NCBI RefSeq assembly: GCF_000240165.1
Contig: NC_017585.1
Coordinates: forward strand, 1,178,001 to 1,242,000
Source of the DNA: Streptantibioticus cattleyicolor NRRL 8057 = DSM 46488
GTDB taxonomy: Bacteria > Actinomycetota > Actinomycetes > Streptomycetales > Streptomycetaceae
Direction of reading: 5' to 3'
DNA length: 64,000 nt
Shown here: positions 1-64,000 of the stretch, one piece after another
Position numbering within the stretch: position 1 is the first letter of the stretch
How the letters are laid out: the number at the start of each line of letters is the position of its first letter
Notes under the pieces: model-generated
Database searches by the model: none
Told to the model about the DNA's origin: nothing
What the model saw: only the letters and a program-made list of their open reading frames with translations
Program-made: the position numbers and the translations under genes

Positions 1-111
1 CTGGGCGCCACCATGGTCTCCAGCGAGGGCGCCTGCGCCGCCTACCACCTCTACCGGCGCCTGGCCCCCCAGGAACGCCCGGCCGCCGAGGAGGGCGTCA
101 CCATTGGCTGA
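1..111 (+). CDS. hypD: HypD, C-terminal end only (hydrogenase Fe-ligand assembly)
   Basis: The window opens inside a gene; frame 1 encodes the last 36 residues and stops at 109-111. The residues read LGATMVSSEGACAAYHLYRR, matching the conserved HypD C-terminus with its terminal-domain cysteine in EGACAAY. HypD is the Fe-S scaffold that, with HypC, assembles the Fe(CN)2CO unit of [NiFe]-hydrogenases. Its stop overlaps the start of hypE by 8 bases, so the two genes are translationally coupled. The rest of the hyp operon must lie upstream of the window. Confidence 0.85.
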   Translation: MGATMVSSEGACAAYHLYRRLAPQERPAAEEGVTIG

Positions 112-1180
112 CACAACATCACATACCGTCCCGGTCGACCCCACCGCGTGGTCGTGCCCGGTGCCATTGCGGGATCACCCGGTGGTGGTGACCGGACACG
201 GCGGTGGCGGCGCGCTCTCCGCCGAACTCACCGAACACCTCTTCCTGCCGGCGTACGGCAACACCGTGCTGGCCGCCATGGCGGACTCGGCGACGGTCAC
301 GCTCGGCGGGGCACGGCTCGCCTTCTCCACCGACTCCTACGTGGTGCGCCCGCTGTTCTTCCCCGGCGGGAGCATCGGCGACCTGGCGGTCAACGGAACC
401 GTCAACGACCTGGCGATGAGCGGGGCCCGGCCGGCCTTCCTGTCCTGCGGGTTCATCCTGGAGGAAGGCGTCGAGCTGTCCGTGGTCCGGCGGGTGGCCG
501 AGGCCGTCGGAACGGCCGCCGCCGCGGCCGGGGTCCAGGTCGTCACCGGTGACACCAAGGTGGTCGAGGCCGGCCACGGGGACGGCGTCTACCTCAACAC
601 CTCCGGCATCGGACTCGTCCCCGAGGGCGTGGCCCCGTGCCCCCAACGGGCGGTCCCCGGCGATGTGGTGATCGTCAGCGGCCCGGTCGGGGCGCACGGC
701 ATCGCCATCATGAGCGTGCGCGAGGGGCTGGAGTTCGGCGCGGACGTCGTCAGCGACACCGCACCGCTCGGCGGACTGGTCGAGGCGATGCTCGCGGTCG
801 CCCCCGATCTGCACGCCCTGCGGGACCCGACCCGGGGCGGACTGGCCACCTCGCTGCACGAGATCGCCACCGCCTCCGGCACCGGCGTGGAGATCGTGGA
901 ACGCGACGTCCCGGTGCCCGACGCCGTCTCGGCCGCCTGCGGGTTCCTCGGCCTCGATCCGCTCTACGTGGCCAACGAGGGGCGGCTGGTCGCCTTCGTC
1001 CCCCGCGACCGGGCCGACGCCGTGCTGGCCGCCATGCGCGCCTACCCCCACGGATCCGGCGCCGCCGTCATCGGCGAGTGCGTGGCCGACCACCCGGGTC
1101 TGGTGGTCGCCCGCACCTCACTCGGCGGCACCCGGGTCGTCGACCTCCCGCTCGGCGAGCAACTCCCGCGCATCTGCTGA
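104..1180 (+). CDS. hypE: HypE, carbamoyl dehydratase (CN ligand synthesis for [NiFe]-hydrogenase)
   Basis: The 358-residue protein is full length for HypE, an AIRS/PurM-fold ATPase. HypE takes the carbamoyl group from HypF onto its C-terminal cysteine and dehydrates it to thiocyanate, the source of the CN ligands. The diagnostic C-terminus PRIC is present, with Cys358 the last residue. The N-terminus carries a glycine-rich GHGGGG stretch and the TDSYVV segment of the nucleotide-binding fold. The start is TTG at 104, which overlaps the end of hypD (stop 109-111). No other hydrogenase gene follows it here; the next gene is a pyrophosphatase. Confidence 0.96.
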   Translation: MADTTSHTVPVDPTAWSCPVPLRDHPVVVTGHGGGGALSAELTEHLFLPAYGNTVLAAMADSATVTLGGARLAFSTDSYVVRPLFFPGGSIGDLAVNGTVNDLAMSGARPAFLSCGFILEEGVELSVVRRVAEAVGTAAAAAGVQVVTGDTKVVEAGHGDGVYLNTSGIGLVPEGVAPCPQRAVPGDVVIVSGPVGAHGIAIMSVREGLEFGADVVSDTAPLGGLVEAMLAVAPDLHALRDPTRGGLATSLHEIATASGTGVEIVERDVPVPDAVSAACGFLGLDPLYVANEGRLVAFVPRDRADAVLAAMRAYPHGSGAAVIGECVADHPGLVVARTSLGGTRVVDLPLGEQLPRIC

Positions 1181-1250
1181 CCCCCGAGATCGCGTCAACG
1201 TCACCGCCCCGGCCATGGTGGTCGCCCTGGAGGCCGGGCGGGGTCGCGGG

Positions 1251-1265
1251 CTGACGTCCCGTCAC
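1251..1265. repeat. CTGACG-N3-CGTCA(G)-type palindrome, one mismatch
   Basis: Between hypE and the pyrophosphatase gene, CTGACGTCCCGTCAC matches a short palindrome that recurs at gene ends in this window with 14 of 15 positions. It may form a small hairpin in the hypE 3' region, but there is no T-run, so a terminator role is only inferred. Confidence 0.45.
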
Positions 1266-1375
1266 CGAAGACGGCCGGTTCCGCACTCCACCGGGTGCTT
1301 CCGGCACCGCCGCAGGACTGGTCGCGATCCGGCCTGGGCACACTGACCGGACACCCCGCCCTCAAGGAGGAGGAC

Positions 1376-1870
1376 GTGACGGAGTTCGACGTGATCGTGG
1401 AGATCCCCCAGGGGTCCCGCAACAAGTACGAGATGGATCACCGACTGCACCGGATCCGCCTCGACCGCATGCTGTTCACCTCGACCAAGTACCCGGCGGA
1501 CTACGGGTACGTCGACGGCACCCTCGGCCGCGACGGCGACCCGCTGGACGCCCTCGTCACGGTGGGGGAGCCGACCTTTCCCGGCTGCGTGATCCGGTGC
1601 CGGGCGATCGGGATGTTCGTCATGACCGACGAGAAGGGACCCGACGAGAAATTGCTGTGCGTACCCGCCCGTGACCCGCGGTACGCGCACGTCAAGGAGA
1701 TCACCGACGTACCCGACTTCGACCGGCTGGAGATCACCCACTTCTTCGAGGTCTACAAGGACCTGGAACCCGGCAAGTCGGTGGAGGGCTCGCACTGGGA
1801 GGGTCGCGAGAAGGCGTACGCGGAGATCGAGGCGTCCCGGCTGCGGGCCGCCTCGGGTACCGAACGGTAG
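1376..1870 (+). CDS. ppa: Soluble inorganic pyrophosphatase (family I)
   Basis: The 164-residue protein is a family I soluble pyrophosphatase, which hydrolyses PPi to drive biosynthetic reactions. EIPQGSRNKYE near the N-terminus and the acidic metal-binding signature DGDPLDALV (about residue 60) are intact, as is YPADYGYVDG just before it. The GTG at 1376 is chosen because AAGGAGGAGG lies directly upstream and the family normally starts a few residues before EFDV; the open frame extends to 1295 without family-like sequence. It appears to be a single-gene unit, housekeeping rather than linked to the hyp genes. Confidence 0.95.
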   Translation: MTEFDVIVEIPQGSRNKYEMDHRLHRIRLDRMLFTSTKYPADYGYVDGTLGRDGDPLDALVTVGEPTFPGCVIRCRAIGMFVMTDEKGPDEKLLCVPARDPRYAHVKEITDVPDFDRLEITHFFEVYKDLEPGKSVEGSHWEGREKAYAEIEASRLRAASGTER

Positions 1871-1885
1871 CCGCGCGTCCGGCCG

Positions 1886-2662
1886 TTACCCGTCCACCCC
1901 GTAGAACGCCATCGCGTTGCCGTACAGCGCCTTGCCGGCCCACTCCTCGCCCAGCGCCTCACGCACCACGTCCACGTCCGCGTCGGCGAAGGGGCGCGGG
2001 GCGCGGGTGGAGGGCAGGTCGGTGCCGAACATCAGGGCGTCGGGGTTGACCCGGGCGACGGCACGCAGCGTCGCGGGGACGTCGAGGTCGCCGCGGCCGA
2101 AGCCGGTGGCCTTCACCCGGGCCCCGCGTTCGACCAGTTTCAGCAGGTCGGGGGTGCCTTCGGCGGTCAGGCCCAGGTGGTCGACGCTGAGCCGGGGCAG
2201 GGTGGCGAGGCGGTCGGCGAGGTCGGGGAGGCGGCGGGCGTCCAGGTACACCTCGACGTGCCAGCCGGCCACCGCCGCCGCCCGGTGGCCGAGGGCGACC
2301 AGCGCGTCGAGGTCGTGCTCGCCGCCGCGGCGCAGGTTGAAGCGGACCGCGCGCACCCCGGCCGCGTCCAGCTCGGCTATCCGCTCCTCCCCGGTGTCCG
2401 GCGGGAGTTGGGCCACCCCGACGAAGCCGGGGCCGAGCCGGTCGAGGGCGTCGAGGAGGTAGCTCTGGTCGTACCCCTGGAACGAGCCGGAGACCACGGC
2501 CCCGCCGGTGACCGGCAGCGCGGCGGTGCGGGCGCGGTAGTCGGCCACCGTGAACGGCTCCGGGCGGTACCCCTGGTTGGCCACGAGCGGGAAGCGGGGG
2601 TCGATGATGTGCAGATGGGCGTCGAAGATCCGGGAACCGGTCCCGGCCGTACCGTCGGTCAT
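1886..2662 (-). CDS. Amidohydrolase-2 family metal-dependent hydrolase
   Basis: This 258-residue TIM-barrel protein belongs to the amidohydrolase_2 family. It has the N-terminal metal motif DAHLHIID, a central VDHLGL histidine region and a late GTDLP aspartate, all expected for the metal centre. The family includes decarboxylases and lactonases, so the substrate cannot be told. The ATG at 2662 overlaps the stop of the EamA gene (2659-2661) as ATGA, so the two are translationally coupled. The open frame continues far upstream through the transporter in another frame, but that part is a shadow. By position it may act on the transported compound or a relative of it; this is inference. Confidence 0.85.
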   Translation of the reverse strand: MTDGTAGTGSRIFDAHLHIIDPRFPLVANQGYRPEPFTVADYRARTAALPVTGGAVVSGSFQGYDQSYLLDALDRLGPGFVGVAQLPPDTGEERIAELDAAGVRAVRFNLRRGGEHDLDALVALGHRAAAVAGWHVEVYLDARRLPDLADRLATLPRLSVDHLGLTAEGTPDLLKLVERGARVKATGFGRGDLDVPATLRAVARVNPDALMFGTDLPSTRAPRPFADADVDVVREALGEEWAGKALYGNAMAFYGVDG

Positions 2663-3651
2663 GCCACGTCCTTCTTCCGGGTGATCGTGCTTTCCGCCTC
2701 CACCAAGGGCCGGTCGGCGGCGGGGGCCGGGGCCGGGGCGCGCCCCTCGAACTGCCGGCCGACCACCGCGGCCAGCACGATCAGCGCGCCGCCGAGGCCC
2801 TGGAACGCCCCCAGCCCCTCGTGCGCGGCGACCACCGCGAAGAGCGTGGCGAAGAGCGGCTCGGTGGCCAGGATCAGCCCGACCCGGGTGGAGCTCGACT
2901 TGCGGGCCGCGCGCAGCTGGACGAAGAACGAGTAGGAGGTGCCCAGCACCCCGAGGTAGCCGATGAGCAGCCAGTTCCCGCCGCTGACGGTGCCTGCGTC
3001 CCGCCACACCGGGGAGCCGCCGACCACCGAGGCACCCGTGGCCAGCAGGCAGACCACGCAGAACTCCACCAGCGTGAGGTTGGACAGCGACTGCGGCCGG
3101 CCGGAGTTGTGCCGGCCGAACAGGGTGATCTGGGTGGCCCGGACGAAGGCGGCGCCCAGGATGATCAGGTCGCCCGGGTGCGGATGGAGACCGTCGGAGA
3201 GGAGCAGCAGCCCGCATCCGATCAGCGCGGTCACGGTGGCCCCGTAGACCACCGGGGACTGCGTGCGGCGGCTGATCACCCGCTCCAGGACGGGCACCAG
3301 GATGACCGAAACGGTGATGAGGAAGCCGGAGTTGGCGGCCGAGGTGTGCTTCACCCCGACGGTCTCCAGGATCAGGATGCCGAACAGCAGCGTGCCGAAG
3401 CCGATCCCGGAGAGCAGTTCGGAGCGGGTCAGGTTCCGCAGGGTGGGCGCGGCCATCAGGGCGATGGCGGGGATGGCGGTCAGGAACCGCAGGGCCAGGA
3501 AGCTCGCGGCCGGGACGGCACGGCCGACGTCCTGCATGACGACGTAGCTCGATCCCCAGATGACCGCGACCACCAGGACCGACAGATCGGTGAGGAGTAC
3601 GCCGCTCCCGGCGGGACGGGCGCCCGGTACGTGTGACCGCTGCGCTGACAC
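2659..3651 (-). CDS. EamA (DMT) family transporter, FthC-like candidate exporter
   Basis: The 330-residue protein has about ten hydrophobic segments arranged as two EamA repeats, for example IWGSSYVVMQDV near the N-terminus and the second repeat ending in LGALIVLAAVV-like sequence. EamA proteins often export amino acids and metabolites. It starts at GTG 3651 behind a GGAGG sequence and is coupled to the downstream hydrolase. A long palindrome lies 40 bp upstream. Its neighbours are a YbaK-type tRNA-editing protein and a threonine transaldolase, the same trio as fthA-fthB-fthC of fluorothreonine producers, where FthC is assigned to fluorothreonine transport. The export role here is inferred from that context. 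Confidence 0.85.
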   Translation of the reverse strand: MSAQRSHVPGARPAGSGVLLTDLSVLVVAVIWGSSYVVMQDVGRAVPAASFLALRFLTAIPAIALMAAPTLRNLTRSELLSGIGFGTLLFGILILETVGVKHTSAANSGFLITVSVILVPVLERVISRRTQSPVVYGATVTALIGCGLLLLSDGLHPHPGDLIILGAAFVRATQITLFGRHNSGRPQSLSNLTLVEFCVVCLLATGASVVGGSPVWRDAGTVSGGNWLLIGYLGVLGTSYSFFVQLRAARKSSSTRVGLILATEPLFATLFAVVAAHEGLGAFQGLGGALIVLAAVVGRQFEGRAPAPAPAADRPLVEAESTITRKKDVA

Positions 3652-3690
3652 AAGGGTCCTCCGGAGGATGAGGTGGGGGGAGGGACCACC

Positions 3691-3748
3691 ATGCCCATGG
3701 TGTCAGCACAGTGGCATCTGCTGCCAGTTTACTGAACACCATGGGCAT
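3691..3748. promoter_or_regulatory. 58-bp near-perfect palindrome, candidate operator of the exporter-hydrolase operon
   Basis: Perfect 13-bp arms ATGCCCATGGTGT (3691-3703) and ACACCATGGGCAT (3736-3748) enclose a weaker inner symmetry ending in TGGCA-TCTGC-TGCCA. It sits just upstream of the GTG of the EamA gene and downstream of the YbaK-like gene. No T-run follows, so an operator (possibly two sites for a dimeric regulator) is more likely than a terminator. The regulator is not identifiable. Confidence 0.55.
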
Positions 3749-3828
3749 ACCGGGCCACCTCCCGTGACCGACCGATCAGTTCCGGCCTACCGGGACGGGG
3801 TGCCCGGGGACCCGCGGAGCCGCGGGGG

Positions 3829-4320
3829 TCAGCCGGTCGCGGCGATCGGCTCGGTCCGCGGGTCGGTCAGGGTGAGGTAGTCCTTCGTCCGCAGCGCCAT
3901 GGAACGGTCCAGGCGGGCCGCGTTGAAGTAGATCTCCTCCTTTTCCAGCAGCGACGGATCGACGATGAGTTCGAGGTCGGGGTGGAACGAGAACGGCAGG
4001 ATCGTGCCGGCCACGCTGCCCGCCAGACGTTCGGCGATCTCCGGCGTGGCGAACGATACGTAAGTGCCGCCGAAAAGGCTCTTGATGCCGTTCAGGTCCA
4101 CTTTCGCATCACCGGGGACCACGGCCAGCACGTATTTGGTGACCTTCTTTCCGATCTTGACCATGACCACGATGCATTTCGCGGCCTCGGAGACGTCGTT
4201 GCCGCGCATCGGGCTGACGATCTCGGTCCGCCCCTCCGGTGGATGGTCGATCAACCGGTACTGGGCGCCGCGACTGTCGAGAAAGTCGATGAGCTTGTCG
4301 TATGTGCTCTCGGTTTCCAT
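3829..4320 (-). CDS. YbaK/ProX-type free-standing aminoacyl-tRNA editing protein (FthB-like role proposed)
   Basis: This 163-residue protein has the YbaK/aminoacyl-tRNA-deacylase fold. AAKCIVVMVK supplies the conserved lysine region, followed by KVDLNGIKSLFGG and a late GSVAGTILPF loop, in family order. Such proteins hydrolyse mischarged tRNAs in trans. It is divergent from a threonine transaldolase gene and precedes an EamA exporter, which suggests that it protects the cell against misacylation with the transaldolase product. ATG 4320 is preferred over GTG 4326 because AGAGG is correctly spaced from it. The tRNA substrate cannot be read from sequence; a cysteinyl- or prolyl-tRNA housekeeping role is the alternative. 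Confidence 0.82.
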   Translation of the reverse strand: METESTYDKLIDFLDSRGAQYRLIDHPPEGRTEIVSPMRGNDVSEAAKCIVVMVKIGKKVTKYVLAVVPGDAKVDLNGIKSLFGGTYVSFATPEIAERLAGSVAGTILPFSFHPDLELIVDPSLLEKEEIYFNAARLDRSMALRTKDYLTLTDPRTEPIAATG

Positions 4321-4372
4321 GAACACCTCTCAGCCGCCGTGCCGGCGGTCGGTGGGAAGCTCGGAGACGGTG

Positions 4373-4400
4373 AGTGTAGCCGTCCCGGAAGGGGTGTCCG
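4373..4400 (-). promoter_or_regulatory. Possible promoter for the YbaK-like gene
   Basis: On the minus strand CGGACA (4395-4400) and TACACT (4373-4378) are separated by 16 bp and point at the YbaK-like start. The match to a housekeeping promoter is moderate. The rest of the 292-bp divergent region shows only a small GC hairpin and the ribosome binding site GGAGGAG before the transaldolase gene. Confidence 0.3.
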
Positions 4401-4612
4401 AAAGCGCGTTGTGACGACGGGTCAGACGGTCTACGACTTTTGACGCACCCGTGGTGTGCCGTCGGCTCCATTTCCCTGACCGCCACCTCCACCTAGGGTC
4501 GGTCGGACCGGGCCGCCGGTGCCGGAGGAGGAAGTCGCCCACCGCACCGCACCGCGGCCCCGCCGCGCCGGCCGCCGGATCCGTGAGACCGCCATGGGAG
4601 GAGCCCAGCCCT

Positions 4613-6517
4613 ATGCCGTCGTCCGTGAACCGCACCAGCCGCACCGAGCCCGCCGGCCACCACCGCGAGTTCCCCCTCTCCCTCGCCGCCATCGACGAAC
4701 TCGTCGCCGAGGAGGAGGCCGAGGACGCCCGGGTGCTCCATCTGACCGCCAACGAAACCGTGCTCAGCCCCCGCGCGCGAGCCGTGCTCGCCTCCCCGCT
4801 CACCTCCCGCTACCTGCTGGAACACCTGGACATGCGCGGACCGTCACCGGCCCGGCTGGGCAACCTGCTGCTGCGCGGGCTGGACCGGATCGGCACCATC
4901 GAGGAGTCGGCCACCGAGGTGTGCCGCCGGCTCTTCGGCGCCCGGTACGCCGAGTTCCGCTGCCTGTCCGGACTGCACGCGATGCAGACCACGTTCGCCG
5001 CGCTCTCCCGCCCCGGGGACACCGTGATGCGGGTGGCCACCAAGGACGGCGGCCACTTCCTGACCGAGCTGATCTGCCGCTCGTTCGGCCGGCGCAGCTG
5101 CACCTACGTCTTCGACGACACCATGACCATCGACCTGGAGCGCACCCGGGAGGTGGTCGAGAAGGAGCGGCCGAGCCTGCTGTTCGTGGACGCGATGAAC
5201 TACCTGTTCCCCTTCCCGATCGCCGAGTTGAAGGCGATCGCCGGGGACGTCCCGCTGGTCTTCGACGCCTCGCACACCCTCGGCCTCATCGCCGGCGGCC
5301 GGTTCCAGGACCCGCTGCGCGAGGGCGCCGACCTGCTCCAGGCCAACACCCACAAGACGTTCTTCGGCCCGCAGAAGGGCATCATCCTCGGCAACGACCG
5401 TTCCCTGATGGAGGAGTTGGGGTACACCCTGTCCACCGGGATGGTCAGCAGCCAGCACACCGCCTCCACGGTGGCGCTCCTGATCGCGCTGCACGAGATG
5501 TGGTACGACGGCCGGGAGTACGCGGCCCAGGTGATCGACAACGCCCGCCGCCTCGCCGGTGCGCTGCGCGACCGCGGGGTGCCGGTGGTGGCCGAGGAAC
5601 GCGGGTTCACCGCCAACCACATGTTCTTCGTGGACACCCGGCCGCTCGGCAGCGGTCCGGCGGTCATCCAGCGCCTGGTCCGGGCCGGTGTCTCGGCCAA
5701 CCGCGCGGTGGCCTTCAACCACCTGGACACCATCCGCTTCGGCGTGCAGGAGATCACCCGGCGCGGATACGACCACGACGACCTGGACGAGGCCGCCGAC
5801 CTGGTCGCCGCCGTGCTGCTGGAACGTCAGGAGCCGGAGCGGATCCGGCCGCGCGTCGCCGAACTCGTCGGCAGGCGGCGCACGGTGCGGTACACCGGCG
5901 ACCCGGCGTCCGCCGCCGGCCCCCCGGCGCGCGAGCGGTACGCGCCCCCCACCGCCCCGGCCGGCCACCCCGCGCGGCCCCGCTGGATCGGGGTACGGCT
6001 GACCCCGCTGCCCGAGCCGGTCACCGAGGCGGAGTGCGCCGGGGCACAACGGCTCGGCCGGCTGGCCGGAGCCTTCCCGCACCAGATCGACTCGTCCGGC
6101 AACGTCAGCTTCACCAGCACCGACGGACGCCTCTTCGTCACCGGCAGCGGCACCTACATCAAGGACCTCGCCCCCGGTGACTTCGTGGAACTCACCGGCG
6201 CCGAGGGGTGGACGCTGCACTGCCGCGGCGACGGCCCGCCGTCCGCCGAGGCGTACCTGCACCACCTGCTGCGCGAGCGGGTCGGCGCCCGCTACGTGGT
6301 GCACAACCACTGCATCCCCGGCCGGGCGCTGGAGACCTCCGGCGCCCTGGTGATCCCGCCCAAGGAGTACGGCAGCGTCGCGCTGGCCGAGGCGGTCGCC
6401 GACGCCTGCCAGGACAGCCAGGTGATGTACGTGCGCCGGCACGGCCTGGTGTTCTGGGCGCACTCCTACGACGAGTGCCTCGCCCTCATCGAGGACGTCC
6501 GCCGGATCACCGGCTGA
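4613..6517 (+). CDS. L-threonine transaldolase, SHMT-like + class II aldolase fusion (4-fluorothreonine transaldolase architecture)
   Basis: The 634-residue protein fuses a PLP-dependent SHMT-type domain (about 20-420) to a class II aldolase/epimerase domain (about 445-630). In the first, DASHTLG is the PLP-contacting region and THKTFFGPQ holds the Schiff-base Lys248. In the second, GNVS, the metal pair His564-x-His566 in VVHNHC, and His610 in RRHG form a plausible metal site. This fusion and length are characteristic of fluorothreonine transaldolases, which move the glycyl part of L-threonine onto an aldehyde, releasing acetaldehyde and making a beta-hydroxy amino acid. Single-domain transaldolases such as ObaG/LipK lack the second domain. 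ATG 4613 follows GGAGGAG. The aldehyde partner is unknown; no fluorinase gene is present in the window. Confidence 0.85.
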   Translation: MPSSVNRTSRTEPAGHHREFPLSLAAIDELVAEEEAEDARVLHLTANETVLSPRARAVLASPLTSRYLLEHLDMRGPSPARLGNLLLRGLDRIGTIEESATEVCRRLFGARYAEFRCLSGLHAMQTTFAALSRPGDTVMRVATKDGGHFLTELICRSFGRRSCTYVFDDTMTIDLERTREVVEKERPSLLFVDAMNYLFPFPIAELKAIAGDVPLVFDASHTLGLIAGGRFQDPLREGADLLQANTHKTFFGPQKGIILGNDRSLMEELGYTLSTGMVSSQHTASTVALLIALHEMWYDGREYAAQVIDNARRLAGALRDRGVPVVAEERGFTANHMFFVDTRPLGSGPAVIQRLVRAGVSANRAVAFNHLDTIRFGVQEITRRGYDHDDLDEAADLVAAVLLERQEPERIRPRVAELVGRRRTVRYTGDPASAAGPPARERYAPPTAPAGHPARPRWIGVRLTPLPEPVTEAECAGAQRLGRLAGAFPHQIDSSGNVSFTSTDGRLFVTGSGTYIKDLAPGDFVELTGAEGWTLHCRGDGPPSAEAYLHHLLRERVGARYVVHNHCIPGRALETSGALVIPPKEYGSVALAEAVADACQDSQVMYVRRHGLVFWAHSYDECLALIEDVRRITG

Positions 6518-6827
6518 CCGCGTCCCCGCCGCGCGCCCCGACCAGGCCGAGACCGTCCATGTAGTCACGGCAGTGGACGACCAGTCCGTCCCGGACCCGC
6601 AGCACCAGCAGACCCGGCAGGGTGAGCGCGGCGGGCCGGGACGGCAGCGCGGCCACCACCACGTGCTCCCCGACGACCACCTCCGGGTCGCCGGTGTCGT
6701 ACACCGCCACCTCCGCGACCTCCGACACCCGCACCGCACTGGCGCCCCGCACCGCGCGGTACCCGGCGCGCACCGCCTCCCGCCCCTCGTACCGCGCGGG
6801 GAAGCCGCATGGCCCGGTGGCTGGCAC
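6507..6827 (-). pseudogene. SnoaL/NTF2-like protein, N-terminally truncated remnant
   Basis: The last about 100 residues align with the second half of an NTF2-like/SnoaL polyketide-cyclase domain: FPARYEGREAVRAGY, then EVAVYDTGDPEVVV and a closing LLVLRVRDGLVVHCRDYMD. About 40 residues that normally precede FPARYEG, including the first helix and strand, are not found in frame. A GTG at 6827 is the only reasonable start, with no clear ribosome binding site. The end overlaps the convergent transaldolase gene by 11 bp. I read it as a remnant; a short functional protein is less likely. Confidence 0.6.
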
Positions 6828-6943
6828 GGGGACTGCGGTACGGGGACGGCTCCGTTCACACGAGGGTGGTCGGCGGCCGGCGCCGGTGATCGGCCGGATG
6901 GAGGGCGTCCCCCGGTCGGCGTCGCGTTTCCGCCACCACGGTG

Positions 6944-6968
6944 CTAGTTTAGACATTGTCCAAACTAG
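6944..6968. promoter_or_regulatory. Fur/PerR-type operator upstream of the Fur-family gene
   Basis: CTAGTTTAGACA-T-TGTCCAAACTAG is a 12-1-12 inverted repeat with one mismatch centred at 6956. It lies 18 bp before the ATG at 6987 and resembles the box bound by actinobacterial Fur/PerR proteins. Autoregulation of the Fur-family gene and the following iron transporter is the straightforward reading. Confidence 0.85.
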
Positions 6969-6986
6969 CCGACAGGGGGAGGGCGG

Positions 6987-7487
6987 ATGACCGGCGCGCA
7001 CCCCACCGACGCCATCGCCGAGCGCCTGCGCGGGGCCGGCCTGCGGGCCACCCGGCCGCGGCTTGCGGTGGCCGGCGCGCTGCGCGCGATGGGCGGCCAC
7101 CACACCGCCGACGAGGTCCACGCACACCTGGCCGAGCACGGCACCGAACTGCCGAGGACCAGCGTCTACAACGCCCTGGTCGCCCTCGCCGGATCCGGCA
7201 TCGCGCTCCGCGCCGACGTGGGCCCCGGGGCGGCGGTGTACGAGTTCGCCGACACCTGGCACCACCACTTCGTCTGCCTGCGGTGCGGACAGGTCACCGA
7301 CGTCACCTGCCTGGTCGGCGCCAAGCCCTGCCTGACCGCCGGGCAGGAGGTGGGCCGGGTCGACGAGGCGCAGGTCATCTTCCGCGGCGTCTGCCGCGAC
7401 TGCCTCGCCGCCCACGGCCCGGCCGGCGGCCGGACACCGCCATCAGCACCCGCGGGAGCACCACCTCATGAGCACGAAGAACACTGA
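6987..7487 (+). CDS. Fur family metal-responsive repressor
   Basis: The 166-residue protein has the Fur winged helix (about 5-85) with LRATRPRLAVAGALR and TSVYNALVAL, then the dimerisation domain. HHHFVCLRCGQ is the metal/recognition stretch, and the CxxC pairs CLRC and CRDC fit a structural zinc site. The tail is proline-rich and ends HEHEEH, an extra histidine cluster. It starts at ATG 6987 behind a GGGGGAGGG sequence, with a Fur-type palindrome over its promoter. The end overlaps the next gene by 20 bp, so the pair is one operon. Whether iron, manganese or peroxide is sensed cannot be settled from sequence. Confidence 0.92.
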   Translation: MTGAHPTDAIAERLRGAGLRATRPRLAVAGALRAMGGHHTADEVHAHLAEHGTELPRTSVYNALVALAGSGIALRADVGPGAAVYEFADTWHHHFVCLRCGQVTDVTCLVGAKPCLTAGQEVGRVDEAQVIFRGVCRDCLAAHGPAGGRTPPSAPAGAPPHEHEEH

Positions 7488-8634
7488 CACCGCCACCACC
7501 GGGCCCCGCGATCGGCGCGCCGCCGCCCGGTTCCGCGCCGCCCTCGACTCCGAGCGGCGCAGCGCCGCGCTGTACCGGGGGCTGGCCGACGGCGCCACCG
7601 GCGAACGGCAACGCATCTTCCTGGAACTCTCCGCCGTCGAGGAACGGCACGCGCGCCACTGGGCGGACAAGCTCACCGCCCTCGGCGAACCCGTCCCCCG
7701 CCCCGGCCGCACCGGGGTCCGCACCCGCGCCCTGTCCTGGCTGGCCCGCCGGTTCTCCGCGGACGCCGTCCTGCCGCTCGTCGAACGCGCCGAGCACGCC
7801 GACGCCGGCCTGTACCAGGGCGACCCGGACGCCGCCCCGGGGATGGCCGCCGACGAACGCTCGCACGCCCGCGTCCTGACCCGGCTGCGCGAGCAGACCC
7901 CGGCCACCCCGGAACAACTGGGCGGACGCGGCATCGCACAACGGGAGAGATGGCACCGCGGCGACCGCTCCGGAGCGCTGCGCGCCGCGGTCTTCGGCGT
8001 CAACGACGGCCTGGTCTCCAACACCGCGCTGGTGATGGGGTTCGCCGGATCCGGCGCCGGCGCCACCACCATCCTCTTCGCCGGCGTCGCCGGACTGCTC
8101 GCCGGCGCCTTCTCCATGGCGGCCGGTGAGTACGTCTCCATGCGCAGCCAGCGCGAGGCGTACGAGCGGGAGATCGCCCTGGAGGCCGACGAACTGCGCG
8201 ACGACCCCGAGGCGGAGGCCGAGGAACTCGCCCTGATCTACCGCGCCAAGGGCCTCCCCGCCGACGAGGCGGAACGGGTCGCGGCCACCATCATGAAGGA
8301 CCAGGAGACCGCGCTGGAGACCATGGCCCGCGAGGAACTCGGCCTCGACCCCGAGGAACTCGGCTCGCCGTGGTCGGCGGCGCTCTCCAGCCTGATCGCC
8401 TTCGCCCTCGGTGCCGTGGTGGTCGTCGTCCCCTACCTGTTCGCCTCCGGCACCGCCGCGTCCGTCGCCGCCGTGGCCCTGGCCGCCGCCGCGCTGTTCA
8501 CCGTCGGCGCGGTGCTCGGCGCCCTCAACGGCCGCTCCCCGCTGCGCTCCGGGGCCCGGCAACTGCTCGTCGGCGCGGGTGCCGCCGCCGCGGTCTTCGG
8601 CATCGGGCACGTGGTCGGCACCGGGGCGGCGTGA
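7468..8634 (+). CDS. Ferritin-like/VIT1 fusion membrane protein (MbfA-type iron/manganese transporter)
   Basis: The 388-residue protein joins an N-terminal rubrerythrin/ferritin-like four-helix domain (about 10-150, with SERRSAALYRGL and VEERHARHW glutamate/histidine motifs) to a C-terminal VIT1/CCC1 transporter domain. The latter has GVNDGLVSNTALVMGFAGSG, MAAGEYVSMRSQRE and two C-terminal hydrophobic hairpins. MbfA proteins of this layout export iron and protect against iron and peroxide stress. It overlaps the Fur-family gene, which fits metal-controlled export. Topology is probably cytoplasmic ferritin domain with five membrane helices. The metal, Fe or Mn, is not certain. Confidence 0.9.
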   Translation: MSTKNTDTATTGPRDRRAAARFRAALDSERRSAALYRGLADGATGERQRIFLELSAVEERHARHWADKLTALGEPVPRPGRTGVRTRALSWLARRFSADAVLPLVERAEHADAGLYQGDPDAAPGMAADERSHARVLTRLREQTPATPEQLGGRGIAQRERWHRGDRSGALRAAVFGVNDGLVSNTALVMGFAGSGAGATTILFAGVAGLLAGAFSMAAGEYVSMRSQREAYEREIALEADELRDDPEAEAEELALIYRAKGLPADEAERVAATIMKDQETALETMAREELGLDPEELGSPWSAALSSLIAFALGAVVVVVPYLFASGTAASVAAVALAAAALFTVGAVLGALNGRSPLRSGARQLLVGAGAAAAVFGIGHVVGTGAA

Positions 8635-8635
8635 C

Positions 8636-9109
8636 ATGACGGCGACGCTGGAGCTGGCGGTCCTGGTGGGCCTCCAGGCGGCCGGCAAGTCGACGTTCTA
8701 CCGGCAGCGACTGGCCGGACGGTACGCGCTGGTCAGCAAGGACCGGTACCCCCGGGCCGCGCGCGGCAAGCAGCGCCGGCAGATGCGCGAGGTGACCGAG
8801 GCGCTGGCCGCCGGAACCTGCGTGGCGGTCGACAACACCAACCCCACCCCGGACGAATGGTGGCCGCTGCTGGCCGCCGGACACGCCCACGGAGCCGCCG
8901 TCACGGCCTACTGGTTCCCGCCCGACCTCACCGGCTCCCTGCGGCGCAACGCCACCCGCACCGGGCGCGGACGCGTCCCCGACATCGGCGTCCGCGCCAC
9001 CGCCGCCCGGCTGCGCCGACCGAGCACGGCCGACGGGTTCGACGCCGTGCGCGAGGTCCGGTTCGACGGGCACGGCGGGTTCGAGGTCCGCCCCGCCACA
9101 CCGCAGTGA
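8636..9109 (+). CDS. Small P-loop kinase (polynucleotide-kinase-like AAA domain)
   Basis: This 157-residue protein has a Walker A GLQAAGKST near residue 13, SKDRYPR after the second strand, VAVDNTNPT as the Walker-B-like strand, and an arginine-rich lid. This is the order of the PNK-type kinase family that also includes the kinase half of PNKP. It starts one base after the stop of the transporter gene, so it is probably co-transcribed with the Fur operon. The substrate (nucleic acid 5'-OH or a small molecule) cannot be told. The gene has no close functional link to iron that I can see. Confidence 0.75.
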   Translation: MTATLELAVLVGLQAAGKSTFYRQRLAGRYALVSKDRYPRAARGKQRRQMREVTEALAAGTCVAVDNTNPTPDEWWPLLAAGHAHGAAVTAYWFPPDLTGSLRRNATRTGRGRVPDIGVRATAARLRRPSTADGFDAVREVRFDGHGGFEVRPATPQ

Positions 9110-9113
9110 CGGG

Positions 9114-10313
9114 TCACGCGGCTGCCCGCCCGGTATCGTCCCGCCCCGGATACACCATCCGGCCGCGCGCCAGCAGCTCCCGCACCGTACGGTCGGGGTC
9201 GCAACGGCGTTCCAGCAGGGCGAGCCGGGCGGCGTCGGACCTGGTGGCGACCCGCGGCGGCATGAACAGCCGGCAGCAGTCCTCGTCCGGCAGCTGCGAG
9301 ATCACCTCGGTGCCGATCCGGGCCGCCTCCGCCATGATCTCCTTCTTGTCCCAGCCGAGCAGCGGACGCAGCACCGGAAGCGGGGCCGCCTCGTCGACCG
9401 CGGCGAGGTTGGAGAGCGTCTGGCTCGCCACCTGACCCAGGCTGTCCCCGGTGACCAGGGCCGCCGCGCCCCACCCACGGGCCAGCTCGCCGGCGGCCCG
9501 GACCATCAGCCGCCGCTGCGCCACGATCTGCCACCGCCCCGCCCCCGCCGTGGCCAGCGACCGCTGCGCCGCCCCCAGCGGCACGATCAGCAGCCGCGGC
9601 CCCGGCTGGTAACGGCCCAGCTCCCGCACGAGCGCGTACGCCTTGTACGCGGAGGCCGGGCCGGTGTACGGGGCACCGGTGAAGTGCACGAAGTCGCAGT
9701 GGAGCCCGCGCCGCATCGCCCGGTGAGCGGCCACCGGCGAGTCGTACCCACCCGAGAGCAGCACCACGGCCCGCCCGCTGCACCCCACCGGCAGCCCGCC
9801 CTGGCCCCGCAACCGGTCCAGCGACAGGTGGACCGCGCCCCGGTCCACCTCCACCGCCACCTCGACGGCCGGGGTGGTCAGATCGACCGGCAGCCCCAGT
9901 TCGTCGTGGACCCGGGCGCCGACCAGGGTGGCCAACTCGTCCGACCGCAACGGGAACGACTTGTCGCGCCGCCGCGCCCGTACCGCGAAACCACCCGCCA
10001 CCGGGGTCCGCTCCCGCAGCAGATCGACCGCCGCCCGCGCCACCACCTCCGGCGACGGCGCCACCGCGACCGCGGGCTGCACCACGTCGAACCCCATGAC
10101 GTCCCTCGCCCGCCGCACCAACTCCGTCACCGGAGCCTCCGGCGCCCGCGGCGACGACACCACGGTGACGCTGCCCGCCGTCTCGATCCGTACCGGGGTG
10201 CCGACACCCCTCAGCGACGCCCGCAGATTGCGCCGCAGTTGTGCCTCGAACCGGTCGCGGTTGCGGCCCTTGAGGACCACCTCGCCGTGTTTGAGGAGAA
10301 CGCATCGGCGCAT
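9114..10313 (-). CDS. thiI: ThiI-type tRNA 4-thiouridine synthase, short form
   Basis: The 399-residue protein has the ThiI order: an N-terminal ferredoxin-like part with LKHGEVVLKGRNRDRFE, a THUMP domain (about 60-165) and a PP-loop ATP-pyrophosphatase domain with SGGYDSPVAAH. ThiI adenylates U8 of tRNA and transfers sulphur to make s4U, and in some bacteria serves thiazole synthesis. The C-terminal rhodanese domain of the E. coli form is absent, as in Gram-positive ThiI proteins, so sulphur must come from a partner. The acceptor region reads DEDCCRLFMPP. ATG 10313 is preferred to GTG 10325, which lies too close to the GGGAGG sequence. Confidence 0.9.
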   Translation of the reverse strand: MRRCVLLKHGEVVLKGRNRDRFEAQLRRNLRASLRGVGTPVRIETAGSVTVVSSPRAPEAPVTELVRRARDVMGFDVVQPAVAVAPSPEVVARAAVDLLRERTPVAGGFAVRARRRDKSFPLRSDELATLVGARVHDELGLPVDLTTPAVEVAVEVDRGAVHLSLDRLRGQGGLPVGCSGRAVVLLSGGYDSPVAAHRAMRRGLHCDFVHFTGAPYTGPASAYKAYALVRELGRYQPGPRLLIVPLGAAQRSLATAGAGRWQIVAQRRLMVRAAGELARGWGAAALVTGDSLGQVASQTLSNLAAVDEAAPLPVLRPLLGWDKKEIMAEAARIGTEVISQLPDEDCCRLFMPPRVATRSDAARLALLERRCDPDRTVRELLARGRMVYPGRDDTGRAAA

Positions 10314-10381
10314 CGTGTCCCACACCTCCCACGTCCGCCGCGCGGCTGCGCGCCGCCCCCGGTGCGGCGGTGGCGCGCGGA

Positions 10382-10846
10382 TCAGGCCGCGGTGGTCAGA
10401 TCCGCCCAGTGCACCGCGTGGTGGTCCGCCCGCCGCTCGCCGTGCGCGGCGGCGACCTCATCGATGATGCGCAGGCCGCGGCCGTGTTCGGCGGGCATGC
10501 CGCTGGCGGCCCAGTCGCCCTGGCGGCGGGCCGGCCCGCCGTCGGCGACCTCCACCCGCACCTGGCCGGTGTCCGGGTCGCGGATCAGCCGCAACGACAG
10601 CGGTGGCCTGGCGTGTTCCACCGCGTTGGTCACCAGCTCCGACACCACCAGCAGCACCTTGTCCGCGGTGCGCCGGTCGACCCGCCAGGCGGCGAGCGTC
10701 TCCAGCGTGGTGCGACGCGCCTGCCTCGACGCCTCGGGGCGGTGCGGCAGCGAGACCGCACGCACCTGATCCTCCCCGCCCGCCGCGTCCGCGCACCGCG
10801 AGCGGGGCTGCCGGTCGTCACTGAAGGCCGTGTCCAATCGGATCAT
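10382..10846 (-). CDS. ATP-binding anti-sigma-type protein (HATPase_c_2)
   Basis: The 154-residue protein is a stand-alone GHKL ATPase of the SpoIIAB/RsbW kind. SELVTNAVEHA is the N box, VEVADGG the G1 box and GRGLRIIDEVA the G2 box. Such proteins are very abundant in streptomycetes, where they act as anti-sigma factors or partners of anti-anti-sigma proteins. No sigma-factor or antagonist gene is adjacent, so the partner is unknown. ATG 10846 is chosen because family-like sequence begins shortly after it; a GTG 18 bases further upstream is possible. Confidence 0.85.
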   Translation of the reverse strand: MIRLDTAFSDDRQPRSRCADAAGGEDQVRAVSLPHRPEASRQARRTTLETLAAWRVDRRTADKVLLVVSELVTNAVEHARPPLSLRLIRDPDTGQVRVEVADGGPARRQGDWAASGMPAEHGRGLRIIDEVAAAHGERRADHHAVHWADLTTAA

Positions 10847-11426
10847 CTCCCGTACCGTAAACACCTCGTCACCGCCGCGGATTCCTCCGCCACACCAGGC
10901 GGGCTGCCCCCACGCGAGGCCGGCGGCGGTCGGCACCAGGAAGTCGGGTACCCCGATCCGGCCGGAAGTCACGAGGACGACGGGGCGCCTTCACACCGGG
11001 GTCGTCGCCGTTGTGACCCGTCACAACGCCTGGCCGACCGCTCCCTGGACCCACCGAGCGGTTTCGGACGGATCACGGCACCGGAACACGGTGTCTTCAC
11101 GCGTCGCGCACATCGCCTCCACCGCAGGCGGCGCGGGGTGACGGCGACCGGCCGGGGGCCATATCGACGGGCGCGGGCCCGGCCGAGGTATGCGCATGGT
11201 GCGTTGACCGCCGCGCGGCGGCTCACTACAGTCTCGCAGCGCCCGGTCAAGTAAGGAATCTTTCCTTTTCCGCCGGAACCGCCGCTTTCGGAGAGCCGCC
11301 GCTCTCGCTGTACCGCCCTCTCGGAGAACCGCCGCGTCACCGCCTCCCGGCCGGCCCCGCCCCGTCCGGCGGGCCCGCCCACCTGATGTCGTCCACCGAC
11401 CAGGAGACCTCGGAAAGGCAGGACTC
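10847..11426. other. 580-bp gene-free region between the HATPase gene and the expansin-like gene
   Basis: No reading frame here has family-like sequence. The left part should hold the promoter of the minus-strand HATPase gene, though no clear -10 is visible. The right part contains a good plus-strand promoter at 11204-11232, followed by a leader of roughly 190 nt. That leader has an AAGGAA-TCT-TTCCTT inverted repeat near 11253 and several GC-rich stems before the start codon. Confidence 0.6.
11204..11232 (+). promoter_or_regulatory. Housekeeping-type promoter of the expansin-like gene
   Basis: TTGACC (11204-11209) and TACAGT (11227-11232) are separated by 17 bp, close to the streptomycete HrdB consensus. 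The predicted start near 11239 gives a long leader of about 188 nt before ATG 11427, enough for post-transcriptional control. Confidence 0.6.
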
Positions 11427-11849
11427 ATGCACGCCCTGAAGCGATTGGGCCCCCCGGTCGGCGTCGCCCTCGGCGCCGCCGCCCTCGCCGTCCTCACCGC
11501 CGGCCCCGCCTTCGCCGGCATCCCCTTCGGCCAGCCGATGAGCGGCCGGGCGACCTGGTACGACGACGCCGGCTACAGCGCGTGCGGCACCCCGATCGAC
11601 GCCTCGACGCAGCCCATAGTGGCCGTCGGCCCTTCCTGGTGGACCTCCGCCAACCCCAACAACGACCCGCTGTGCGGCGGCGTGTCGGTGAAGGTGACCT
11701 ACAACGGCACCACCATCACCGTCCCGATCCGGGACAAGTGCTTCTCCTGCGACGCCGGCCACATCGACCTCAGCGTCCCGGCGTTCCGCCAGCTCGCCGA
11801 CCTGGGGGTGGGCACCATCAACGTGACCTGGCAGTTCGTGCAGGGGTGA
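11427..11849 (+). CDS. Secreted expansin/RlpA-like double-psi beta-barrel protein
   Basis: The 140-residue protein begins with a Sec signal peptide: basic KR, a hydrophobic alanine-rich core, and cleavage probably after AFAG. The mature part is one DPBB domain: GRATWYDDAGYSACG, paired cysteines in ACG, LCGG and DKCFSC, and HIDLSVPAFRQLAD with the conserved aspartate of the barrel. Such proteins bind or loosen cell-wall or plant polysaccharides. The C-terminal carbohydrate-binding domain of true expansins is missing, so it is a single-domain form. A strong hairpin terminator follows directly. Confidence 0.88.
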   Translation: MHALKRLGPPVGVALGAAALAVLTAGPAFAGIPFGQPMSGRATWYDDAGYSACGTPIDASTQPIVAVGPSWWTSANPNNDPLCGGVSVKVTYNGTTITVPIRDKCFSCDAGHIDLSVPAFRQLADLGVGTINVTWQFVQG

Positions 11850-11858
11850 GGTGATGGA

Positions 11859-11904
11859 CTGACGTGCCGTCAGCTCCAGATCTACTGGAGCTGACGGCAC
11901 GTCA
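11859..11904. terminator. Strong hairpin terminator built from two CTGACG-type palindromes
   Basis: Perfect 20-bp arms (11860-11879 and 11885-11904) enclose a 5-nt loop. The left arm itself contains CTGACG-TGC-CGTCAG (11859-11873), and the right arm a near copy. ATATTTG follows on the plus strand. It lies 10 bp after the expansin-like stop codon and may also stop transcription from the right. Confidence 0.85.
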
Positions 11905-12002
11905 TATTTGTGTCCGCGTCGGGGCGCTCAGGGCGTTCAAAGTGCCCAGGGTGCGCTCGGCGCCCAGCCAGCGTCGTCGCTCCGGGAGACGGTTGGGGTC
12001 GC

Positions 12003-12106
12003 AAATGTGAGCGCTAACAGCCTGCCCCCGTGCGGGACGGATGAGCCTTGCCCTCGCATCGGCGGCCCGTCTGCGGCGTGTGCCTGTAGTATGCGCGCTC
12101 ACATTT
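12003..12106. promoter_or_regulatory. Two LacI-type operator-like sequences with no obvious target gene
   Basis: AAATGTGAGCGC (12003-12014) and its exact inverse GCGCTCACATTT (12095-12106) are 80 bp apart. The first continues into TGTGAGCGCTAACA, a 14-bp sequence with the symmetry of LacI-family operators. TAGTAT just before the second could be a -10 element. Both lie in the 436-bp gap (11850-12285) between the 3' ends of two convergent genes. I find no credible gene in the gap, so this may be a leftover promoter of a lost sugar operon or the promoter of an unannotated small RNA. Confidence 0.4.
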
Positions 12107-12285
12107 CCCGAACCGTCACGGGAACCACGGCCGTGCCGTCCCCCCCGCAGCACTTCCGTTCCTGTTCTGCCATGAGACCGGGCCTGGCGGCCTGGCGGTC
12201 TGTCGGCCTCGGCCCGTGGCCGCCGGGCTCGTTGTGCGGAACGTTGTCGTCCGGTTCGGGGGTATAACCGGGTTATGGGTGGGGG

Positions 12286-12981
12286 TCAGGGGTTGGTGGA
12301 GGGGCCGGAGGGGCGGACGAGGCCGGTTTCGTAGGCGATGACGACGGCTTGGGCGCGGCTGCTGAGGTCGAGTTTGGTCATGGTGCGGTTGAGGTGGGTC
12401 TTGACGGTGGATTCGCTCATCATGAGGCGGTCGGCGATCTCGGCGTTGGTGAGGCCCTTGGCGACCAGGGAGAGGACTTCCGACTCGCGGGCGGTGAGGG
12501 GGGCGAGGGTGGGGGAGTGGACGGCGGGCGGGGGGAGCGGGCGGGTGTGGGCTTCCACGAGGCGGCGGGTGATGTGCGGGTCGAGGAGGGTGTTGCCCTC
12601 GGCGACCGTGCGGACGGCGGAGAGCAGTCGTTGTGGCGGGATGTCCTTGAGCAGGAAGCCGTCGGCGCCGGCTTTGAGCGCGGAGTAGACGTATTCGTCC
12701 AGGTCGAAGGTGGTCAGCACCAGGACGTGGGGACGGTGGGGCGCGTCGTCGGCGAGGAGGCGCCGGGTGGCCTCGACGCCGTCGAGGACCGGCATGCGGA
12801 TGTCCATGAGCACGACGTCGGGGTGGTGGGCCTGGGCCAGCCGGACCGCTTCGTCGCCGTCGGCGGCCTCGCCGACCACGTCCATCCCCGGGGTGGCCCG
12901 GATGAGGGCGGCCACCCCGGCGCGGATGAGGATCTGGTCGTCGGCGACGAGCACCCGGATCGGCGGCTCGTCCTGGTTCAC
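12286..12981 (-). CDS. NarL/LuxR-family response regulator, orphan
   Basis: The 231-residue protein has an N-terminal receiver domain (RVLVADDQ acidic pair, phospho-acceptor Asp in VVLMDIRMP, Thr in VLVLTTF and Lys in LLKDIPP) and a C-terminal LuxR HTH with LTARESEVLSLVAKGLTN and STVKTHL. It starts with GTG 12981 behind AGGAG. Actinobacterial relatives usually sit next to a HisKA_3 sensor kinase, but none is in this window, so its partner is elsewhere or lost. The divergent neighbour is an AraC regulator. Confidence 0.95.
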   Translation of the reverse strand: MNQDEPPIRVLVADDQILIRAGVAALIRATPGMDVVGEAADGDEAVRLAQAHHPDVVLMDIRMPVLDGVEATRRLLADDAPHRPHVLVLTTFDLDEYVYSALKAGADGFLLKDIPPQRLLSAVRTVAEGNTLLDPHITRRLVEAHTRPLPPPAVHSPTLAPLTARESEVLSLVAKGLTNAEIADRLMMSESTVKTHLNRTMTKLDLSSRAQAVVIAYETGLVRPSGPSTNP

Positions 12982-13159
12982 CTGGTGTCTCCTGATCGCA
13001 TGGCCGGACGGGTCCGCGGTGCGGGGCGCGCCGGGGAGGCGCCGGTGGAAGGCGGTGTGGTGCGGAGCGCGTACCCCGGGTCGCGCACGGCCGCTGGGCC
13101 GCCACGGGTACGCCGATGACCGTCTGCCCCATTCATGGGGAGCACTTTACGGTCTGGTC

Positions 13160-13201
13160 TACCGCGGAGGTTCGACGTTCCGGTTGCGTACCGCGGAAGT
13201 T
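13160..13201. repeat. Direct repeats in the divergent regulator intergenic region
   Basis: TACCGCGGAGGTT (13160-13172) and TACCGCGGAAGTT (13189-13201) are 12/13 identical and start 29 bp apart. They lie in the 347-bp region between the response regulator and the AraC gene. AraC proteins bind pairs of direct half-sites, so this may be an autoregulatory site; the spacing is longer than the usual 21 bp. Confidence 0.35.
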
Positions 13202-13328
13202 GTAGCGGGCTGTCAGGTCTGTGAGGGACGACTGCGCGGGGGCCGTCCGCCTAACGTCACGGTCACCGGTCGTCGCGGGTCTTGTCGGGCGGGCCGGTGT
13301 GAAGGGGCTTACGGGGGAGGCGGTTGTG

Positions 13329-14315
13329 ATGGAACGGGCGGTCGTGGAACGGGAGTCGGGCGTCGGGCGGGGGCTGGGCGGTTTCGGTGACGTGGGGGTG
13401 GTCGGGGAAGAGGGCGCGGATGTGCGGGAGTTGGGGGCGCTGCGGTTGTCGGTGCTGAGTTTCGCGGCGGCGCCCCGGGTGCGGGGTGGGGTGTCGGGTG
13501 GGGTGCCGGCGTGGCAGGTGGCCATGGTGGCGTGTGGCAGTGTGCTGGTGGCGTCGCGGCGGGGTGCGGCGCGGTTGGAGGCCGGGGACCTGGTGCTGTG
13601 GGAGCCCGGTCAGTCGATCGACCGGGCCGTAGCGGCGGTCGAGGGGCCGGCGCCGCGGGTGCTGGTGCTGCATCTGCCCGATCACCTGTTGCCGGTGTCC
13701 CCGGCGGCGTTGCGGGAGTTGACCGCGCGGCCGGTGCGGTCGGAACGCGGGGCGGCGGCCTGTCTCGCCCGGGTGCTGGAGGAGTTCGGCCGCCGGGGAC
13801 GGGAGGTGGCCGCGGCCGAGGAGCCGTGGCTGGCCCGCGCGGCGGCCGACCTGGCGGCGGCGTTCGTGGCCGGCCTGGCCGGAACGCCCACTGTCGGCGA
13901 CAACGGTCCGGGCCCGGCGGCGGTCCCGGACCGGCAGGGCGCGCTGTTGCGGGACGTCATGGCATACATCGAACGACACCTGTCCGACCCGTTGTTGTCA
14001 CCCGGAACCATCGCCGCCGCCCACCACATCTCGGTGCGCTATCTGCACCGGCTCTTCCAGCGGGAACGGTCCACGGTGAGCGGCTATGTCCGCGACCGCC
14101 GACTGGAGCGCTGCCGTGCCGACCTCGCCGACCCGGCGCTGGCCGCGCACAGCGTGAGCCGGATCCGCACCGGCTGGGGCTTCCGCGACGCGGCGGCGTT
14201 CAGCCGGACGTTCAAGAGGACGTACGGGATGGCCCCCAGCGAGTACCGTCGGCTGACCGGGACCGGGACCGGGACCGGGTCGGGGCCGGGAGCCGGGGGA
14301 CGGCCGGGCCGTTAG
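13329..14315 (+). CDS. AraC family transcriptional regulator
   Basis: The 328-residue protein has an N-terminal ligand-binding half of the AraC_binding_2 kind (about 30-180) and a C-terminal double HTH (about 205-315): AAHHISVRYLHRLFQRERSTVSGYVRDRRLERC, then a second unit ending in GFRDAAAFSRTFKRTYGMAPSEYRR in shorter form. ATG 13329 follows GGGGGAGG by 8 bp; the frame is open further upstream but without family sequence. The tail is a Gly/Thr repeat. Its target is not evident from neighbours. Confidence 0.88.
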   Translation: MERAVVERESGVGRGLGGFGDVGVVGEEGADVRELGALRLSVLSFAAAPRVRGGVSGGVPAWQVAMVACGSVLVASRRGAARLEAGDLVLWEPGQSIDRAVAAVEGPAPRVLVLHLPDHLLPVSPAALRELTARPVRSERGAAACLARVLEEFGRRGREVAAAEEPWLARAAADLAAAFVAGLAGTPTVGDNGPGPAAVPDRQGALLRDVMAYIERHLSDPLLSPGTIAAAHHISVRYLHRLFQRERSTVSGYVRDRRLERCRADLADPALAAHSVSRIRTGWGFRDAAAFSRTFKRTYGMAPSEYRRLTGTGTGTGSGPGAGGRPGR

Positions 14316-14523
14316 CCCGCCGGTGCGGAGGTGTGGGGGAGGGGTTGCGGGGCGGGCGTCGCGGGTCAGGCGTCACGGGCAGCCGTCGCGTACCGGATGT
14401 CGCGGGCCATCCGCGACGGGGCTGCCGTCGCGAGCGGACGCGACGCCGACGACCGGGCGGCCAACCCCTCCGCCGCTCGCGCTCACCGCGTCGGCGGGAC
14501 AACCCCCCATCCCACACGGCCCC

Positions 14524-16176
14524 TCAACCCCGCAGCGCCGGCCACGTCTTCACCCCCACCTGGCCGTCGACCTGGAGGTGGTGGTCGCGTTGGAAGGCGC
14601 GGACGGCGGCGCGGGTGTCGGTGCCGAACTGGCCGTCGATGCCGCTGGGGCCGAGGGGGTAGCCGTGGGCGGCGAGGAGGCATTGGGCCTCGCGGACCCG
14701 GTCGCCCTGGTCGCCGTACCGGGTGAGGGCGGTGCCGGAGTAGTAGGGGCAGTTGGGCCGTGGCTGGGACGGGGGCGGGGCCGGGCGGGGGTTCCGGGGG
14801 CGGCGGTGACGGTGATGGTGGCGGGGCGGGCTGGTCGGGGCGGGCGGGGCGTCGGCAGGTTGGGGCTGGGCGGGGGCGCCGGGGTTCGCGGCGGGGCCGG
14901 TGGGGACGAGTACGACGGTGGTGCGCGGCGAGGGCGCGGCGGGTGCCGGATCCGACGGGGCCGACGTGGCGGGGTGGGCCCGGGAGGCCACGGGGGCGGC
15001 GGAGGACGGTCGCGTACCGGGCAGGACGAGCAGCAGTGCCGCCGTGGCGGCAGCGGCCACCGTGACGGCGGCGGTGAGGACGGGGAGCGGGACGCGGCGG
15101 CGCCGGGGCGGGGACTGTGCGGGCGGCGGGGGAGCCGGGCCGCGGCGGGCGACGGTGGAACGGTCCAGTGGTGAGCGGCTGGTGGCCCGGCCGGACCAGT
15201 TGGCGCGTGCCGTGATCTCGGTGGCGAGGGGGTGCGGCCACTGGTCGGCCGGGGGGTGGCGCCGGGCGGTGTCGGCCACGTCCTGTGGGGTGGGCCGGGC
15301 GGCCGGGTCCTTGTCGAGGCAGCGGCGGACGAGGTCGGCGAGGGCCGGGTCCGCGCGGGTGAGGAGGGTGAGCGCCGCGGCGCTGGGCGGGGCGTGGACG
15401 ACGCGGTGGACGACCTCGGAGGTGGAGCCCTCGCCGAACGGCGGCAGCGCGGTGGCGGCGTGCACGAGGAGGGAGCCGAGGGAGAAGACGTCGGAGGCCG
15501 TGGTGACGTCGCGGCCCTCCGCCTGCTCCGGTGACATGAACGCGGGGGTCCCCACCTGCTGGCCGGTCGTGGTCAGCAGGCTCGCCCCGGCGGTGTGGGC
15601 GACCCCGAAGTCGATGACCCGTACCCCGTCCGGGCCCAGCAGGACGTTGGAGGGCTTGAGGTCGCGGTGGACGATGCCGGTGGCCGCGATGGTGGCCAGC
15701 GCGGCGCCGACCTCGGCGGCGAGCCGCCGGACCACCGGCGCGGGCAGCGGGCCGTGGCGGTCCACCGCGTCCCCGAGGCTGGGCCCGGGGACGTACGCGG
15801 TGGCCAGCCACAGGTGCTCGGCGTCGTCGAAACCGGAGCCGAGCAGCGCGGCGGTGTATCTGCCGTGCACCCGGCCCACGGCGTCCACCTCGCGTTCGAA
15901 ACGGCGCCGGAAGCGGGGGTCCTCGGCGTACTCGGGGCGGATGACCTTGACGGCCACCAGCGCGTCGGCCCGGTAGCCCGGGTCCCCGCCCGCCTCGAGG
16001 TCGGTCCGCCGCCCGAGGAAGAGCCGGCCCATCCCGCCCCCGCCGAGCCGGGCGAGCAGCCGGTAGGGCCCGATGGCGATCGGGTCCGCGGGGCGCAGCG
16101 GCCGGGCGCCGAGCCGTTCCAGATCGGCGGCGGTCAGCTCGGCGGCCCACGGGTGGGCCGGGTCCTTCTCGGGCAT
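14524..16176 (-). CDS. Membrane Ser/Thr protein kinase with peptidoglycan-binding domain
   Basis: The 550-residue protein has an N-terminal Hanks-type kinase domain (about 35-290) with glycine loop LGGGGMGRLFLG, VAVKVI lysine, HRDLKPSN catalytic loop and IDFGVA metal motif. A Pro/Arg juxtamembrane stretch, one membrane helix (about 365-385), a long Pro/Ala/His-rich linker and a C-terminal PG_binding_1 domain (about 480-548, DGQFGTDTRAAVRAFQRDH) follow. It therefore links cell-wall binding outside to phosphorylation inside. ATG 16176 has AAGGA at good spacing. It is the last gene of a minus-strand group with WXG100 and EssC-like genes and could phosphorylate the FHA-domain ATPase; that link is inference. 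Confidence 0.92.
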   Translation of the reverse strand: MPEKDPAHPWAAELTAADLERLGARPLRPADPIAIGPYRLLARLGGGGMGRLFLGRRTDLEAGGDPGYRADALVAVKVIRPEYAEDPRFRRRFEREVDAVGRVHGRYTAALLGSGFDDAEHLWLATAYVPGPSLGDAVDRHGPLPAPVVRRLAAEVGAALATIAATGIVHRDLKPSNVLLGPDGVRVIDFGVAHTAGASLLTTTGQQVGTPAFMSPEQAEGRDVTTASDVFSLGSLLVHAATALPPFGEGSTSEVVHRVVHAPPSAAALTLLTRADPALADLVRRCLDKDPAARPTPQDVADTARRHPPADQWPHPLATEITARANWSGRATSRSPLDRSTVARRGPAPPPPAQSPPRRRRVPLPVLTAAVTVAAAATAALLLVLPGTRPSSAAPVASRAHPATSAPSDPAPAAPSPRTTVVLVPTGPAANPGAPAQPQPADAPPAPTSPPRHHHRHRRPRNPRPAPPPSQPRPNCPYYSGTALTRYGDQGDRVREAQCLLAAHGYPLGPSGIDGQFGTDTRAAVRAFQRDHHLQVDGQVGVKTWPALRG

Positions 16177-16222
16177 GCGGGGTTCCTTCACGAGGTACGG
16201 CGGGGTGACCCTGGGGGGCCGG

Positions 16223-16504
16223 TCAGCCGTTGCCGCCGGCCTGCGAGATGTTCTTGAGCACCGCGTCGAACCGCTTCTGGAACTCGTCGAGCGAGTGCTT
16301 GATCTTGTTGAGGTCCGCCTGGGCGCCGTGCCAGGCGGACCGGAACTCGGCGGCGTGCTTGCCGTCCCAGTGGCTCTGGTCGCTGAGCACGTTGCCGGCG
16401 GCCGACAACTGGCTGATGGACTGCTGGAACCCCCCGTCGATGATGCCGAGGAACTTCCGGCTCGCGGCGTGCGCGGCGTCGTCGACCTTGACCGTGCCTG
16501 ACAT
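16223..16504 (-). CDS. WXG100-family protein (EsxA/B-like)
   Basis: The 93-residue protein is the right size for WXG100, with the central hairpin motif in SHWDGKHAAEFRSAW and helical flanks rich in Ala, Gln and Lys. WXG100 proteins are small secreted helical-hairpin dimers exported by type VII systems through EccC/EssC ATPases. It lies in the same orientation as an EssC-like gene 2 kb upstream. The C-terminus ends in NGG rather than an obvious YxxxD/E signal. Confidence 0.85.
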   Translation of the reverse strand: MSGTVKVDDAAHAASRKFLGIIDGGFQQSISQLSAAGNVLSDQSHWDGKHAAEFRSAWHGAQADLNKIKHSLDEFQKRFDAVLKNISQAGGNG

Positions 16505-16552
16505 GGTGTCTCTCCTGTCGTGTCGTGCGGTGTGGTTGACCGGTGAAGTCGG

Positions 16553-18105
16553 TCAGTTCTGCAGGGACTTCATGGCCGGGTCCTTCTCGCTGTCGCCCAG
16601 CAGGGCCACCAGCAGCCGGATGGAGATCGGCTTGTGGCCCGCCGGGTCCTGGCGGCCCACCTCGTAGTCGTCCGGGTGGTTCAGGATCCGGGCGGCCAGC
16701 GCGAGGCGGGAGTTGAGGTCGCCGCCGCCGGGCACCGGCCGGTCGGAGCCGAGCGGGTGGACGTGGTCGGCCGAGATCAGGGTGAGCAGTGTGCTAGGGA
16801 CCCCTGGGCGAGGATCTGCCGGTTGAGCGGCACCGGGTCCTGCGTCGTGCCGGGCGGGATCAGCCCCGGGAAGGCCTCGTCCTTGGTGGCCATGAGGGAT
16901 TCCAGCGCGCCGACGGCCGCGTCGAAGGTGATCTTGGCGGCGCCCGCCTCCGGGGCGATGAAGAACTCCATCCCGGCCCAGACGTTGATGGCCGCGCCCT
17001 GGAGCATGTTGCGCAGCAGCGTGTGGTCGAGGTCGGCGGAGTTGACCGCGTGCAGGAACGGTGCGATGGCGTCGCCCATCTGCCGTCCCGTGCTCTGCAG
17101 CCACTTCTCGATGTCGACGGGGGAGGCCCCGGGGCCCGGCGGGGCGGGGACGATGCGGGCCGCGCCGGCCGCGTAGAAGCGGGCGGCCGGGCCGGCCAGG
17201 CTCGGCCAGTCGTGGCGCACCATGTGCGGGGCGCCGGGTCCGAAGAACGCCGCGCTGACCCGGTCCATCAGATCGCGGGCGTGCGCCTGGTCCGGCTCCT
17301 GGCCCACCGCCGAGGTGAGCACGCCGAACAGGTGGGCGCGGAACGCCGGGTTGAGCGCGGCCGGCCCGTGGAAGAGGTCGCGCAGTTGCCCCTTGGAGAG
17401 CGAGTCGGCGAAGGCACGGGCGGCGATCGGGTTGGCGGCGAGCGCGTCGAGGAGCGCCGTCTGCTGCTGCGGGGAGATGTGGTAGTGGTCGACGTGGACG
17501 GGGAACTGGGGTCCGATCACCACCCATCCGAGGCCCTGGGCGACGTCGTCGGTGACGTTCTTGCTCAGCTGCCCGCCGGCGTACGCGGTGACCAGCGCCT
17601 GGACGCCGGTGGCGTCGCTCATCATGCGTTCGATCTGGAAGCGGGTGAGGTTGTCGAAGAACCCCGCGGTGAAGTACGGGTCGTTGACGTGTTGGGCGAG
17701 GACGCGGTCGATCGTCGCGAGGTTGTCGCTGCCGGGGTTGGGCTCCAGCTGGCCGGCCAGCTTCGCCCCGGCGTCGGTCCGGGCCTGGTTGCGCAACTGC
17801 TCGACGGCGCGGTCCACGGCGCCGTCCGGCACGGTGATCGGGGAGCCCTGGGCGCGGACGGTGACGCCTCCGGCGCGCAGGAAGGCCTGGGCGACCAGGG
17901 CGACGTTCTTGTCGGTGTCGTGGGCCCGGGCCAGTTCCGCCGTCACCTGGCTGTCCAGCGGATTGCACAGGCCGCCGCCGTTCTGGTAGGCGAGGACGGC
18001 CGAGGTCAAGGTGGTGCGTACCCAGGTCTGCAACTGCTCGATGGCAGCGGTGCAGTCCTTGGAATACTGGTAGAGGTTCTCCGGTATCGCGGATACCAGG
18101 GCCAT
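16553..18105 (-). pseudogene. Large helical T7SS-associated protein, interrupted by a one-base frameshift near its 3' end
   Basis: The first frame runs from ATG 18105 for 442 codons and stops at 16777. The natural continuation, from VPSTLLTLISADHVHPLGSD to a stop at 16553, lies in another frame. Restoring one G in the GGGG run (plus-strand C run 16801-16804) gives a continuous protein of about 517 residues. The N-terminus ENLYQYSKDCTAAIEQLQTW resembles the helical start of secreted type VII substrates; no catalytic motif is evident. It lies between two WXG100-size genes downstream of an EssC-like ATPase, so it may be a substrate or structural partner. A sequencing error in the G run or a tolerated truncation are alternatives. 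I do not recognise the family with certainty. Confidence 0.7.
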
Positions 18106-18120
18106 GTCTGCGCGGTGTCC

Positions 18121-18408
18121 CTACTGTCCGTTCCTGTGTGCGGCGCGTGCCTGTGCGGTGGCCCGGTCCACGCCGGCCTTGAGGCTGCGGGCGGCGGCCA
18201 GCAGGTCTTTGAGGGCCGCCTGTTCGCGGGCGAACTCGCCCTCGAAGGCCCGGCGTTTGCCGCCCTGCCAGTTGTCGCTCGTCGGGGCGGCCAGGAGAGC
18301 CTGGCGCCGGCCGGCCCGCCGGCCGATCAACGCGTCGAGTCTGGCGGCCAGTTGGCTCAGTTCCTTGCTGAGCCGGTCGGCGGCGTGCACGTCGTACGTG
18401 GGTGGCAT
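18121..18408 (-). CDS. WXG100-like small helical protein
   Basis: The 95-residue protein is predicted to be helical, with a turn at DNWQGGKRRAFEGEF that resembles the W-x-G motif of the WXG100 family. It ends 15 bp before the start of the large helical gene and follows the EssC-like gene. It may form a pair with the second WXG100 protein of the cluster. The W-Q-G turn is a good but not perfect family mark. Confidence 0.7.
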   Translation of the reverse strand: MPPTYDVHAADRLSKELSQLAARLDALIGRRAGRRQALLAAPTSDNWQGGKRRAFEGEFAREQAALKDLLAAARSLKAGVDRATAQARAAHRNGQ

Positions 18409-18525
18409 CCTTGAGTCCGTTTCCCGCTGGGCCGAGGCACGGAACGATTCTCGGCCGGGTACGAGGCGGTGTCATCGGCCCTGAGCGCAGTGGTGTTGAC
18501 CCTGCGCGCAAGGTGTGGGCGCGGT

Positions 18526-21500
18526 TCAGCCGGCCAGTTGGACGCCGCCGGCGACGCCGTCGGTCACCAGGTAGCCGCGCCCCGGCAGCGGTGCCATCCG
18601 GTCGTACCGGGGGAGTTCGGTGCCGAGCAGGTCGCCGTCGAGGTCGTGGTCGGGGGTGAGCAGTACACCGCAGCGGCTGTCGCGGGCCCGTTGCGTCCAG
18701 TGGCCGTAGAGGCGGCGCAGGGCGTCGGAGCGGCCGGCCGCGATCAGGTGGCGGCGGTGGACGCCGGAGGAGGCGAGCCACCGTTCCAGCACGCCGAGTT
18801 CGTCGTCCACCGTGTCGGCGTCGTCCACCAGCAGCAGGACGGGGCCGTCCGGCGCGGGCGGGAAGAGGGCGGCCTCCAGGTGGTGGTAGCCGGTGACCAC
18901 GACGGCCGGCGCGGGCAGGTCGCGCAGCGGGGAGCGGCGCGGGGCGAAGGCGATCACGCCCGGCGGGGTGCCGGGGGCGGCCATGGCGAGCCGGGCGACG
19001 GTGTCCAGCGCCGTGCTGCGCCCCGACCGCTGCGGACCGGCCACCAGCGCGTGCTCGTTCTCGTACAGCCGCAGCCCGGCGCACCCCAGGGTGTCGGCGT
19101 CCAGCCCGACCGGCAGCCACCAGGGGTCCGCGCCGACCGACGCGGAGGCGGACAGGCCCGCGAGCGGGACGCGGGTGGGAAGCAGGCCGACCTCCGGCGC
19201 GACGCGGACCGCGCCGGGGTGGCGGTCGGCGGCGCGGACGACGGCCTCGGGCAGGTCACCGCCGGGCCGGGCGATCTGGATCACCTGGCGGCTCGCGGTC
19301 ACCACCGCGCGGCCGGGTACGGGGGCGGGGACGGCGCCGCGCGGCACGTCGAAGTAGCCGTACTCGCCCGGGTCGGCCAGGCGCAGCAGCAGCTTGGTGG
19401 CGGTCAGCGCCGACCAGGCGGCCGGCACCGCGCCGGAGCGGTCGGCGCCGACCGCGAACCGGATGCCCACGGCGGGGCCGTCGGCGTAGACGCGGGCCAG
19501 TTCGTCCATGAGGTTCAGGCCGGCCACGTCCTTGTCGAAGTCGCCGAGGAGCGCGCCGAGGTTGTCGATCAGCACCAGCCAGTCGGGGGCGTCGGCGGCG
19601 CCCTGGGACTTGCGGCGGTCGAGTTCGCGGCGGAGCAGCTTGACGAGGCGGATCTGGCGTTCGCGTTCCGCGGCGCCGACGTGGGCGCCGGTGTGCGGCA
19701 GTCCGGCGAGCGGGGCCAGGTCGCCGGCGCCCATGTCGAGGACGAACAGGTGGCAGCGGTCGGGCGGGGCCGCCTCGGCGACGGTCAGCGCCAGGGAGGC
19801 GAGCGCGGTGGTGGTCCCGGCGCCCACGCCGCCGTGGATCAGCAGGTTGCCGGCGGCCGGGTCCCAGCCGACCGGGTACTGCCGCTGCTGGTCGGGGTCG
19901 TCGGCGAGGGCCCAGGAGGGCAGGCCGCAGGTGGCGGTGTGCAGCCCGCGTTCCGCCAGCGGCGGCAGCGCGGCGCGGTCCACCACGGCGGGCAGCGGAA
20001 CGGGCCAGGGGCGCCGGGGCGGGGCGAGGCCGGCGAGAGCGGCGGCCTCCCGGGCGGCGCGCACCAGCCGCCGCAGATCGCTCTCCTCCTCCCCGGCCGG
20101 GGAGGCCGGGGCCTCGGCGGGGCGGCCGAGCCGGAACGGCTCCGCGGTCACCGGAGCGGTGACCGCGGCCCGCGGGGTGACCCCGGTGGACAGCGCGGTC
20201 TGCACCGGAAGCACCTCGCGGGCGCTGAGCCGGTAGTAGGCGCGGCCCCACTGCCGGGTGCCGATGCCGGCCGCGGCCGGGTCGTCGATCACGTCCTGCG
20301 AGTCGCTCGCGCTCTCCAGGCGCAGCGCGATGCGCAGCTTGACGTTGTTCTTGATGGCGTCGTTGACCGACCCGGCCGGGCGCTGGGTGGCCATCACCAG
20401 GTGCACCCCGAGGGTCCGGCCGCGCTGCGCGACGGAGACCAGCGAGTCGACGAAGTCGGGGAGCGCCTTGACCAGTGTGGCGAACTCGTCGATGACCACG
20501 ACGAGCCGGGGCATCGGCTCCAGGTCGCCGCGTCCGGTGTCGCGGAGCCGCTGGTAGTCGCGGATGTGGCCGAGGCCCACCGCACGCAACAGGCGCTCGC
20601 GGTGGCGCACTTCGGCGTCCAGGCAGCGCAGGGCGCGTTCGCCGAGTCGCTCGTCGAGGTCGGTGACGAGGCCGACGGTGTGCGGGAGCGCGGCGCATTC
20701 GTCCAGCGCGCCGCCGCCCTTGTAGTCGATGAGCGCGAACGTCAGGTGCTCGGGGCCGGCGTCCACGGCCATGCCGACGATCAGGGTGCGCAGCAGTTCG
20801 CTCTTGCCCGATCCGGTGGTCCCGGCGATGAGGGCGTGCGGTCCGTCGTCGTCCAGGTCGACGGTGAACAGGTCGCGTTCGCTCACCCCGAGGACGGCGC
20901 CGACGCGCAGCCCGGGGGCGCGGTGCCGCCAGCGTTCGGCGACGGCCGCGCCGGTCACCGAGGGCAGGCCCAGCAGCGGCAGCAGCGGGACCCGGTCGGG
21001 CAGCCCGGCGCCGTCGGCCCGCAGCTCGGGGTCCTCGAAACGGGCCAGGGCCCGTGCGGTGCGCCGCGCCTCGCCGAGCGGTACGCCGGTGAGCAGCACG
21101 TCCTCGGTCACCTCGGCGCGGGCCACGTCGCGTACCCGTCCGACGCCGGCGGCGGGGACGGTGATCACCGAGGTGCACAGGGCGGGCAGCCGGGTGGTGA
21201 GCACAAGTCCCGCGCAGCGCGGGGCGGACGAGGAGAGCAGATCGCGCAGCGGGCAGGGGCGCCCCTCCAGCAGCGCCGCGCCGTCCACCACCGCGAGCAG
21301 CACCGGCCCGGTGCCTTCCTCGGCGGCTCGCGGGGCCGAGGCGAGCAGGGCGCGGGCGAGCGATTCGCACTGCTCGGGGCCGGACGCCACCAGATGGCCG
21401 GCGGCGCCCCGCGGATCGGCGCCGTGCGGCAGCCACTTGGTCCACTCCCAGTCCGCCAGCCGGTCCGCGTCGGTGAAGAGCGCCACCGTCACATCGGCCG

Positions 21501-22743
21501 GGCCGCTGCCCACCACCGCCTGGCACAGCAGCGAACGCGCCACCGCCAGCGCCGCCGCCCGGTCCCCCTCCAGCCCCACCGCCCGCCCCGCCGACAACTC
21601 CACCGGCACCGGCACCAACGGCAGCACGGCCCGCGCCGCCAGCACGGCCGCCGCCTCCGGGGCCGCCTCCGGACCCCCGGCGCCCAGCGGCGGCGACCAC
21701 GGCAGCGCGGCGTGTCCGGCCACCGCGGTGAGGAAGTCCGCCATCCCCGGCCGCCGTTCCCACAGCGCCACGCCCGGTGCGGTGGCCCGGTGCACCACCT
21801 CGGCGGGGTCGGGGTGGGCGGCGCGCCGGGCCCGTACCTCGGCGGCGTGGCACCCGGCCACCACCCGCTCGAACGCGGCCAGCCGGGCGGCGTGCTCCCG
21901 CATGCCCCGGCGGAACGTGAACCGTCCGCGCAGCCGATCCTCCACGAAGTTGGCGGCGAACATCATCGGCGTCAGGGCGGCGATCGCCGCGTAGCGCACA
22001 TCGTGCGTGAGGACCACGATCACCGCCGCCAGCGCCAGCGGCCCGAGCATGCTGGAGACGCTGAACGGGGCCTTGTCGGCACGCGGCGGACGGGCGGGCG
22101 GCGACAGTGCCGGAACCGGCGGTGAACCCCCGTCCCGGGGCGCCCGGTTGAACGGCAGCGTGCCGCCCGGCCCCGCCTCGCGCACCGGGTCGACGTGCTG
22201 CACCGCGGAGAGCCGCGCGGCCGGAACCACCTGGAGCAGCACCTCACCGCCGAGCGAGACGAGATCGTCCGGCCCGACGGCGACCGGCCCCGCGATCCGC
22301 TCCGCGTTCACATCGGTGCCGTTGGCCGAGGCCAGGTCGTCCACGGTCACCCGGCCGTCGGCGCCGACCTCCACCACGGCGTGGCGGCGCGACACCCCGT
22401 CCGCAGTGACCCGGACGTTCGCCTCGGCGCCGCGGCCGACCACCGTGCGCCCCGGCCGCAGCGGGTACGCGCGTCCGGCCTCCAGGCCGCCGACCACCCG
22501 CAGCACGGCCACGGTGCCGCGCGCCCGGGGCACGGTGAGCCGGTCGGCCGGCCCCACCAGCGAACCGTGGACCAGCCCGGAACCGTACAGACCGGTGTCC
22601 GGCGGCGCCACCCGGCCGTCCACGCTCAGCGCGCCGGCGGCCACCCCCAGCACCCCCGCCAGATCCGCCAGGCACGCGTCCGGTCTGCCGACGCGCAGCC
22701 GGAGTTCGCGCTCACATCCGCCGTCCGCGAAGACGATCCGCAC
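18526..22743 (-). CDS. FHA-domain FtsK/SpoIIIE ATPase (EssC/EccC-like type VII secretion motor)
   Basis: The 1405-residue protein has an N-terminal ubiquitin-like part, an FHA domain (about 100-170, with GRGAEANVR, SRRHA and ASANGTDV) and a membrane hairpin (about 235-260). Three FtsK-type ATPase modules follow: the first with GTTGSGKSE near 642 and Walker B VVVIDEF, the others with altered loops (GGVGAGTTT near 969, GPQRSGRST near 1233). This is the layout of type VII motors; FHA domains at the N-terminus are typical of Firmicute EssC and unusual for mycobacterial EccC. GTG 22743 is preferred because GGGGAGGG lies 8 bp upstream and VRIVFADGG starts the family homology; an in-frame ATG at 22812 lacks a ribosome binding site. 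No EccB, EccD, EccE or MycP gene is nearby. Confidence 0.9.
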   Translation of the reverse strand: MRIVFADGGCERELRLRVGRPDACLADLAGVLGVAAGALSVDGRVAPPDTGLYGSGLVHGSLVGPADRLTVPRARGTVAVLRVVGGLEAGRAYPLRPGRTVVGRGAEANVRVTADGVSRRHAVVEVGADGRVTVDDLASANGTDVNAERIAGPVAVGPDDLVSLGGEVLLQVVPAARLSAVQHVDPVREAGPGGTLPFNRAPRDGGSPPVPALSPPARPPRADKAPFSVSSMLGPLALAAVIVVLTHDVRYAAIAALTPMMFAANFVEDRLRGRFTFRRGMREHAARLAAFERVVAGCHAAEVRARRAAHPDPAEVVHRATAPGVALWERRPGMADFLTAVAGHAALPWSPPLGAGGPEAAPEAAAVLAARAVLPLVPVPVELSAGRAVGLEGDRAAALAVARSLLCQAVVGSGPADVTVALFTDADRLADWEWTKWLPHGADPRGAAGHLVASGPEQCESLARALLASAPRAAEEGTGPVLLAVVDGAALLEGRPCPLRDLLSSSAPRCAGLVLTTRLPALCTSVITVPAAGVGRVRDVARAEVTEDVLLTGVPLGEARRTARALARFEDPELRADGAGLPDRVPLLPLLGLPSVTGAAVAERWRHRAPGLRVGAVLGVSERDLFTVDLDDDGPHALIAGTTGSGKSELLRTLIVGMAVDAGPEHLTFALIDYKGGGALDECAALPHTVGLVTDLDERLGERALRCLDAEVRHRERLLRAVGLGHIRDYQRLRDTGRGDLEPMPRLVVVIDEFATLVKALPDFVDSLVSVAQRGRTLGVHLVMATQRPAGSVNDAIKNNVKLRIALRLESASDSQDVIDDPAAAGIGTRQWGRAYYRLSAREVLPVQTALSTGVTPRAAVTAPVTAEPFRLGRPAEAPASPAGEEESDLRRLVRAAREAAALAGLAPPRRPWPVPLPAVVDRAALPPLAERGLHTATCGLPSWALADDPDQQRQYPVGWDPAAGNLLIHGGVGAGTTTALASLALTVAEAAPPDRCHLFVLDMGAGDLAPLAGLPHTGAHVGAAERERQIRLVKLLRRELDRRKSQGAADAPDWLVLIDNLGALLGDFDKDVAGLNLMDELARVYADGPAVGIRFAVGADRSGAVPAAWSALTATKLLLRLADPGEYGYFDVPRGAVPAPVPGRAVVTASRQVIQIARPGGDLPEAVVRAADRHPGAVRVAPEVGLLPTRVPLAGLSASASVGADPWWLPVGLDADTLGCAGLRLYENEHALVAGPQRSGRSTALDTVARLAMAAPGTPPGVIAFAPRRSPLRDLPAPAVVVTGYHHLEAALFPPAPDGPVLLLVDDADTVDDELGVLERWLASSGVHRRHLIAAGRSDALRRLYGHWTQRARDSRCGVLLTPDHDLDGDLLGTELPRYDRMAPLPGRGYLVTDGVAGGVQLAG

Positions 22744-22991
22744 CGTGCCGTCCCTCCCCGCCGCTACCCGCTCCGCCCCGGCGAGTCTGACGGGGCGCCG
22801 GGCGGACGGCATCGGCCGGGAGCGCAGAACCGTTGACCAGGAGCGCCCTTCGCCGGACGGGCCGGACGGCGCGGTGCCGGTGCGCTCGACGTGCCACCGT
22901 GCGCCGCGCCGTGCGCCCGGGTACGGCTCCGGCGGGCCCGGCGCGGGGATAGATTCTCCTCGCGAGGGCAGGTACCCCGGGGAGGCGACAG

Positions 22992-23225
22992 GTGGGGATC
23001 ACGGTCCGGCCGGGGTGGCGCCGTTACTCGCCGCGGCTCTACCGGTCCTGGGACGAGGACGGCGGCCCGCTGTGGTCGGTCTACGACCGGCAGATGGGGG
23101 CCGACTGCGCCCTGCCCGGCACCGACGGGGGCCTGCGGCTGCTGCTGTTCCCCGTCCCCGAACAGGCCGACCGGTGGCTGGAGATGTGCTACCGCGCCTG
23201 GGGCCGCATCCCGGTGGCCGAGTAA
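22992..23225 (+). CDS. Small hypothetical protein
   Basis: The 77-residue protein starts at GTG 22992 behind GGGGAGG with good spacing, which supports translation. It is rich in Trp, Tyr and Arg (RPGWRRYSPRLYRSWDEDGG) and has no signal peptide or membrane helix. I do not recognise it. It is divergent from the EssC-like gene and convergent with the glycosyltransferase gene. Confidence 0.6.
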   Translation: MGITVRPGWRRYSPRLYRSWDEDGGPLWSVYDRQMGADCALPGTDGGLRLLLFPVPEQADRWLEMCYRAWGRIPVAE

Positions 23226-23237
23226 CCGGGCGGCCGT

Positions 23238-24434
23238 TCAGTCCGCCAGGGTCCGCAGGTCCGCCACGATGCCGGAGAGCGGCGGCAGGGCGTCGATACG
23301 GCGCTGCAACCCCTTGGCACGGTGCCGGAACCCCGGATCGTCCAGCACCGCGCGCACCGCCGTGCTCAGCGACTCCTCGGTGACGTCCTCCACGTTCAAC
23401 CGCCGTGCCACGCCCAGCTCTTCGAGCCGGGAGGCGTTGGCGGACTGCTCGGCGAACATCGGCACGGCCACCATCGGCACGCCGGCGCCGAGGGATTCGC
23501 GCACCCCGTTGAAGCCGGCGTGGGTGATGAACAGGTCGCAGGAGCGCAGCAGCAGCTCCTGCGGCGCGAACGACACCAGGTGCACGTTGCCGGCCCGCGT
23601 CCCGGTCCACTCCAGCGGGCTCACCCCGGGGCCGAGGGCGACCACGGCGGTGACCGGCAGCCCGGCGAGGGCGCGGACGATGACGTCGAGCAGGCCGGAG
23701 GCGGCGGAGCCGGGCAGCCGGGAGGCGTTGGAACCGAGAGTGGCCAGCACCAGCGGACGGTCGTCGGGCAGCTCGGCGAGGTGCGGGTCGAGCGGCGCGG
23801 CGGCCGGAGCCGTGGTGCGGTAGTGGCGGGTGTGCGGCAGCCGGTCCGACGCCGGGTAGAACGCCTCGGGGACCACGGCGGCCCGCAGGCCGCGCATCGG
23901 GTGCCAGGGGTCGGCGACCGGGGCCAGATCCAGCTCGGCGCGCTGCCGGTTGACCTCCTCGGCGACCAGCGGGTGGGCGTAGGGGGCCATGGGCGCGATG
24001 TCCAGGGCGCCGTGCGCCAGCCCGAGACGTTCGGCGGCGAGGTAGCCGCCGTACTCGGTGGACTCGCGCAACAGCAGGTCCGGCTTCCACGACTCGGCCG
24101 CCGTCAGCAGGTCACGGGCGCTGCGCCCGGCGAGCAGTCCGGCGAACCCCCGGGCGAAGAAGGCCGGATCCAGCTCCACCGTGACCCGGCCGATCCGGTC
24201 CAGCGGCAGCTCGATCCCGGCCCCGGCGACCTGCGCCTCCCGGACCGCCTCGGCCAGCGAGCGCATGCCCGGCAGCGGAAGCGCGGTCAGCCCCCGCTCC
24301 TCGATCACCCCGGTCAGGTCGGGGCCGGTCGCCACCGCCACCTCGTGGCCGGCCTCCCGTGCCGCGAGCGCGACGGGGAGCACCACGGGTGCCAGATGCG
24401 AGTAACTGGGGTGAGCGGTGAAGAGGATGCGCAT
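23238..24434 (-). CDS. MGT-type UDP-glycosyltransferase (GT1, macrolide/erythromycin C-like)
   Basis: The 398-residue protein is a GT1-family glycosyltransferase. The N-terminal half starts with MRILFTAHPSYSHLAP, holding the catalytic-type histidine. The C-terminal half has the sugar-nucleotide loop FAPQELLLRSCDLFITHAGFNG and PMFAEQSANA. Actinobacterial relatives glycosylate polyketides or inactivate macrolides. It is not in a biosynthetic cluster here and is divergent from a TetR gene, suggesting an inducible detoxification or tailoring role. ATG 24434 is the family start; an ATG at 24443 in frame is possible. Confidence 0.88.
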   Translation of the reverse strand: MRILFTAHPSYSHLAPVVLPVALAAREAGHEVAVATGPDLTGVIEERGLTALPLPGMRSLAEAVREAQVAGAGIELPLDRIGRVTVELDPAFFARGFAGLLAGRSARDLLTAAESWKPDLLLRESTEYGGYLAAERLGLAHGALDIAPMAPYAHPLVAEEVNRQRAELDLAPVADPWHPMRGLRAAVVPEAFYPASDRLPHTRHYRTTAPAAAPLDPHLAELPDDRPLVLATLGSNASRLPGSAASGLLDVIVRALAGLPVTAVVALGPGVSPLEWTGTRAGNVHLVSFAPQELLLRSCDLFITHAGFNGVRESLGAGVPMVAVPMFAEQSANASRLEELGVARRLNVEDVTEESLSTAVRAVLDDPGFRHRAKGLQRRIDALPPLSGIVADLRTLAD

Positions 24435-24481
24435 GTCCCTCATTTCCCAGGTCGTGGCGGAGCCCCACGGATCGTGGCGGG

Positions 24482-24628
24482 CCGGGGTGGACCGGGGTGG
24501 ACCGGCGGAAAAAATGTACAGCCGTTGAGATCCGTGCCGAAGTCCGGGCGAACGGATCCGGCCAGCCTCCGCGACCCGCAAGAGCCCCGGTACGGACGGG
24601 GTACGGACGGCGAGGGCGCTTGTAGCAT
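24482..24628. promoter_or_regulatory. Tandem repeats in the glycosyltransferase/TetR divergent promoter region
   Basis: A 10-bp unit CCGGGGTGGA is repeated exactly at 24482-24491 and 24492-24501. An 11-bp unit GGTACGGACGG is repeated exactly at 24589-24599 and 24600-24610. The latter overlaps where the -35 of a TAGCAT -10 element (24623-24628) would be for the TetR gene. Both look like regulator sites in phase with the helix, possibly for the adjacent TetR. Confidence 0.5.
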
Positions 24629-24660
24629 CGGGGCGACCACGGTCGGGAGAGGAGATCGCT

Positions 24661-25275
24661 GTGACCGCCGCCGAAGCCGGGCGCCCGGCAGCGACACGGG
24701 AGCGGACCTGCGGCGCGGCCACCCCGGAACGCAAGGGCGAACGCACCCGCCGCCGGATCCTGGCGGCGGCCCGCCGCAAGTTCGCCGAGGTCGGCTACGA
24801 ACGCGCCACGATCCGGGCGATAGCCGCCGAGGCGGACGTCGACAAGTCCTCCGTGATCCAGTACTTCGGCACCAAGCAGGACCTGTTCCGGGAGGCCGTC
24901 CACTGGCACATCCCCATCGAGGAGCTGACCTCGACGGACCCGGCCCGCACGGTGGAGAACTACCTGCGCGGCATGCTCGGCGCCTGGGCCGCCGACCCGG
25001 ACAGCCCCATGGCCGTCCTGCTGCGGACCGCCCTGACCAGCGAGGAGGCCGCCGAGACGCTGCGCCGCCACATCACCGCGGAGGCCGTCACCCCGCTGGC
25101 CGCCACCGTGGCCGCCCCCGACGCCCGGCTGCGGGCCGCGTTGAGCGGCGCCATGATGATGGGCATCGCCAGCCATCGCTACCTGCTGCGGATGCCGGAC
25201 CTCGCCGAGGCCGACCTGGAGGACGTGCTGCGCGTCGCCGCCCCCCTCTTCCGCGCCCTGATCGCCCCGGACTGA
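24661..25275 (+). CDS. TetR family regulator
   Basis: The 204-residue protein has a TetR HTH (about 25-75): ERTRRRILAAARRKFAEVGYERATIRAIAAEA, with recognition segment KSSVIQYFGTKQDLF. The C-terminal ligand domain is of the broad TetR_C type (HITAEAVTPLA, ALSGAMMMG). GTG 24661 follows GGGAGAGGAG. It is divergent from the glycosyltransferase gene and probably represses it. Its stop codon lies inside a CTGACG-type palindrome. Confidence 0.92.
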   Translation: MTAAEAGRPAATRERTCGAATPERKGERTRRRILAAARRKFAEVGYERATIRAIAAEADVDKSSVIQYFGTKQDLFREAVHWHIPIEELTSTDPARTVENYLRGMLGAWAADPDSPMAVLLRTALTSEEAAETLRRHITAEAVTPLAATVAAPDARLRAALSGAMMMGIASHRYLLRMPDLAEADLEDVLRVAAPLFRALIAPD

Positions 25276-25286
25276 CGGTACGTCAG
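25272..25286. repeat. CTGACG-GTA-CGTCAG palindrome over the TetR stop codon
   Basis: The 15-bp perfect palindrome includes the TGA stop (25273-25275) of the TetR gene. It is one of at least four exact copies of CTGACG-N3-CGTCAG at gene 3' ends here. Confidence 0.75.
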
Positions 25287-25395
25287 GAGCGGGTGCGTCC
25301 GCTGTTGCACACCCGTGCGAGGATCGCTGTGGCCGACCGCGTGCGCGGCGGCCGTGTGCTCAACGACCGTGTGCTTCAGCGAAGGGAAACCACCG

Positions 25396-25755
25396 GTGCC
25401 GCAGATCAGCGTGGACCACTCCGCCGACCTCGCCTTCGACCGGCGGGGCTTCGCCCTGGCCGCCCATGCCGTGGCCGCCGAGATCATCGGCTGCCGCGTC
25501 GAGGACTGCAAGACCCGGTTCCGTACCGTGGCGGAGACCGTCGTCGCCGACGGCGGGGGCGAACACGCCGTCGTCGTCGGCGAGATGCGCATCATGCCGG
25601 GCCGCACCCAGCAGGCCAAGGCAGCGCTGAGCGAGGCCCTGGTGGCCAAGCTCGCCGAATACGTCAAGCCCGAGCCGGGCCGCCGCGTCCATCTGGCCTG
25701 GACCGTGCTGGACCAGACGCCGGAGACCTACCGGCGCGCTGAACTGCGCGGCTGA
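25396..25755 (+). CDS. Tautomerase-superfamily protein (CHMI-like)
   Basis: The 119-residue protein starts at GTG 25396 with the catalytic-type proline as residue 2 (PQISVDHSADL), typical of 5-carboxymethyl-2-hydroxymuconate isomerase-like tautomerases. FDRRGFALAAHAV and MRIMPGRTQQAKAALSEAL match the family. AAGGGA precedes the start. No aromatic-degradation genes are adjacent, so the substrate is unknown. A paralogue lies at 55167-55574. Confidence 0.82.
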   Translation: MPQISVDHSADLAFDRRGFALAAHAVAAEIIGCRVEDCKTRFRTVAETVVADGGGEHAVVVGEMRIMPGRTQQAKAALSEALVAKLAEYVKPEPGRRVHLAWTVLDQTPETYRRAELRG

Positions 25756-25770
25756 CCCGCGCCACGACGC

Positions 25771-25805
25771 GGTACGCCGCCGGACCCGCGGCCCGGCGGC
25801 GTACC
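25771..25805. terminator. Bidirectional hairpin terminator
   Basis: Perfect 13-bp arms GGTACGCCGCCGG and CCGGCGGCGTACC flank a 9-nt loop between the convergent tautomerase and aldo/keto reductase genes. The aldo/keto reductase stop lies 12 bp to the right. Confidence 0.8.
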
Positions 25806-25816
25806 CGGCATCGTCC

Positions 25817-26803
25817 TCAGGCCAGGATCGCGTCGATCTCCGCCAACTCCTCGTCGCCCAGCGCCAGTTGGCTGGCCGCGGCGACGTTCTGCTCCAGCTG
25901 GCGGACACTGCTGGCGCCGATCACCGCGGAGGCCACCGTGTCGTCCCGCAGCACCCAGGCCAGCGCGAACTGGGCCAGGGTCTGGCCGCGCCGCCGGGCG
26001 AGGGCGTTCAGCTCGCGCAGCCGGGCCAGCAGCTGCGGGGTGATGGAGTCCGGGGTGAGGAACGGGCTGGCGCCCGCGGCCCGGGAGGTGGCCGGAACGC
26101 CGTCGAGGTAGCGGTCGGTGAGCAGGCCCTGCTCCAGCGGAGAGTAGACGATGGCCCCGGCGCCGGCCTCCCGCAGCGCCGGCCACAACCCGGTCTCCGG
26201 CCCGCGGTCCAGCATCGAGTACCTGGGCTGGTGGATCAGCAGCGGGGTGCCCAGCTCGCGCAGGATGCGGGCGGCCTGCCGGGTCTGCTCCGCCGGGTAG
26301 TTGGAGATCCCGGCGTACAGCGCCTTGCCCTGCCGCACCGCGGAGTCCAGCGCGCCCATGGTCTCCTCCAGGGGCGTGTCCGGGTCGTAGCGGTGCGAGT
26401 AGAAGACGTCGACGTACTCCAGGCCGGTCCGCTCCAGGCTCTGGTCGAGGGAGGCCAGCAGATACTTGCGGGAACCCCACTCGCCGTACGGACCGGGCCA
26501 CATCAGATAGCCGGCCTTGGTGGAGACCACGATCTCGTCCCGGTACGGGCGCAGGTCCTGGCGCAGCACGCGGCCGAACGCGCTCTCCGCGGCGCCCGGC
26601 GGCGGACCGTAGTTGTTGGCCAGGTCGAAGTGGGTCACCCCGAGGTCGAAGGCCCGGGTGACGATGGCCCGTTGCGTCTCCAGCGGCCGGTCGGTGCCGA
26701 AGTTGTGCCACAACCCCAGGGAGAGCACGGGGAGCTTGAGACCGCTGCGTCCGACACGCCGGTAGAGCATGCCGTCGTAGCGGCCGGGGTCTGCTGTGTA
26801 CAC
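25817..26803 (-). CDS. Aldo/keto reductase (YghZ/AKR14-like)
   Basis: The 328-residue NADPH-dependent oxidoreductase has the family residues: catalytic Asp and Tyr in DLANNYGPP, Lys in VVSTKAGY and His in VFYSHRYDPDTPLEE. The N-terminal YDGMLYRRVGRSGLKLP and LWHNFG motifs place it with E. coli YghZ, an L-glyceraldehyde-3-phosphate reductase. GTG 26803 is the family-like start; an in-frame GTG at 26824 is possible. It is divergent from a LysR gene, which probably controls it. Confidence 0.92.
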   Translation of the reverse strand: MYTADPGRYDGMLYRRVGRSGLKLPVLSLGLWHNFGTDRPLETQRAIVTRAFDLGVTHFDLANNYGPPPGAAESAFGRVLRQDLRPYRDEIVVSTKAGYLMWPGPYGEWGSRKYLLASLDQSLERTGLEYVDVFYSHRYDPDTPLEETMGALDSAVRQGKALYAGISNYPAEQTRQAARILRELGTPLLIHQPRYSMLDRGPETGLWPALREAGAGAIVYSPLEQGLLTDRYLDGVPATSRAAGASPFLTPDSITPQLLARLRELNALARRRGQTLAQFALAWVLRDDTVASAVIGASSVRQLEQNVAAASQLALGDEELAEIDAILA

Positions 26804-26914
26804 GGTGCGTTCTCTTCCGTTCACGGTGGTGGTGCGGTGACCACCCTCTCGCGCGGCCCGGGGCGGCGTCCAACAGGAGAACGCGAACGGATTGTGCGGT
26901 TAGGCTGCTGAATC

Positions 26915-27817
26915 ATGGAACTGCGCCACCTGGAGTACTTCGTCGCCGTCGCCGAGGAACGGCACTTCACCCGGGCCGCCGTGCGGTTGCAGGTGTCGCA
27001 GTCCGGGCTCTCCGCGTCGATCCGGTCGCTGGAACGGGAGCTGGGCGCCGCGCTGTTCGTCCGCAGCACCCGCAGCGTGGCGCTGACCGAGGCGGGCCGG
27101 GCGCTGCTGGACGAGGCGTCGCGGACGCTGGCGAGCGCCCGGGCCGCCCGGGAGGCGGTGGCCGCCACCCAGGGGCTGCTGCGCGGCGCGCTGACCGTCG
27201 GCACCGAGCAGTGCGTCGCCGGCGTCCACCCGCCGTCCCTGCTCGCCGCCTTCCACCAGCGCCACCCCCGGGTGGAGATACGGCTGCGCCAGGCCGGCTC
27301 GCTCCAGCTCGTCGAGGAGGTCGCGGCCGGCCGGATCGACGTGGCCTTCGTGGTCTCCCCGGACGCCCCCTCGTCCCGGGTCCGGATGCTGCCGCTGACC
27401 GGCGAACCGATGACGCTGCTGTGCCACCGCGGTCACCACCTCGCCGGGAACGGCCCGGTGGAGCTCGGCGCGCTCGGCCGGGAGCGGTTCGTGGACCTCC
27501 ACCCCTCGTGGGGCCCGCGCCGCATCACCGACCGGGCGTTCACCACGGCCGGGGTGCGCCGGCAGGTGGCCTTCGAGGTCAACGACGTGCACAGCCTGCT
27601 CGAACTCGTCCAGGAGGGCCTCGGCGTCGCCGTCGCCCCCGCCCACTTCGCCGCCAAGCCGCAGGCCGCCGGGCTGGTCGCCGTCCCGCTCGCCGACACC
27701 CCGGCCGGCCCCCGCCCCCGTTACCTCTCCTCGGCCGCCGCCCCGGCCGACACCACGGGCAACCCGGCGGCGCACGCGCTCCTCGCCCTGCTGGAGGCCA
27801 CGGCGCCCCCGGCCTGA
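26915..27817 (+). CDS. LysR family regulator
   Basis: The 300-residue LTTR has the N-terminal winged helix (MELRHLEYFVAVAEERHFTRAA, SQSGLSASIRSLERELGAALF) and a C-terminal periplasmic-binding-protein-like effector domain. It is divergent from the aldo/keto reductase gene across 111 bp, the classic LysR/target arrangement. The effector is unknown. Confidence 0.93.
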   Translation: MELRHLEYFVAVAEERHFTRAAVRLQVSQSGLSASIRSLERELGAALFVRSTRSVALTEAGRALLDEASRTLASARAAREAVAATQGLLRGALTVGTEQCVAGVHPPSLLAAFHQRHPRVEIRLRQAGSLQLVEEVAAGRIDVAFVVSPDAPSSRVRMLPLTGEPMTLLCHRGHHLAGNGPVELGALGRERFVDLHPSWGPRRITDRAFTTAGVRRQVAFEVNDVHSLLELVQEGLGVAVAPAHFAAKPQAAGLVAVPLADTPAGPRPRYLSSAAAPADTTGNPAAHALLALLEATAPPA

Positions 27818-27968
27818 ACCTCGCGGACGGAACCGGCGTCAGGGCGCGTGCCACCCGTCGTACCTCATCCGTGGGAATGCGGCGTAGTTCGGCGCGGGTC
27901 GGCGGGCCCGGGGCTGGGAGCCTGCTGGCGTCGGCAGGTGTCCGGCACAGTTGAGAAGGAGTTGAGCG

Positions 27969-28337
27969 ATGACGGTTTCCAGCGGTCGCAACGGGGTGCG
28001 CAAGGTTGCGGTGGCGTTGGCCATGGGCGGCGGACTGGTGCTGCTGCCCGTGGGCATGGCACAGGCCGACACCAGCGTGTCCACCAACGCCGGCTCGGTC
28101 GCGCAGCGGGTGACCTCGGACGTCGCCCACGTGGCCACCGAGGGCGCCGAGGGCCTGCTCAGCCCGGACGACGCCGCCGGCGGCAAGGGCGGCGCGGCCA
28201 AGGGCAAGGGCCACCCCTCCGACGCCCACGGCAAGGGCAAGGCCGGCGACGGCCACGGCAAGGGCCGCGGCAAGGGCAAGGGCGGCGACGGCCACGGCAA
28301 GGGCTCAGGAGGAAAGGGCGGCGACAAGCGGTCCTGA
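27969..28337 (+). CDS. Secreted low-complexity Gly/Lys/His-rich protein
   Basis: The 122-residue protein has a signal peptide (basic start, hydrophobic MGGGLVLLPVGMAQA, cleavage after AQA). A short mature region follows, then about 50 residues of imperfect HGKG, GDG and GKG repeats. The tail is strongly basic and should be disordered, suited to binding wall polymers or nucleic acid. AGAAGGAGTTGAGCG precedes ATG 27969. I do not recognise a family. Confidence 0.7.
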   Translation: MTVSSGRNGVRKVAVALAMGGGLVLLPVGMAQADTSVSTNAGSVAQRVTSDVAHVATEGAEGLLSPDDAAGGKGGAAKGKGHPSDAHGKGKAGDGHGKGRGKGKGGDGHGKGSGGKGGDKRS

Positions 28338-28571
28338 CCACCGCCCCCACCGGTGGCCGCCGACCTCCCCGGCGGCCACCCCCGCGTCCCGGCACCCGAC
28401 ACGGGGCCGCCGCGCGTCAACGGTGCGCGCGCCCGGGCCGGTTCGCCGGGCGCTTCCCGGCCGGGCCGGGCGACCGTGCGCGGCCGGTGGTGACCGTTCG
28501 TGGTGCCTCCGCGCCGACGGGCCGGCGGTCCGCCGCGCGTCAACGGGGCGGTCCCCGGCGACGGGGCGGGG

Positions 28572-31469
28572 TCACGCCGTGCCGCGCATCACCACCCGGG
28601 CCACCTCGACCCGGGAGCGCACGCCGAGTTTGCGGTAGGCGCGGGTGAGCGCGGCTTCGACGGTCTTGACGCTCACCACGAGGCCCGCCGCGATCTCGCG
28701 GTTGCTGGCGCCTTCGGCGACCCGGGCCACCACGGCCCGTTCGGTACCGGTGAGGCGGTCGGCCCAGGACGGGTCGCAGGGCGGAGCGGGGGAGGGGGCG
28801 CGGAGGGCGAGGCGGTCGCGTTCGGCGCGGGTGAGCAGCGCCCAGGGGCGGGCCCCGGCGCGGGTGAAGAGGTGGAGCGCGTCGGTGAGGGCGGCGTGGG
28901 CGTAAGCGGCCTCGGCACGGCGGACGTCGAGCCGGCCCAGCGCCAGTCGGGCGCGGCCCTCCTCCAGCGGGTAGCGCAGCCGGGCCAGCGAACCGGCCGC
29001 CCGCTCCAGACCGGTCGCCGCCGCCTCCAGGTCACCGCGGGCCTCGGCCACCAGGGCCGCCGAACGTTCCAGCAGCGCCAGGACACCGGGGCGGCGCAGC
29101 CGGACCGCCTGGGCCCGGGCCCGGCCGATCACCTCGGCCGCCTCGTCGGCGGCGCCGGTACGCGCCAGCGCCTCGGCGAGGTCGGGGTGCCAGCGCCGGG
29201 CGGCCGGATCGCCCTGGCCCTGCGCGGTCTCCAGCACGGCCACCCGCCGCAGCAGGCTCGCCGCGGCCTCGTACTCGCCGAGGAACAACCGCAGTTGGCC
29301 CTCGGCGTGCAGCGCGCGCGGCAGGAAGAGCAGGTCGCCGTCGTCCTCGCTGTGCCGGCGGGCCGCCTCCGCCGCGGCGAGCGCCCGGCCGGGGTCGCCG
29401 CCCGCCGCCTCGGCCAGCGCCACCGCGTACCAGGCGGGCCCCGGGCTCAGTCCGGCCCGTTCGGCGATCCGCAGGCTCTGCCGGGCCAGGTCGAGGGCCT
29501 GACCGCAGCGGCCCCGGTGGATCTCGACCTGGGCCAGCGCGCACAGGCACTGGCCCAGGCTCTCCGCCGAGCCGCGCTGCCGCAACGTGTAGACCAGCGC
29601 GCGCAGTTCGGTGCGTGCCTCGTCGAGCCGGTCGTGCACCAGGTGGAGGCGGTGCTTGAGGAAGACCGGGCCGTTGTGGTCGGTCATGGCCCGGGCGTCG
29701 TGCGGTTCGGCGAGGGCGGCGGCCAGGGTGCGTTCCGCCTCGGGACGGCCGAGGAAGAACTCCAGGGCGGCCTGCTGGGTACGGGCCAGCACCTCGGTGT
29801 GCCGGTCGCCGCCGCACGCGGCCAGCGTCGCGGCGCGCACCGCGTGGACGTGGGCGGCGGTGGCGGTGCCCTCGACCACCCAGGCCCGCCAGCTGAGCCG
29901 GTAGTGCAACGGGGCCAGCAGCGCCGGGTCGTCCCGGGCGTCCCGCAGCGCCTGCGGGAAGACGTCGGCGACCTCGGCCATCGCCTGGCCGCTGGAGTCG
30001 ACCACGGCGTTCCAGGCGCGGACCCGGTGCGCGGGGTGGCGGGAGGCGCCCAGCACCTCGTGGGCGAGCCGCCGGGCCAGCGCGTACTCCCCGGCGGCCA
30101 CCGCGTCCTCGGCCGCGGTGAGACGGCGGTCGGCGGCGACGTCCGGCTCCCACGCGGGGGTGTGGTCGGCGGCGAGCCGGCCGAGCCGGGCGGCGGTGGC
30201 CGGGGCGCCCCGGCGGCGGGCGGAACAGGCGGCCTCGGCGAGCCGGGCGGCCACCCCGGCGTCCGAGCCGGGGGTCAACAGCGCCTGGTGGTGGGCGCGT
30301 TCGACGGGGTCGTCGGCGGCGTCGGCGAGCGCGGTGTGCAACCGCACCTTCTGCTCGTGCGGGGCCTGCTCGTACAGCACCACCGGCAGCAGCGGATCGG
30401 TGAACCGGACGAGTCCGTGCGCGGGCGGCTCCACGACACCGTGGCGCACCGCCTCGTCGATGTCGTCGGCGGCGCCCGCGCAACCGGCCAGGCGCAGCAG
30501 CCGTACCGTGGGGCGCAGCGCGGTGCCGGCGGTGAGCAGGGTGTGCCGGGCGCGGGCGGGGAGCCCGTCGAGGCGGGCCAGGAGCGCGTGCCGCAGGGTG
30601 TCGGTGACCGGCAGCGGCTCGTCCGGGGCGGGTGGCCGGCCGCCGTCCGGCCGGACGCGTTCGGCGACCGCCCGGGCCAGCTCGCCGACGGTGAACGGGT
30701 TGCCGCCGCCGGCCCGGTGCACCCGGTCCACCAGGGCGTGCGGCGGACGCGGGGCGTCGGGGTCGGCGCCCTGGAGCAGCGCGGCGGTCTCCCGTACCGT
30801 CATCGGCGGCACCCGCAGCGTCAACGCCGGGGCGGGGCAGACCCGTTCGGGGTGGTTGTCCGGAACGGGGGCGCGGACGGCGGCGATCGCGGCGAGCCGC
30901 AGCCCGTGCGCGCGGCGGGCGACGAAGGCGAGCGCGTCGGCGCTGGGCCGGTCGAGCCACTGGACGTCGTCCACCACGAGGAGCACCGGTCCCCGGGCGC
31001 ACAGCGCGCTGAAGGCCGCGCGTAACGCCATGTGGACGGTGAGCAGGGTGCGGCCGTCGGTGAGGTCGGTGCCGTCCGGCAGCGGTGCGCGCAGCAGGGC
31101 GGCGCGCAGGACGGCCCGTTGGTGCGGCGCGAGGCGGCCGAGGACGTCCTCGCCGGTGGCGGAGAACAGGTCGATCAGGCCGAGGAAGGGGCGGTCGCGT
31201 TCGGACCGGGCCGGTGCGCAGCGCAGCAGGTGGTGGCCGTGCGCGGCCTGCTCGTCGGCGAGCACGCTGAGCAGGTGGGTTCTGCCGATGCCGGCCGGTC
31301 CGGTGAGCACCACGCTGCCGCCGGCGGCGAGTTGGGCGCGGGCGGCGGCCAGCAGCGCGGCGCGGCCGGCGGCCGGTCCGGTGCGCGGGGCCCGGGCGGG
31401 GGAGGGGCCGGTCGGCCGCCCGGCGGGGGTCGGGGCGGCGTCGGCGGTCGGGGCGGTCGCGTGTGCCAT
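28572..31469 (-). CDS. Large LuxR (LAL-type) regulator with ATPase domain
   Basis: The 965-residue protein has an AAA/NTPase domain at the N-terminus (P-loop GPAGIGRT near residue 55, Walker B VLLVVDDVQWLD near 165), a long alpha-helical TPR-like middle and a C-terminal LuxR HTH (LTGTERAVVARVAEGASNREIA, VKTVEAALTRAYRKLGVRSR). The invariant P-loop lysine is replaced by arginine (G-R-T instead of G-K-T), which may weaken ATP binding. Such regulators often control secondary metabolism, but no cluster is next to it; M1 and M4 protease genes lie upstream on the same strand. Confidence 0.92.
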   Translation of the reverse strand: MAHATAPTADAAPTPAGRPTGPSPARAPRTGPAAGRAALLAAARAQLAAGGSVVLTGPAGIGRTHLLSVLADEQAAHGHHLLRCAPARSERDRPFLGLIDLFSATGEDVLGRLAPHQRAVLRAALLRAPLPDGTDLTDGRTLLTVHMALRAAFSALCARGPVLLVVDDVQWLDRPSADALAFVARRAHGLRLAAIAAVRAPVPDNHPERVCPAPALTLRVPPMTVRETAALLQGADPDAPRPPHALVDRVHRAGGGNPFTVGELARAVAERVRPDGGRPPAPDEPLPVTDTLRHALLARLDGLPARARHTLLTAGTALRPTVRLLRLAGCAGAADDIDEAVRHGVVEPPAHGLVRFTDPLLPVVLYEQAPHEQKVRLHTALADAADDPVERAHHQALLTPGSDAGVAARLAEAACSARRRGAPATAARLGRLAADHTPAWEPDVAADRRLTAAEDAVAAGEYALARRLAHEVLGASRHPAHRVRAWNAVVDSSGQAMAEVADVFPQALRDARDDPALLAPLHYRLSWRAWVVEGTATAAHVHAVRAATLAACGGDRHTEVLARTQQAALEFFLGRPEAERTLAAALAEPHDARAMTDHNGPVFLKHRLHLVHDRLDEARTELRALVYTLRQRGSAESLGQCLCALAQVEIHRGRCGQALDLARQSLRIAERAGLSPGPAWYAVALAEAAGGDPGRALAAAEAARRHSEDDGDLLFLPRALHAEGQLRLFLGEYEAAASLLRRVAVLETAQGQGDPAARRWHPDLAEALARTGAADEAAEVIGRARAQAVRLRRPGVLALLERSAALVAEARGDLEAAATGLERAAGSLARLRYPLEEGRARLALGRLDVRRAEAAYAHAALTDALHLFTRAGARPWALLTRAERDRLALRAPSPAPPCDPSWADRLTGTERAVVARVAEGASNREIAAGLVVSVKTVEAALTRAYRKLGVRSRVEVARVVMRGTA

Positions 31470-31629
31470 CGCGCGGGCCTTCCGGATGCGGCCTTGGTCG
31501 GGGGCCGGCTCGGATCACAGGGGATCACGGAGACAAGTGGATCATGGACACGTCAAATTGCCATGCGGAATATATGTCCGCCCCAAGTACCGGTCAACAC
31601 CTGGTATCGGCCGCGTCGGCGGCATGCGG

Positions 31630-31664
31630 GCGGGCCCGCCGTGACGTCACCACGGCGGGCCCGC
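31630..31664. terminator. Hairpin terminator after the M1 peptidase gene
   Basis: Perfect 14-bp arms GCGGGCCCGCCGTG and CACGGCGGGCCCGC enclose a 7-nt loop. It lies 16 bp beyond the stop codon of the minus-strand M1 gene. Confidence 0.75.
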
Positions 31665-31679
31665 GACCGGCCGGAACGG

Positions 31680-33077
31680 TCAGCCGGCGATCCGGTGCGC
31701 GGTCCAGAACGAGGTCAGATCGGTGCCGGCCACCGCCTGCGCGGCGGCCTTGAACTCCGCGGTGGTGGAGACGCCGTACCAGTGCGACCGCGCGTAGTCA
31801 CGCAGCAGCCGGGACATCGCGGTGTCACCCAGCAGACGCCGCAGATCGTGCAGGGCGCACTTGCCGTATCCGTACACCACCGTCGAGTAGCGGTAGGGGT
31901 GGGCGTCCCAGTACGCCATCGAGTCGGTGATCCGTTCGTCCGGCGCGGCCCACGAGACGTCGTTCCAGCACCCGTTGCCGGACCTGCCGAGCGCCAGGTC
32001 GGTGGCGTAGTCGGCGAACGCCTCGTCCAGCCACGGGCTGTTGTACTCGTCGTCGCCGACGATGCCGTACCACCACTGGTGGGCCAGCTCGTGGGTGAGG
32101 GCGGTGGGATCGACCAGGTCGAGGACGAACCCGGGGTACTCCATGCCGCCGAACCAGAAGTCGTTGTCGAGGACCGCGTCCACCTCGCCGTACGGATACG
32201 CGCCGAACCGGGCGGCGTGGGCGTCGATCGCCGACTCGGCGGTGGACAGCATCCGGGAGGAGTCGGCCGTACCGATGCCGCTCACCGCGTAGACGTCGAC
32301 CTTCACCCCGCCCGGTGAGGTGCCGGAGACCTCGCTGAACGGCCCGGCCGCCCAGGCGAAGTCGCGGACCTGGCTCGCCGTCGCCCGGGTCACCGTACGC
32401 CCGGCGGCCCCCGGGGTGTCCACCGAGGTGCCGGTGGCGGGCACCAGCAGCTTCGACGGGTGGTCCAGGGTGACGGAGAAGTCGGCGGCCGAGGAGTAGA
32501 ACGCCTCGCCGTTGTCGGTGTACGGGTCCAGGTGCCATCCGGCGGCGTCCCGCAGCGCCAGCACCGGAAGCGCGTTGCCCAGGAAGGCGAAGGCGCCGTC
32601 GTGACCGAACCGGTCGGCGCCGCTGGGCACCGTTATCCCCAGGTCGAAGCCGACGGTGGCGCTGCCGCCCCGGCCCAGCGGGGCGGGCAGGGTGACCTCC
32701 AGCGCCGTGCAGTCCACCGTGAGATCGCCCGCCGTCCCGCCGGTCACCCCGGTCACCGTGATCGGGGTGGTCCCCGGGCAGTCGCCGTGGGCGTTGTCCC
32801 ACAGCCGCAGGTAGACCTCGGTCAGCGGGGTCGCCGAGGCGTTGGTGAAGGTGACGCTCTCGTGGCCGTTCCACACGGTGCCGGTGGCGTCGCTGGCCAG
32901 GGTGACGGTGTAGGCGGGGGAGGCCGGGGTGCGGGTGGGGTCGGAGGCGGCGGCCGGGGCCGGCCCGGCCGCGTGGGCCGGGGGCGCGGTGGCCGCGGTG
33001 ACGGTGCCGGCGGCCAGCAGCACGGCCGCGGCGGCGGCCCGAAGAGCGCCGCGCACACGGGGGTTGCCTCGTCTCAT
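31680..33077 (-). CDS. Secreted M1-family zinc metallopeptidase
   Basis: The 465-residue protein has a signal peptide ending near AHA, an N-terminal beta domain and a gluzincin catalytic core with GGMEYPG exopeptidase motif, HELAHQWWYG zinc site and the third ligand Glu in WLDEAFADY. It is shorter than aminopeptidase N (about 850 residues) because the C-terminal helical domain is missing, as in other secreted streptomycete M1 enzymes. It follows the M4 gene on the same strand, with a hairpin between. Confidence 0.93.
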   Translation of the reverse strand: MRRGNPRVRGALRAAAAAVLLAAGTVTAATAPPAHAAGPAPAAASDPTRTPASPAYTVTLASDATGTVWNGHESVTFTNASATPLTEVYLRLWDNAHGDCPGTTPITVTGVTGGTAGDLTVDCTALEVTLPAPLGRGGSATVGFDLGITVPSGADRFGHDGAFAFLGNALPVLALRDAAGWHLDPYTDNGEAFYSSAADFSVTLDHPSKLLVPATGTSVDTPGAAGRTVTRATASQVRDFAWAAGPFSEVSGTSPGGVKVDVYAVSGIGTADSSRMLSTAESAIDAHAARFGAYPYGEVDAVLDNDFWFGGMEYPGFVLDLVDPTALTHELAHQWWYGIVGDDEYNSPWLDEAFADYATDLALGRSGNGCWNDVSWAAPDERITDSMAYWDAHPYRYSTVVYGYGKCALHDLRRLLGDTAMSRLLRDYARSHWYGVSTTAEFKAAAQAVAGTDLTSFWTAHRIAG

Positions 33078-33122
33078 GGGATCCTCCCGGGTCCGGGTGG
33101 GGTCGCGCGATGTGGGGGGAGT

Positions 33123-33154
33123 GCGGCCCGCCCGCGGGTGGGCGGGCGGGCCGC
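33123..33154. terminator. Hairpin terminator between M4 and M1 peptidase genes
   Basis: Perfect 13-bp arms GCGGCCCGCCCGC and GCGGGCGGGCCGC with a 6-nt loop lie after the M4 stop codon and before the M1 start on the minus strand. It should separate the two transcripts at least in part. Confidence 0.7.
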
Positions 33155-33211
33155 GGTCACGCGTGGGGGCGGCCGGGGCTCACCCGCGGGCGGGGCTCCG
33201 GCCGCCGGGGC

Positions 33212-35383
33212 TCAGCAGGCGCCCTCGTCCTCCCAGACGGCCCAGGACGCCGGGGCGCCCGGCTCGGCACCGGTGGAGTACCAGGTGGCGAGCCACTTGT
33301 GGCCGTTGTGGGAGACCTCGTCGCCGGGCGCGTAACCCGAACCGGCGCTCCAGGCCGGCACGTTGCCGCAGCCGGTCGGCGGCGGGGTGCCGCCGCCGCT
33401 GATCGTCCAGGTGAAGGTGGCCGATCCGCTGCGGTTGTCGGTGTTCGTCGCGGTGACGGTGACCGACGAGGTGCCGGCGGTGGTCGGGGTGCCGGAGACC
33501 ACACCGGTGGCCGGGTCGATGGCGAGGCCGGCCGGCAGCCCGGTCGCGCTGTAGCGCAGCGTCTCGCCCGCCGGGTCGGTCGCCTTGATCGGCAGGTTCA
33601 CCGCGGTGCCGACGGTGCCGGTCTGGTTGCCGGGGCCGGTCACCACCGGGCTGCCCGGCTGGCTGTTGCAGGTGCCGGGCACCGGGTCGGAACCGGTCAC
33701 CGAGACCGCCGCCCACGCCGCGTCGACGGTGTTGTACTCCGCGCAGTGCGCCCCGTACAGGTCGGCGGCGGCACGCAGCGAGTCCACCCGGGCCTGCGCG
33801 TAGTTCTCGTTGCTGTTGGCGTACGAGGCCAGCGCCTTGTACCAGATCTTGCCGGCCTTGTCGTTGCCGATCCCGGTCACCGTGGAGTTGTTGCACGTCG
33901 GGCTGTTGCCGTAGCCGTGGTCCCCGCTGCCGACGGCGGTGAGGAAGAACCAGTGGCTGAGCGGGCCGAGCGAGTAGTGCGGGTCGAGGTTGCCGTTGCC
34001 GCTGTCGTAGCAGTCCGGGGACTGCCCGTCGAGCGACGGCTGGTACATGTAACGCAGCGGCTTGCCGTCGCCGTTGATGTTGATCAGCTCACCCATGGTG
34101 TAGTCGGGCTTGTCCACGGGGTTGTTGGCGTAGAACTCCACCAGCGTGCCGAAGATGTCGCTGGTGCCCTCGTTCATGCCGCCGGTCTCGCCGTTCTCCT
34201 CCCAGCCGACGAGGGCGCCGCTGACGCCGTGGCTCATCTCGTGGCCGGCGACGTCGATCTCGACCAGCGGACGGGCGTCGTTCTGGCCGTCGCCGTAGGT
34301 CATCTGCTGGCCGTCCCAGAAGGCGTTGACGTAGGCGTTGCCGTAGTGGGTGCGGGACGGCACCCCCCGCCCGTCACCGAAGATGCCGTTGCGGCCCTGC
34401 ACGTTCTTGTAGTAGTCGAACGTCTCGGCCGCGCCGTAGTGGGCGTCCACCCCGGCCGAGGCCGGGTCGTCGGTGGCGCCGTCGCCGAAGGAGCCGGTGG
34501 AGTTGGTGAAGACCGACCCGGTGCCGCTGGTGGCGTGGTCGAGGTTGGTGGTGTAGCCGTTGCCGTGCGACGGGTCCCGCATCGACCACGAGCCGCCGGA
34601 CTGGGTCAGGTCCAGGGAGACCGTGCCGCTGTAGATGGACCTGCCGGTGCCCGCGGTGGCCGGGGCGACGGAGCGGTGGCCCGCGGTCGTCCCCGCCGGG
34701 TGCGTGGTGGCCGGCGCGAAGGTGTCCACCTCGTCGCTGGTGGCCAGGACGGTGCCGTGGTGGGCGTCGACGAAGACGTGCAGCGCGCTCGGGGTCTGGT
34801 CCGGGCGCACCCCGCGGACCACGGTCTCCCACACCAGCGTGGCCGAGTGGCCGGACATGCGCACCGCCAGCCGGGGCGCGGCCACGGAGGCGATCGTGCC
34901 GTGGAAGCGCGCCCTGGACAGCGCGGCGGCCCGGCCCGCGGTCAGCGTCGGCGTGGTCGATATCGCGCCGGTGGTCTGCGCACCCGTGGTCAGCGAACGG
35001 TAACCGCCGTCCGGGCCCAGGTGCACCACGACGTCCCCGCCGTAGGTGGGCAGACCCTTGTAGGTGCGGTCGTACCGGACGTCGGCGGCGCCGTTGGCGT
35101 CGACCACCATGTTGCGCACGGTGAACGCGTCACCGTCGGCCCGGTGCGCCTGCGCGGCGTGCGCGGCCAGCGCCTTTCCGGCCTGGTCCGCGACGCGCTT
35201 GCGGACGTCCGGCGCCGGGTGGGTGGTGAACGGGGCGGCGGTGAAGGCCGCGTGGCCCGCGGGCAGCGGGTGCGGATGCGCCTGGGGGGACGGCGGAGCC
35301 GCCGCCGCGGGGAGGGCGACGGCCACGGCGGTCGCGCAGGCGAGCGCGACCGAGGACACCCTCGCGGTTCTTCGTATGCGCAT
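33212..35383 (-). CDS. Secreted M4 (thermolysin-type) metalloprotease with Ig-like and chitin-binding domains
   Basis: The 723-residue preproprotein has a signal peptide, an FTP/PepSY propeptide (about 40-200), an M4 catalytic domain with zinc motif HEMSHGV, third ligand in NEGTSDIFG and a late active-site His in LSHWFF context, then an Ig-like putative-binding domain (SATGLPAGLAIDPATGVVSG) and a C-terminal CBM5/12 chitin-binding domain with WSAGSGYAPGDEVSHNGH. It should be an exported endoprotease targeted to chitin or fungal/insect material. The propeptide is an inhibitor and foldase, as in thermolysin. Confidence 0.95.
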   Translation of the reverse strand: MRIRRTARVSSVALACATAVAVALPAAAAPPSPQAHPHPLPAGHAAFTAAPFTTHPAPDVRKRVADQAGKALAAHAAQAHRADGDAFTVRNMVVDANGAADVRYDRTYKGLPTYGGDVVVHLGPDGGYRSLTTGAQTTGAISTTPTLTAGRAAALSRARFHGTIASVAAPRLAVRMSGHSATLVWETVVRGVRPDQTPSALHVFVDAHHGTVLATSDEVDTFAPATTHPAGTTAGHRSVAPATAGTGRSIYSGTVSLDLTQSGGSWSMRDPSHGNGYTTNLDHATSGTGSVFTNSTGSFGDGATDDPASAGVDAHYGAAETFDYYKNVQGRNGIFGDGRGVPSRTHYGNAYVNAFWDGQQMTYGDGQNDARPLVEIDVAGHEMSHGVSGALVGWEENGETGGMNEGTSDIFGTLVEFYANNPVDKPDYTMGELININGDGKPLRYMYQPSLDGQSPDCYDSGNGNLDPHYSLGPLSHWFFLTAVGSGDHGYGNSPTCNNSTVTGIGNDKAGKIWYKALASYANSNENYAQARVDSLRAAADLYGAHCAEYNTVDAAWAAVSVTGSDPVPGTCNSQPGSPVVTGPGNQTGTVGTAVNLPIKATDPAGETLRYSATGLPAGLAIDPATGVVSGTPTTAGTSSVTVTATNTDNRSGSATFTWTISGGGTPPPTGCGNVPAWSAGSGYAPGDEVSHNGHKWLATWYSTGAEPGAPASWAVWEDEGAC

Positions 35384-35642
35384 GGGGGAGGTTTCCTTTC
35401 ACCTCACGCAGGGGCCGCCGCCCAACGGCACGGCGGCGAACGGGAAGGGCGACGTGCGTCTTCCGTCCGCCGGCGCCGGCCGGCAGGACCGGGCGACGGG
35501 GACCCATGGAGTGTGGGAAACCTCGGATGGACCGAAGAAGGCTGACGACGGTCGGATAGGGAAATCCCTAAGCCCCGTGGCCGGGACGGGGCGGGGCGCC
35601 GGGCACGACACGGCGGCCGGCGCAGCGGGTACGCTGCCTGTC

Positions 35643-35960
35643 ATGCGTGCCGACAAGCCCGAGCCCGAGCAGGCGAAGTCCCAACCGGCGGAGAACGACG
35701 CCCCGTTGGGCGCGGACATGGAGCCGTGGTGGGCCGGACTCGGGCCGGTCGCCGCCGTGCTGCTCATCGTGGTCGGCGTCGCCCTGCTGGTGTGGCTCCA
35801 CCTCACCTCGTCCGACACCCCGGGCGACGGCGCCGTCACCGGCTACCAGATCTCCAGGCTCGTGGTGATCGGCATGGTGGTCGCCGGTGGCGGGATCCTC
35901 GCCCGCCACCGTGCCAGGAACGCCAAGCGGGCCGCGCCGCACGGGGCCGACGAGGACTGA
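35643..35960 (+). CDS. Small two-helix membrane protein
   Basis: The 105-residue protein has a charged N-terminus, two hydrophobic segments (VAAVLLIVVGVALLVWL and a later VVIGMVVAGGGIL) and a basic C-terminus. ATG 35643 is the sensible start. I do not recognise a family. The gene sits alone between the M4 protease and a hemerythrin. Confidence 0.6.
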   Translation: MRADKPEPEQAKSQPAENDAPLGADMEPWWAGLGPVAAVLLIVVGVALLVWLHLTSSDTPGDGAVTGYQISRLVVIGMVVAGGGILARHRARNAKRAAPHGADED

Positions 35961-36001
35961 GGACCCCGTAGGCGCCCCGACCGCCCGGCGCGGCGCCGGG
36001 G

Positions 36002-36571
36002 TCAGTCCTCCTTGCCCATGACCTTGCGGACCGCGTCGCGGGTGCGGTCCATCAGGGCGGCGAACGGGCCGACGGTGAGGTTGGCGGCCATCGACTCCAC
36101 ACCCGGGTGGGGATGGGTGGGCGCCATCTTCTCGGCGGCCCGCACCGCCTTGGCCATCCGGGCCAGCCGGTCGGCCGGCATCCCCTCGCTCAGCAGCGGG
36201 AACTCCAGCCGCTCCTCGGCGTCCGCGTGGTCGAGCACGGCCTGCCGCAGGGCGGTCAACTGCGGCGCGAAGTCCGGGTCGTCGATGTCCATGCGGTCGA
36301 GCCTGCTGAGCATCTCCTTGGCCGACCGTTCTTCCACCAGTCGGGCGTCGACCACCTGGGGGCCCTGCTCGAAGGCGCGCCGCGCGGCGGGGTGGACGAC
36401 CTCCTCCTCGGCCGTCTCGTGCATCGCCAGCATCCGCACCAGCTCCCGGAAGACCACCCGCCGCCGCTCACCGGTGGCCGACGTCATCTCGTCGAACAGC
36501 TCCCGGATCCGGACGTGCTGCCGCTTGAGCAGGGTGACGACGTCGTCCTCCGTGCCGGTGTGCTGCGTCAT
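36002..36571 (-). CDS. Hemerythrin (HHE) domain protein
   Basis: The 189-residue protein has the HHE cation-binding helical bundle: QHVRIRELFDE, MHETAEEEVVHP and a late LDHADAEERLEFP supply the His/Glu ligands of a di-iron site. Such proteins bind oxygen or sense redox and iron. A related protein lies at 62104-62667; both share a TRPHP/THPHPG segment near the C-terminus. It is a single-gene unit divergent from an epoxide hydrolase-like gene. Confidence 0.88.
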   Translation of the reverse strand: MTQHTGTEDDVVTLLKRQHVRIRELFDEMTSATGERRRVVFRELVRMLAMHETAEEEVVHPAARRAFEQGPQVVDARLVEERSAKEMLSRLDRMDIDDPDFAPQLTALRQAVLDHADAEERLEFPLLSEGMPADRLARMAKAVRAAEKMAPTHPHPGVESMAANLTVGPFAALMDRTRDAVRKVMGKED

Positions 36572-36786
36572 GGCTCATCCCTTCCGTCGCTCGGCTCCTG
36601 GGGGGGATACGCGTACCCGCCCGCCGGGGCCGGTACGCCCCGGCAGGGCCGAACGGCTGCCGCCCGCGGGGACCGCCGGTTTTGCCGCCCTGGCAACAAC
36701 CCTCGCGGCCGGCGCCGGCCACCGCGCATGATCGGCGGCAGGTCGACGGCTCCCCGGCCGCGACCCGAACCGACCTGGAGGACCCC

Positions 36787-37770
36787 ATGGCGCACCCCGT
36801 GGCCACCGAACCCGTACACCGTCTCGTCCCCTCCCCGGCCGGCCGGATCCACCTGGTCGAACAGGGCCGTGGACCGCTGGTGCTGCTGGTGCACGGGTTC
36901 CCCGAGTCCTGGTACTCCTGGCGCCACCAGCTGCCGGTGCTGGCGGCGGCCGGATACCGGGCGGTCGCCGTCGACGTCCGCGGGTACGGCCGCTCGTCCC
37001 GGCCGGAGGGGGCCGACGCCTACCGGCTGCTGGAACTGGTCGAGGACAACGTCGCCGTGGTGCGGGCGCTCGGCGAGGAATCCGCGGTGATCGTCGGCCA
37101 CGACTGGGGTTCGACCATCGCCGCCACCTCCGCGCTGGTCCGGCCCGAGGTGTTCCGCGCGGTGGGCCTGCTGAGCGTGGCCTACGCCCCGCCCGGCGGG
37201 CCGCGTCCCAGCGAGGTCTTCGCGGGGACGCCCGGCCCGGAGGAGTTCTACGTCTCGTACTTCCAGCAGCCGGGGCGCGCCGAGGCGGAGATCGAACCCG
37301 ATGTACGCGGCTGGCTGGCCGGTTTCTACGCGGCGCTCTCCGCCGACACCATGCCCGGCGCCGACGCCCCGGACCCCCATTTCGTCGCCCCCGGCGGCAC
37401 GTTGCGCGAGCGCTTCCCGTCCGGCCGGCGGCCCGGCTGGCTCGGCGAGGCCGAACTCGACGTCTACGCCGCGGAGTTCGAGCGCACCGGGCTGACCGGG
37501 GCGCTGGGCCGCTACCGCGCCATGGACCGCGACTGGGCCGACCTCGCCCCCTACAACGGCGCCCCCGTCACCTGCCCGTCGCTCTTCGTCGGCGGCGCGC
37601 TGGACGCCTCCACCACCTGGCTGGCCGACGCCATCGCCGCCTACCCCACCACGCTGCCGGCCCTCCACGGCTCCCATCTGCTCGACGGCTGCGGCCACTG
37701 GATCCAGCAGGAACGGCCCGAGACCGTGAACCGCCTGCTGACCGAATGGCTCGCCGCGCTGCCGTCCTGA
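36787..37770 (+). CDS. Epoxide hydrolase-like alpha/beta hydrolase
   Basis: The 327-residue protein has the oxyanion motif HGFPESWYSWR, nucleophile elbow GHDWGS with Asp as nucleophile and a late GCGHWIQQERPE with the catalytic His, the pattern of soluble epoxide hydrolases and haloalkane dehalogenases. The HGFP motif and Asp favour epoxide hydrolase. ATG 36787 follows a GGAGG sequence. The natural substrate is unknown. Confidence 0.9.
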   Translation: MAHPVATEPVHRLVPSPAGRIHLVEQGRGPLVLLVHGFPESWYSWRHQLPVLAAAGYRAVAVDVRGYGRSSRPEGADAYRLLELVEDNVAVVRALGEESAVIVGHDWGSTIAATSALVRPEVFRAVGLLSVAYAPPGGPRPSEVFAGTPGPEEFYVSYFQQPGRAEAEIEPDVRGWLAGFYAALSADTMPGADAPDPHFVAPGGTLRERFPSGRRPGWLGEAELDVYAAEFERTGLTGALGRYRAMDRDWADLAPYNGAPVTCPSLFVGGALDASTTWLADAIAAYPTTLPALHGSHLLDGCGHWIQQERPETVNRLLTEWLAALPS

Positions 37771-37818
37771 CCGGCGGCCCGTGACCGGGATCACGGGCCG
37801 GAGGGGTGATCACCTTGT

Positions 37819-37896
37819 GTGGTACGGTTACCGGTCTCCTTCGACGCCGTCCAGGGCCTCGAGGGCCCGCAGACCGAGAACATCGTCCCGGTCTGA
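37819..37896 (+). pseudogene. 3' stump of a cold-shock (CspA-type) gene
   Basis: From 37834 the plus strand encodes VSFDAVQGLEGPQTENIVPV and stops at 37896. This matches the C-terminal end of the intact csp protein at 39650-39853 ([20 protein letters not shown]). The nucleic-acid-binding RNP motifs and about 45 N-terminal residues are missing. The fragment lies 150 bp before a DEAD-box helicase gene, so a former csp-helicase pair has probably lost most of its first gene. Confidence 0.75.
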
Positions 37897-37923
37897 ACCG
37901 ACGACGTCCACCGCGCAGCCGCG

Positions 37924-37973
37924 GGTCCGCACCGTGACGGGTGCGGACCGCGACCTCGCCCGACCGCGAGGTC
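37924..37973 (+). promoter_or_regulatory. Two stacked hairpins in the DEAD-box helicase leader
   Basis: GGTCCGCACC/GGTGCGGACC (37924-37949, 6-nt loop) and GACCTCGC/GCGAGGTC (37952-37973, 6-nt loop) lie between the csp stump and the helicase start. No T-run follows. They may be the old csp terminator, or structured leader RNA that affects helicase expression in the cold. Confidence 0.5.
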
Positions 37974-38046
37974 CGGGACGCCGAGGAACCCCCGCCCGAC
38001 GACGGCGGTTCCGTGGTGTCCGGCGCGCCCAGGAAGGTAATCCCCC

Positions 38047-39585
38047 ATGCCCCGATCCGAACCCCCCACCCGCAAGCGCCCGGGCCGTTCCCGTGGCGGC
38101 TCCGGCGCGCGCCGCGCCGGCCGGCCGCAGGCCGCCCCCGCCGCGCCGCAACGGGAGTTCGCGCTGCCGGAAACCGTCACGCCCGCGCTGCCCGCCGCCG
38201 ACGCCTTCGACGCGCTCGACATGCCGGCCGTGCTCGTCAAGACGCTGGCGGAGCAAGGGGTGACCGAGCCCTTCCCGATCCAGGCGGCCACGCTGCCCAA
38301 CGCGCTCGCCGGCCGCGACATCCTGGGCCGCGGGCGCACCGGCTCCGGCAAGACCCTCGCCTTCGGGCTGGCGCTCCTCGCCCGGCTCGCCGGACGCCGG
38401 GCCGAGCCGAAGGCACCGCTCGCCCTGGTGCTGGTGCCCACCCGGGAGCTGGCCCAGCAGGTCACCACCGCCCTCACCCCGTACGCGGCGGCCGTCGGGC
38501 TGCGCCTGGCCACCGTCGTCGGCGGCCTGTCCATCGGCCGGCAGGCCGACGCGCTGCGGCGCGGCGCCGAGGTGCTGGTGGCGACCCCCGGGCGGCTGCA
38601 CGACCTGATACAGCGCGGCGACTGCTTGCTGGGCCGGGTCTCGGTCACCGTGCTCGACGAGGCCGACCAGATGGCCGACATGGGCTTCCTGCCGCAGGTC
38701 ACCGCGCTGCTCGACCAGGTCGCGCCGGACGGGCAGCGGCTGCTGTTCTCCGCCACGCTGGACCGGAACATCGACCGCCTGGTGCGCGGCTACCTGTCCG
38801 ACCCCGTGGTGCACTCCGTCGACCCGTCCGCGGGCGCGGTGACCACCATGGAGCACCATGTGCTGCACGTCATGGACGAGACCGACAAGAAGGCCGTGGC
38901 CGTGCGCATCGCGGCCCGCGACGGCCGGGTGATCATGTTCGTGGACACCAAGCGCGGCGCCGACCGCTTCGCCAAGCGCCTGCTGTCCAACGGCGTCCGC
39001 GCCGCCGCCCTGCACGGCGGACGCACCCAGCCGCAACGCACCCGTACCCTCGACCAGTTCAAGAACGGACAGGTCACCGCGCTGGTGGCGACCAACGTGG
39101 CGGCCCGCGGCATCCATGTCGACGACCTCGACCTGGTGGTCAACGTCGACCCGCCCACCGACCACAAGGACTACCTCCACCGCGGCGGGCGCACCGCCCG
39201 CGCCGGGGCCACCGGCAGCGTGGTGACGCTGGTGCTGCCCGAGCAGAAGAAGGAGATGGCCCAGCTGATGTCGGACGCGGGGATCCGTCCCCGTACCACC
39301 CGGATCAGCTCCGGCGACCCGGAACTGGCGCGGCTGACCGGGGCCCGCGAGCCGTCCGGGGTGGCCGTCACCGTCGAGGCGCCGCCGGCCGAGCGGCCCG
39401 CCCCGCGGCAGCGGGCGAAGGCGAAGAGCCCGGCCCGGGCCAAGCCGGCCACCGGGACCCGGCCCGAGGGGCGGCAGCCGCGTACCGACGCCGCCGCCGG
39501 GAACGGCGCCGGGGCCGGCCGCTCCGGCGGCGGGCGTTCCGGTGCCCGCCGACGCCCCCGCCGTCCGGCGCGTCCCGCCAACTGA
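38047..39585 (+). CDS. DEAD-box RNA helicase
   Basis: The 512-residue protein has the full motif series: Q motif region EPFPIQAATLP, motif I GRGRTGSGKT, Ia PTRELAQQ, Ib ATPGRL, II LDEADQM, III FSATL, V ATNVAARGIHV and VI HRGGRTARAG. The C-terminal about 90 residues are a basic Arg/Ala/Pro tail without structure, a usual RNA-binding extension. Such helicases unwind RNA during cold growth and ribosome assembly. A csp remnant and an intact csp gene flank it. AGGAAGG precedes ATG 38047. Confidence 0.95.
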   Translation: MPRSEPPTRKRPGRSRGGSGARRAGRPQAAPAAPQREFALPETVTPALPAADAFDALDMPAVLVKTLAEQGVTEPFPIQAATLPNALAGRDILGRGRTGSGKTLAFGLALLARLAGRRAEPKAPLALVLVPTRELAQQVTTALTPYAAAVGLRLATVVGGLSIGRQADALRRGAEVLVATPGRLHDLIQRGDCLLGRVSVTVLDEADQMADMGFLPQVTALLDQVAPDGQRLLFSATLDRNIDRLVRGYLSDPVVHSVDPSAGAVTTMEHHVLHVMDETDKKAVAVRIAARDGRVIMFVDTKRGADRFAKRLLSNGVRAAALHGGRTQPQRTRTLDQFKNGQVTALVATNVAARGIHVDDLDLVVNVDPPTDHKDYLHRGGRTARAGATGSVVTLVLPEQKKEMAQLMSDAGIRPRTTRISSGDPELARLTGAREPSGVAVTVEAPPAERPAPRQRAKAKSPARAKPATGTRPEGRQPRTDAAAGNGAGAGRSGGGRSGARRRPRRPARPAN

Positions 39586-39595
39586 ACGCGGAAAC

Positions 39596-39634
39596 GGCCC
39601 GGGGCCCGCACCTGTCAGGTGCGGGCCCCGGGCC
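39596..39634. terminator. Bidirectional terminator between helicase and csp genes
   Basis: Perfect 18-bp arms enclose a 3-nt loop, ending in GGGCCCCGGGCC on the right. It lies 10 bp after the helicase stop and 15 bp after the stop of the convergent csp gene, so it can serve both. Confidence 0.85.
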
Positions 39635-39649
39635 GTGCCGTGCCGGAGG

Positions 39650-39853
39650 TCAGGCGGGCATGATGTTCTCGGCCTGCGGGCCCTTCTGGCCCTGCGTGAC
39701 GTCGAAGGTCACCTTCTGGCCTTCCTGGAGCTCACGGAAGCCCTGGGTGATGATGTTGGAGTAGTGGGCGAAGACGTCGGCGCCGCCGCCGTCCTGCGCG
39801 ATGAAGCCGTAGCCCTTTTCCGAGTTGAACCACTTCACGATGCCGCTGGCCAT
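39650..39853 (-). CDS. Cold-shock protein (CspA family)
   Basis: The 67-residue protein is full length for a single cold-shock domain. [15 protein letters not shown] is RNP1 and DVFAHYSNI is RNP2; both are intact. It binds single-stranded RNA or DNA and often acts as an RNA chaperone or antiterminator. ATG 39853 follows GGAGATCGAC. Its leader holds a hairpin with a T-run, so expression may be attenuated. Confidence 0.97.
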
Positions 39854-39932
39854 GTCGATCTCCTGGGGAAAGTTGGCGAAGCCCGCACTGTGCGGGCCCC
39901 CGTCGCCGCGATGACCCATCCGGAGTGGCCGG

Positions 39933-39966
39933 AAAAACAAAATGCGCCGGAGTTTCGTCCGGCGCA
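39933..39966 (-). terminator. Intrinsic terminator inside the csp leader (candidate attenuator)
   Basis: On the minus strand, TGCGCCGGA-CGAAAC-TCCGGCGCA forms a perfect 9-bp stem directly followed by TTTTGTTTTT. It lies 80 bp upstream of the csp start, with a TACAAT -10-like element about 40 bp further upstream (near 40004-40009). T-runs are rare in this DNA. No upstream minus-strand gene needs ending here (the next gene, PadR, is divergent), so it most likely sits within the csp leader. Confidence 0.75.
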
Positions 39967-40136
39967 CATAAAGTCAATGGGTACCAAAACCGCAACCCGT
40001 CTATTGTAGCACGCCGGTCACGGCGACGGAGGAAGCCGCTACGGAACGTCGCCGTCCGGGTACCGCGTCGGCCGACGGGGCCGGGGCCGGGGACCGCTAT
40101 GCATGCGGTGTATACGGAATCAGTACAGTCGGGGGT

Positions 40137-40661
40137 ATGTCCATCGGCCACACCCTTCTCGGTCTCCTGGAGTCCGGCCCGCGCCACGGTTACGACCTCA
40201 AGCGCGCCTTCGACGAAAAGTTCGGCCACGACCGTGCGCTCCCGTACGGCCAGGTCTACGCGACCATGTCCCGCCTGCTCAAGAACGGGCTCGTCGAAGT
40301 CGACGGCATCGAGCAGGGCTCCGGCCCCGACCGCAAGCGGTACGCGATCACCGCGGCCGGCGTCACCGACGTCGAGCAGTGGCTGGCCCAGCCCGAGAAA
40401 CCCGAGCCGTACCTCCAGTCCACCCTGTACACCAAGGTCGTCCTGGCGCTGCTCACCGGCCGTGACGCCACCGAACTGCTGGACGTGCAGCGCTCCGAGC
40501 ACCTGCGGCTGATGCGCGACCTGACCCGCCGCAAGAGCACCGGGGACCTGGCCGACCAACTCATCTGCGACCACGCCCTGTTCCACCTCGAAGCCGATCT
40601 GCGCTGGCTGGAGCTGACCGCCGCCCGCCTCGACCAACTCGCCACGGCGGTGCGCGGATGA
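40137..40661 (+). CDS. PadR family regulator
   Basis: The 174-residue protein has the PadR winged helix (GLLESGPRHGYDLKRAFDE, YGQVYATMSRLLKNGLV, RKRYAITAAG) and a C-terminal Vir_act_alpha_C dimerisation helix region. It is the first gene of an operon with an ABC exporter; its stop overlaps the ATG of the ATPase gene. TACAGT (40124-40129) lies 7 bp before ATG 40137, so the message may be leaderless. It probably represses the operon in the absence of an inducing drug or peptide. Confidence 0.93.
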   Translation: MSIGHTLLGLLESGPRHGYDLKRAFDEKFGHDRALPYGQVYATMSRLLKNGLVEVDGIEQGSGPDRKRYAITAAGVTDVEQWLAQPEKPEPYLQSTLYTKVVLALLTGRDATELLDVQRSEHLRLMRDLTRRKSTGDLADQLICDHALFHLEADLRWLELTAARLDQLATAVRG

Positions 40662-41344
40662 CCGCCGGCGAACCGCTCCTGCTCGCCTCCGGGCTGCGCA
40701 AGTCCTTCGGCCCCACCGTCGCCCTCGACGGCGCCGGCATCGCCATCGGCGCCGGTGAGGTGGTGGCCGTCATGGGGCCCTCCGGCTCCGGGAAGTCCAC
40801 GCTGCTGCACTGCCTGGCCGGGATCGTGCGCCCGGACGCCGGTACCGTCCGCTACGCCGGCCGCGAGCTGTCCGCGCTGCCCGACCGCGAACGCAGCGCG
40901 CTGCGCCGCCGGGACTTCGGCTTCGTCTTCCAGTTCGGCCAGCTCGTCCCCGAGCTGACCTGCCTGGAGAACGTGGCGCTGCCGCTGCGGCTGACCGGCG
41001 TGCGCCGCAAGGAGGCCCGCGACCGCGCGCTCGCCTGGCTGGAGCGGCTGGAGGTCACCGAGGTGGCCGGCCAGCGCCCCGGCGAGGTCTCCGGCGGCCA
41101 GGGACAGCGCGTCGCCGTCGCCCGCGCCCTGGTCACCCGGGCCCGCGTGGTCTTCGCCGACGAACCCACCGGCGCCCTCGACTCGCTCAACGGGGAACGC
41201 GTCCTGCAACTGCTCACCGGGGCCGCCCGCGAGACCGGCGCCGCCGTCGTCCTCGTCACCCACGAGGCACGGGTGGCCGCCTACTGCGACCGCGAGGTGG
41301 TCGTACGGGACGGCCGCCCCCGCGACCTGGCGGCGGTGACATGA
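40658..41344 (+). CDS. ABC transporter ATP-binding protein (MacB/LolD-like)
   Basis: The 228-residue ATPase has Walker A GPSGSGKST, Q-loop FQFGQLVPEL, signature VSGGQGQRVAVARAL, Walker B VVFADEPTGALD and switch His in VTHEARVA. DEPTGALDS is typical of MacB/LolD exporters that pair with FtsX permeases. It overlaps the PadR stop and the permease start by ATGA, so the three genes are strictly coupled. Confidence 0.95.
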   Translation: MTAGEPLLLASGLRKSFGPTVALDGAGIAIGAGEVVAVMGPSGSGKSTLLHCLAGIVRPDAGTVRYAGRELSALPDRERSALRRRDFGFVFQFGQLVPELTCLENVALPLRLTGVRRKEARDRALAWLERLEVTEVAGQRPGEVSGGQGQRVAVARALVTRARVVFADEPTGALDSLNGERVLQLLTGAARETGAAVVLVTHEARVAAYCDREVVVRDGRPRDLAAVT

Positions 41345-43725
41345 CCGGCCCCGGCACCGCCCGCGGCGGCCCGGGGCGGCTCTCCGGCTGGGCCCGCGAC
41401 CTGGGCCTGGGCATCCGGATCGCCGCCACCGGAGGACGCCAGGGACGGCTGCGCACCGCGCTGACCGCGATCGGCGTCGGCCTGGGCGTGGCGCTGCTGC
41501 TCGCCGCCGCCTCCATACCGTCCCTGCTCGACGGCCGGCAGCAGCGGGACGCCGCCCGCTCGCTCACCGCGCCGGACGGCGGCCACCGGCCCGTGCACCG
41601 CTCGGACCACTCCTTCGTCCACGCCACCGTCGACACCACCTTCCGCGGCGACGCCGTCGGCGGCACGCTGCTGCGCCCCGACGGCCCGCACGCCCCCGCG
41701 CCGCCGGGCGTGGCCACCTACCCCGGTCCCGGCCGGATGGTCGTCTCGCCCGCCCTCGCCGCCCTGCTGAAGTCCCCCGAGGGCGCGCTGCTGCGCGGCA
41801 GGCTGCCCTACCGCACGGTCGGCACCATCGCCCGGGACGGTCTGCTCGGCCCCGGCGAACTGCGCTACTACGCGGGCAGCGCCACGCTCACCACCGCCAA
41901 CGGCGGCCATCGCGCCGACCACTTCGGACCGGGCACCGCCGGTGTCCCGCCCGAGCCGGTGAACCCGGTGCTCAGGCTCGTGGTCGCGGTCGCCTTCGTG
42001 GTGCTGCTGCTGCCGGTGGCGGTCTTCATCGCCACCGCCGCCCGCTTCGGCGGCGACCGGCGCGACCGGCGGCTGGCCGCGCTGCGGCTGGTCGGCGCCG
42101 ACCGGGGCACCACCCACCGGATCGCGGCCGGCGAAGTGCTCTTCGGCGCGGTCGCCGGGCTGGTGGTGGGCGCGCTCCTGTTCCTGGCGGCCCGCCCGTT
42201 CGCCGGATCCGTCACCATCTGGAACGTCGACGTCTTCCCCGCCGACGTCACCCCGTCCCCGGGGCTCGCCGTGCTGGTGGCCCTCGCGGTGCCGGTGTGT
42301 GCCGTCGGGGTCACCCTGCTGGCGTTGCGCGGTGTGGTCATCGAGCCGCTGGGCGTCGTACGGGGCGGGGCGGCGCGGCGGCGGCGCCTGTGGTGGCGGG
42401 TCGCGCTGCCGCCGCTCGGGCTGGCGCTGCTGCTCCCCGCGATGACCGGCGGCGCGCTGGACGACCCGGTCCACGCCTACCAGGCCGCGGCCGGCGCCCT
42501 GCTGGTGCTGCTGGGGCTGGCCGCGTTGCTGCCCTGGCTGGTCGGGGCCGTGGTGGCGCGGCTGGGCCGGGGCCCGGTCTCCTGGCAGCTGGCCGTCCGC
42601 GGGCTCCAGGCCGACGGCGGCGCCGCCGCCCGTACGGTCGGCGGCATCACCGTCGCGGTGGCCGGCGCCATCGCGCTGCAGATGCTCTTCGGCGCGATCC
42701 AGGCCGACTTCACCCGGATGACCGGCAAGGACTCCGACCGCGCCCAGCTCACCGCGACCGCGACCGCCACCGGCCGCGACGACGCCCGGCGGATGGCCGA
42801 CCGGTTCGCCGCCACCACGGGGGTGCGCCAGGTGGCCGCCACCCTGGAAGCCTGGGCCCGCCGCCCCGGCCCGCCGCGCGACGGGGAGACCTTCGCGCCG
42901 ATCACCTCCTTCTCGGTCGGCGACTGCGCGACGCTGGTCCGGCTGGCCGCCGTCCGCTCCTGCCGCGACGGCGAGGTGTTCACCGTGCTCACCGGGGACG
43001 ACCGGGAACAGGACGCCTACGTCCGCCGCACCGCCCGGCCCGGCGCCGACGTCCTGCTCGGCGGGGACGACGACGCGCGGGGCCGACGCTGGCGGCTGCC
43101 CGCCGGCACCCGTACCGTCGTCGCCCGCCCCGACCCGCACGGGGAGAAGCACTTCGGGATCTTCGCCACCCCGGGCGCCGTCCGCTCGGTGCCGCTGCCC
43201 GAGATGCGGGCGCAGGCCGTGATCGAGGTGGACCCGCGGCTGCCGGACGCCGCCGAGTACGTGCGCAACACGGCCGCGCGGATCAGCCCGATGATCCGGA
43301 TCGGCACCGTGGAGGACACCGAACGCGACAAGCGGTACACCAGCGTGCGCCACGGGGTGTTCGCCGCCGCGACGGCCACCATGATGCTGATCGCGGCCGG
43401 TCTGCTCGTCGCCGTGCTGGAGCAACTGCGGGAACGCAAGCGGCAGTTGGCCGTCCTGGTCGCCTTCGGCATCCGCCGCGGCACGCTCGGCTGGTCGGTG
43501 CTGTGGCAGACCGCGGTGCCGGTGGTGCTCGGCCTCGCCCTGGCCACCGCGGGCGGGATGGGGCTGGGCGCCGTGCTGCTGCGGGTGGTCCGCGAGCCGG
43601 TGGCCGACTGGTGGGTCTTCGCGCCGATGAGCGGGGTGGGCGCGGTGGTCGTCGCGCTGGTCACGCTGGTGAGCCTGCCGGTGTTGTGGCGGGTGATGCG
43701 TCCGGACGGGCTGCGCACGGAGTGA
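41341..43725 (+). CDS. FtsX-like ABC permease
   Basis: The 794-residue membrane protein has an N-terminal helix, a large extracytoplasmic region, and two FtsX permease units: one with VVAVAFVVLLLPVAVFIATAARFGGDRRDRRLAALRLVGA in shorter view, the other near the C-terminus with ERKRQLAVLVAFGIRRG and following helices. The duplicated form with one large polypeptide is common in actinobacterial antimicrobial-peptide exporters. It works with the ATPase encoded just upstream. Substrate is unknown. Confidence 0.9.
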   Translation: MTGPGTARGGPGRLSGWARDLGLGIRIAATGGRQGRLRTALTAIGVGLGVALLLAAASIPSLLDGRQQRDAARSLTAPDGGHRPVHRSDHSFVHATVDTTFRGDAVGGTLLRPDGPHAPAPPGVATYPGPGRMVVSPALAALLKSPEGALLRGRLPYRTVGTIARDGLLGPGELRYYAGSATLTTANGGHRADHFGPGTAGVPPEPVNPVLRLVVAVAFVVLLLPVAVFIATAARFGGDRRDRRLAALRLVGADRGTTHRIAAGEVLFGAVAGLVVGALLFLAARPFAGSVTIWNVDVFPADVTPSPGLAVLVALAVPVCAVGVTLLALRGVVIEPLGVVRGGAARRRRLWWRVALPPLGLALLLPAMTGGALDDPVHAYQAAAGALLVLLGLAALLPWLVGAVVARLGRGPVSWQLAVRGLQADGGAAARTVGGITVAVAGAIALQMLFGAIQADFTRMTGKDSDRAQLTATATATGRDDARRMADRFAATTGVRQVAATLEAWARRPGPPRDGETFAPITSFSVGDCATLVRLAAVRSCRDGEVFTVLTGDDREQDAYVRRTARPGADVLLGGDDDARGRRWRLPAGTRTVVARPDPHGEKHFGIFATPGAVRSVPLPEMRAQAVIEVDPRLPDAAEYVRNTAARISPMIRIGTVEDTERDKRYTSVRHGVFAAATATMMLIAAGLLVAVLEQLRERKRQLAVLVAFGIRRGTLGWSVLWQTAVPVVLGLALATAGGMGLGAVLLRVVREPVADWWVFAPMSGVGAVVVALVTLVSLPVLWRVMRPDGLRTE

Positions 43726-43830
43726 CCCCGGCCGGGACGTCCTTCCCTTCCGGCACGGTGCCCGGAGATGATGGCGGCGCAGGGCCCGACCGGCGGGCCC
43801 GCACCGGAGAACGGCAGGCGGGAGGCGGGA

Positions 43831-45246
43831 GTGACGCAGTCGCGGCAGGACACCGTGGTGCACACCTACGGTGACGACGCGCTCGGGGAGCACGACGCGG
43901 TGGGCCTGGCCCGGCTGATCCGCCGGCGGGAGATCTCCGCGGCCGAGGCACACCGGGCCGCGGCCGACCGGGTGCGCCGCGCCGCCGCCCGGCTGGACGC
44001 CGTCGAGGTGTACGCGGACGAGCACACCGCCACCGAGCGCGACGGTGTCTTCGCCGGGGTCCCCAGCCTCGTCAAGGACAACACCGACTACCAGGGGCTG
44101 CCCACCGGCCACGGCAGCGCCGCCTTCACCGCCCGCCCGGCCCGGCGCCACGCCCCGTTCACCCGGCAGTTCCTCAGCACCGGGGTGACGGTCCTGGGCA
44201 AGACCCGGTTGCCGGAGTTCGGCTTCAACGCCACCACCGAGTACGAGGACGCGCCGCCGGTGCGCAACCCGTGGCACACCGGTTTCTCCTCCGGCGGCTC
44301 CTCCGGCGGCAGCGCCGCGCTGGTGGCCTCCGGCGCCGTGCCGATCGCCCACGCCAACGACGGCGGCGGTTCCATCCGCATCCCGGCCGCCTGCTGCGGG
44401 CTGGTCGGGCTCAAGGCGACCCGGGGCCGGGTGATCCCCAACGCCGACGGCCGTACGCTGCCGATCAACCTCATCAGCGACGGGGTCCTCAGCCGTTCCG
44501 TGCGGGACACCGCCGCCTTCTTCGCCGCCGCCGAACGCTACTGGCGCAACCCGAAGCTGCCGCCGCTGGGCCTCGTCGAGGGCCCCGCCGAGCGGCGGAT
44601 GCGGATCGGGCTCCTGCTCGAATCGCCCTCCGGCGTCCCCACCGACGCCGCCACCCGGGCCGCCGTCACCGACGCGGCGACCGCGCTGGAGAAGATGGGC
44701 CACACCGTGGAACTGGTGGCCATCGGGCTGGACGGCCGCTTCGCGCAGGACTTCATCACCTACTGGGGCATGCTGTCGTTCCTGGCCGGTGCCTTCGGCA
44801 AGCGGCTGGACCGGGGCTTCGACCGGCGCCGCATGGACGGCCTGAGCCAGGGGCTGCGCGCCCACTACCTGCGCAACCTGCGCGCCACCCCCGACGTGCT
44901 GCGCAGGCTGCGGCGCTCCCGGGACGCCTACGCCGCCGCCCACCGCGGCCTGGACGCCGTCCTCTCCCCGGTCCTCGCCCACACCACCCCGCCGCTGGGC
45001 AGGCTCAGCCCCGACGTCCCCTACGCGACCTTGATCGAACGCCTCAGCTCCTACGTCGCCTTCACCCCGCTGGACAACGTGGTGGGCACCCCGTCCATCT
45101 CCCTCCCGGCCCGCACCACGACCGCCGACGGCCTCCCCGTCGGCCTGATGTTCTCCGCCCGCCCCGGCGCCGAACGCACCCTGCTGGAGCTCGCCTTCGC
45201 CTGGGAGGCGGAGCACCCCTGGCCGCTGGTGCCGGCCCCGCGCTGA
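43831..45246 (+). CDS. Amidase-signature family hydrolase
   Basis: The 471-residue protein has the AS-family triad: Lys in SLVKDNTDY, cis-Ser and nucleophile Ser in SSGGSSGGSAALV, with the family GGGSIRIPAACCGLVGLK. It is nearer to general amidases than to GatA (no tRNA-dependent context). GTG 43831 follows GGAGG at 5 bp; the open frame upstream to 43768 has no family sequence. The substrate is unknown. Confidence 0.92.
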   Translation: MTQSRQDTVVHTYGDDALGEHDAVGLARLIRRREISAAEAHRAAADRVRRAAARLDAVEVYADEHTATERDGVFAGVPSLVKDNTDYQGLPTGHGSAAFTARPARRHAPFTRQFLSTGVTVLGKTRLPEFGFNATTEYEDAPPVRNPWHTGFSSGGSSGGSAALVASGAVPIAHANDGGGSIRIPAACCGLVGLKATRGRVIPNADGRTLPINLISDGVLSRSVRDTAAFFAAAERYWRNPKLPPLGLVEGPAERRMRIGLLLESPSGVPTDAATRAAVTDAATALEKMGHTVELVAIGLDGRFAQDFITYWGMLSFLAGAFGKRLDRGFDRRRMDGLSQGLRAHYLRNLRATPDVLRRLRRSRDAYAAAHRGLDAVLSPVLAHTTPPLGRLSPDVPYATLIERLSSYVAFTPLDNVVGTPSISLPARTTTADGLPVGLMFSARPGAERTLLELAFAWEAEHPWPLVPAPR

Positions 45247-45254
45247 ACGGTCCG

Positions 45255-45283
45255 GACGCCGGACGGCACGCCCGTCCGGCGTT
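45255..45283. terminator. Hairpin terminator after the amidase gene
   Basis: Arms GACGCCGGACGG and CCGTCCGGCGTT pair over 12 positions (one G-U) around a 5-nt loop, 8 bp after the amidase stop. The right arm abuts the next promoter. Confidence 0.7.
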
Positions 45284-45285
45284 CC

Positions 45286-45315
45286 TTGGCTTTCGCGTGG
45301 CTAGATTGCTAGCAT
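45286..45315 (+). promoter_or_regulatory. Promoter giving a probable leaderless mRNA
   Basis: TTGGCT (45286-45291) and TAGCAT (45310-45315) are 18 bp apart. The expected start, about 7 bp after the -10, falls on the GTG at 45322. Short repeats of GCTAG overlap the -10 and could be a site for the RHH protein encoded just downstream. Confidence 0.5.
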
Positions 45316-45321
45316 GCTCGC

Positions 45322-45501
45322 GTGGGTGATGAGGACGTCAAGCAGTTCAACGTGTATCTGCCGATCGGGCTGATCAAACAGGTCAAGCACCGTGCCGTCG
45401 AAGCGGAGCTGTCGTTGTCGGCGCTGGTGGCCGAGGCGCTGCGCGCGTACCTCGACGACACCCGACCGCAACGGCGGCGACCGCCGGGGAACGAGGAGTG
45501 A
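45322..45501 (+). CDS. Small ribbon-helix-helix (CopG/Arc-like) DNA-binding protein
   Basis: The 59-residue protein reads [20 protein letters not shown], then [17 protein letters not shown], the beta-strand plus two helices of RHH regulators. GTG 45322 coincides with a predicted transcription start. Its last codons overlap the region before the VOC gene, so they form an operon. No toxin gene is adjacent, so it is more likely an autoregulator of this operon than an antitoxin. Confidence 0.75.
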
Positions 45502-45503
45502 GC

Positions 45504-45848
45504 ATGACGACCGAGGGCATCGAGGCGGTCTTCCTGGAGACCCACAACTGGGGGAAGGCGGCCAAGTTCTACCAAGGGCTCGGCTACCAGCTGGACTTCG
45601 CCACCGACCACAACTCCGGGCAGCTGCGCAACGGCGACGGCCCCTACCTGTTCATCGCCGAGGTGCCGGCGGACCGGGAACCGCGGACGCTGATGGTGCT
45701 GAAGGTCTCCGACGAGGAGGCGTTCCGCCCCGGCCCCGGCATCGAGGTGGTCTCCCCGTTCGAGGACACCCACTACGGCACCCGGGAGGCCACCGTCCGC
45801 GACCCCGACGGGCGGCTGTGGATCGTCCAGGCACCGGGCAGGAACTGA
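45504..45848 (+). CDS. VOC/glyoxalase-like protein
   Basis: The 114-residue protein shows the VOC fold pattern: AVFLETHNWGKAAKFYQGLGYQ, LFIAEVP in the middle and REATVRDPDGRLWIVQ at the end with the metal-type Glu/Asp region. GAGGAG precedes ATG 45504; a GTG at 45498 is also in frame. VOC proteins include bleomycin-type resistance proteins and glyoxalases; the ligand is unknown. It follows an RHH gene and precedes a methyltransferase gene. Confidence 0.82.
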   Translation: MTTEGIEAVFLETHNWGKAAKFYQGLGYQLDFATDHNSGQLRNGDGPYLFIAEVPADREPRTLMVLKVSDEEAFRPGPGIEVVSPFEDTHYGTREATVRDPDGRLWIVQAPGRN

Positions 45849-45865
45849 CCACGAAAGGCACGGCC

Positions 45866-46723
45866 ATGCCGGAACAGCACACCGAGATCCCCGACAACAC
45901 GGCGGTACGGGTCGCCCTGTGGCGGGCGCTGCACATCGAGGCCGATCCGCCGCCGCACGTCCTGACGGACGAGGTCGGGCTGCGGCTGGCGGACCCGGGG
46001 GACGACTGGCGGCGGCGTCCGGACATGGAGCCGCGCTCCACCGCCCGCTACCGCGCGGGCGTGGTGGCCCGGGCGCGGTTCGTCGAGGACCTCGTCATGG
46101 AGCAGGCCGCCCGTGGCGTCGGCCAGTACGTGATCCTGGGGGCCGGCCTGGACACCTTCGCCCAGCGCCGTCCGGACGTCGCCGGACGCCTGCGGGTCTT
46201 CGAGGTCGACCAGCCCGCCACCCAGGAGTGGAAGCGCGGCCGGCTGGAGGCGCTGGGGTTGGGTGTGCCCGACCGGCTGCGGCTGGTCCCGGTGGACTTC
46301 GAGGCGGGCGATTCCTGGCCGGACCGGCTGGCGGGCGCCGGGTTCGACCCCGGCCGGCCCGCCGTGGTGGCCTCCACCGGGGTCAGCATGTACCTCACCG
46401 AGGAGGCCAACGCGGCCACCTTGCGCCAGGTCGCCTCGCTCGCCCCGGGCACCACCTTGGCCATGACGTTCCAGGCGCCGCTGGACCACGTGGTGGAGGA
46501 GGACCGCCTGGCACGCCAGGCCGCGCAGGACGGTGCCCGGACGTCGGGTACCCCCTTCATCAGCTTCTTCACCCCGCCGCAGATGCTGGCCATGGCCCGC
46601 GACGCCGGGTTCTCCGAGGTCCGCCACGTCTCGGCGGACGTCCTCAACGACCGTTACTTCACCGGGCGGACGGACGGCCTGCACACCTCCAACGCGGAGG
46701 AGTTCCTGGTGGCCACCGTCTGA
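45866..46723 (+). CDS. SAM-dependent methyltransferase, LCMT/TIGR00027-like
   Basis: The 285-residue protein has the leucine-carboxyl-methyltransferase-like core: YRAGVVARARFVEDLV, motif I QYVILGAGLDTFAQR, acidic loop VFEVDQPATQEWKR and VVASTGVSMYLTEEA. The family in actinobacteria methylates small secondary metabolites or is of unknown function. ATG 45866 is the family-like start. It is probably co-transcribed with the RHH and VOC genes. Confidence 0.87.
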   Translation: MPEQHTEIPDNTAVRVALWRALHIEADPPPHVLTDEVGLRLADPGDDWRRRPDMEPRSTARYRAGVVARARFVEDLVMEQAARGVGQYVILGAGLDTFAQRRPDVAGRLRVFEVDQPATQEWKRGRLEALGLGVPDRLRLVPVDFEAGDSWPDRLAGAGFDPGRPAVVASTGVSMYLTEEANAATLRQVASLAPGTTLAMTFQAPLDHVVEEDRLARQAAQDGARTSGTPFISFFTPPQMLAMARDAGFSEVRHVSADVLNDRYFTGRTDGLHTSNAEEFLVATV

Positions 46724-46725
46724 AT

Positions 46726-46740
46726 CTGACGCAACGTCAG
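46726..46740. repeat. CTGACG-CAA-CGTCAG palindrome between convergent genes
   Basis: The perfect 15-bp palindrome lies 3 bp after the methyltransferase stop and contains the stop codon (TCA on plus, 46737-46739) of the convergent hydrolase gene. It is likely a short bidirectional terminator hairpin. Confidence 0.75.
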
Positions 46741-47567
46741 TCGAGGACGGCCAGCAGCCGCTCGGCGAACTCCCGGGGACGCTCGGTGGCCCCCACGTGG
46801 CCGCCCGGGAACTCGGCGACCTCGGTGCCGAGCAGCTCCGCGAGCCTCGCCACCGGTCCGTACAGGGGGAGTTGACCGCGGGAGTCGCGTCCGGCGGCCG
46901 GCACCAGCCGGTCGCCGGCCCGGCGCAGCCCCGCCAGGTCGGGGACGGAGAACGCGAACGGGCACAGCACGCGCTCCAGGAAGACCGGCAGGTTGGCGTG
47001 CATGCGCGGCGCCATCTCCCGGATCTCCGGGGCCAGTTCGGTGGCCCGCTCCGCCTCCGCCCCGCCCCCGCCCAGCGCCTCGGCGAAGCGCGCCATGGCC
47101 GGGCCGGGACCGTCGGTGCGGCACAACTGCCGTACCTCGGCGAAGAGCGCCTTGTACGGTTCCGGGTCGGGCAGCAGCTCCAGCAGCGGCGGCTCGTGGG
47201 CGACCACGGTACGCAGTCGCTCGGGGTGCCGGGCCAGCAGCGCGAGGGCGGTGATCGCACCGGAGCTGCAACCGAGCACGCGCACCTCCTCGTCGGGTGC
47301 GAGGAGGTCCAGCAGCCGGAAGGCGTCGTCGCTCCACTCCTCGACGCTCTGGTCGGTCAGGGGGCCGTCGAGCCGGCTGCGGGACATCCCGCGCGGGTCG
47401 TAGGAGACCACGGTGTAACGGGTGGCGAGGTGCGGCGCCAGGCCCGCGTACAGCCCGGCGTCGGCGGCACCGCCGGGTATCAGCAGCAGCGGCGGACCAC
47501 TGCCGCGCCGTTCGTGATGGAGGACGGCGCCGGGTACGCGCAGGGTGCCGGTCGTCGGCTCGGTCAT
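46737..47567 (-). CDS. Alpha/beta hydrolase
   Basis: The 276-residue protein has an HGGG-like oxyanion region (LLLIPGGAADAGLY), nucleophile elbow GCSSGA with Ser and a late FPGGHVGATERPREFAE with the catalytic His. It resembles small-molecule esterases or C-C hydrolases of streptomycetes. Its 5' side is bordered by an IS110 element 20-70 bp away; a TetR gene of the same orientation lies beyond the two IS elements and may once have been its neighbour. Confidence 0.87.
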   Translation of the reverse strand: MTEPTTGTLRVPGAVLHHERRGSGPPLLLIPGGAADAGLYAGLAPHLATRYTVVSYDPRGMSRSRLDGPLTDQSVEEWSDDAFRLLDLLAPDEEVRVLGCSSGAITALALLARHPERLRTVVAHEPPLLELLPDPEPYKALFAEVRQLCRTDGPGPAMARFAEALGGGGAEAERATELAPEIREMAPRMHANLPVFLERVLCPFAFSVPDLAGLRRAGDRLVPAAGRDSRGQLPLYGPVARLAELLGTEVAEFPGGHVGATERPREFAERLLAVLD

Positions 47568-47584
47568 CGGGTGCTCCGTAAGTT

Positions 47585-47780
47585 GTTAGGCGGCCCGGGA
47601 GGGCCGGATGTGGCTGATCGGGTCTTGCCAGTCGTGGCTCGAAGGGAGTGGCCGTCCGGTTCTCCGGGGCGCCCTGGCTGCTGATTGAGATGCGCGCGCC
47701 TTGCGCGGTCGCTGTTTACGGAGATGACAGCGGGGTGTTCCTCGGGCCGACGGCAGTTCACGCGGAACGAGGAGGGGCGA
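47585..47780 (+). ncRNA. Possible bridge RNA region of IS A
   Basis: IS110 elements of the IS621 kind encode a bridge RNA in the non-coding end before the transposase gene. This 196-bp stretch is the only non-coding DNA of sufficient size in element A. No structure was computed, so the call rests on position only. Confidence 0.3.
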
Positions 47781-48983
47781 GTGAGCGAGCGGCGAGCCCA
47801 GGTCTGGGCCGGCATCGACGCCGGCAAGGGCCATCACTGGGCGGCGGTGGTCGACGAGAGCGGCCCGACCGTGTGGTCGAAGAAAATCGACAACGACGAG
47901 ACGGCGATCCTGGCCGCGCTCGGTGAGATCCTCGACCTGGCCGAGAAGGTCCACTGGGCAGTGGACATCTCCGGTACCTCCTCCGCGCTGCTGCTGGCTC
48001 TGCTCGCGGCCCACGGCCAGCAGGCCGTCTACGTGCCCGGACGGACCGTCAACCGCATGTCCGGCGCCTACCGGGGCGAGGCCAAGACCGACGCCCGCGA
48101 CGCCTACGTCATCGCCGAAACCGCCCGTCACCGCCGGGACTTGGCCGCCATCGACGTGCCCGTCCAGCTCGCGGCCCACCTCGCGCTGCTGACCGGCCAC
48201 CGCACGGACCTGGTCGCCGACCGCGTACGGATGATCAATCGGCTCCGCGACGTGCTGACCGGCATCTTTCCCGCCCTGGAACGAGCCTTCGACTACTCGG
48301 CCCACAAGGGCGCCCTGGTCCTGCTGACCGGCTACCAGACCCCGGCCGCGATCCGCCGCCGAGGACGGACCCGCCTGACGGCCTGGCTGGCCAACCGCGG
48401 TGTCCGCGGCGCCGACGCGGTGGCCGCCACCGCACTGGAAGCCGCTGAGGCCCAGCACACCGCGCTGCCCGGCGAGGACATCGCCGCAGCGATCGTCGCC
48501 GACCTGGCTGCGCAGATCCTGGCCCTGGACGACCGCCTCAAGCGCATCGACAAGCAGATCCGCGACACCTTCCGCGCCCATCCTCAGGCCGAGATCATCG
48601 AGTCCCTGCCCGGCATGGGGCCGATCCTCGGGGCGGAGTTCGTCGTCGCGGCGGGCGACCTCACGGCTTACGCCGACGCCGGCCACCTCGCCTCGGCGGC
48701 CGGGCTGGTGCCCGTCCCGCGTGACTCGGGCCGGCGGACCGGCAACCTGCACCGGCCCAAGCGCTACAGCCGCCGCCTGCGCAGGGTTTTCTACCTGTCC
48801 GCGCAGACCAGCATCATCCGCGAGGGTCCTAACCGGGACTTCTACCTCAAGAAGCGCGGCGAAGGCTGCAAGCACGTCCAGGCGATCATTGCGCTCGCCC
48901 GCCGACGGGCCAGCGTCCTGTGGGCACTCCTGCGCGACGGACGGGCCTTCACCTCCGCCCCGCCTGCCGCGCAGGCGGCTTGA
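47781..48983 (+). CDS. IS110-family transposase A
   Basis: The 400-residue protein has the N-terminal DEDD/RuvC-like domain (WAGIDAGKGHHWAAV, KTDARDAYVIAETARHRR) and the C-terminal Transposase_20 domain (ESLPGMGPILGAEFV, LASAAGLVPVPRDSG) with its nucleophilic Ser expected in the latter. It is full length. GTG 47781 follows GAGGAGGGG. It catalyses site-directed insertion with a bridge RNA in characterised relatives. It differs clearly from transposase B next door. Confidence 0.92.
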   Translation: MSERRAQVWAGIDAGKGHHWAAVVDESGPTVWSKKIDNDETAILAALGEILDLAEKVHWAVDISGTSSALLLALLAAHGQQAVYVPGRTVNRMSGAYRGEAKTDARDAYVIAETARHRRDLAAIDVPVQLAAHLALLTGHRTDLVADRVRMINRLRDVLTGIFPALERAFDYSAHKGALVLLTGYQTPAAIRRRGRTRLTAWLANRGVRGADAVAATALEAAEAQHTALPGEDIAAAIVADLAAQILALDDRLKRIDKQIRDTFRAHPQAEIIESLPGMGPILGAEFVVAAGDLTAYADAGHLASAAGLVPVPRDSGRRTGNLHRPKRYSRRLRRVFYLSAQTSIIREGPNRDFYLKKRGEGCKHVQAIIALARRRASVLWALLRDGRAFTSAPPAAQAA

Positions 48984-48997
48984 CTCAGTCATTGAGT

Positions 48998-49232
48998 GAT
49001 CCGATCTCCTGACGGCGACTCCCCAAAGGGGAGAAAATCGGGTTACGGCCGTCCGGCTGACGTCGCGGAATCTTGGTGCCACCGGAACCCGACATTGAGT
49101 AGGACGCCGGGGACCCGTCGTCAGGCACCCGGAAGTGTTGCTTCGAGCATGTGCATCAGATTCTTTTGCCTGCTTGGTCCCCGCCGGACGGCTGCTGCAC
49201 AACAGCACACCGCGCGAGGGGAGGACCGGGGC
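48998..49232 (+). ncRNA. Possible bridge RNA region of IS B
   Basis: This 235-bp non-coding stretch before transposase B includes a perfect CTCCCC/GGGGAG stem-loop followed by AAAA. By analogy with IS621-type elements it may encode the bridge RNA; loop sequences that pair with target and donor were not worked out. Confidence 0.3.
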
Positions 49233-50468
49233 ATGGACGTTGTCCACGAACGATGCGCCGGGATCGATATCGGCAAGGCGGACGTGAAGGTCTGCGTCCG
49301 CGTTCCAGGGCCGGGCAAACGGCGCCGGAAAGAGGTACGCACCTTCTCCACCATGACCCGTGACCTGCTGGCGATGCGGGACTGGCTGATCGCCGAGGGC
49401 ATCACCGTGGTCGGCATGGAGGCCACCGGCTCGTACTGGAAGCCGGTGTTCTACCTGCTGGAGAACGACATCGGGACCTGGCTGCTCAACGCCCGGCACA
49501 TGAAGAACGTCCCCGGCCGCACCGACGTCGCCGATTCCGAGTGGATCTGCAAGATGGTCGAACACGGCCTGGTCCGGCCCTCGTTCGTCCCGCCGCCGGA
49601 GATCCGGCAGCTGCGGGACCTGACCCGCTACCGCACCGAGGTCATCCGCGAACGCACCCGCGAGGCCCAGCGGCTGGAGAAGCTTCTCGAAGACGCCGGG
49701 ATCAAGCTCTCCGCCGTCGTCTCCGACCTGCTGGGCAAGTCGTCCCGCGCGATGCTGGAGGCCCTGATCGCCGGAGAACGCGACCCGCTGGTCCTGGCGG
49801 AGATGGCCAAGGCCAGCATGCGAGCCAAACGCGCGGTCCTGGCCCAGGCGCTGACCGGCCGGTTCACCGACCACCACGCGTTCCTGGCCCGCACCATGCT
49901 CGACCGCATCGGCGCGGTAACCGCGACCGAGGCCCGGCTGAGCGAGGAGATCACCCGCCAGCTCGCCCCCTTTCGCCGACAGGTCGAGCTGCTGACGACG
50001 ATCCCGGGCGTCAACGCCAAGTCCGCCGAGGTGATCCTCGCCGAGATCGGCGTGGACATGAGCCGTTTCCCCACGGCTGCCCACCTGGCCTCGTGGGCCG
50101 GGATGTGTCCGGGCAACCACGAGTCCGCCGGCAAGCACACCTCCGGCAAGTCCCGCCCCGGCGACCCCTGGCTCAAGGGCGCCCTCGGGCTCGCCGCAAC
50201 AGCAGCCGCCCGCACCAAGGGCACCTACCTTGCCGCCCGCTACAAACGCATCGCAGTCCGCCGCGGCAAGAAACGCGCACTGGTCGCCATCGGCCACACC
50301 ATCCTGACCCCGATCTGGCACATGCTCACCAACGACGCCGAATACGCTGAACTCGGAGGCGACTACTTCGTCCAACGAACCGGCCGGGCCAGGCAGACGC
50401 GGCGCCTGGTCAGCCAGCTCAACATGCTCGGCTATCAAGTGTCCCTCCAATCAGCGGAAGCGGTCTGA
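49233..50468 (+). CDS. IS110-family transposase B
   Basis: The 411-residue protein has the DEDD domain at the N-terminus (CAGIDIGKADVKVCVRV, MEATGSYWKPVFYLLE, RTDVADSEWICKM) and the C-terminal Transposase_20 part (LTTIPGVNAKSAEVILAEIG, LASWAGMCPGNHESAGK). All core motifs are intact, so it could be active. ATG 49233 follows GAGGGGAGGA. Its 3' end overlaps the open frame of the TetR gene on the other strand. Confidence 0.93.
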   Translation: MDVVHERCAGIDIGKADVKVCVRVPGPGKRRRKEVRTFSTMTRDLLAMRDWLIAEGITVVGMEATGSYWKPVFYLLENDIGTWLLNARHMKNVPGRTDVADSEWICKMVEHGLVRPSFVPPPEIRQLRDLTRYRTEVIRERTREAQRLEKLLEDAGIKLSAVVSDLLGKSSRAMLEALIAGERDPLVLAEMAKASMRAKRAVLAQALTGRFTDHHAFLARTMLDRIGAVTATEARLSEEITRQLAPFRRQVELLTTIPGVNAKSAEVILAEIGVDMSRFPTAAHLASWAGMCPGNHESAGKHTSGKSRPGDPWLKGALGLAATAAARTKGTYLAARYKRIAVRRGKKRALVAIGHTILTPIWHMLTNDAEYAELGGDYFVQRTGRARQTRRLVSQLNMLGYQVSLQSAEAV

Positions 50469-51076
50469 CCTGCGGGGGTGGTTGATTTTCGAATCAGACT
50501 CCCGTCGGGTTGGGACGGCCAGTGCTCCAGCGTGATGTGCAGCGCTTCGAGCACGCGCGACCAGGACCGCCGTACGTCGCGCGGATGCCCGAAGCCGCCG
50601 CCGAGTTCCAGCTGGATGTAGCCGTGGAAGGTGCTGCGCAGCAGGCGGGCGGCGTCGGTGAGGTCGGGGTCGGTGAGGCCGTAGGCGCGCAGCATGCCGT
50701 GGGTCAGCTCGACGCTGCGGCGCAGCGCGACCGAACCGGCGATCTCCTCGGGTTCGAGACGTGTCTGGGACGCCGCGTAGCGGCCGGGGTGTTCGAGCGC
50801 GTAGTCGCGGTAGGCGTCGGCGAAGGCGATCAGCGCGTCCTTGCCGGCCCGGCCGGCCACCGCCGTGGCGATGCGGTCGGTCAGCTCCTCGCCGGACAGC
50901 AGCGCGATCCGGACGCGCAGCTCCCGCAGGTTCTTGATGTGCGAGTACAGACTCGCGTCCTTGACGCCGAACTGCCGGGCGAGCGCCGAGATCGTGACCT
51001 TCTCGATCCCGACCTCGTCCGCCATCCGCGCCGCCGCCTCCGTCAGCCGGGCCACCGTCAGTCCTGCCCGCACCAT
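50435..51076 (-). CDS. TetR family regulator (WHG-type), 3' end altered at the IS boundary
   Basis: The 213-residue frame has a TetR HTH (TEAAARMADEVGIEKVTISALARQ, SLYSHIKNLRELR) and a TetR_C/WHG ligand domain (ARLLRSTFHGYIQLE). The family usually ends shortly after LEALHITLEHWP; here about 20 extra residues follow and the last codons overlap transposase B. The insertion probably replaced the original stop. ATG 51076 follows GAGGAGG. It may once have regulated the alpha/beta hydrolase gene now on the other side of the IS pair. Confidence 0.85.
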   Translation of the reverse strand: MVRAGLTVARLTEAAARMADEVGIEKVTISALARQFGVKDASLYSHIKNLRELRVRIALLSGEELTDRIATAVAGRAGKDALIAFADAYRDYALEHPGRYAASQTRLEPEEIAGSVALRRSVELTHGMLRAYGLTDPDLTDAARLLRSTFHGYIQLELGGGFGHPRDVRRSWSRVLEALHITLEHWPSQPDGSLIRKSTTPAGQTASADWRDT

Positions 51077-51140
51077 GCCGTCGGCCACCTCCTCAAAGCT
51101 AGGGCTCCTAGGATTGAGCCTAGCGTCCCAAGCTTGCGGC

Positions 51141-51695
51141 TCACACCCGGTCGTAGACGAGCAGCCCGTCCTCGCGCAGCCGCGCACCCGCCGTGACCGG
51201 ATGCTCCGTGCGGCGGCCGTCGAGCGCCAGGTGGAACACCGGCGTACCGCGCGCGAGCACCGCGAAGTCGGCGATGATCCGCCGATGGCAGCGCCACCAC
51301 ACCGCCTCGCCGCACATCACCGCGGTGTCCACGTCGGCCGCCTGACGCAGCAACTCGTCCATGGCGGCGAGGAATTCGGGGTGGCGGGTGTACCCGGCGT
51401 AGCCGCGGAACGAGGCGTTCTCCCAGAAGACGTCCGGGGAGTCGGGGGCCGCCTTGCGGAAGCCGCCGAGGCGTTTGTCCCAGCGGTAGCCGAACCCCGC
51501 ACGCGGTATCCACCGGGCCAGCTCCTCCCGGCCGGCGTCCGGGTTGCGCCGGCTGCCGGGGGCCGTGCGCACGTCCACCACGGCGGTCACGCCCGCGCCG
51601 CGCAGCAGCTCGGTGAGGGCTTCCCGGCCGGCGGTGCCGTGCCCGAACGTCAGCAGCGGCCGAGGCCGGCCGTCGGTCACCGTGGTCTTCGCCAT
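51141..51695 (-). CDS. DUF488 family protein
   Basis: The 184-residue protein has the DUF488 pattern: TFGHGTAGREALTELL and VVDVRTAPGSRRNPD near the N-terminus and the conserved cysteine motif MCGEAVWWRCHRRIIAD. The biochemical role of DUF488 is unknown. It lies alone between TetR and a maltokinase-cap protein gene. Confidence 0.88.
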   Translation of the reverse strand: MAKTTVTDGRPRPLLTFGHGTAGREALTELLRGAGVTAVVDVRTAPGSRRNPDAGREELARWIPRAGFGYRWDKRLGGFRKAAPDSPDVFWENASFRGYAGYTRHPEFLAAMDELLRQAADVDTAVMCGEAVWWRCHRRIIADFAVLARGTPVFHLALDGRRTEHPVTAGARLREDGLLVYDRV

Positions 51696-51844
51696 GCCCG
51701 GAGTCTGCCGACGCCGCGCCCCCGGACGGCGACGCCCCGCCGCGTGATCTGCCGAACGGGCGCCACCGGAGCGGAAGATGCGCCTCCCCCGCGCGGATGG
51801 GAAGGTATGACCGCCCGTACCCGCATCCGAGGAGGCCGCACGGC

Positions 51845-52483
51845 ATGGCCGTCATCCACCAGACCACGCTCAGACCCACCAAGGGCGAACTGCTCACCGC
51901 ATGGCTGCCCACCCGGCCGTGGTACCGGGGCACCGCGGACGGGCCGCGGCTGGAAGCGGCCGGGGGCTTCCGGCTGGACGACCCGGACGGCGCGGTCGGC
52001 ATCGAGTTCATCCTGGTCACCGATGTCGCCGGGGCCGAGCCGGTGACCTACCTGGTGCCGCTGTCCTACCGGGGCGCGCCGCTGGACGGGGCCGACCACG
52101 CCCTCGTCGGCACCATGGAACACGGCGTGCTCGGGCGGCGCTGGGTCTACGACGGCTGCCACGACCCGGTGGTGGTCGCCCAGTTGCTCGCGCTGATCGA
52201 GGGGCGCGCCCAGGCCCAGGACCAGAACGTCAGCGACGCCCCGGACCCCACCGTCGTCCGTGCCTTCACCGGCGATCCGGCCACCCCGGCACGGCCGGCC
52301 GGCACCGCCGTCGACGGCGCCGACCACACCGAGGTGCCCACCTCGCCCGGCACGGCGCTGCGCCTGATCCGCGTGGTGCGCCCCGGCACCGAGGCCCCCG
52401 CCGCCCTCGGCCACGTCTCCGGCCCCTGGCGCCGCCCGGACGGCGACCGCGTCCAGGGCGTCCTCGCCTACCTGTCCGCCTGA
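51845..52483 (+). CDS. Maltokinase N-terminal cap-like protein
   Basis: The 212-residue protein matches the cap domain that precedes the kinase core of actinobacterial maltokinases, with AVIHQTTLRPTKGELLTAWL, YLVPLSYRGAPLDGAD and MEHGVLGRRWVYDGCHDPVVV. No kinase domain follows, so it is a stand-alone cap. Such proteins may bind sugar or regulate a glycogen/trehalose enzyme. GAGGAGG precedes ATG 51845. Its stop codon lies in a CTGACG-type palindrome. Confidence 0.8.
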   Translation: MAVIHQTTLRPTKGELLTAWLPTRPWYRGTADGPRLEAAGGFRLDDPDGAVGIEFILVTDVAGAEPVTYLVPLSYRGAPLDGADHALVGTMEHGVLGRRWVYDGCHDPVVVAQLLALIEGRAQAQDQNVSDAPDPTVVRAFTGDPATPARPAGTAVDGADHTEVPTSPGTALRLIRVVRPGTEAPAALGHVSGPWRRPDGDRVQGVLAYLSA

Positions 52484-52494
52484 CGTGGCGTCAG
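52480..52494. repeat. CTGACG-TGG-CGTCAG palindrome carrying both stop codons
   Basis: The perfect 15-bp palindrome supplies the TGA stop of the cap protein (52481-52483) and, on the other strand, the stop of the convergent dehydrogenase-like frame (52491-52493). It may act as a bidirectional terminator. Confidence 0.8.
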
Positions 52495-53228
52495 TCGGCG
52501 GGGTGCACCAACTGCCGGACGGCCCGGCCGCCGGCGAGGTCCTCCAGCGCCCGGTCGAGGCCGTCCAACGGCACCGTGCCGGAGTGCAGCCACTCCACCG
52601 GCATCGCCCCGGAGCGCCACAGACCGAGGTAACGGGGGATGTCCCGGCGGGGAACCGAATCGCCCATGTACGAGCCGATGAGCGACTTGCCCTCGCCGGC
52701 GAAGGCGAGCGCCGGCACCGCACCGAGCGTGCGGTCCGGCGCCGGCAGCCCCACCGGGACCACCCGGCCGCCACAGTCCACCGCGCTCAGGCACCCCCCG
52801 ATCACCGCGGCGCTGCCGACGGCCTCCACCGCCACTCCGCCCCGCCGACGGTCAGCGAAGGCACCGCCGCCACCGCCTCGTCGGGCGGGAAGGCGTGGTG
52901 GGCGCCGAGCCGCAGCGCCGACTCCCGCTTGGCCGCCACCGGGTCCACCGCGACGATCGGCCAGGCCCCGGCCGCCGAGCACCGCCGACAGCCCGACCCC
53001 GCCGAGCCCGTACACCACCACCGACTCACCGGGACGCACGGCCGCCGTGTCGACCACCGCGCCCGCCCCGGTCAGCACCGCGCAGCCGAACACGTTGGAG
53101 TAGGCGTCGAGGAAGAGACCGCCGAAGACCAGGAACCACACGAACCGCGAGCGGCCGGTGAGTCTTCCCAACGTGTCGACGAGCGCCGCGACGTCACCGA
53201 CGCCGCGCACCACGGGCTGTTGTGCCAT
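52491..53228 (-). pseudogene. Decayed chimera: MFS transporter 5' end fused to a zinc alcohol dehydrogenase 3' half
   Basis: The open frame from ATG 53228 begins like a sugar-type MFS transporter (GRLTGRSRFVWFLVFGGLFLDAYSN). It then continues, from about 53097, as the middle of an alcohol dehydrogenase: VFGCAVLTGAGAVV and VVYGLGGVGLSAVLG. Between about 52970 and 52832 the dehydrogenase sequence moves to another frame (WPIVAVDPVAAKRESALRLG, HHAFPPDEAVAAV) and returns for VAVEAVGSAAVIGG and the C-terminus. So there is one gene fusion and two compensating frameshifts. The N-terminal zinc-binding half of the dehydrogenase and the MFS remainder are absent. It should be non-functional. Confidence 0.75.
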
Positions 53229-53432
53229 GCGACCTGCCTTCGGGAAAGACCCGTCGGAGGCACGACAGCGTGAAGGGCACGGCGAAGCCACCGACAGGTG
53301 GTCCTCGTCTGTGCCTGTCGAACAATGCAACGGACCCTGACGACGGGCCGAGCGGGGCGTCAAGGGTCGACCGCCGGTGACCACACGGTGCCGTCCCCCT
53401 CGCCGGACCGCCCGACGGAGCGGAAAGCCGGC

Positions 53433-53501
53433 GTGAATGCCGGGAAGACCCTGCTGCCGGCCTCAGTCGCCGCGGTGCTCGCGGCGGCCCTGAGCGCCTG
53501 A
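53433..53501 (+). pseudogene. Tiny secretion-signal-like reading frame
   Basis: GTG 53433 opens a 22-residue frame, NAGKTLLPASVAAVLAAALSA, that looks like a signal peptide and stops at once. GGAAAG lies upstream. It overlaps the 3' end of the convergent MFS gene. It is probably the stump of a lost secreted-protein gene, or chance. Confidence 0.25.
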
Positions 53502-54956
53502 GCGGCGTCCGGCGCCGTTCCCCGCGGAGGCGTCCGCCGGGGCGACGTGGCGCAGCCCGTGGTCGAGGAGCGTGGCGAGCAGGAACAGCGCGCCGGCGCC
53601 CAGCATGAACCACGCCAGGTGGTGCAGTCCGCCGGTGCCGGCGTGGTCGCCGAAGGCCGCCGCGGTGGCCGCGGAGGCGATCATCGAGCCGACGTAGGAG
53701 AAGGTGCGCAGCAGCCCGGAGGAGGCGCCGACGCGTTCCGGATCGGCCTGGTGGTAGACCGAGTTCTGCAGGGCGAGGCTGTTGAGCCCCTGCGGTATAC
53801 CGGAGACCAGCCCGACCGCGAGCAGCAGCCACACCGGGCTGCCCGCGCCCAGGGTGAGCAGCAGGCCGCACGCGGCGAGCTGGGCGATCGCGCCGGCCAC
53901 GAGTTTGCCGCGGACGCCGCTCCGCCGTCCGGTGAGCGTCGTGACCCCGATCGCCGTGAGGAACACCGGCAGTTGGACCAGCCCGGTCTGCGACGGCGTG
54001 AGCCCGCGGCCCTCCTCCACCCACTGCGTGAAGCCGTACAGGAAGCAGTAGGAGACCACGTACGCCGGCACGGCGCGGCCGTAGGTGGCCAGCAGCGGTA
54101 CGTTCCCGGCCAGCACCCGCAGGTCGATGAAGGGTACGGAGGCGCGCAGTTCACGCAGCGCGAAGGCGCCCCCGGCGGCCACGGCGATCACCGGCAGGTA
54201 CCAGCCGGCCGGACGCGGATCCATCAGGAACAGCAGCGCGGTGACGAGCATGGCGGCGAACAACGCCACGCCGGGCAGGTCGAGTTGGGAGACCACGGAC
54301 ACCGTGCCGGTACGCCGCGGGCCGGTGCGCTTCGGCAGCCGCATAGCGCCGAGCAGCCACGCGGCTGCCGCCAGGGGCACGTTGAGGGCGAAGGTGGCCC
54401 GCCAGCCGCCCACCCCGATGAGCAGGCCGCCGAGCGGGGGGCCGATGACGGCGACGGTCTGGTTGGCCGCCGCCAGCACGGTGAGCACCGCGTTGGGGCT
54501 GTCGTGGCCGGTGCGCCGGGCCTCGCCGCGCAGCAGGGACATCGCCGCCGGGTAGCCGGCGCAGGTGCCGAGGCCGAGCAGCACGCGGGCCCCGACGAGG
54601 GTGGCCAGGTCCGGCGCCAGGGTGCCGGCGACCCCGGCGAGCCCGACCAGCGACGTGCTGATCAGGAAGAGCCGGCGGGGGCCGAAGAGGTCGATGAGGC
54701 GGCCGACGACCGGCTGGCCCAGCGCGGTGGCCAGGTAGAGCGCCGAGATCAGCCAGGCGGTCCGGGACGGCGGCGCCCCGAACGCGGCGCCGATGGGCAC
54801 CAGGGCGACGGCGATGATCGAGGAGTTGACCGGGTTGAGGATCGACCCGATGACCATCGGCGGGACGAGACCGCGGTCGAAGCGGTCCGCCGGGGCGGCG
54901 CGGTCGCCGCCGGACGCCGCCCCGGTGGCGGACGGTATCCCTCCGGGGTCGCTCAC
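53463..54956 (-). CDS. MFS transporter (DHA2/14-helix drug efflux-like)
   Basis: The 497-residue membrane protein has about 14 hydrophobic segments, with AWLISALYLATALGQPVVGRLIDLFGPRR (read here as the motif A region GRLIDLFGPRR) and the drug/H+ antiporter context LGLGTCAGYPAAMSLL. DHA2-type pumps export drugs. GTG 54956 is chosen, with GGGGGA upstream; the frame is open to 55040. A 21-codon frame (55018-54953) overlaps this GTG as GTGA and may couple translation. A TCAGTT-TT-AACTGA palindrome lies further upstream. Confidence 0.88.
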   Translation of the reverse strand: MSDPGGIPSATGAASGGDRAAPADRFDRGLVPPMVIGSILNPVNSSIIAVALVPIGAAFGAPPSRTAWLISALYLATALGQPVVGRLIDLFGPRRLFLISTSLVGLAGVAGTLAPDLATLVGARVLLGLGTCAGYPAAMSLLRGEARRTGHDSPNAVLTVLAAANQTVAVIGPPLGGLLIGVGGWRATFALNVPLAAAAWLLGAMRLPKRTGPRRTGTVSVVSQLDLPGVALFAAMLVTALLFLMDPRPAGWYLPVIAVAAGGAFALRELRASVPFIDLRVLAGNVPLLATYGRAVPAYVVSYCFLYGFTQWVEEGRGLTPSQTGLVQLPVFLTAIGVTTLTGRRSGVRGKLVAGAIAQLAACGLLLTLGAGSPVWLLLAVGLVSGIPQGLNSLALQNSVYHQADPERVGASSGLLRTFSYVGSMIASAATAAAFGDHAGTGGLHHLAWFMLGAGALFLLATLLDHGLRHVAPADASAGNGAGRRSGAQGRREHRGD

Positions 54957-55064
54957 GGCCGGGTCCCCCGGACGGCGCGGGGCGCCGGCGGCGACACGGT
55001 CTCGACGTTCTCGTTCACCCCTCCACGGTAGGTTCGGCACACGACTCTGTCCAGCTCAAGCTGA

Positions 55065-55078
55065 TCAGTTTTAACTGA
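55065..55078. promoter_or_regulatory. TCAGTT-TT-AACTGA palindromic operator candidate
   Basis: A perfect 6-2-6 palindrome in an unusually AT-rich stretch lies between the divergent MFS and tautomerase genes, beside TGATCA. It is likely the site of a TetR/MarR-type repressor of the pump; the regulator is not adjacent. Confidence 0.5.
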
Positions 55079-55166
55079 CTAAATGGCTCCGAGTGGGGAG
55101 GCCCCGGGGGGCGGCGTGGAGGCGTCGGGGAAGATATGTGTACGAGCCAACATTGCCGGAGTCCGC

Positions 55167-55574
55167 ATGCCACACATCACCGTTGACTACTCAGCCCGCC
55201 TGGACGCCGTCTTCGACCGGCGGGCCTTCGTGCGGGAGCTGCACCCGCTCGTCGTGGAGACGGCCGGTTCGCGGGGCGTGTGCAAGACGTTCTTCCGCGC
55301 CGCGGCCGAGACGTACGCCGGTGACCTGCCGTCGGCCGAGACCGCCTTCGTCCACGTGGAGATCGGCCTGCTGCCCGGGCGCGGCGACGCGCTCAAGGCC
55401 CGGCTCTCCGAGGCCGTGCTCGACCTGCTCGACCGGCACCTGCCCGCCGACCCCGGCGAACGCTGGGCGCACTCGGTGGAGGTCCGCGACCTCGCGCCCT
55501 CCTACCGCCTCTCCGACGACCGCCGGGCCGCCCGGCGCCACTCCGCGCCCGCGGCGGCCGGCTGCACGGGATAG
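55167..55574 (+). CDS. Tautomerase-superfamily protein (CHMI-like), second copy
   Basis: The 135-residue protein starts PHITVDYSARL with Pro2 in the catalytic position after Met removal, followed by FDRRAFVRELHPLVVE and VEIGLLPGRGDALKARLSEAV. It is related to the protein at 25396-25755 over its whole core (VDxSA, FDRRxF, PGR). The C-terminal about 20 residues are an unrelated tail. No catabolic genes are adjacent, so the substrate is unknown. Confidence 0.83.
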   Translation: MPHITVDYSARLDAVFDRRAFVRELHPLVVETAGSRGVCKTFFRAAAETYAGDLPSAETAFVHVEIGLLPGRGDALKARLSEAVLDLLDRHLPADPGERWAHSVEVRDLAPSYRLSDDRRAARRHSAPAAAGCTG

Positions 55575-55633
55575 GACACCGGCCGCGCGGGCAGGATGAG
55601 GACGGTGCCCGGTGTTCCGACGAAGGAGGGCCC

Positions 55634-55888
55634 GTGCCGCTGTCACGTCCGCGCCGTACGTGGCGCGTCCGCCTCACCCTGCTCGCCGTGTCGGCCCTCG
55701 CCGCCACCGCACCCCACGTGCCGGCCTCCAGCCGCGCCGCCCCGGACGGCCCCCCGCGCCCCGCCGCCGTGGTCACCGCCGACAGCCCCCGTCCCGCCGT
55801 GGCCTCGCCCCACGACAAACCGGTGTGGCCGGCCCCGGACGGGGAGCCGGAACGGTACAACGCCGGCTCGGCGGAGGGCGGATCCTAG
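55634..55888 (+). CDS. Small secreted proline-rich protein
   Basis: The 84-residue protein starts at GTG 55634 behind GAAGGAGG. It has an Arg-rich start, a hydrophobic signal segment (LTLLAVSALAATAPHV) and a mature part rich in Pro, Ala and Asp. It has no cysteine and no recognised domain. The start signal is good, so it is probably expressed and exported. Confidence 0.55.
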   Translation: MPLSRPRRTWRVRLTLLAVSALAATAPHVPASSRAAPDGPPRPAAVVTADSPRPAVASPHDKPVWPAPDGEPERYNAGSAEGGS

Positions 55889-56099
55889 GGCCGTGTCGGC
55901 CCGGGTTCGCCCCGCCGCGACGCCCGGCACGGCGCCTCGCGGCGCTGCCGGACCAGCCGAGCAGGCTCAGGGAACAGGCCCCGGGACGCCTCGGGGTCCC
56001 CGGCGCGGATCCGGGCACGCGGTGAACGGTCCACGCCGGTGTGCGTCCGTACCCCCGGCCGGGTTCCTGTGACGTGCCGCACCACGCCCCGGGTGGCCG

Positions 56100-56555
56100 T
56101 CAGCCACCGGTGGCGCGGGCGAGGACCGCGGTGAGGTAGCGCCGCACCGCGTCGAGTTCGTCAGGGGTGAACTCCCCGGCGACCTCGACGAGTTGGCCGA
56201 TGAGCGGGCCGAAGAAGGACCAGCCCAGCTCGACCGCCTCGGGGGTGACCGTCAGCAGGACCCGGCGCCGGTCCCGCCGGTCGCGGTCGCGGCGCACCAG
56301 CCCGAGCCGTTCCAGCCGGTCGACCAGGGCCGTCACCCCGGCCGAGTTGAGCCGCAGCGCCTCGCCCAGGCGCCCCGGGGTGACCGCGGTGCCCGCCCGG
56401 TCGGCGTCGAGAAGGCGGATGAGCGCCCGCAGATCCGTCGGGTGCAGCCCGTTGCGGGCCGCGAACTCCGCGCCGCGAAGGTCCAGTTCCACGGTGACCG
56501 CGCGCAGCAGGTGCACCAGGCGCATGGCGGTGGGGGTGCCGTCGTCGTCACTCAC
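56100..56555 (-). CDS. MarR family regulator, leaderless
   Basis: The 151-residue protein has the MarR winged helix (LHPTDLRALIRLLDAD, LGEALRLNSAGVTALVDRLERLGLV, DRRDRRRVLLTVT). GTG 56555 coincides with the predicted transcription start, so the mRNA is probably leaderless. It is divergent from an alpha/beta hydrolase gene and a palindrome lies in its promoter, so it likely represses both genes. The open frame continues far upstream as a shadow of the hydrolase gene. Confidence 0.9.
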   Translation of the reverse strand: MSDDDGTPTAMRLVHLLRAVTVELDLRGAEFAARNGLHPTDLRALIRLLDADRAGTAVTPGRLGEALRLNSAGVTALVDRLERLGLVRRDRDRRDRRRVLLTVTPEAVELGWSFFGPLIGQLVEVAGEFTPDELDAVRRYLTAVLARATGG

Positions 56556-56561
56556 CCGGCT

Positions 56562-56591
56562 AGTATCTCGATGAGCGAGAAGAACGGTCAA
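56562..56591 (-). promoter_or_regulatory. Promoter and operator of the MarR gene
   Basis: On the minus strand TTGACC (56586-56591) and GATACT (56562-56567) are 18 bp apart and the start falls on GTG 56555. A TCTCG-ATGAG-CGAGA inverted repeat (56566-56580) lies in the spacer, a suitable repressor site. Confidence 0.6.
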
Positions 56592-56629
56592 CGAGAGATT
56601 CAACCGGACGACCTCGAACGGGAGTTGCC

Positions 56630-57490
56630 GTGCCCGACCCCGCCCAGGAGTTCCACGCCGCCTACGACGCCCTGCTCGCCCGCTGGCCGGCCGGCACCGC
56701 CGAGGTGGACGTGGCCACCCCCTACGGCTCCACCCGCGTCCACGCCTACGGCCCCGAGGACGCCACCCCGCTCCTGCTGCTCCACGGCGGCGGCGCCACC
56801 GGCACCGTCTGGTACGGCCAGGCGGCGGAGTTGGGCCGCTGCCACCGGGTGCTGGCGGTCGACATCCTCGGCGAGGCCGGCCGCGGCGTCCCCGATGGAC
56901 GTCCGCTGCGCACCACCGCCGACCTGATGGGGTGGCTCGACGCCCTGCTCGACGGGCTCGGCGTCGCCCGGGTGCGGCTGCTGGGCCACTCCTACGGCGC
57001 GTGGGTGGCGCTGACGTACGCGTTGCACGCCCCGGAACGGACCGACCGGCTGGTGCTGCTCGACCCGACGCAGTGCTTCGCCGGGTTCCGTCCGGCCTTC
57101 CTGCTGCGCGCGCTGCCGATGCTGGTGCGTCCGACCGTCCCCCGCGCCCTCGCCCTCCTGTCCCGCGAGACGGCCGGCACCGGTGTCGATCCGCAGTGGA
57201 CGCGGCTGTACGCGCTGGCGGTCGCCGCCTTCCCGGGGCGGCGGCCGGTGACCGGCCGCCGCCCGGACCCCACCGCGCTGCGCTGCCCGCTGCTGGTCCT
57301 CCTCGCCGGCCGCAGCGGCACCCACGACGCCGGGAAGGTCGCGGCCCGCGCCCGCGCGGCGGTGCCCCACGCCGACGTGGAGATCCTGACCGGAAGCAGC
57401 CACTTCTCACTCCCCACCGCGCTGCCGCCTGCCACCACCCGGCGGATCACCGACTTCCTCGGCGCCGAGGACCGTACGGCCTCCGCCTAG
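56630..57490 (+). CDS. Alpha/beta hydrolase
   Basis: The 286-residue protein has oxyanion motif LLLHGGGATGTVW, nucleophile elbow GHSYGA with Ser and a late SSHFSLPT with the probable catalytic His. It resembles esterases or thioesterase-like hydrolases next to MarR regulators. GTG 56630 follows GGGAG. Divergent MarR control is likely; substrate unknown. Confidence 0.88.
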   Translation: MPDPAQEFHAAYDALLARWPAGTAEVDVATPYGSTRVHAYGPEDATPLLLLHGGGATGTVWYGQAAELGRCHRVLAVDILGEAGRGVPDGRPLRTTADLMGWLDALLDGLGVARVRLLGHSYGAWVALTYALHAPERTDRLVLLDPTQCFAGFRPAFLLRALPMLVRPTVPRALALLSRETAGTGVDPQWTRLYALAVAAFPGRRPVTGRRPDPTALRCPLLVLLAGRSGTHDAGKVAARARAAVPHADVEILTGSSHFSLPTALPPATTRRITDFLGAEDRTASA

Positions 57491-57498
57491 CCACGGGG

Positions 57499-58446
57499 TC
57501 AGGCCCCGGAACGGCGCGGCTGCGGCACCCGCGCGTCCAGCGCCGCCGCGGCCTCCCGCACCAGCTCCACCACCTGCCGCAGATCCGGGTGGCGGGACGT
57601 ACCGGCCCGGCTGACGGTGAAGACGGTACGGGAGACCGGGCGCACGAGCGGGTGGAGGCTGAGCCCCGCCGTGCTCTCCGGCAACGCCATCCGGGGCACC
57701 AGCGCGGCCCCGGCGCCCGCCGCCACCAGGGCGGTGAGCACGGAGAAGTCACTGCTGCGGGCGCGTACGTCGGGGACGAAACCGGCGGCGCCGCAGGCCC
57801 GTTGGATCATCTCGTAGCAGGAGGTCTCCGGCCCCGGGACCAGCCACGGCAGATGCGCGAGACGGGTCAGGTCGGCCGACTCCCCGGCGGCCAGGCCGAG
57901 TTGGCCGGCGCACGAGGGGTGCAGGGCGAGCAGCACCGGCTCCTCCATGAGCACCGTCTGCTCGCATCCGGCGGGGAAGCTGCGCGGCAGCACGGTGTAG
58001 CTGTGCACCAGGGCCAGGTCGGTCCCGCGCTTGCGCAGTTCGTCCAGGGCCTCGTGGGGTTCCTGGACGGCCAGCCGTACGGTCAGCGCCTCGTCCCGAC
58101 CGGCGAGCCGCCGCCAGACCCGGGGGAGGAGGACGCGCGCGGCGGAGGCGAAGGCGGCCACCCGCACCACACCGCGCCGGCCGCTGCGCAGCGCGGCCAG
58201 CCCCGACTCGGCCGCGGCCAGCTCGGCGAGGATGATCTCGGCGTGCGCGACCAGCAGTTCACCGGTGGCCGTCAGCCGCAGGGTGCGGCCGTGCTTCTCC
58301 ACCACCGGGGTGCCCGCCTCCCGTTCCAGGGCGGCGAGGTGCTGGGATATCGCCGGTGCCGTCAGATGCAGCGCCTCGGCGGTGGCCGCCACGGTGCCGT
58401 AGGCGGCCAGGTGTTGCAGGATGCGCAGTCGGCGCACGTCGAGCAT
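57499..58446 (-). CDS. LysR family regulator
   Basis: The 315-residue LTTR has the N-terminal HTH (LRILQHLAAYGTVAATAEALHLTAPAISQHLAALERE) and an effector domain of the PBP2 type. ATG 58446 is the family start (MLDVRRLRIL). It lies 38 bp downstream of the EamA gene on the same strand, so it may be the second gene of that transcript and control it. Confidence 0.93.
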   Translation of the reverse strand: MLDVRRLRILQHLAAYGTVAATAEALHLTAPAISQHLAALEREAGTPVVEKHGRTLRLTATGELLVAHAEIILAELAAAESGLAALRSGRRGVVRVAAFASAARVLLPRVWRRLAGRDEALTVRLAVQEPHEALDELRKRGTDLALVHSYTVLPRSFPAGCEQTVLMEEPVLLALHPSCAGQLGLAAGESADLTRLAHLPWLVPGPETSCYEMIQRACGAAGFVPDVRARSSDFSVLTALVAAGAGAALVPRMALPESTAGLSLHPLVRPVSRTVFTVSRAGTSRHPDLRQVVELVREAAAALDARVPQPRRSGA

Positions 58447-58484
58447 GGCTCCTCGGGTCTCCTTCCCGGGCGGTGGTCGGCCGG

Positions 58485-59408
58485 TCACCTGGCGACCCGG
58501 TCGGGTACGGCGGGGGAGGCCGCCGGGCCGGGCGCGGGGGACGCCGTACGGCGCCGGTTGATCAGGACGACACCCAGCACGCTCACCGCGCCTCCGGCCA
58601 GCTCCAGCGGGCGCGGCACCTGAGCGAGCCAGACGAAGGAGACCACCAGCGCCACCGGCGGCACCAGGTACAGCGCCGCGGTCGAGGCGGACAGCGGCAG
58701 TCGGGCCACCGCGTACCCCCAGATGACGAACCCCAGCGCGGACGGCAGCAGCCCCAGGTAGACGGCCGACCCCAGCGCGCCGGCCGGCGCGTGGCGCACC
58801 GCGTGCCAGGCGTCCGGCAGCAGCGGCAGCGCGAAGACGGTGCCGGCGACCATGGCGTAGGTGGCCACCTCCAGCCCGGTGTACCGGCGCAGCAGCGGCT
58901 TGGTGGCGAAGTGGTACACCCCCTGCACCACGGCCGCCGCCAGCACGACCAAGGACGAGACGGTGAACCCCGAGGCGCCGCCGGCCAGGCTGACCACCGC
59001 GGAACCGGCCAGGGCCACCACGCTGCCGACGACCACCTGCCGGGTCAGCCGCTCGCCGAGGAAGACACCGCCCAGCAGGACGCTGAAGACCGGCGCCACG
59101 GCGATCAGCAGACTCGCCGTCCCCGCGGCGACGTGCACCTCGCCCCAGTTGAGCAGCAACTGGTAGACGGTCATCCCGCAGGCGCCGCACAAGGCGATCA
59201 ACGGCAGGTCGCGGCGCCGGGGCAACCGCACCCGGGCCAGCGGTGCCACCACCGCCAGCGCGACGGCCGCCACCGCCAGCCGCAGGAACGACAGCGCCGC
59301 CACCCCCAGCCCCGCGTCACCCACCGCGATCGCGGGGAACGCCGACGCCCACAGCACCACGGTGCCGGCCAGGGCGAGGAACCGCGGCGGGACGATACGC
59401 ACGGACAT
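58485..59408 (-). CDS. EamA (DMT) family transporter
   Basis: The 307-residue protein has ten predicted helices in two EamA repeats, with WASAFPAIAVGD at the start and GLLPSALGFVIWGYAVARLP in the second repeat. It belongs to the RhaT/YdcZ-type metabolite exporters. It is not closely like the EamA protein at 2659-3651. A LysR gene follows on the same strand; the AT-rich upstream region with AACACTAACTGGATC may hold its site. Confidence 0.9.
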   Translation of the reverse strand: MSVRIVPPRFLALAGTVVLWASAFPAIAVGDAGLGVAALSFLRLAVAAVALAVVAPLARVRLPRRRDLPLIALCGACGMTVYQLLLNWGEVHVAAGTASLLIAVAPVFSVLLGGVFLGERLTRQVVVGSVVALAGSAVVSLAGGASGFTVSSLVVLAAAVVQGVYHFATKPLLRRYTGLEVATYAMVAGTVFALPLLPDAWHAVRHAPAGALGSAVYLGLLPSALGFVIWGYAVARLPLSASTAALYLVPPVALVVSFVWLAQVPRPLELAGGAVSVLGVVLINRRRTASPAPGPAASPAVPDRVAR

Positions 59409-59499
59409 GCGCTCCAGCCTCGCCGTCCCCGGGGAATAGATCCAGTTAGTGTTTGTTGCGCGAAGGTTCAGTGGGCCTTACGGTTCCGGCGCGCGGGGG

Positions 59500-60027
59500 T
59501 CAGCCGTGGCGGGCGTCCTCCGGCATCCCGAGGGCCGGCTCGTCGGCGGCGGCGATCAGTTCCCGCAGGGAGCGGACGAGGTCGGTGCGGCGCCGGGCGG
59601 GCAGCCGGCCGACGATCTCGGCGATCTCCCGGTGCCGGTGGGCCATGACCTGGTCGACCAGGTGCCGCCCGTCCCGGGTCAGCCGCAGGATCACCTCCCG
59701 GCGGTTGCCCGGGTTGACCTGCCGGTCCACCAGGCCGTGCGCCTCCAGCTTGTCGACCATGCGCATGGCCGTGGACGGGTTGACGTCCAGCGCCGCCGCC
59801 AGCGCCGCCAGCTTCACCGGTCCCTCGCCGTGCAGCACCACCAGGGTGCGCAGTTGCGGCAGGGTCAGCGCGGGGTCGATGGCGGCGAGCGCCCGGGCCG
59901 AGATGGCCATGAAGAGCCGGGAGGCCGCCAGTACGGCGTCGCTGACGTCCTCGGCGGCGTCGTGGAGGCGTTCGTCCTCCCGGTCCTTCGAGCGCGCCCG
60001 CGGGCCGTGGCTCACCTGATCAGTCAT
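59500..60027 (-). CDS. MarR family regulator
   Basis: The 175-residue protein has a MarR winged helix (LTLPQLRTLVVLHGEG, LAALAAALDVNPSTAMRMVDKLEAHGLV, NRREVILRLT). ATG 60027 is preferred. It is divergent from a ClC-type channel gene across 147 bp, and a well-matched palindrome covers the start of that gene. It likely represses the channel, perhaps under acid or osmotic stress. Confidence 0.92.
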   Translation of the reverse strand: MTDQVSHGPRARSKDREDERLHDAAEDVSDAVLAASRLFMAISARALAAIDPALTLPQLRTLVVLHGEGPVKLAALAAALDVNPSTAMRMVDKLEAHGLVDRQVNPGNRREVILRLTRDGRHLVDQVMAHRHREIAEIVGRLPARRRTDLVRSLRELIAAADEPALGMPEDARHG

Positions 60028-60146
60028 GGTCCCGTTATATCCCGGCCCACGGTCCGTACCGAACGCTTGTGCGTCATCGTTCGGCCGGATCGCGCGGACG
60101 GCCGGTGGCCGGTTCCCGTGCGACCGGGGAGGGGGCGTCTTCATCG

Positions 60147-60169
60147 AAGTCTTGCGTACTGCAATACTT
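60147..60169. promoter_or_regulatory. AAGTCTTGC-N5-GCAATACTT operator of the ClC gene
   Basis: A 9-5-9 inverted repeat with one mismatch ends 5 bp before ATG 60175. It probably covers the transcription start of a very short or leaderless message. The divergent MarR protein is the obvious candidate ligand. Confidence 0.65.
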
Positions 60170-60174
60170 AGACC

Positions 60175-62061
60175 ATGGAAAACATAGCCGCAAAGGCGAG
60201 AGAGAAACTGACACAACGTCAGCATCCGGTGGCCCTCGGCGACTTCACGGTCCGGCCGCGCATGCTGCTGATCACCGCGTGGGCACTGCCGGTGGGCGGG
60301 GCGGGCGCGGTGGCGGCGCTCGCGCTACTGAAGCTGATCGGCCTCGTCACCAACCTGGTCTTCTACCAGCGCGTCCAGTCCTCGCTGGTCGCGCCGGGCC
60401 CCGGCCACCCGTGGTGGCTGGTGCTGGGCGCCCCGGTGGCCGGCGGCCTGGTCATCGGGCTGATGGCCCGGTACGGCACCGAGAAGATCCGCGGCCACGG
60501 CATGCCGGAGGCGATCGAGGCGATCCTGACCGGCGGCAGCCGGGTCGCGCCCCGGGTGGCCGTGCTCAAGCCGATCTCCGCCGCCGTCAGCATCGGCACC
60601 GGCGGCCCGTTCGGCGCCGAGGGCCCGATCATCATGACCGGCGGTGCCATCGGCTCGATCCTCGCGCAGGCGCTGCGGCTGAGCGCCGACGAACGCAAGA
60701 CGCTGCTGGTGTCGGGGGCCGCGGCCGGGATGGCGGCGACGTTCAACTCCCCGCTGGCCGCCGTGCTGTTGGCGGTGGAGCTGCTGCTGTTCGAGTGGCG
60801 GCCCCGCAGCTTCGTCCCGGTGGTGGGGGCGGTCGCGGTGAGCACCGTGTGCCGCGGCTTCCTGCTGGGCACCGCCCCGATCTTCCCGGTGTCCACCGTC
60901 GGGATGCACGTCACCGCGGCCGACAGCGCGCTGTGCGTGGTGGCCGGCGTGCTCGGCGGCGCCCTCGCGGTGGTGGCGACCTGGCTGGTCTACCGCGCCG
61001 AGGACGCCTTCTCCCGGCTGCCGTTCCACTGGATGTGGTGGCCGGCCATCGGCGGCGCCGTCATCGGCGTCGGCGGGCTGATCGAGCCGCGCGCGCTCGG
61101 CGTCGGCTACGACGTCATCGACCAGCTGCTGACCGGCCGGGCCACGGTCTCCCTGATCGTCGGCATCCTGGTGGTCAAGACGCTGATCTGGGGGCTCTCG
61201 CTCGGCTCGGGCACCTCCGGCGGCGTCCTGGCGCCGGTCTTCATGATCGGCGGCGCCGTCGGGGCCGCCGAGGGGCTGCTCTTCCCGCACGTCCTCCCCG
61301 GCTTCTGGGCGATGATGGGGCTGGCCGCGGTGGTCGGCGGCGTGATGCGTTCCCCGCTGACCGGGGTGGTCTTCACCCTGGAGCTCACCCACGCCTGGCC
61401 GGCCGCGCTGCCGCTGCTGATCTCCTCCACCGCCGCCTACGGACTCTCCGTCCTGGTGCTGCGGCGCTCGGTGCTCACCGAGAAGATCGCGCGCCGCGGC
61501 CTCCATCTGACCCGCGAGTACTCCACCGACCCGCTGGAGAGCTTCTTCGTCGCCGAGGTGATGGACCGCCGCCCGGTCGTCCTGCGCCGCGGCGACAGCC
61601 TGGACTCCGCCCTGGCGGCCACCTTGCGCACCGACGGCGGCGAACCCGAGGGCAGGCGGCTCTTCCCGGTCGTCCCGGACGGCGCCGCCTACCCGGTCGC
61701 CGTGGTCACCCGCCGCGCCCTGCTGCACGCCGCCGCCCGGCGGGACCCGGACGGCCCGGCCCCCACGGTCGCCGACATCTGCCGTCCCGCCCCCGTCGTC
61801 CTGCGCCCCGACGACACCCTGCGCCGCGCCGCCTACGTCTTCGCCGAACACGGCGTCACCGAGGCACCCGTCGTCGGCCACGCCCCGGACGAACACGTGG
61901 TGGGCACCGTGGCCCTGCGCCACCTGCTGCACGCCCGGCGCCACGACCTCACCGAGGAACACCACCGCCAGCGGCTGATCATGCGCAGGACCGTGCCGCG
62001 CGACACCCCCCGCCACGAGGACGAGCACGCCCCCGCCGACGGGGACCGCATCGGTTCGTGA
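60175..62061 (+). CDS. ClC-type chloride channel/exchanger with CBS domains
   Basis: The 628-residue protein has the ClC core (about 25-440): GHGMPEAIEAI in place of GSGIPE, GTGGPFGAEGPI with the gating glutamate retained, GSGTSGGVLAP and a late tyrosine region. Two C-terminal CBS domains (about 455-590; VAEVMDRRPVVLRRGDSL, DICRPAPVVLRPDDTL) may bind nucleotides and regulate transport. It could be a channel or an H+/Cl- exchanger. The N-terminus overlaps a degenerate CTGACG-type palindrome (60208-60222). Confidence 0.92.
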   Translation: MENIAAKAREKLTQRQHPVALGDFTVRPRMLLITAWALPVGGAGAVAALALLKLIGLVTNLVFYQRVQSSLVAPGPGHPWWLVLGAPVAGGLVIGLMARYGTEKIRGHGMPEAIEAILTGGSRVAPRVAVLKPISAAVSIGTGGPFGAEGPIIMTGGAIGSILAQALRLSADERKTLLVSGAAAGMAATFNSPLAAVLLAVELLLFEWRPRSFVPVVGAVAVSTVCRGFLLGTAPIFPVSTVGMHVTAADSALCVVAGVLGGALAVVATWLVYRAEDAFSRLPFHWMWWPAIGGAVIGVGGLIEPRALGVGYDVIDQLLTGRATVSLIVGILVVKTLIWGLSLGSGTSGGVLAPVFMIGGAVGAAEGLLFPHVLPGFWAMMGLAAVVGGVMRSPLTGVVFTLELTHAWPAALPLLISSTAAYGLSVLVLRRSVLTEKIARRGLHLTREYSTDPLESFFVAEVMDRRPVVLRRGDSLDSALAATLRTDGGEPEGRRLFPVVPDGAAYPVAVVTRRALLHAAARRDPDGPAPTVADICRPAPVVLRPDDTLRRAAYVFAEHGVTEAPVVGHAPDEHVVGTVALRHLLHARRHDLTEEHHRQRLIMRRTVPRDTPRHEDEHAPADGDRIGS

Positions 62062-62103
62062 CGGCGCCGGTACGCGCCCGTACCCGGCCGCGCCCGCCGG
62101 GGC

Positions 62104-62667
62104 TCAGCGCCTGCCGCGGCGGCCCAGGAGATCCCGCAGCCGGTCGGAGACGGCGGTACCCGGTGCCACCAGCTTGTTCACCGGAGGGGTGTCCGGGGCC
62201 CCGGGGTGCGGGCGGGTGGGCGCGGTCCGCTTGGCGGAGCGCACCTTCTCGCCCAGCTCACGCAGCGTCCCGGGCGGGCAGACGGCCAGCAGCTTGGGGA
62301 AGAGGCGCTGCTCCTCGTCGGTGGCGTGCTCGGTGACCTCGGTGACCAGGGTGAGCAGCAGCTCGTCGAAGTCCGGGTCGTCCGGCTCCCGGTGGGTCAG
62401 CGCGTCGAGGACCCGCTCCACCCGCGCGTGGTCGGCCAGCTCCTTGTCGGCGAGGGCGGCCCCGCCGACCACGCGCTCGCGCACGGCGGGGTAGAGGTAT
62501 TCGCGCTCCGCCTCGGAGTGGCGCACCAGCTCCACCGTGACCTCCGCGACCAGGTCGCCGCGCTCGGCGCTGCCCGGGGCGGCCGAACGGATCCGGTCGA
62601 AGAGCCGCTGCACCCCGCGGTGGTCGGCCGACAGCTCCGCGATGACATCCGCCCGCTCACGCCCCAT
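62104..62667 (-). CDS. Hemerythrin (HHE) domain protein, second copy
   Basis: The 187-residue protein has HHE ligand positions in LSADHRGVQRLFDR, VRHSEAEREYLYP, LADHARVERVLD and EHATDEEQRLFPKL. It shares the layout and a TRPHPG segment with the protein at 36002-36571. GGGAGGAA precedes ATG 62667. It may bind oxygen, NO or iron; it is convergent with the ClC gene and divergent from hypX. Confidence 0.9.
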   Translation of the reverse strand: MGRERADVIAELSADHRGVQRLFDRIRSAAPGSAERGDLVAEVTVELVRHSEAEREYLYPAVRERVVGGAALADKELADHARVERVLDALTHREPDDPDFDELLLTLVTEVTEHATDEEQRLFPKLLAVCPPGTLRELGEKVRSAKRTAPTRPHPGAPDTPPVNKLVAPGTAVSDRLRDLLGRRGRR

Positions 62668-62895
62668 CCGTTCCTCCCGACCGCCGTCCGCCCCGCCCGG
62701 CCACGGGTACCCCGGCCGGGCCGCCCGACACGGCCGGGGTTCAGCCGCACGCCCCACCGCGTACCGGCGAATCGGGTGACCCGGCGGCCGGGGTGCGCCG
62801 GGCCGCCCCGCGCGGCGGTGACCATGAGGGCCGACAGGCCGTGGCACGCGACGCCGGGCGCACGGCACCGGGCACCAGCGGACCGAAGGACGGCC

Positions 62896-64000
62896 ATGCG
62901 CATCCTGCTCGTCGCGTCGGCGTTCAACAGCCTGACCCAACGGGTCTTCGCCGAGCTGAGGGATCTCGGCCACGAGGTGGCGGTGGAGCTGGCGCTCGGT
63001 GGTGACGCGCTGCTGGTCCGGGTGCCGCACCACGCGCCGGACCTGGTGATCGCGCCGATGCTGAAGGCCGCCCTGCCGCGCGAGATCTGGACGGCCTACC
63101 CGTGCTTCGTCGTCCACCCCGGACCGGTCGGCGACCGCGGCCCGTCGTCGCTGGACTGGGCGGTGCTGGAAGGGGCCACCGAATGGGGGGTCACCGTGCT
63201 CCAGGCCGAGGAGGAGATGGACGCCGGCCCGGTGTGGGCCTCGGTGCCCTGCCGGCTCCCCGAGACCGGCAAGAGCGACCTGTACCGCAACGAGATCGCC
63301 GACGCCGCGCTGGACGCCGTCCACCTCGCGGTACGGCGCTTCGAGGACGGCGGCCACCTCCCGGCCCCGCAACCGGACCGCGCGCCCACCGCCACCGGGC
63401 CGGCCCCGACGGTACGGGTCAGACCCGCGATGACCCAGGACGTACGCCGGATCGACTGGACCTCCGACCCCACGGAAACGGTTCTGCGCAAACTGAGGTC
63501 GGCCGATTCCCAACCCGGCGTCCTCGACGTCCTCCTCGGCCGGGAGGTCTTCCTGCACGGCGGACACCGCGCCGAGGCGCTGCGCGGACGCCCGGGGGAA
63601 CTGCTCGCCACCCGGGCCGGCGCGGTCTGCCGGGCCACCGTGGACGGCGCCGTGTGGCTGCCCAGGGCACGGCCGAGGCGACCACCCGGCGGCCCGCGTG
63701 CCGTCGCCCTGCCCACCGCCGCCGCGCTCGGCCCCCGGCTGCCCCCGCTCCCCGAGGCGCCCGAGCCGTCGCTGGACCGGCAGGCCGCCGGGGCCGTCCC
63801 CGACTGGTCCGAGATCCGCTACCGCGAGGCGGGCGAGGCCGGCTTCCTCACCTTCTCCTTCCCCGGCGGCGCGATGAGCACCGCCCAGTGCCGACGGCTG
63901 CTGCGCGCCTACCGGGCCGCCTGCGCCCGCCCCACCTCGGTGCTGGTCCTCGGCGGCCAACGCGACTTCTTCGGCAACGGCATCCACCTCGACGTCATCG
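62896..64000 (+). CDS. hypX: HypX/HoxX, CO-ligand synthesis for [NiFe]-hydrogenase (5' part, runs off the window)
   Basis: The first 368 residues are visible. The N-terminal formyl-THF-binding/hydrolase domain shows FNSLTQRVFAELRDLGHEV, APMLKAALPREIW and the signature HPGPVGDRGPSSLDWA. From about residue 285 it enters the enoyl-CoA-hydratase-like half, with GGQRDFFGNGIHLDVI at the window edge. HypX makes CO from formyl-THF for the active site under aerobic conditions. ATG 62896 follows GAAGGA. It lies more than 60 kb from hypDE at the other edge of the window. Confidence 0.93.
   Translation, partial: MRILLVASAFNSLTQRVFAELRDLGHEVAVELALGGDALLVRVPHHAPDLVIAPMLKAALPREIWTAYPCFVVHPGPVGDRGPSSLDWAVLEGATEWGVTVLQAEEEMDAGPVWASVPCRLPETGKSDLYRNEIADAALDAVHLAVRRFEDGGHLPAPQPDRAPTATGPAPTVRVRPAMTQDVRRIDWTSDPTETVLRKLRSADSQPGVLDVLLGREVFLHGGHRAEALRGRPGELLATRAGAVCRATVDGAVWLPRARPRRPPGGPRAVALPTAAALGPRLPPLPEAPEPSLDRQAAGAVPDWSEIRYREAGEAGFLTFSFPGGAMSTAQCRRLLRAYRAACARPTSVLVLGGQRDFFGNGIHLDVI

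Follow-up and report, generated by a model that had tools for sequence, protein, structure and literature searches.

The window analysed here was a 64,000-nt stretch of contig NC_017585.1 of Streptantibioticus cattleyicolor NRRL 8057 = DSM 46488 (Streptomyces cattleya), in which an earlier note had claimed four genes at positions 1886-6517, namely a transaldolase, a YbaK-type tRNA deacylase, an EamA exporter and a metal hydrolase. All four were found at or very near these positions, and the features of the locus are as follows:

1886..2662, minus strand, amidohydrolase (PF04909, Amidohydro_2; 107.1 bits, over cut-off)
2659..3651, minus strand, fthC, EamA-family 4-fluorothreonine exporter, 330 aa (PF00892; 83.6 bits, over cut-off)
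3829..4326, minus strand, fthB, free-standing YbaK-type fluorothreonyl-tRNA deacylase, 165 aa (PF04073; 72.6 bits, over cut-off)
4327..4612, no strand, divergent intergenic region between fthB and flFT, 286 bp (from the sequence)
4613..6517, plus strand, flFT / fthA, 4-fluorothreonine transaldolase, 634 aa (TIGR04506, PF00464, PF00596; published gene)

As had been described, the transaldolase gene was divergent from the YbaK gene, the two being separated by 286 bp which presumably hold the promoters of both fthB and flFT. The coupling of the metal hydrolase gene to the exporter gene was also observed; the ATG of the amidohydrolase overlapped the stop codon of fthC by 4 bp (ATGA, 2662-2659), an arrangement that suggests co-expression of the two genes. 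At the edge of the window, hypE, a hydrogenase maturation gene, was seen at 104-1180 on the plus strand and, next to it at 1295-1870, a gene for an inorganic pyrophosphatase; the fth locus adjoins an apparent hydrogenase region of the megaplasmid. A segment at about 47574-50502 resembled IS110 family transposases found on several Streptomyces plasmids.

The flFT frame ran for 634 codons before the stop and combined an SHMT-like PLP domain at residues 27-397 (PF00464, 101 bits) with a Zn-type class II aldolase domain at residues 493-630 (PF00596, 62 bits), so that both the domain fusion and the length typical of 4-fluorothreonine transaldolases, as reported in the earlier note, were present. 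Against the NCBIfam equivalog TIGR04506 "fluorothreonine transaldolase", the protein scored 1207.8 bits over profile positions 1-608 of 609, the curated cut-off being 650 bits. In the published work, degenerate PCR that started from the enzyme purified from S. cattleya led to a frame of 1905 bp, whose 634-aa product has the same two domains (2021 review, PMC8072733), and the gene in the window was of exactly this size. When the transaldolases (FTases) of S. cattleya and four relatives were aligned, Lys248, Asn497, His564, His566, Glu585 and His610 were invariant in all five; the lysine and the three histidines had been singled out before and stood at exactly those numbers, aligned with the same residues in the four relatives. 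By alignment to the motifs of FTaseMA, the homologue from Streptomyces sp. MA37, Lys248 is the predicted PLP lysine, His564, His566 and His610 are the putative Zn ligands, and Glu585 and Asn497 are the likely partner residues.

The locus had been taken for an "fthABC-like" relative of the one in S. cattleya, but it turned out to be the S. cattleya locus itself. Window positions 1-9000 matched NC_016113.1 with 100% identity over the full length (positions 626102-635101, minus strand), and so did window positions 39001-64000 (positions 571099-596098); this record, which is without usable annotation, is the plasmid pSCAT of S. cattleyicolor (S. cattleya) NRRL 8057 = DSM 46488. The biosynthesis of 4-fluorothreonine was discovered in S. 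cattleya, and since the aligned DNA is 100% identical to pSCAT, the locus sits in that very organism. The assembly of the strain comprised two contigs, C1 of 1,812,548 bp, which contains the window, and C2 of 6,282,967 bp, in line with a megaplasmid and a chromosome. PMC8072733 assigns flFT of S. cattleya to the megaplasmid pSCATT and flA to its chromosome. Taken as a whole, the evidence is best explained by the original flFT/fthABC locus of pSCAT, to which we give a probability of about 0.98. The transaldolase, tRNA-editing and export roles assigned from the letters alone were therefore correct and had already been published; this is the original published example, and nothing in its identity is new.

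The locus was then compared with those of four relatives (Streptomyces sp. SAJ15, S. morookaense, S. iconiensis and genome G340), each of which carried an enzyme at the TIGR04506 level. Identity to the four relatives was 70-76% for the transaldolase, 78-83% for the YbaK protein (fthB) and 75-80% for the EamA protein (fthC). YbaK and EamA genes were present within about 10 kb of the transaldolase in all four, in agreement with the expectation that both would be conserved beside the enzyme. A fluorinase scoring above the TIGR04507 cut-off was encoded directly upstream of the transaldolase in each relative, and a PNP-family phosphorylase gene also lay near each of these loci; the other nearby genes encoded HTH and LuxR-type regulators and a sodium/proton exchanger. 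The transaldolase was rare, being detected in 2 of 395 sampled Streptomycetaceae genomes, and no further TIGR04506 copy was found among 395 genomes sampled across the class. The grouping of flFT with the YbaK and EamA genes is not due to chance, because the TIGR04506 score stands at 1207.8 against 650 bits and the same two gene types recur in 4/4 other carriers of the enzyme.

Two other explanations of the locus were weighed. The protein could be a serine/glycine hydroxymethyltransferase (SHMT) with an accidental aldolase fusion and unrelated neighbours, as its N-terminal domain matches PF00464 and its sequence neighbours in the PDB are mostly SHMTs. However, in a tree of SHMT domains, the five FTases clustered as a single clade (100/99 support), and the strain's own three SHMTs grouped separately. 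The TIGR04506 score was far above the cut-off, the neighbour genes were conserved in the four relatives, and transaldol activity has been published for the enzyme from S. cattleya (PMC8072733). Misannotation of an SHMT was rejected on the score and the tree; it is refuted, and its probability is negligible. Grouping with SHMTs, lack of transaldol activity and unconserved neighbours had been named in advance as refuting the reading of the locus, and none of the three holds.

The earlier note had further considered that the product might be an undescribed beta-hydroxy amino acid made from another aldehyde, as no fluorinase lies in the window; this doubt arose because only one window was seen. 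In vitro, the homologous FTaseMA indeed takes other aldehydes as well, among them chloroacetaldehyde, glycolaldehyde and propanal (PMC8072733), and the readable part of the assembly yielded neither the fluorinase (PF01887, TIGR04507) nor FlK (PF22636) and only one S-adenosylhomocysteine hydrolase. Nevertheless, among the 320 kb of C2 that were read, 40 kb (C2:4440001-4480000; two adjacent 20-kb stretches, L027 and L028) consisted wholly of N, and because of this unreadable block the fluorinase miss is uninformative and carries no weight. We infer that the fl cluster lies in an unreadable stretch of the chromosome, and the N block probably explains the missing fluorinase and FlK. As the suggestion of another product was based only on the absence of the fluorinase, it fails. 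The organism is moreover a known 4-fluorothreonine producer, the fluorinase adjoins the transaldolase in all four relatives, flA is reported on the chromosome, and knockout of flFT abolished 4-fluorothreonine (PMC7162832), which refutes a different product as the main role. With the DNA identified as pSCAT and the fluorinase gap attributed to the N block, this reading was rejected as highly improbable, and the product of the locus is 4-fluorothreonine; minor side products may be formed when fluoride is absent.

We also considered whether a YbaK gene of the fthB kind could serve as a marker of hidden analogue pathways. FthB-like YbaK homologues, with up to 70% identity, were present in 110 of the 395 Streptomycetaceae genomes, and at nine readable loci of such homologues both FTase and EamA genes of the fth kind were absent. 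Several of the loci (among L063-L065, L067, L070-L074 and L078) shared other recurrent neighbours, namely genes for a microbial PARG, an acyltransferase, an epimerase and a TAP-like hydrolase. The YbaK gene alone is therefore no marker, and the idea was discarded.

The amidohydrolase was kept in three of the five fth loci, those of S. cattleya, SAJ15 and G340, the last two being the only ones among the four relatives. Its homologues in SAJ15 and G340 showed 70-71% identity, and the stretches read on either side of the loci in S. morookaense and S. iconiensis contained no match. Close homologues (60-69% identity) were also detected in Streptomycetaceae genomes without the transaldolase, and at three such loci that were read, the surroundings of the amidohydrolase gene lacked any relative of FTase, YbaK or EamA. 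The enzyme is therefore not specific to the fth system, and it appears to be an optional accessory with which the system can dispense. No mention of an amidohydrolase beside fthC was found in the literature covered here on the S. cattleya locus, which includes the primary FthB/FthC work (McMurry and Chang 2017) at second hand; the patchy retention of the gene may be new. It is possible, albeit doubtful, that the fluorothreonine system has a fourth, hitherto undescribed member in the amidohydrolase, whose gene is translationally coupled to fthC in S. cattleya, SAJ15 and G340. If so, it might for example hydrolyse a fluorothreonine derivative or a by-product of the pathway.

According to the published steps, the chromosomal fluorinase pathway supplies fluoroacetaldehyde, and FlFT (FthA) transfers to it the glycyl unit of L-threonine, held by PLP in the SHMT-like domain, to give 4-fluorothreonine and acetaldehyde. 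For the MA37 homologue, it has been proposed in the literature that the Zn-binding aldolase domain may remove water from fluoroacetaldehyde hydrate and so yield the free aldehyde. In the published scheme, fluorothreonyl-tRNA is hydrolysed by FthB, which keeps the analogue out of protein, and 4-fluorothreonine is exported by FthC. The functions of these two proteins come from knockout and biochemical work and are taken here from the summary in PMC7408626, where FthB is described as a deacylase countering fluorothreonyl-tRNA and where knockout of fthC is said to lower 4-fluorothreonine in the broth and to cause its accumulation in the cells. The locus is of established importance: it is part of the classic pathway by which organofluorine compounds are made in nature, and it offers an example, documented in the literature, of a trans-editing enzyme dedicated to shielding the producing organism from the threonine analogue that it makes. 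What is added here is the correct identification of the locus, the comparison of five loci and the amidohydrolase as an optional part.

Between the locus analysed here and the flFT/fthABC locus of S. cattleya on pSCAT there was no difference in DNA, gene size, gene order or replicon. In SAJ15, S. morookaense, S. iconiensis and G340, the fluorinase and the transaldolase lie in one chromosomal cluster, unlike in S. cattleya, where the megaplasmid carries flFT and fthBC, separately from flA. FTaseMA is, like flFT, a two-domain PLP and Zn enzyme, and its residues Lys237, Asn484, His551, His553, Glu573 and His598, which were mutated and found important or were proposed to be so, correspond by motif, with an offset in numbering, to Lys248, Asn497, His564, His566, Glu585 and His610 of flFT. 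In MA37, in contrast to S. cattleya, the gene of FTaseMA is located near the fluorinase (PMC8072733).
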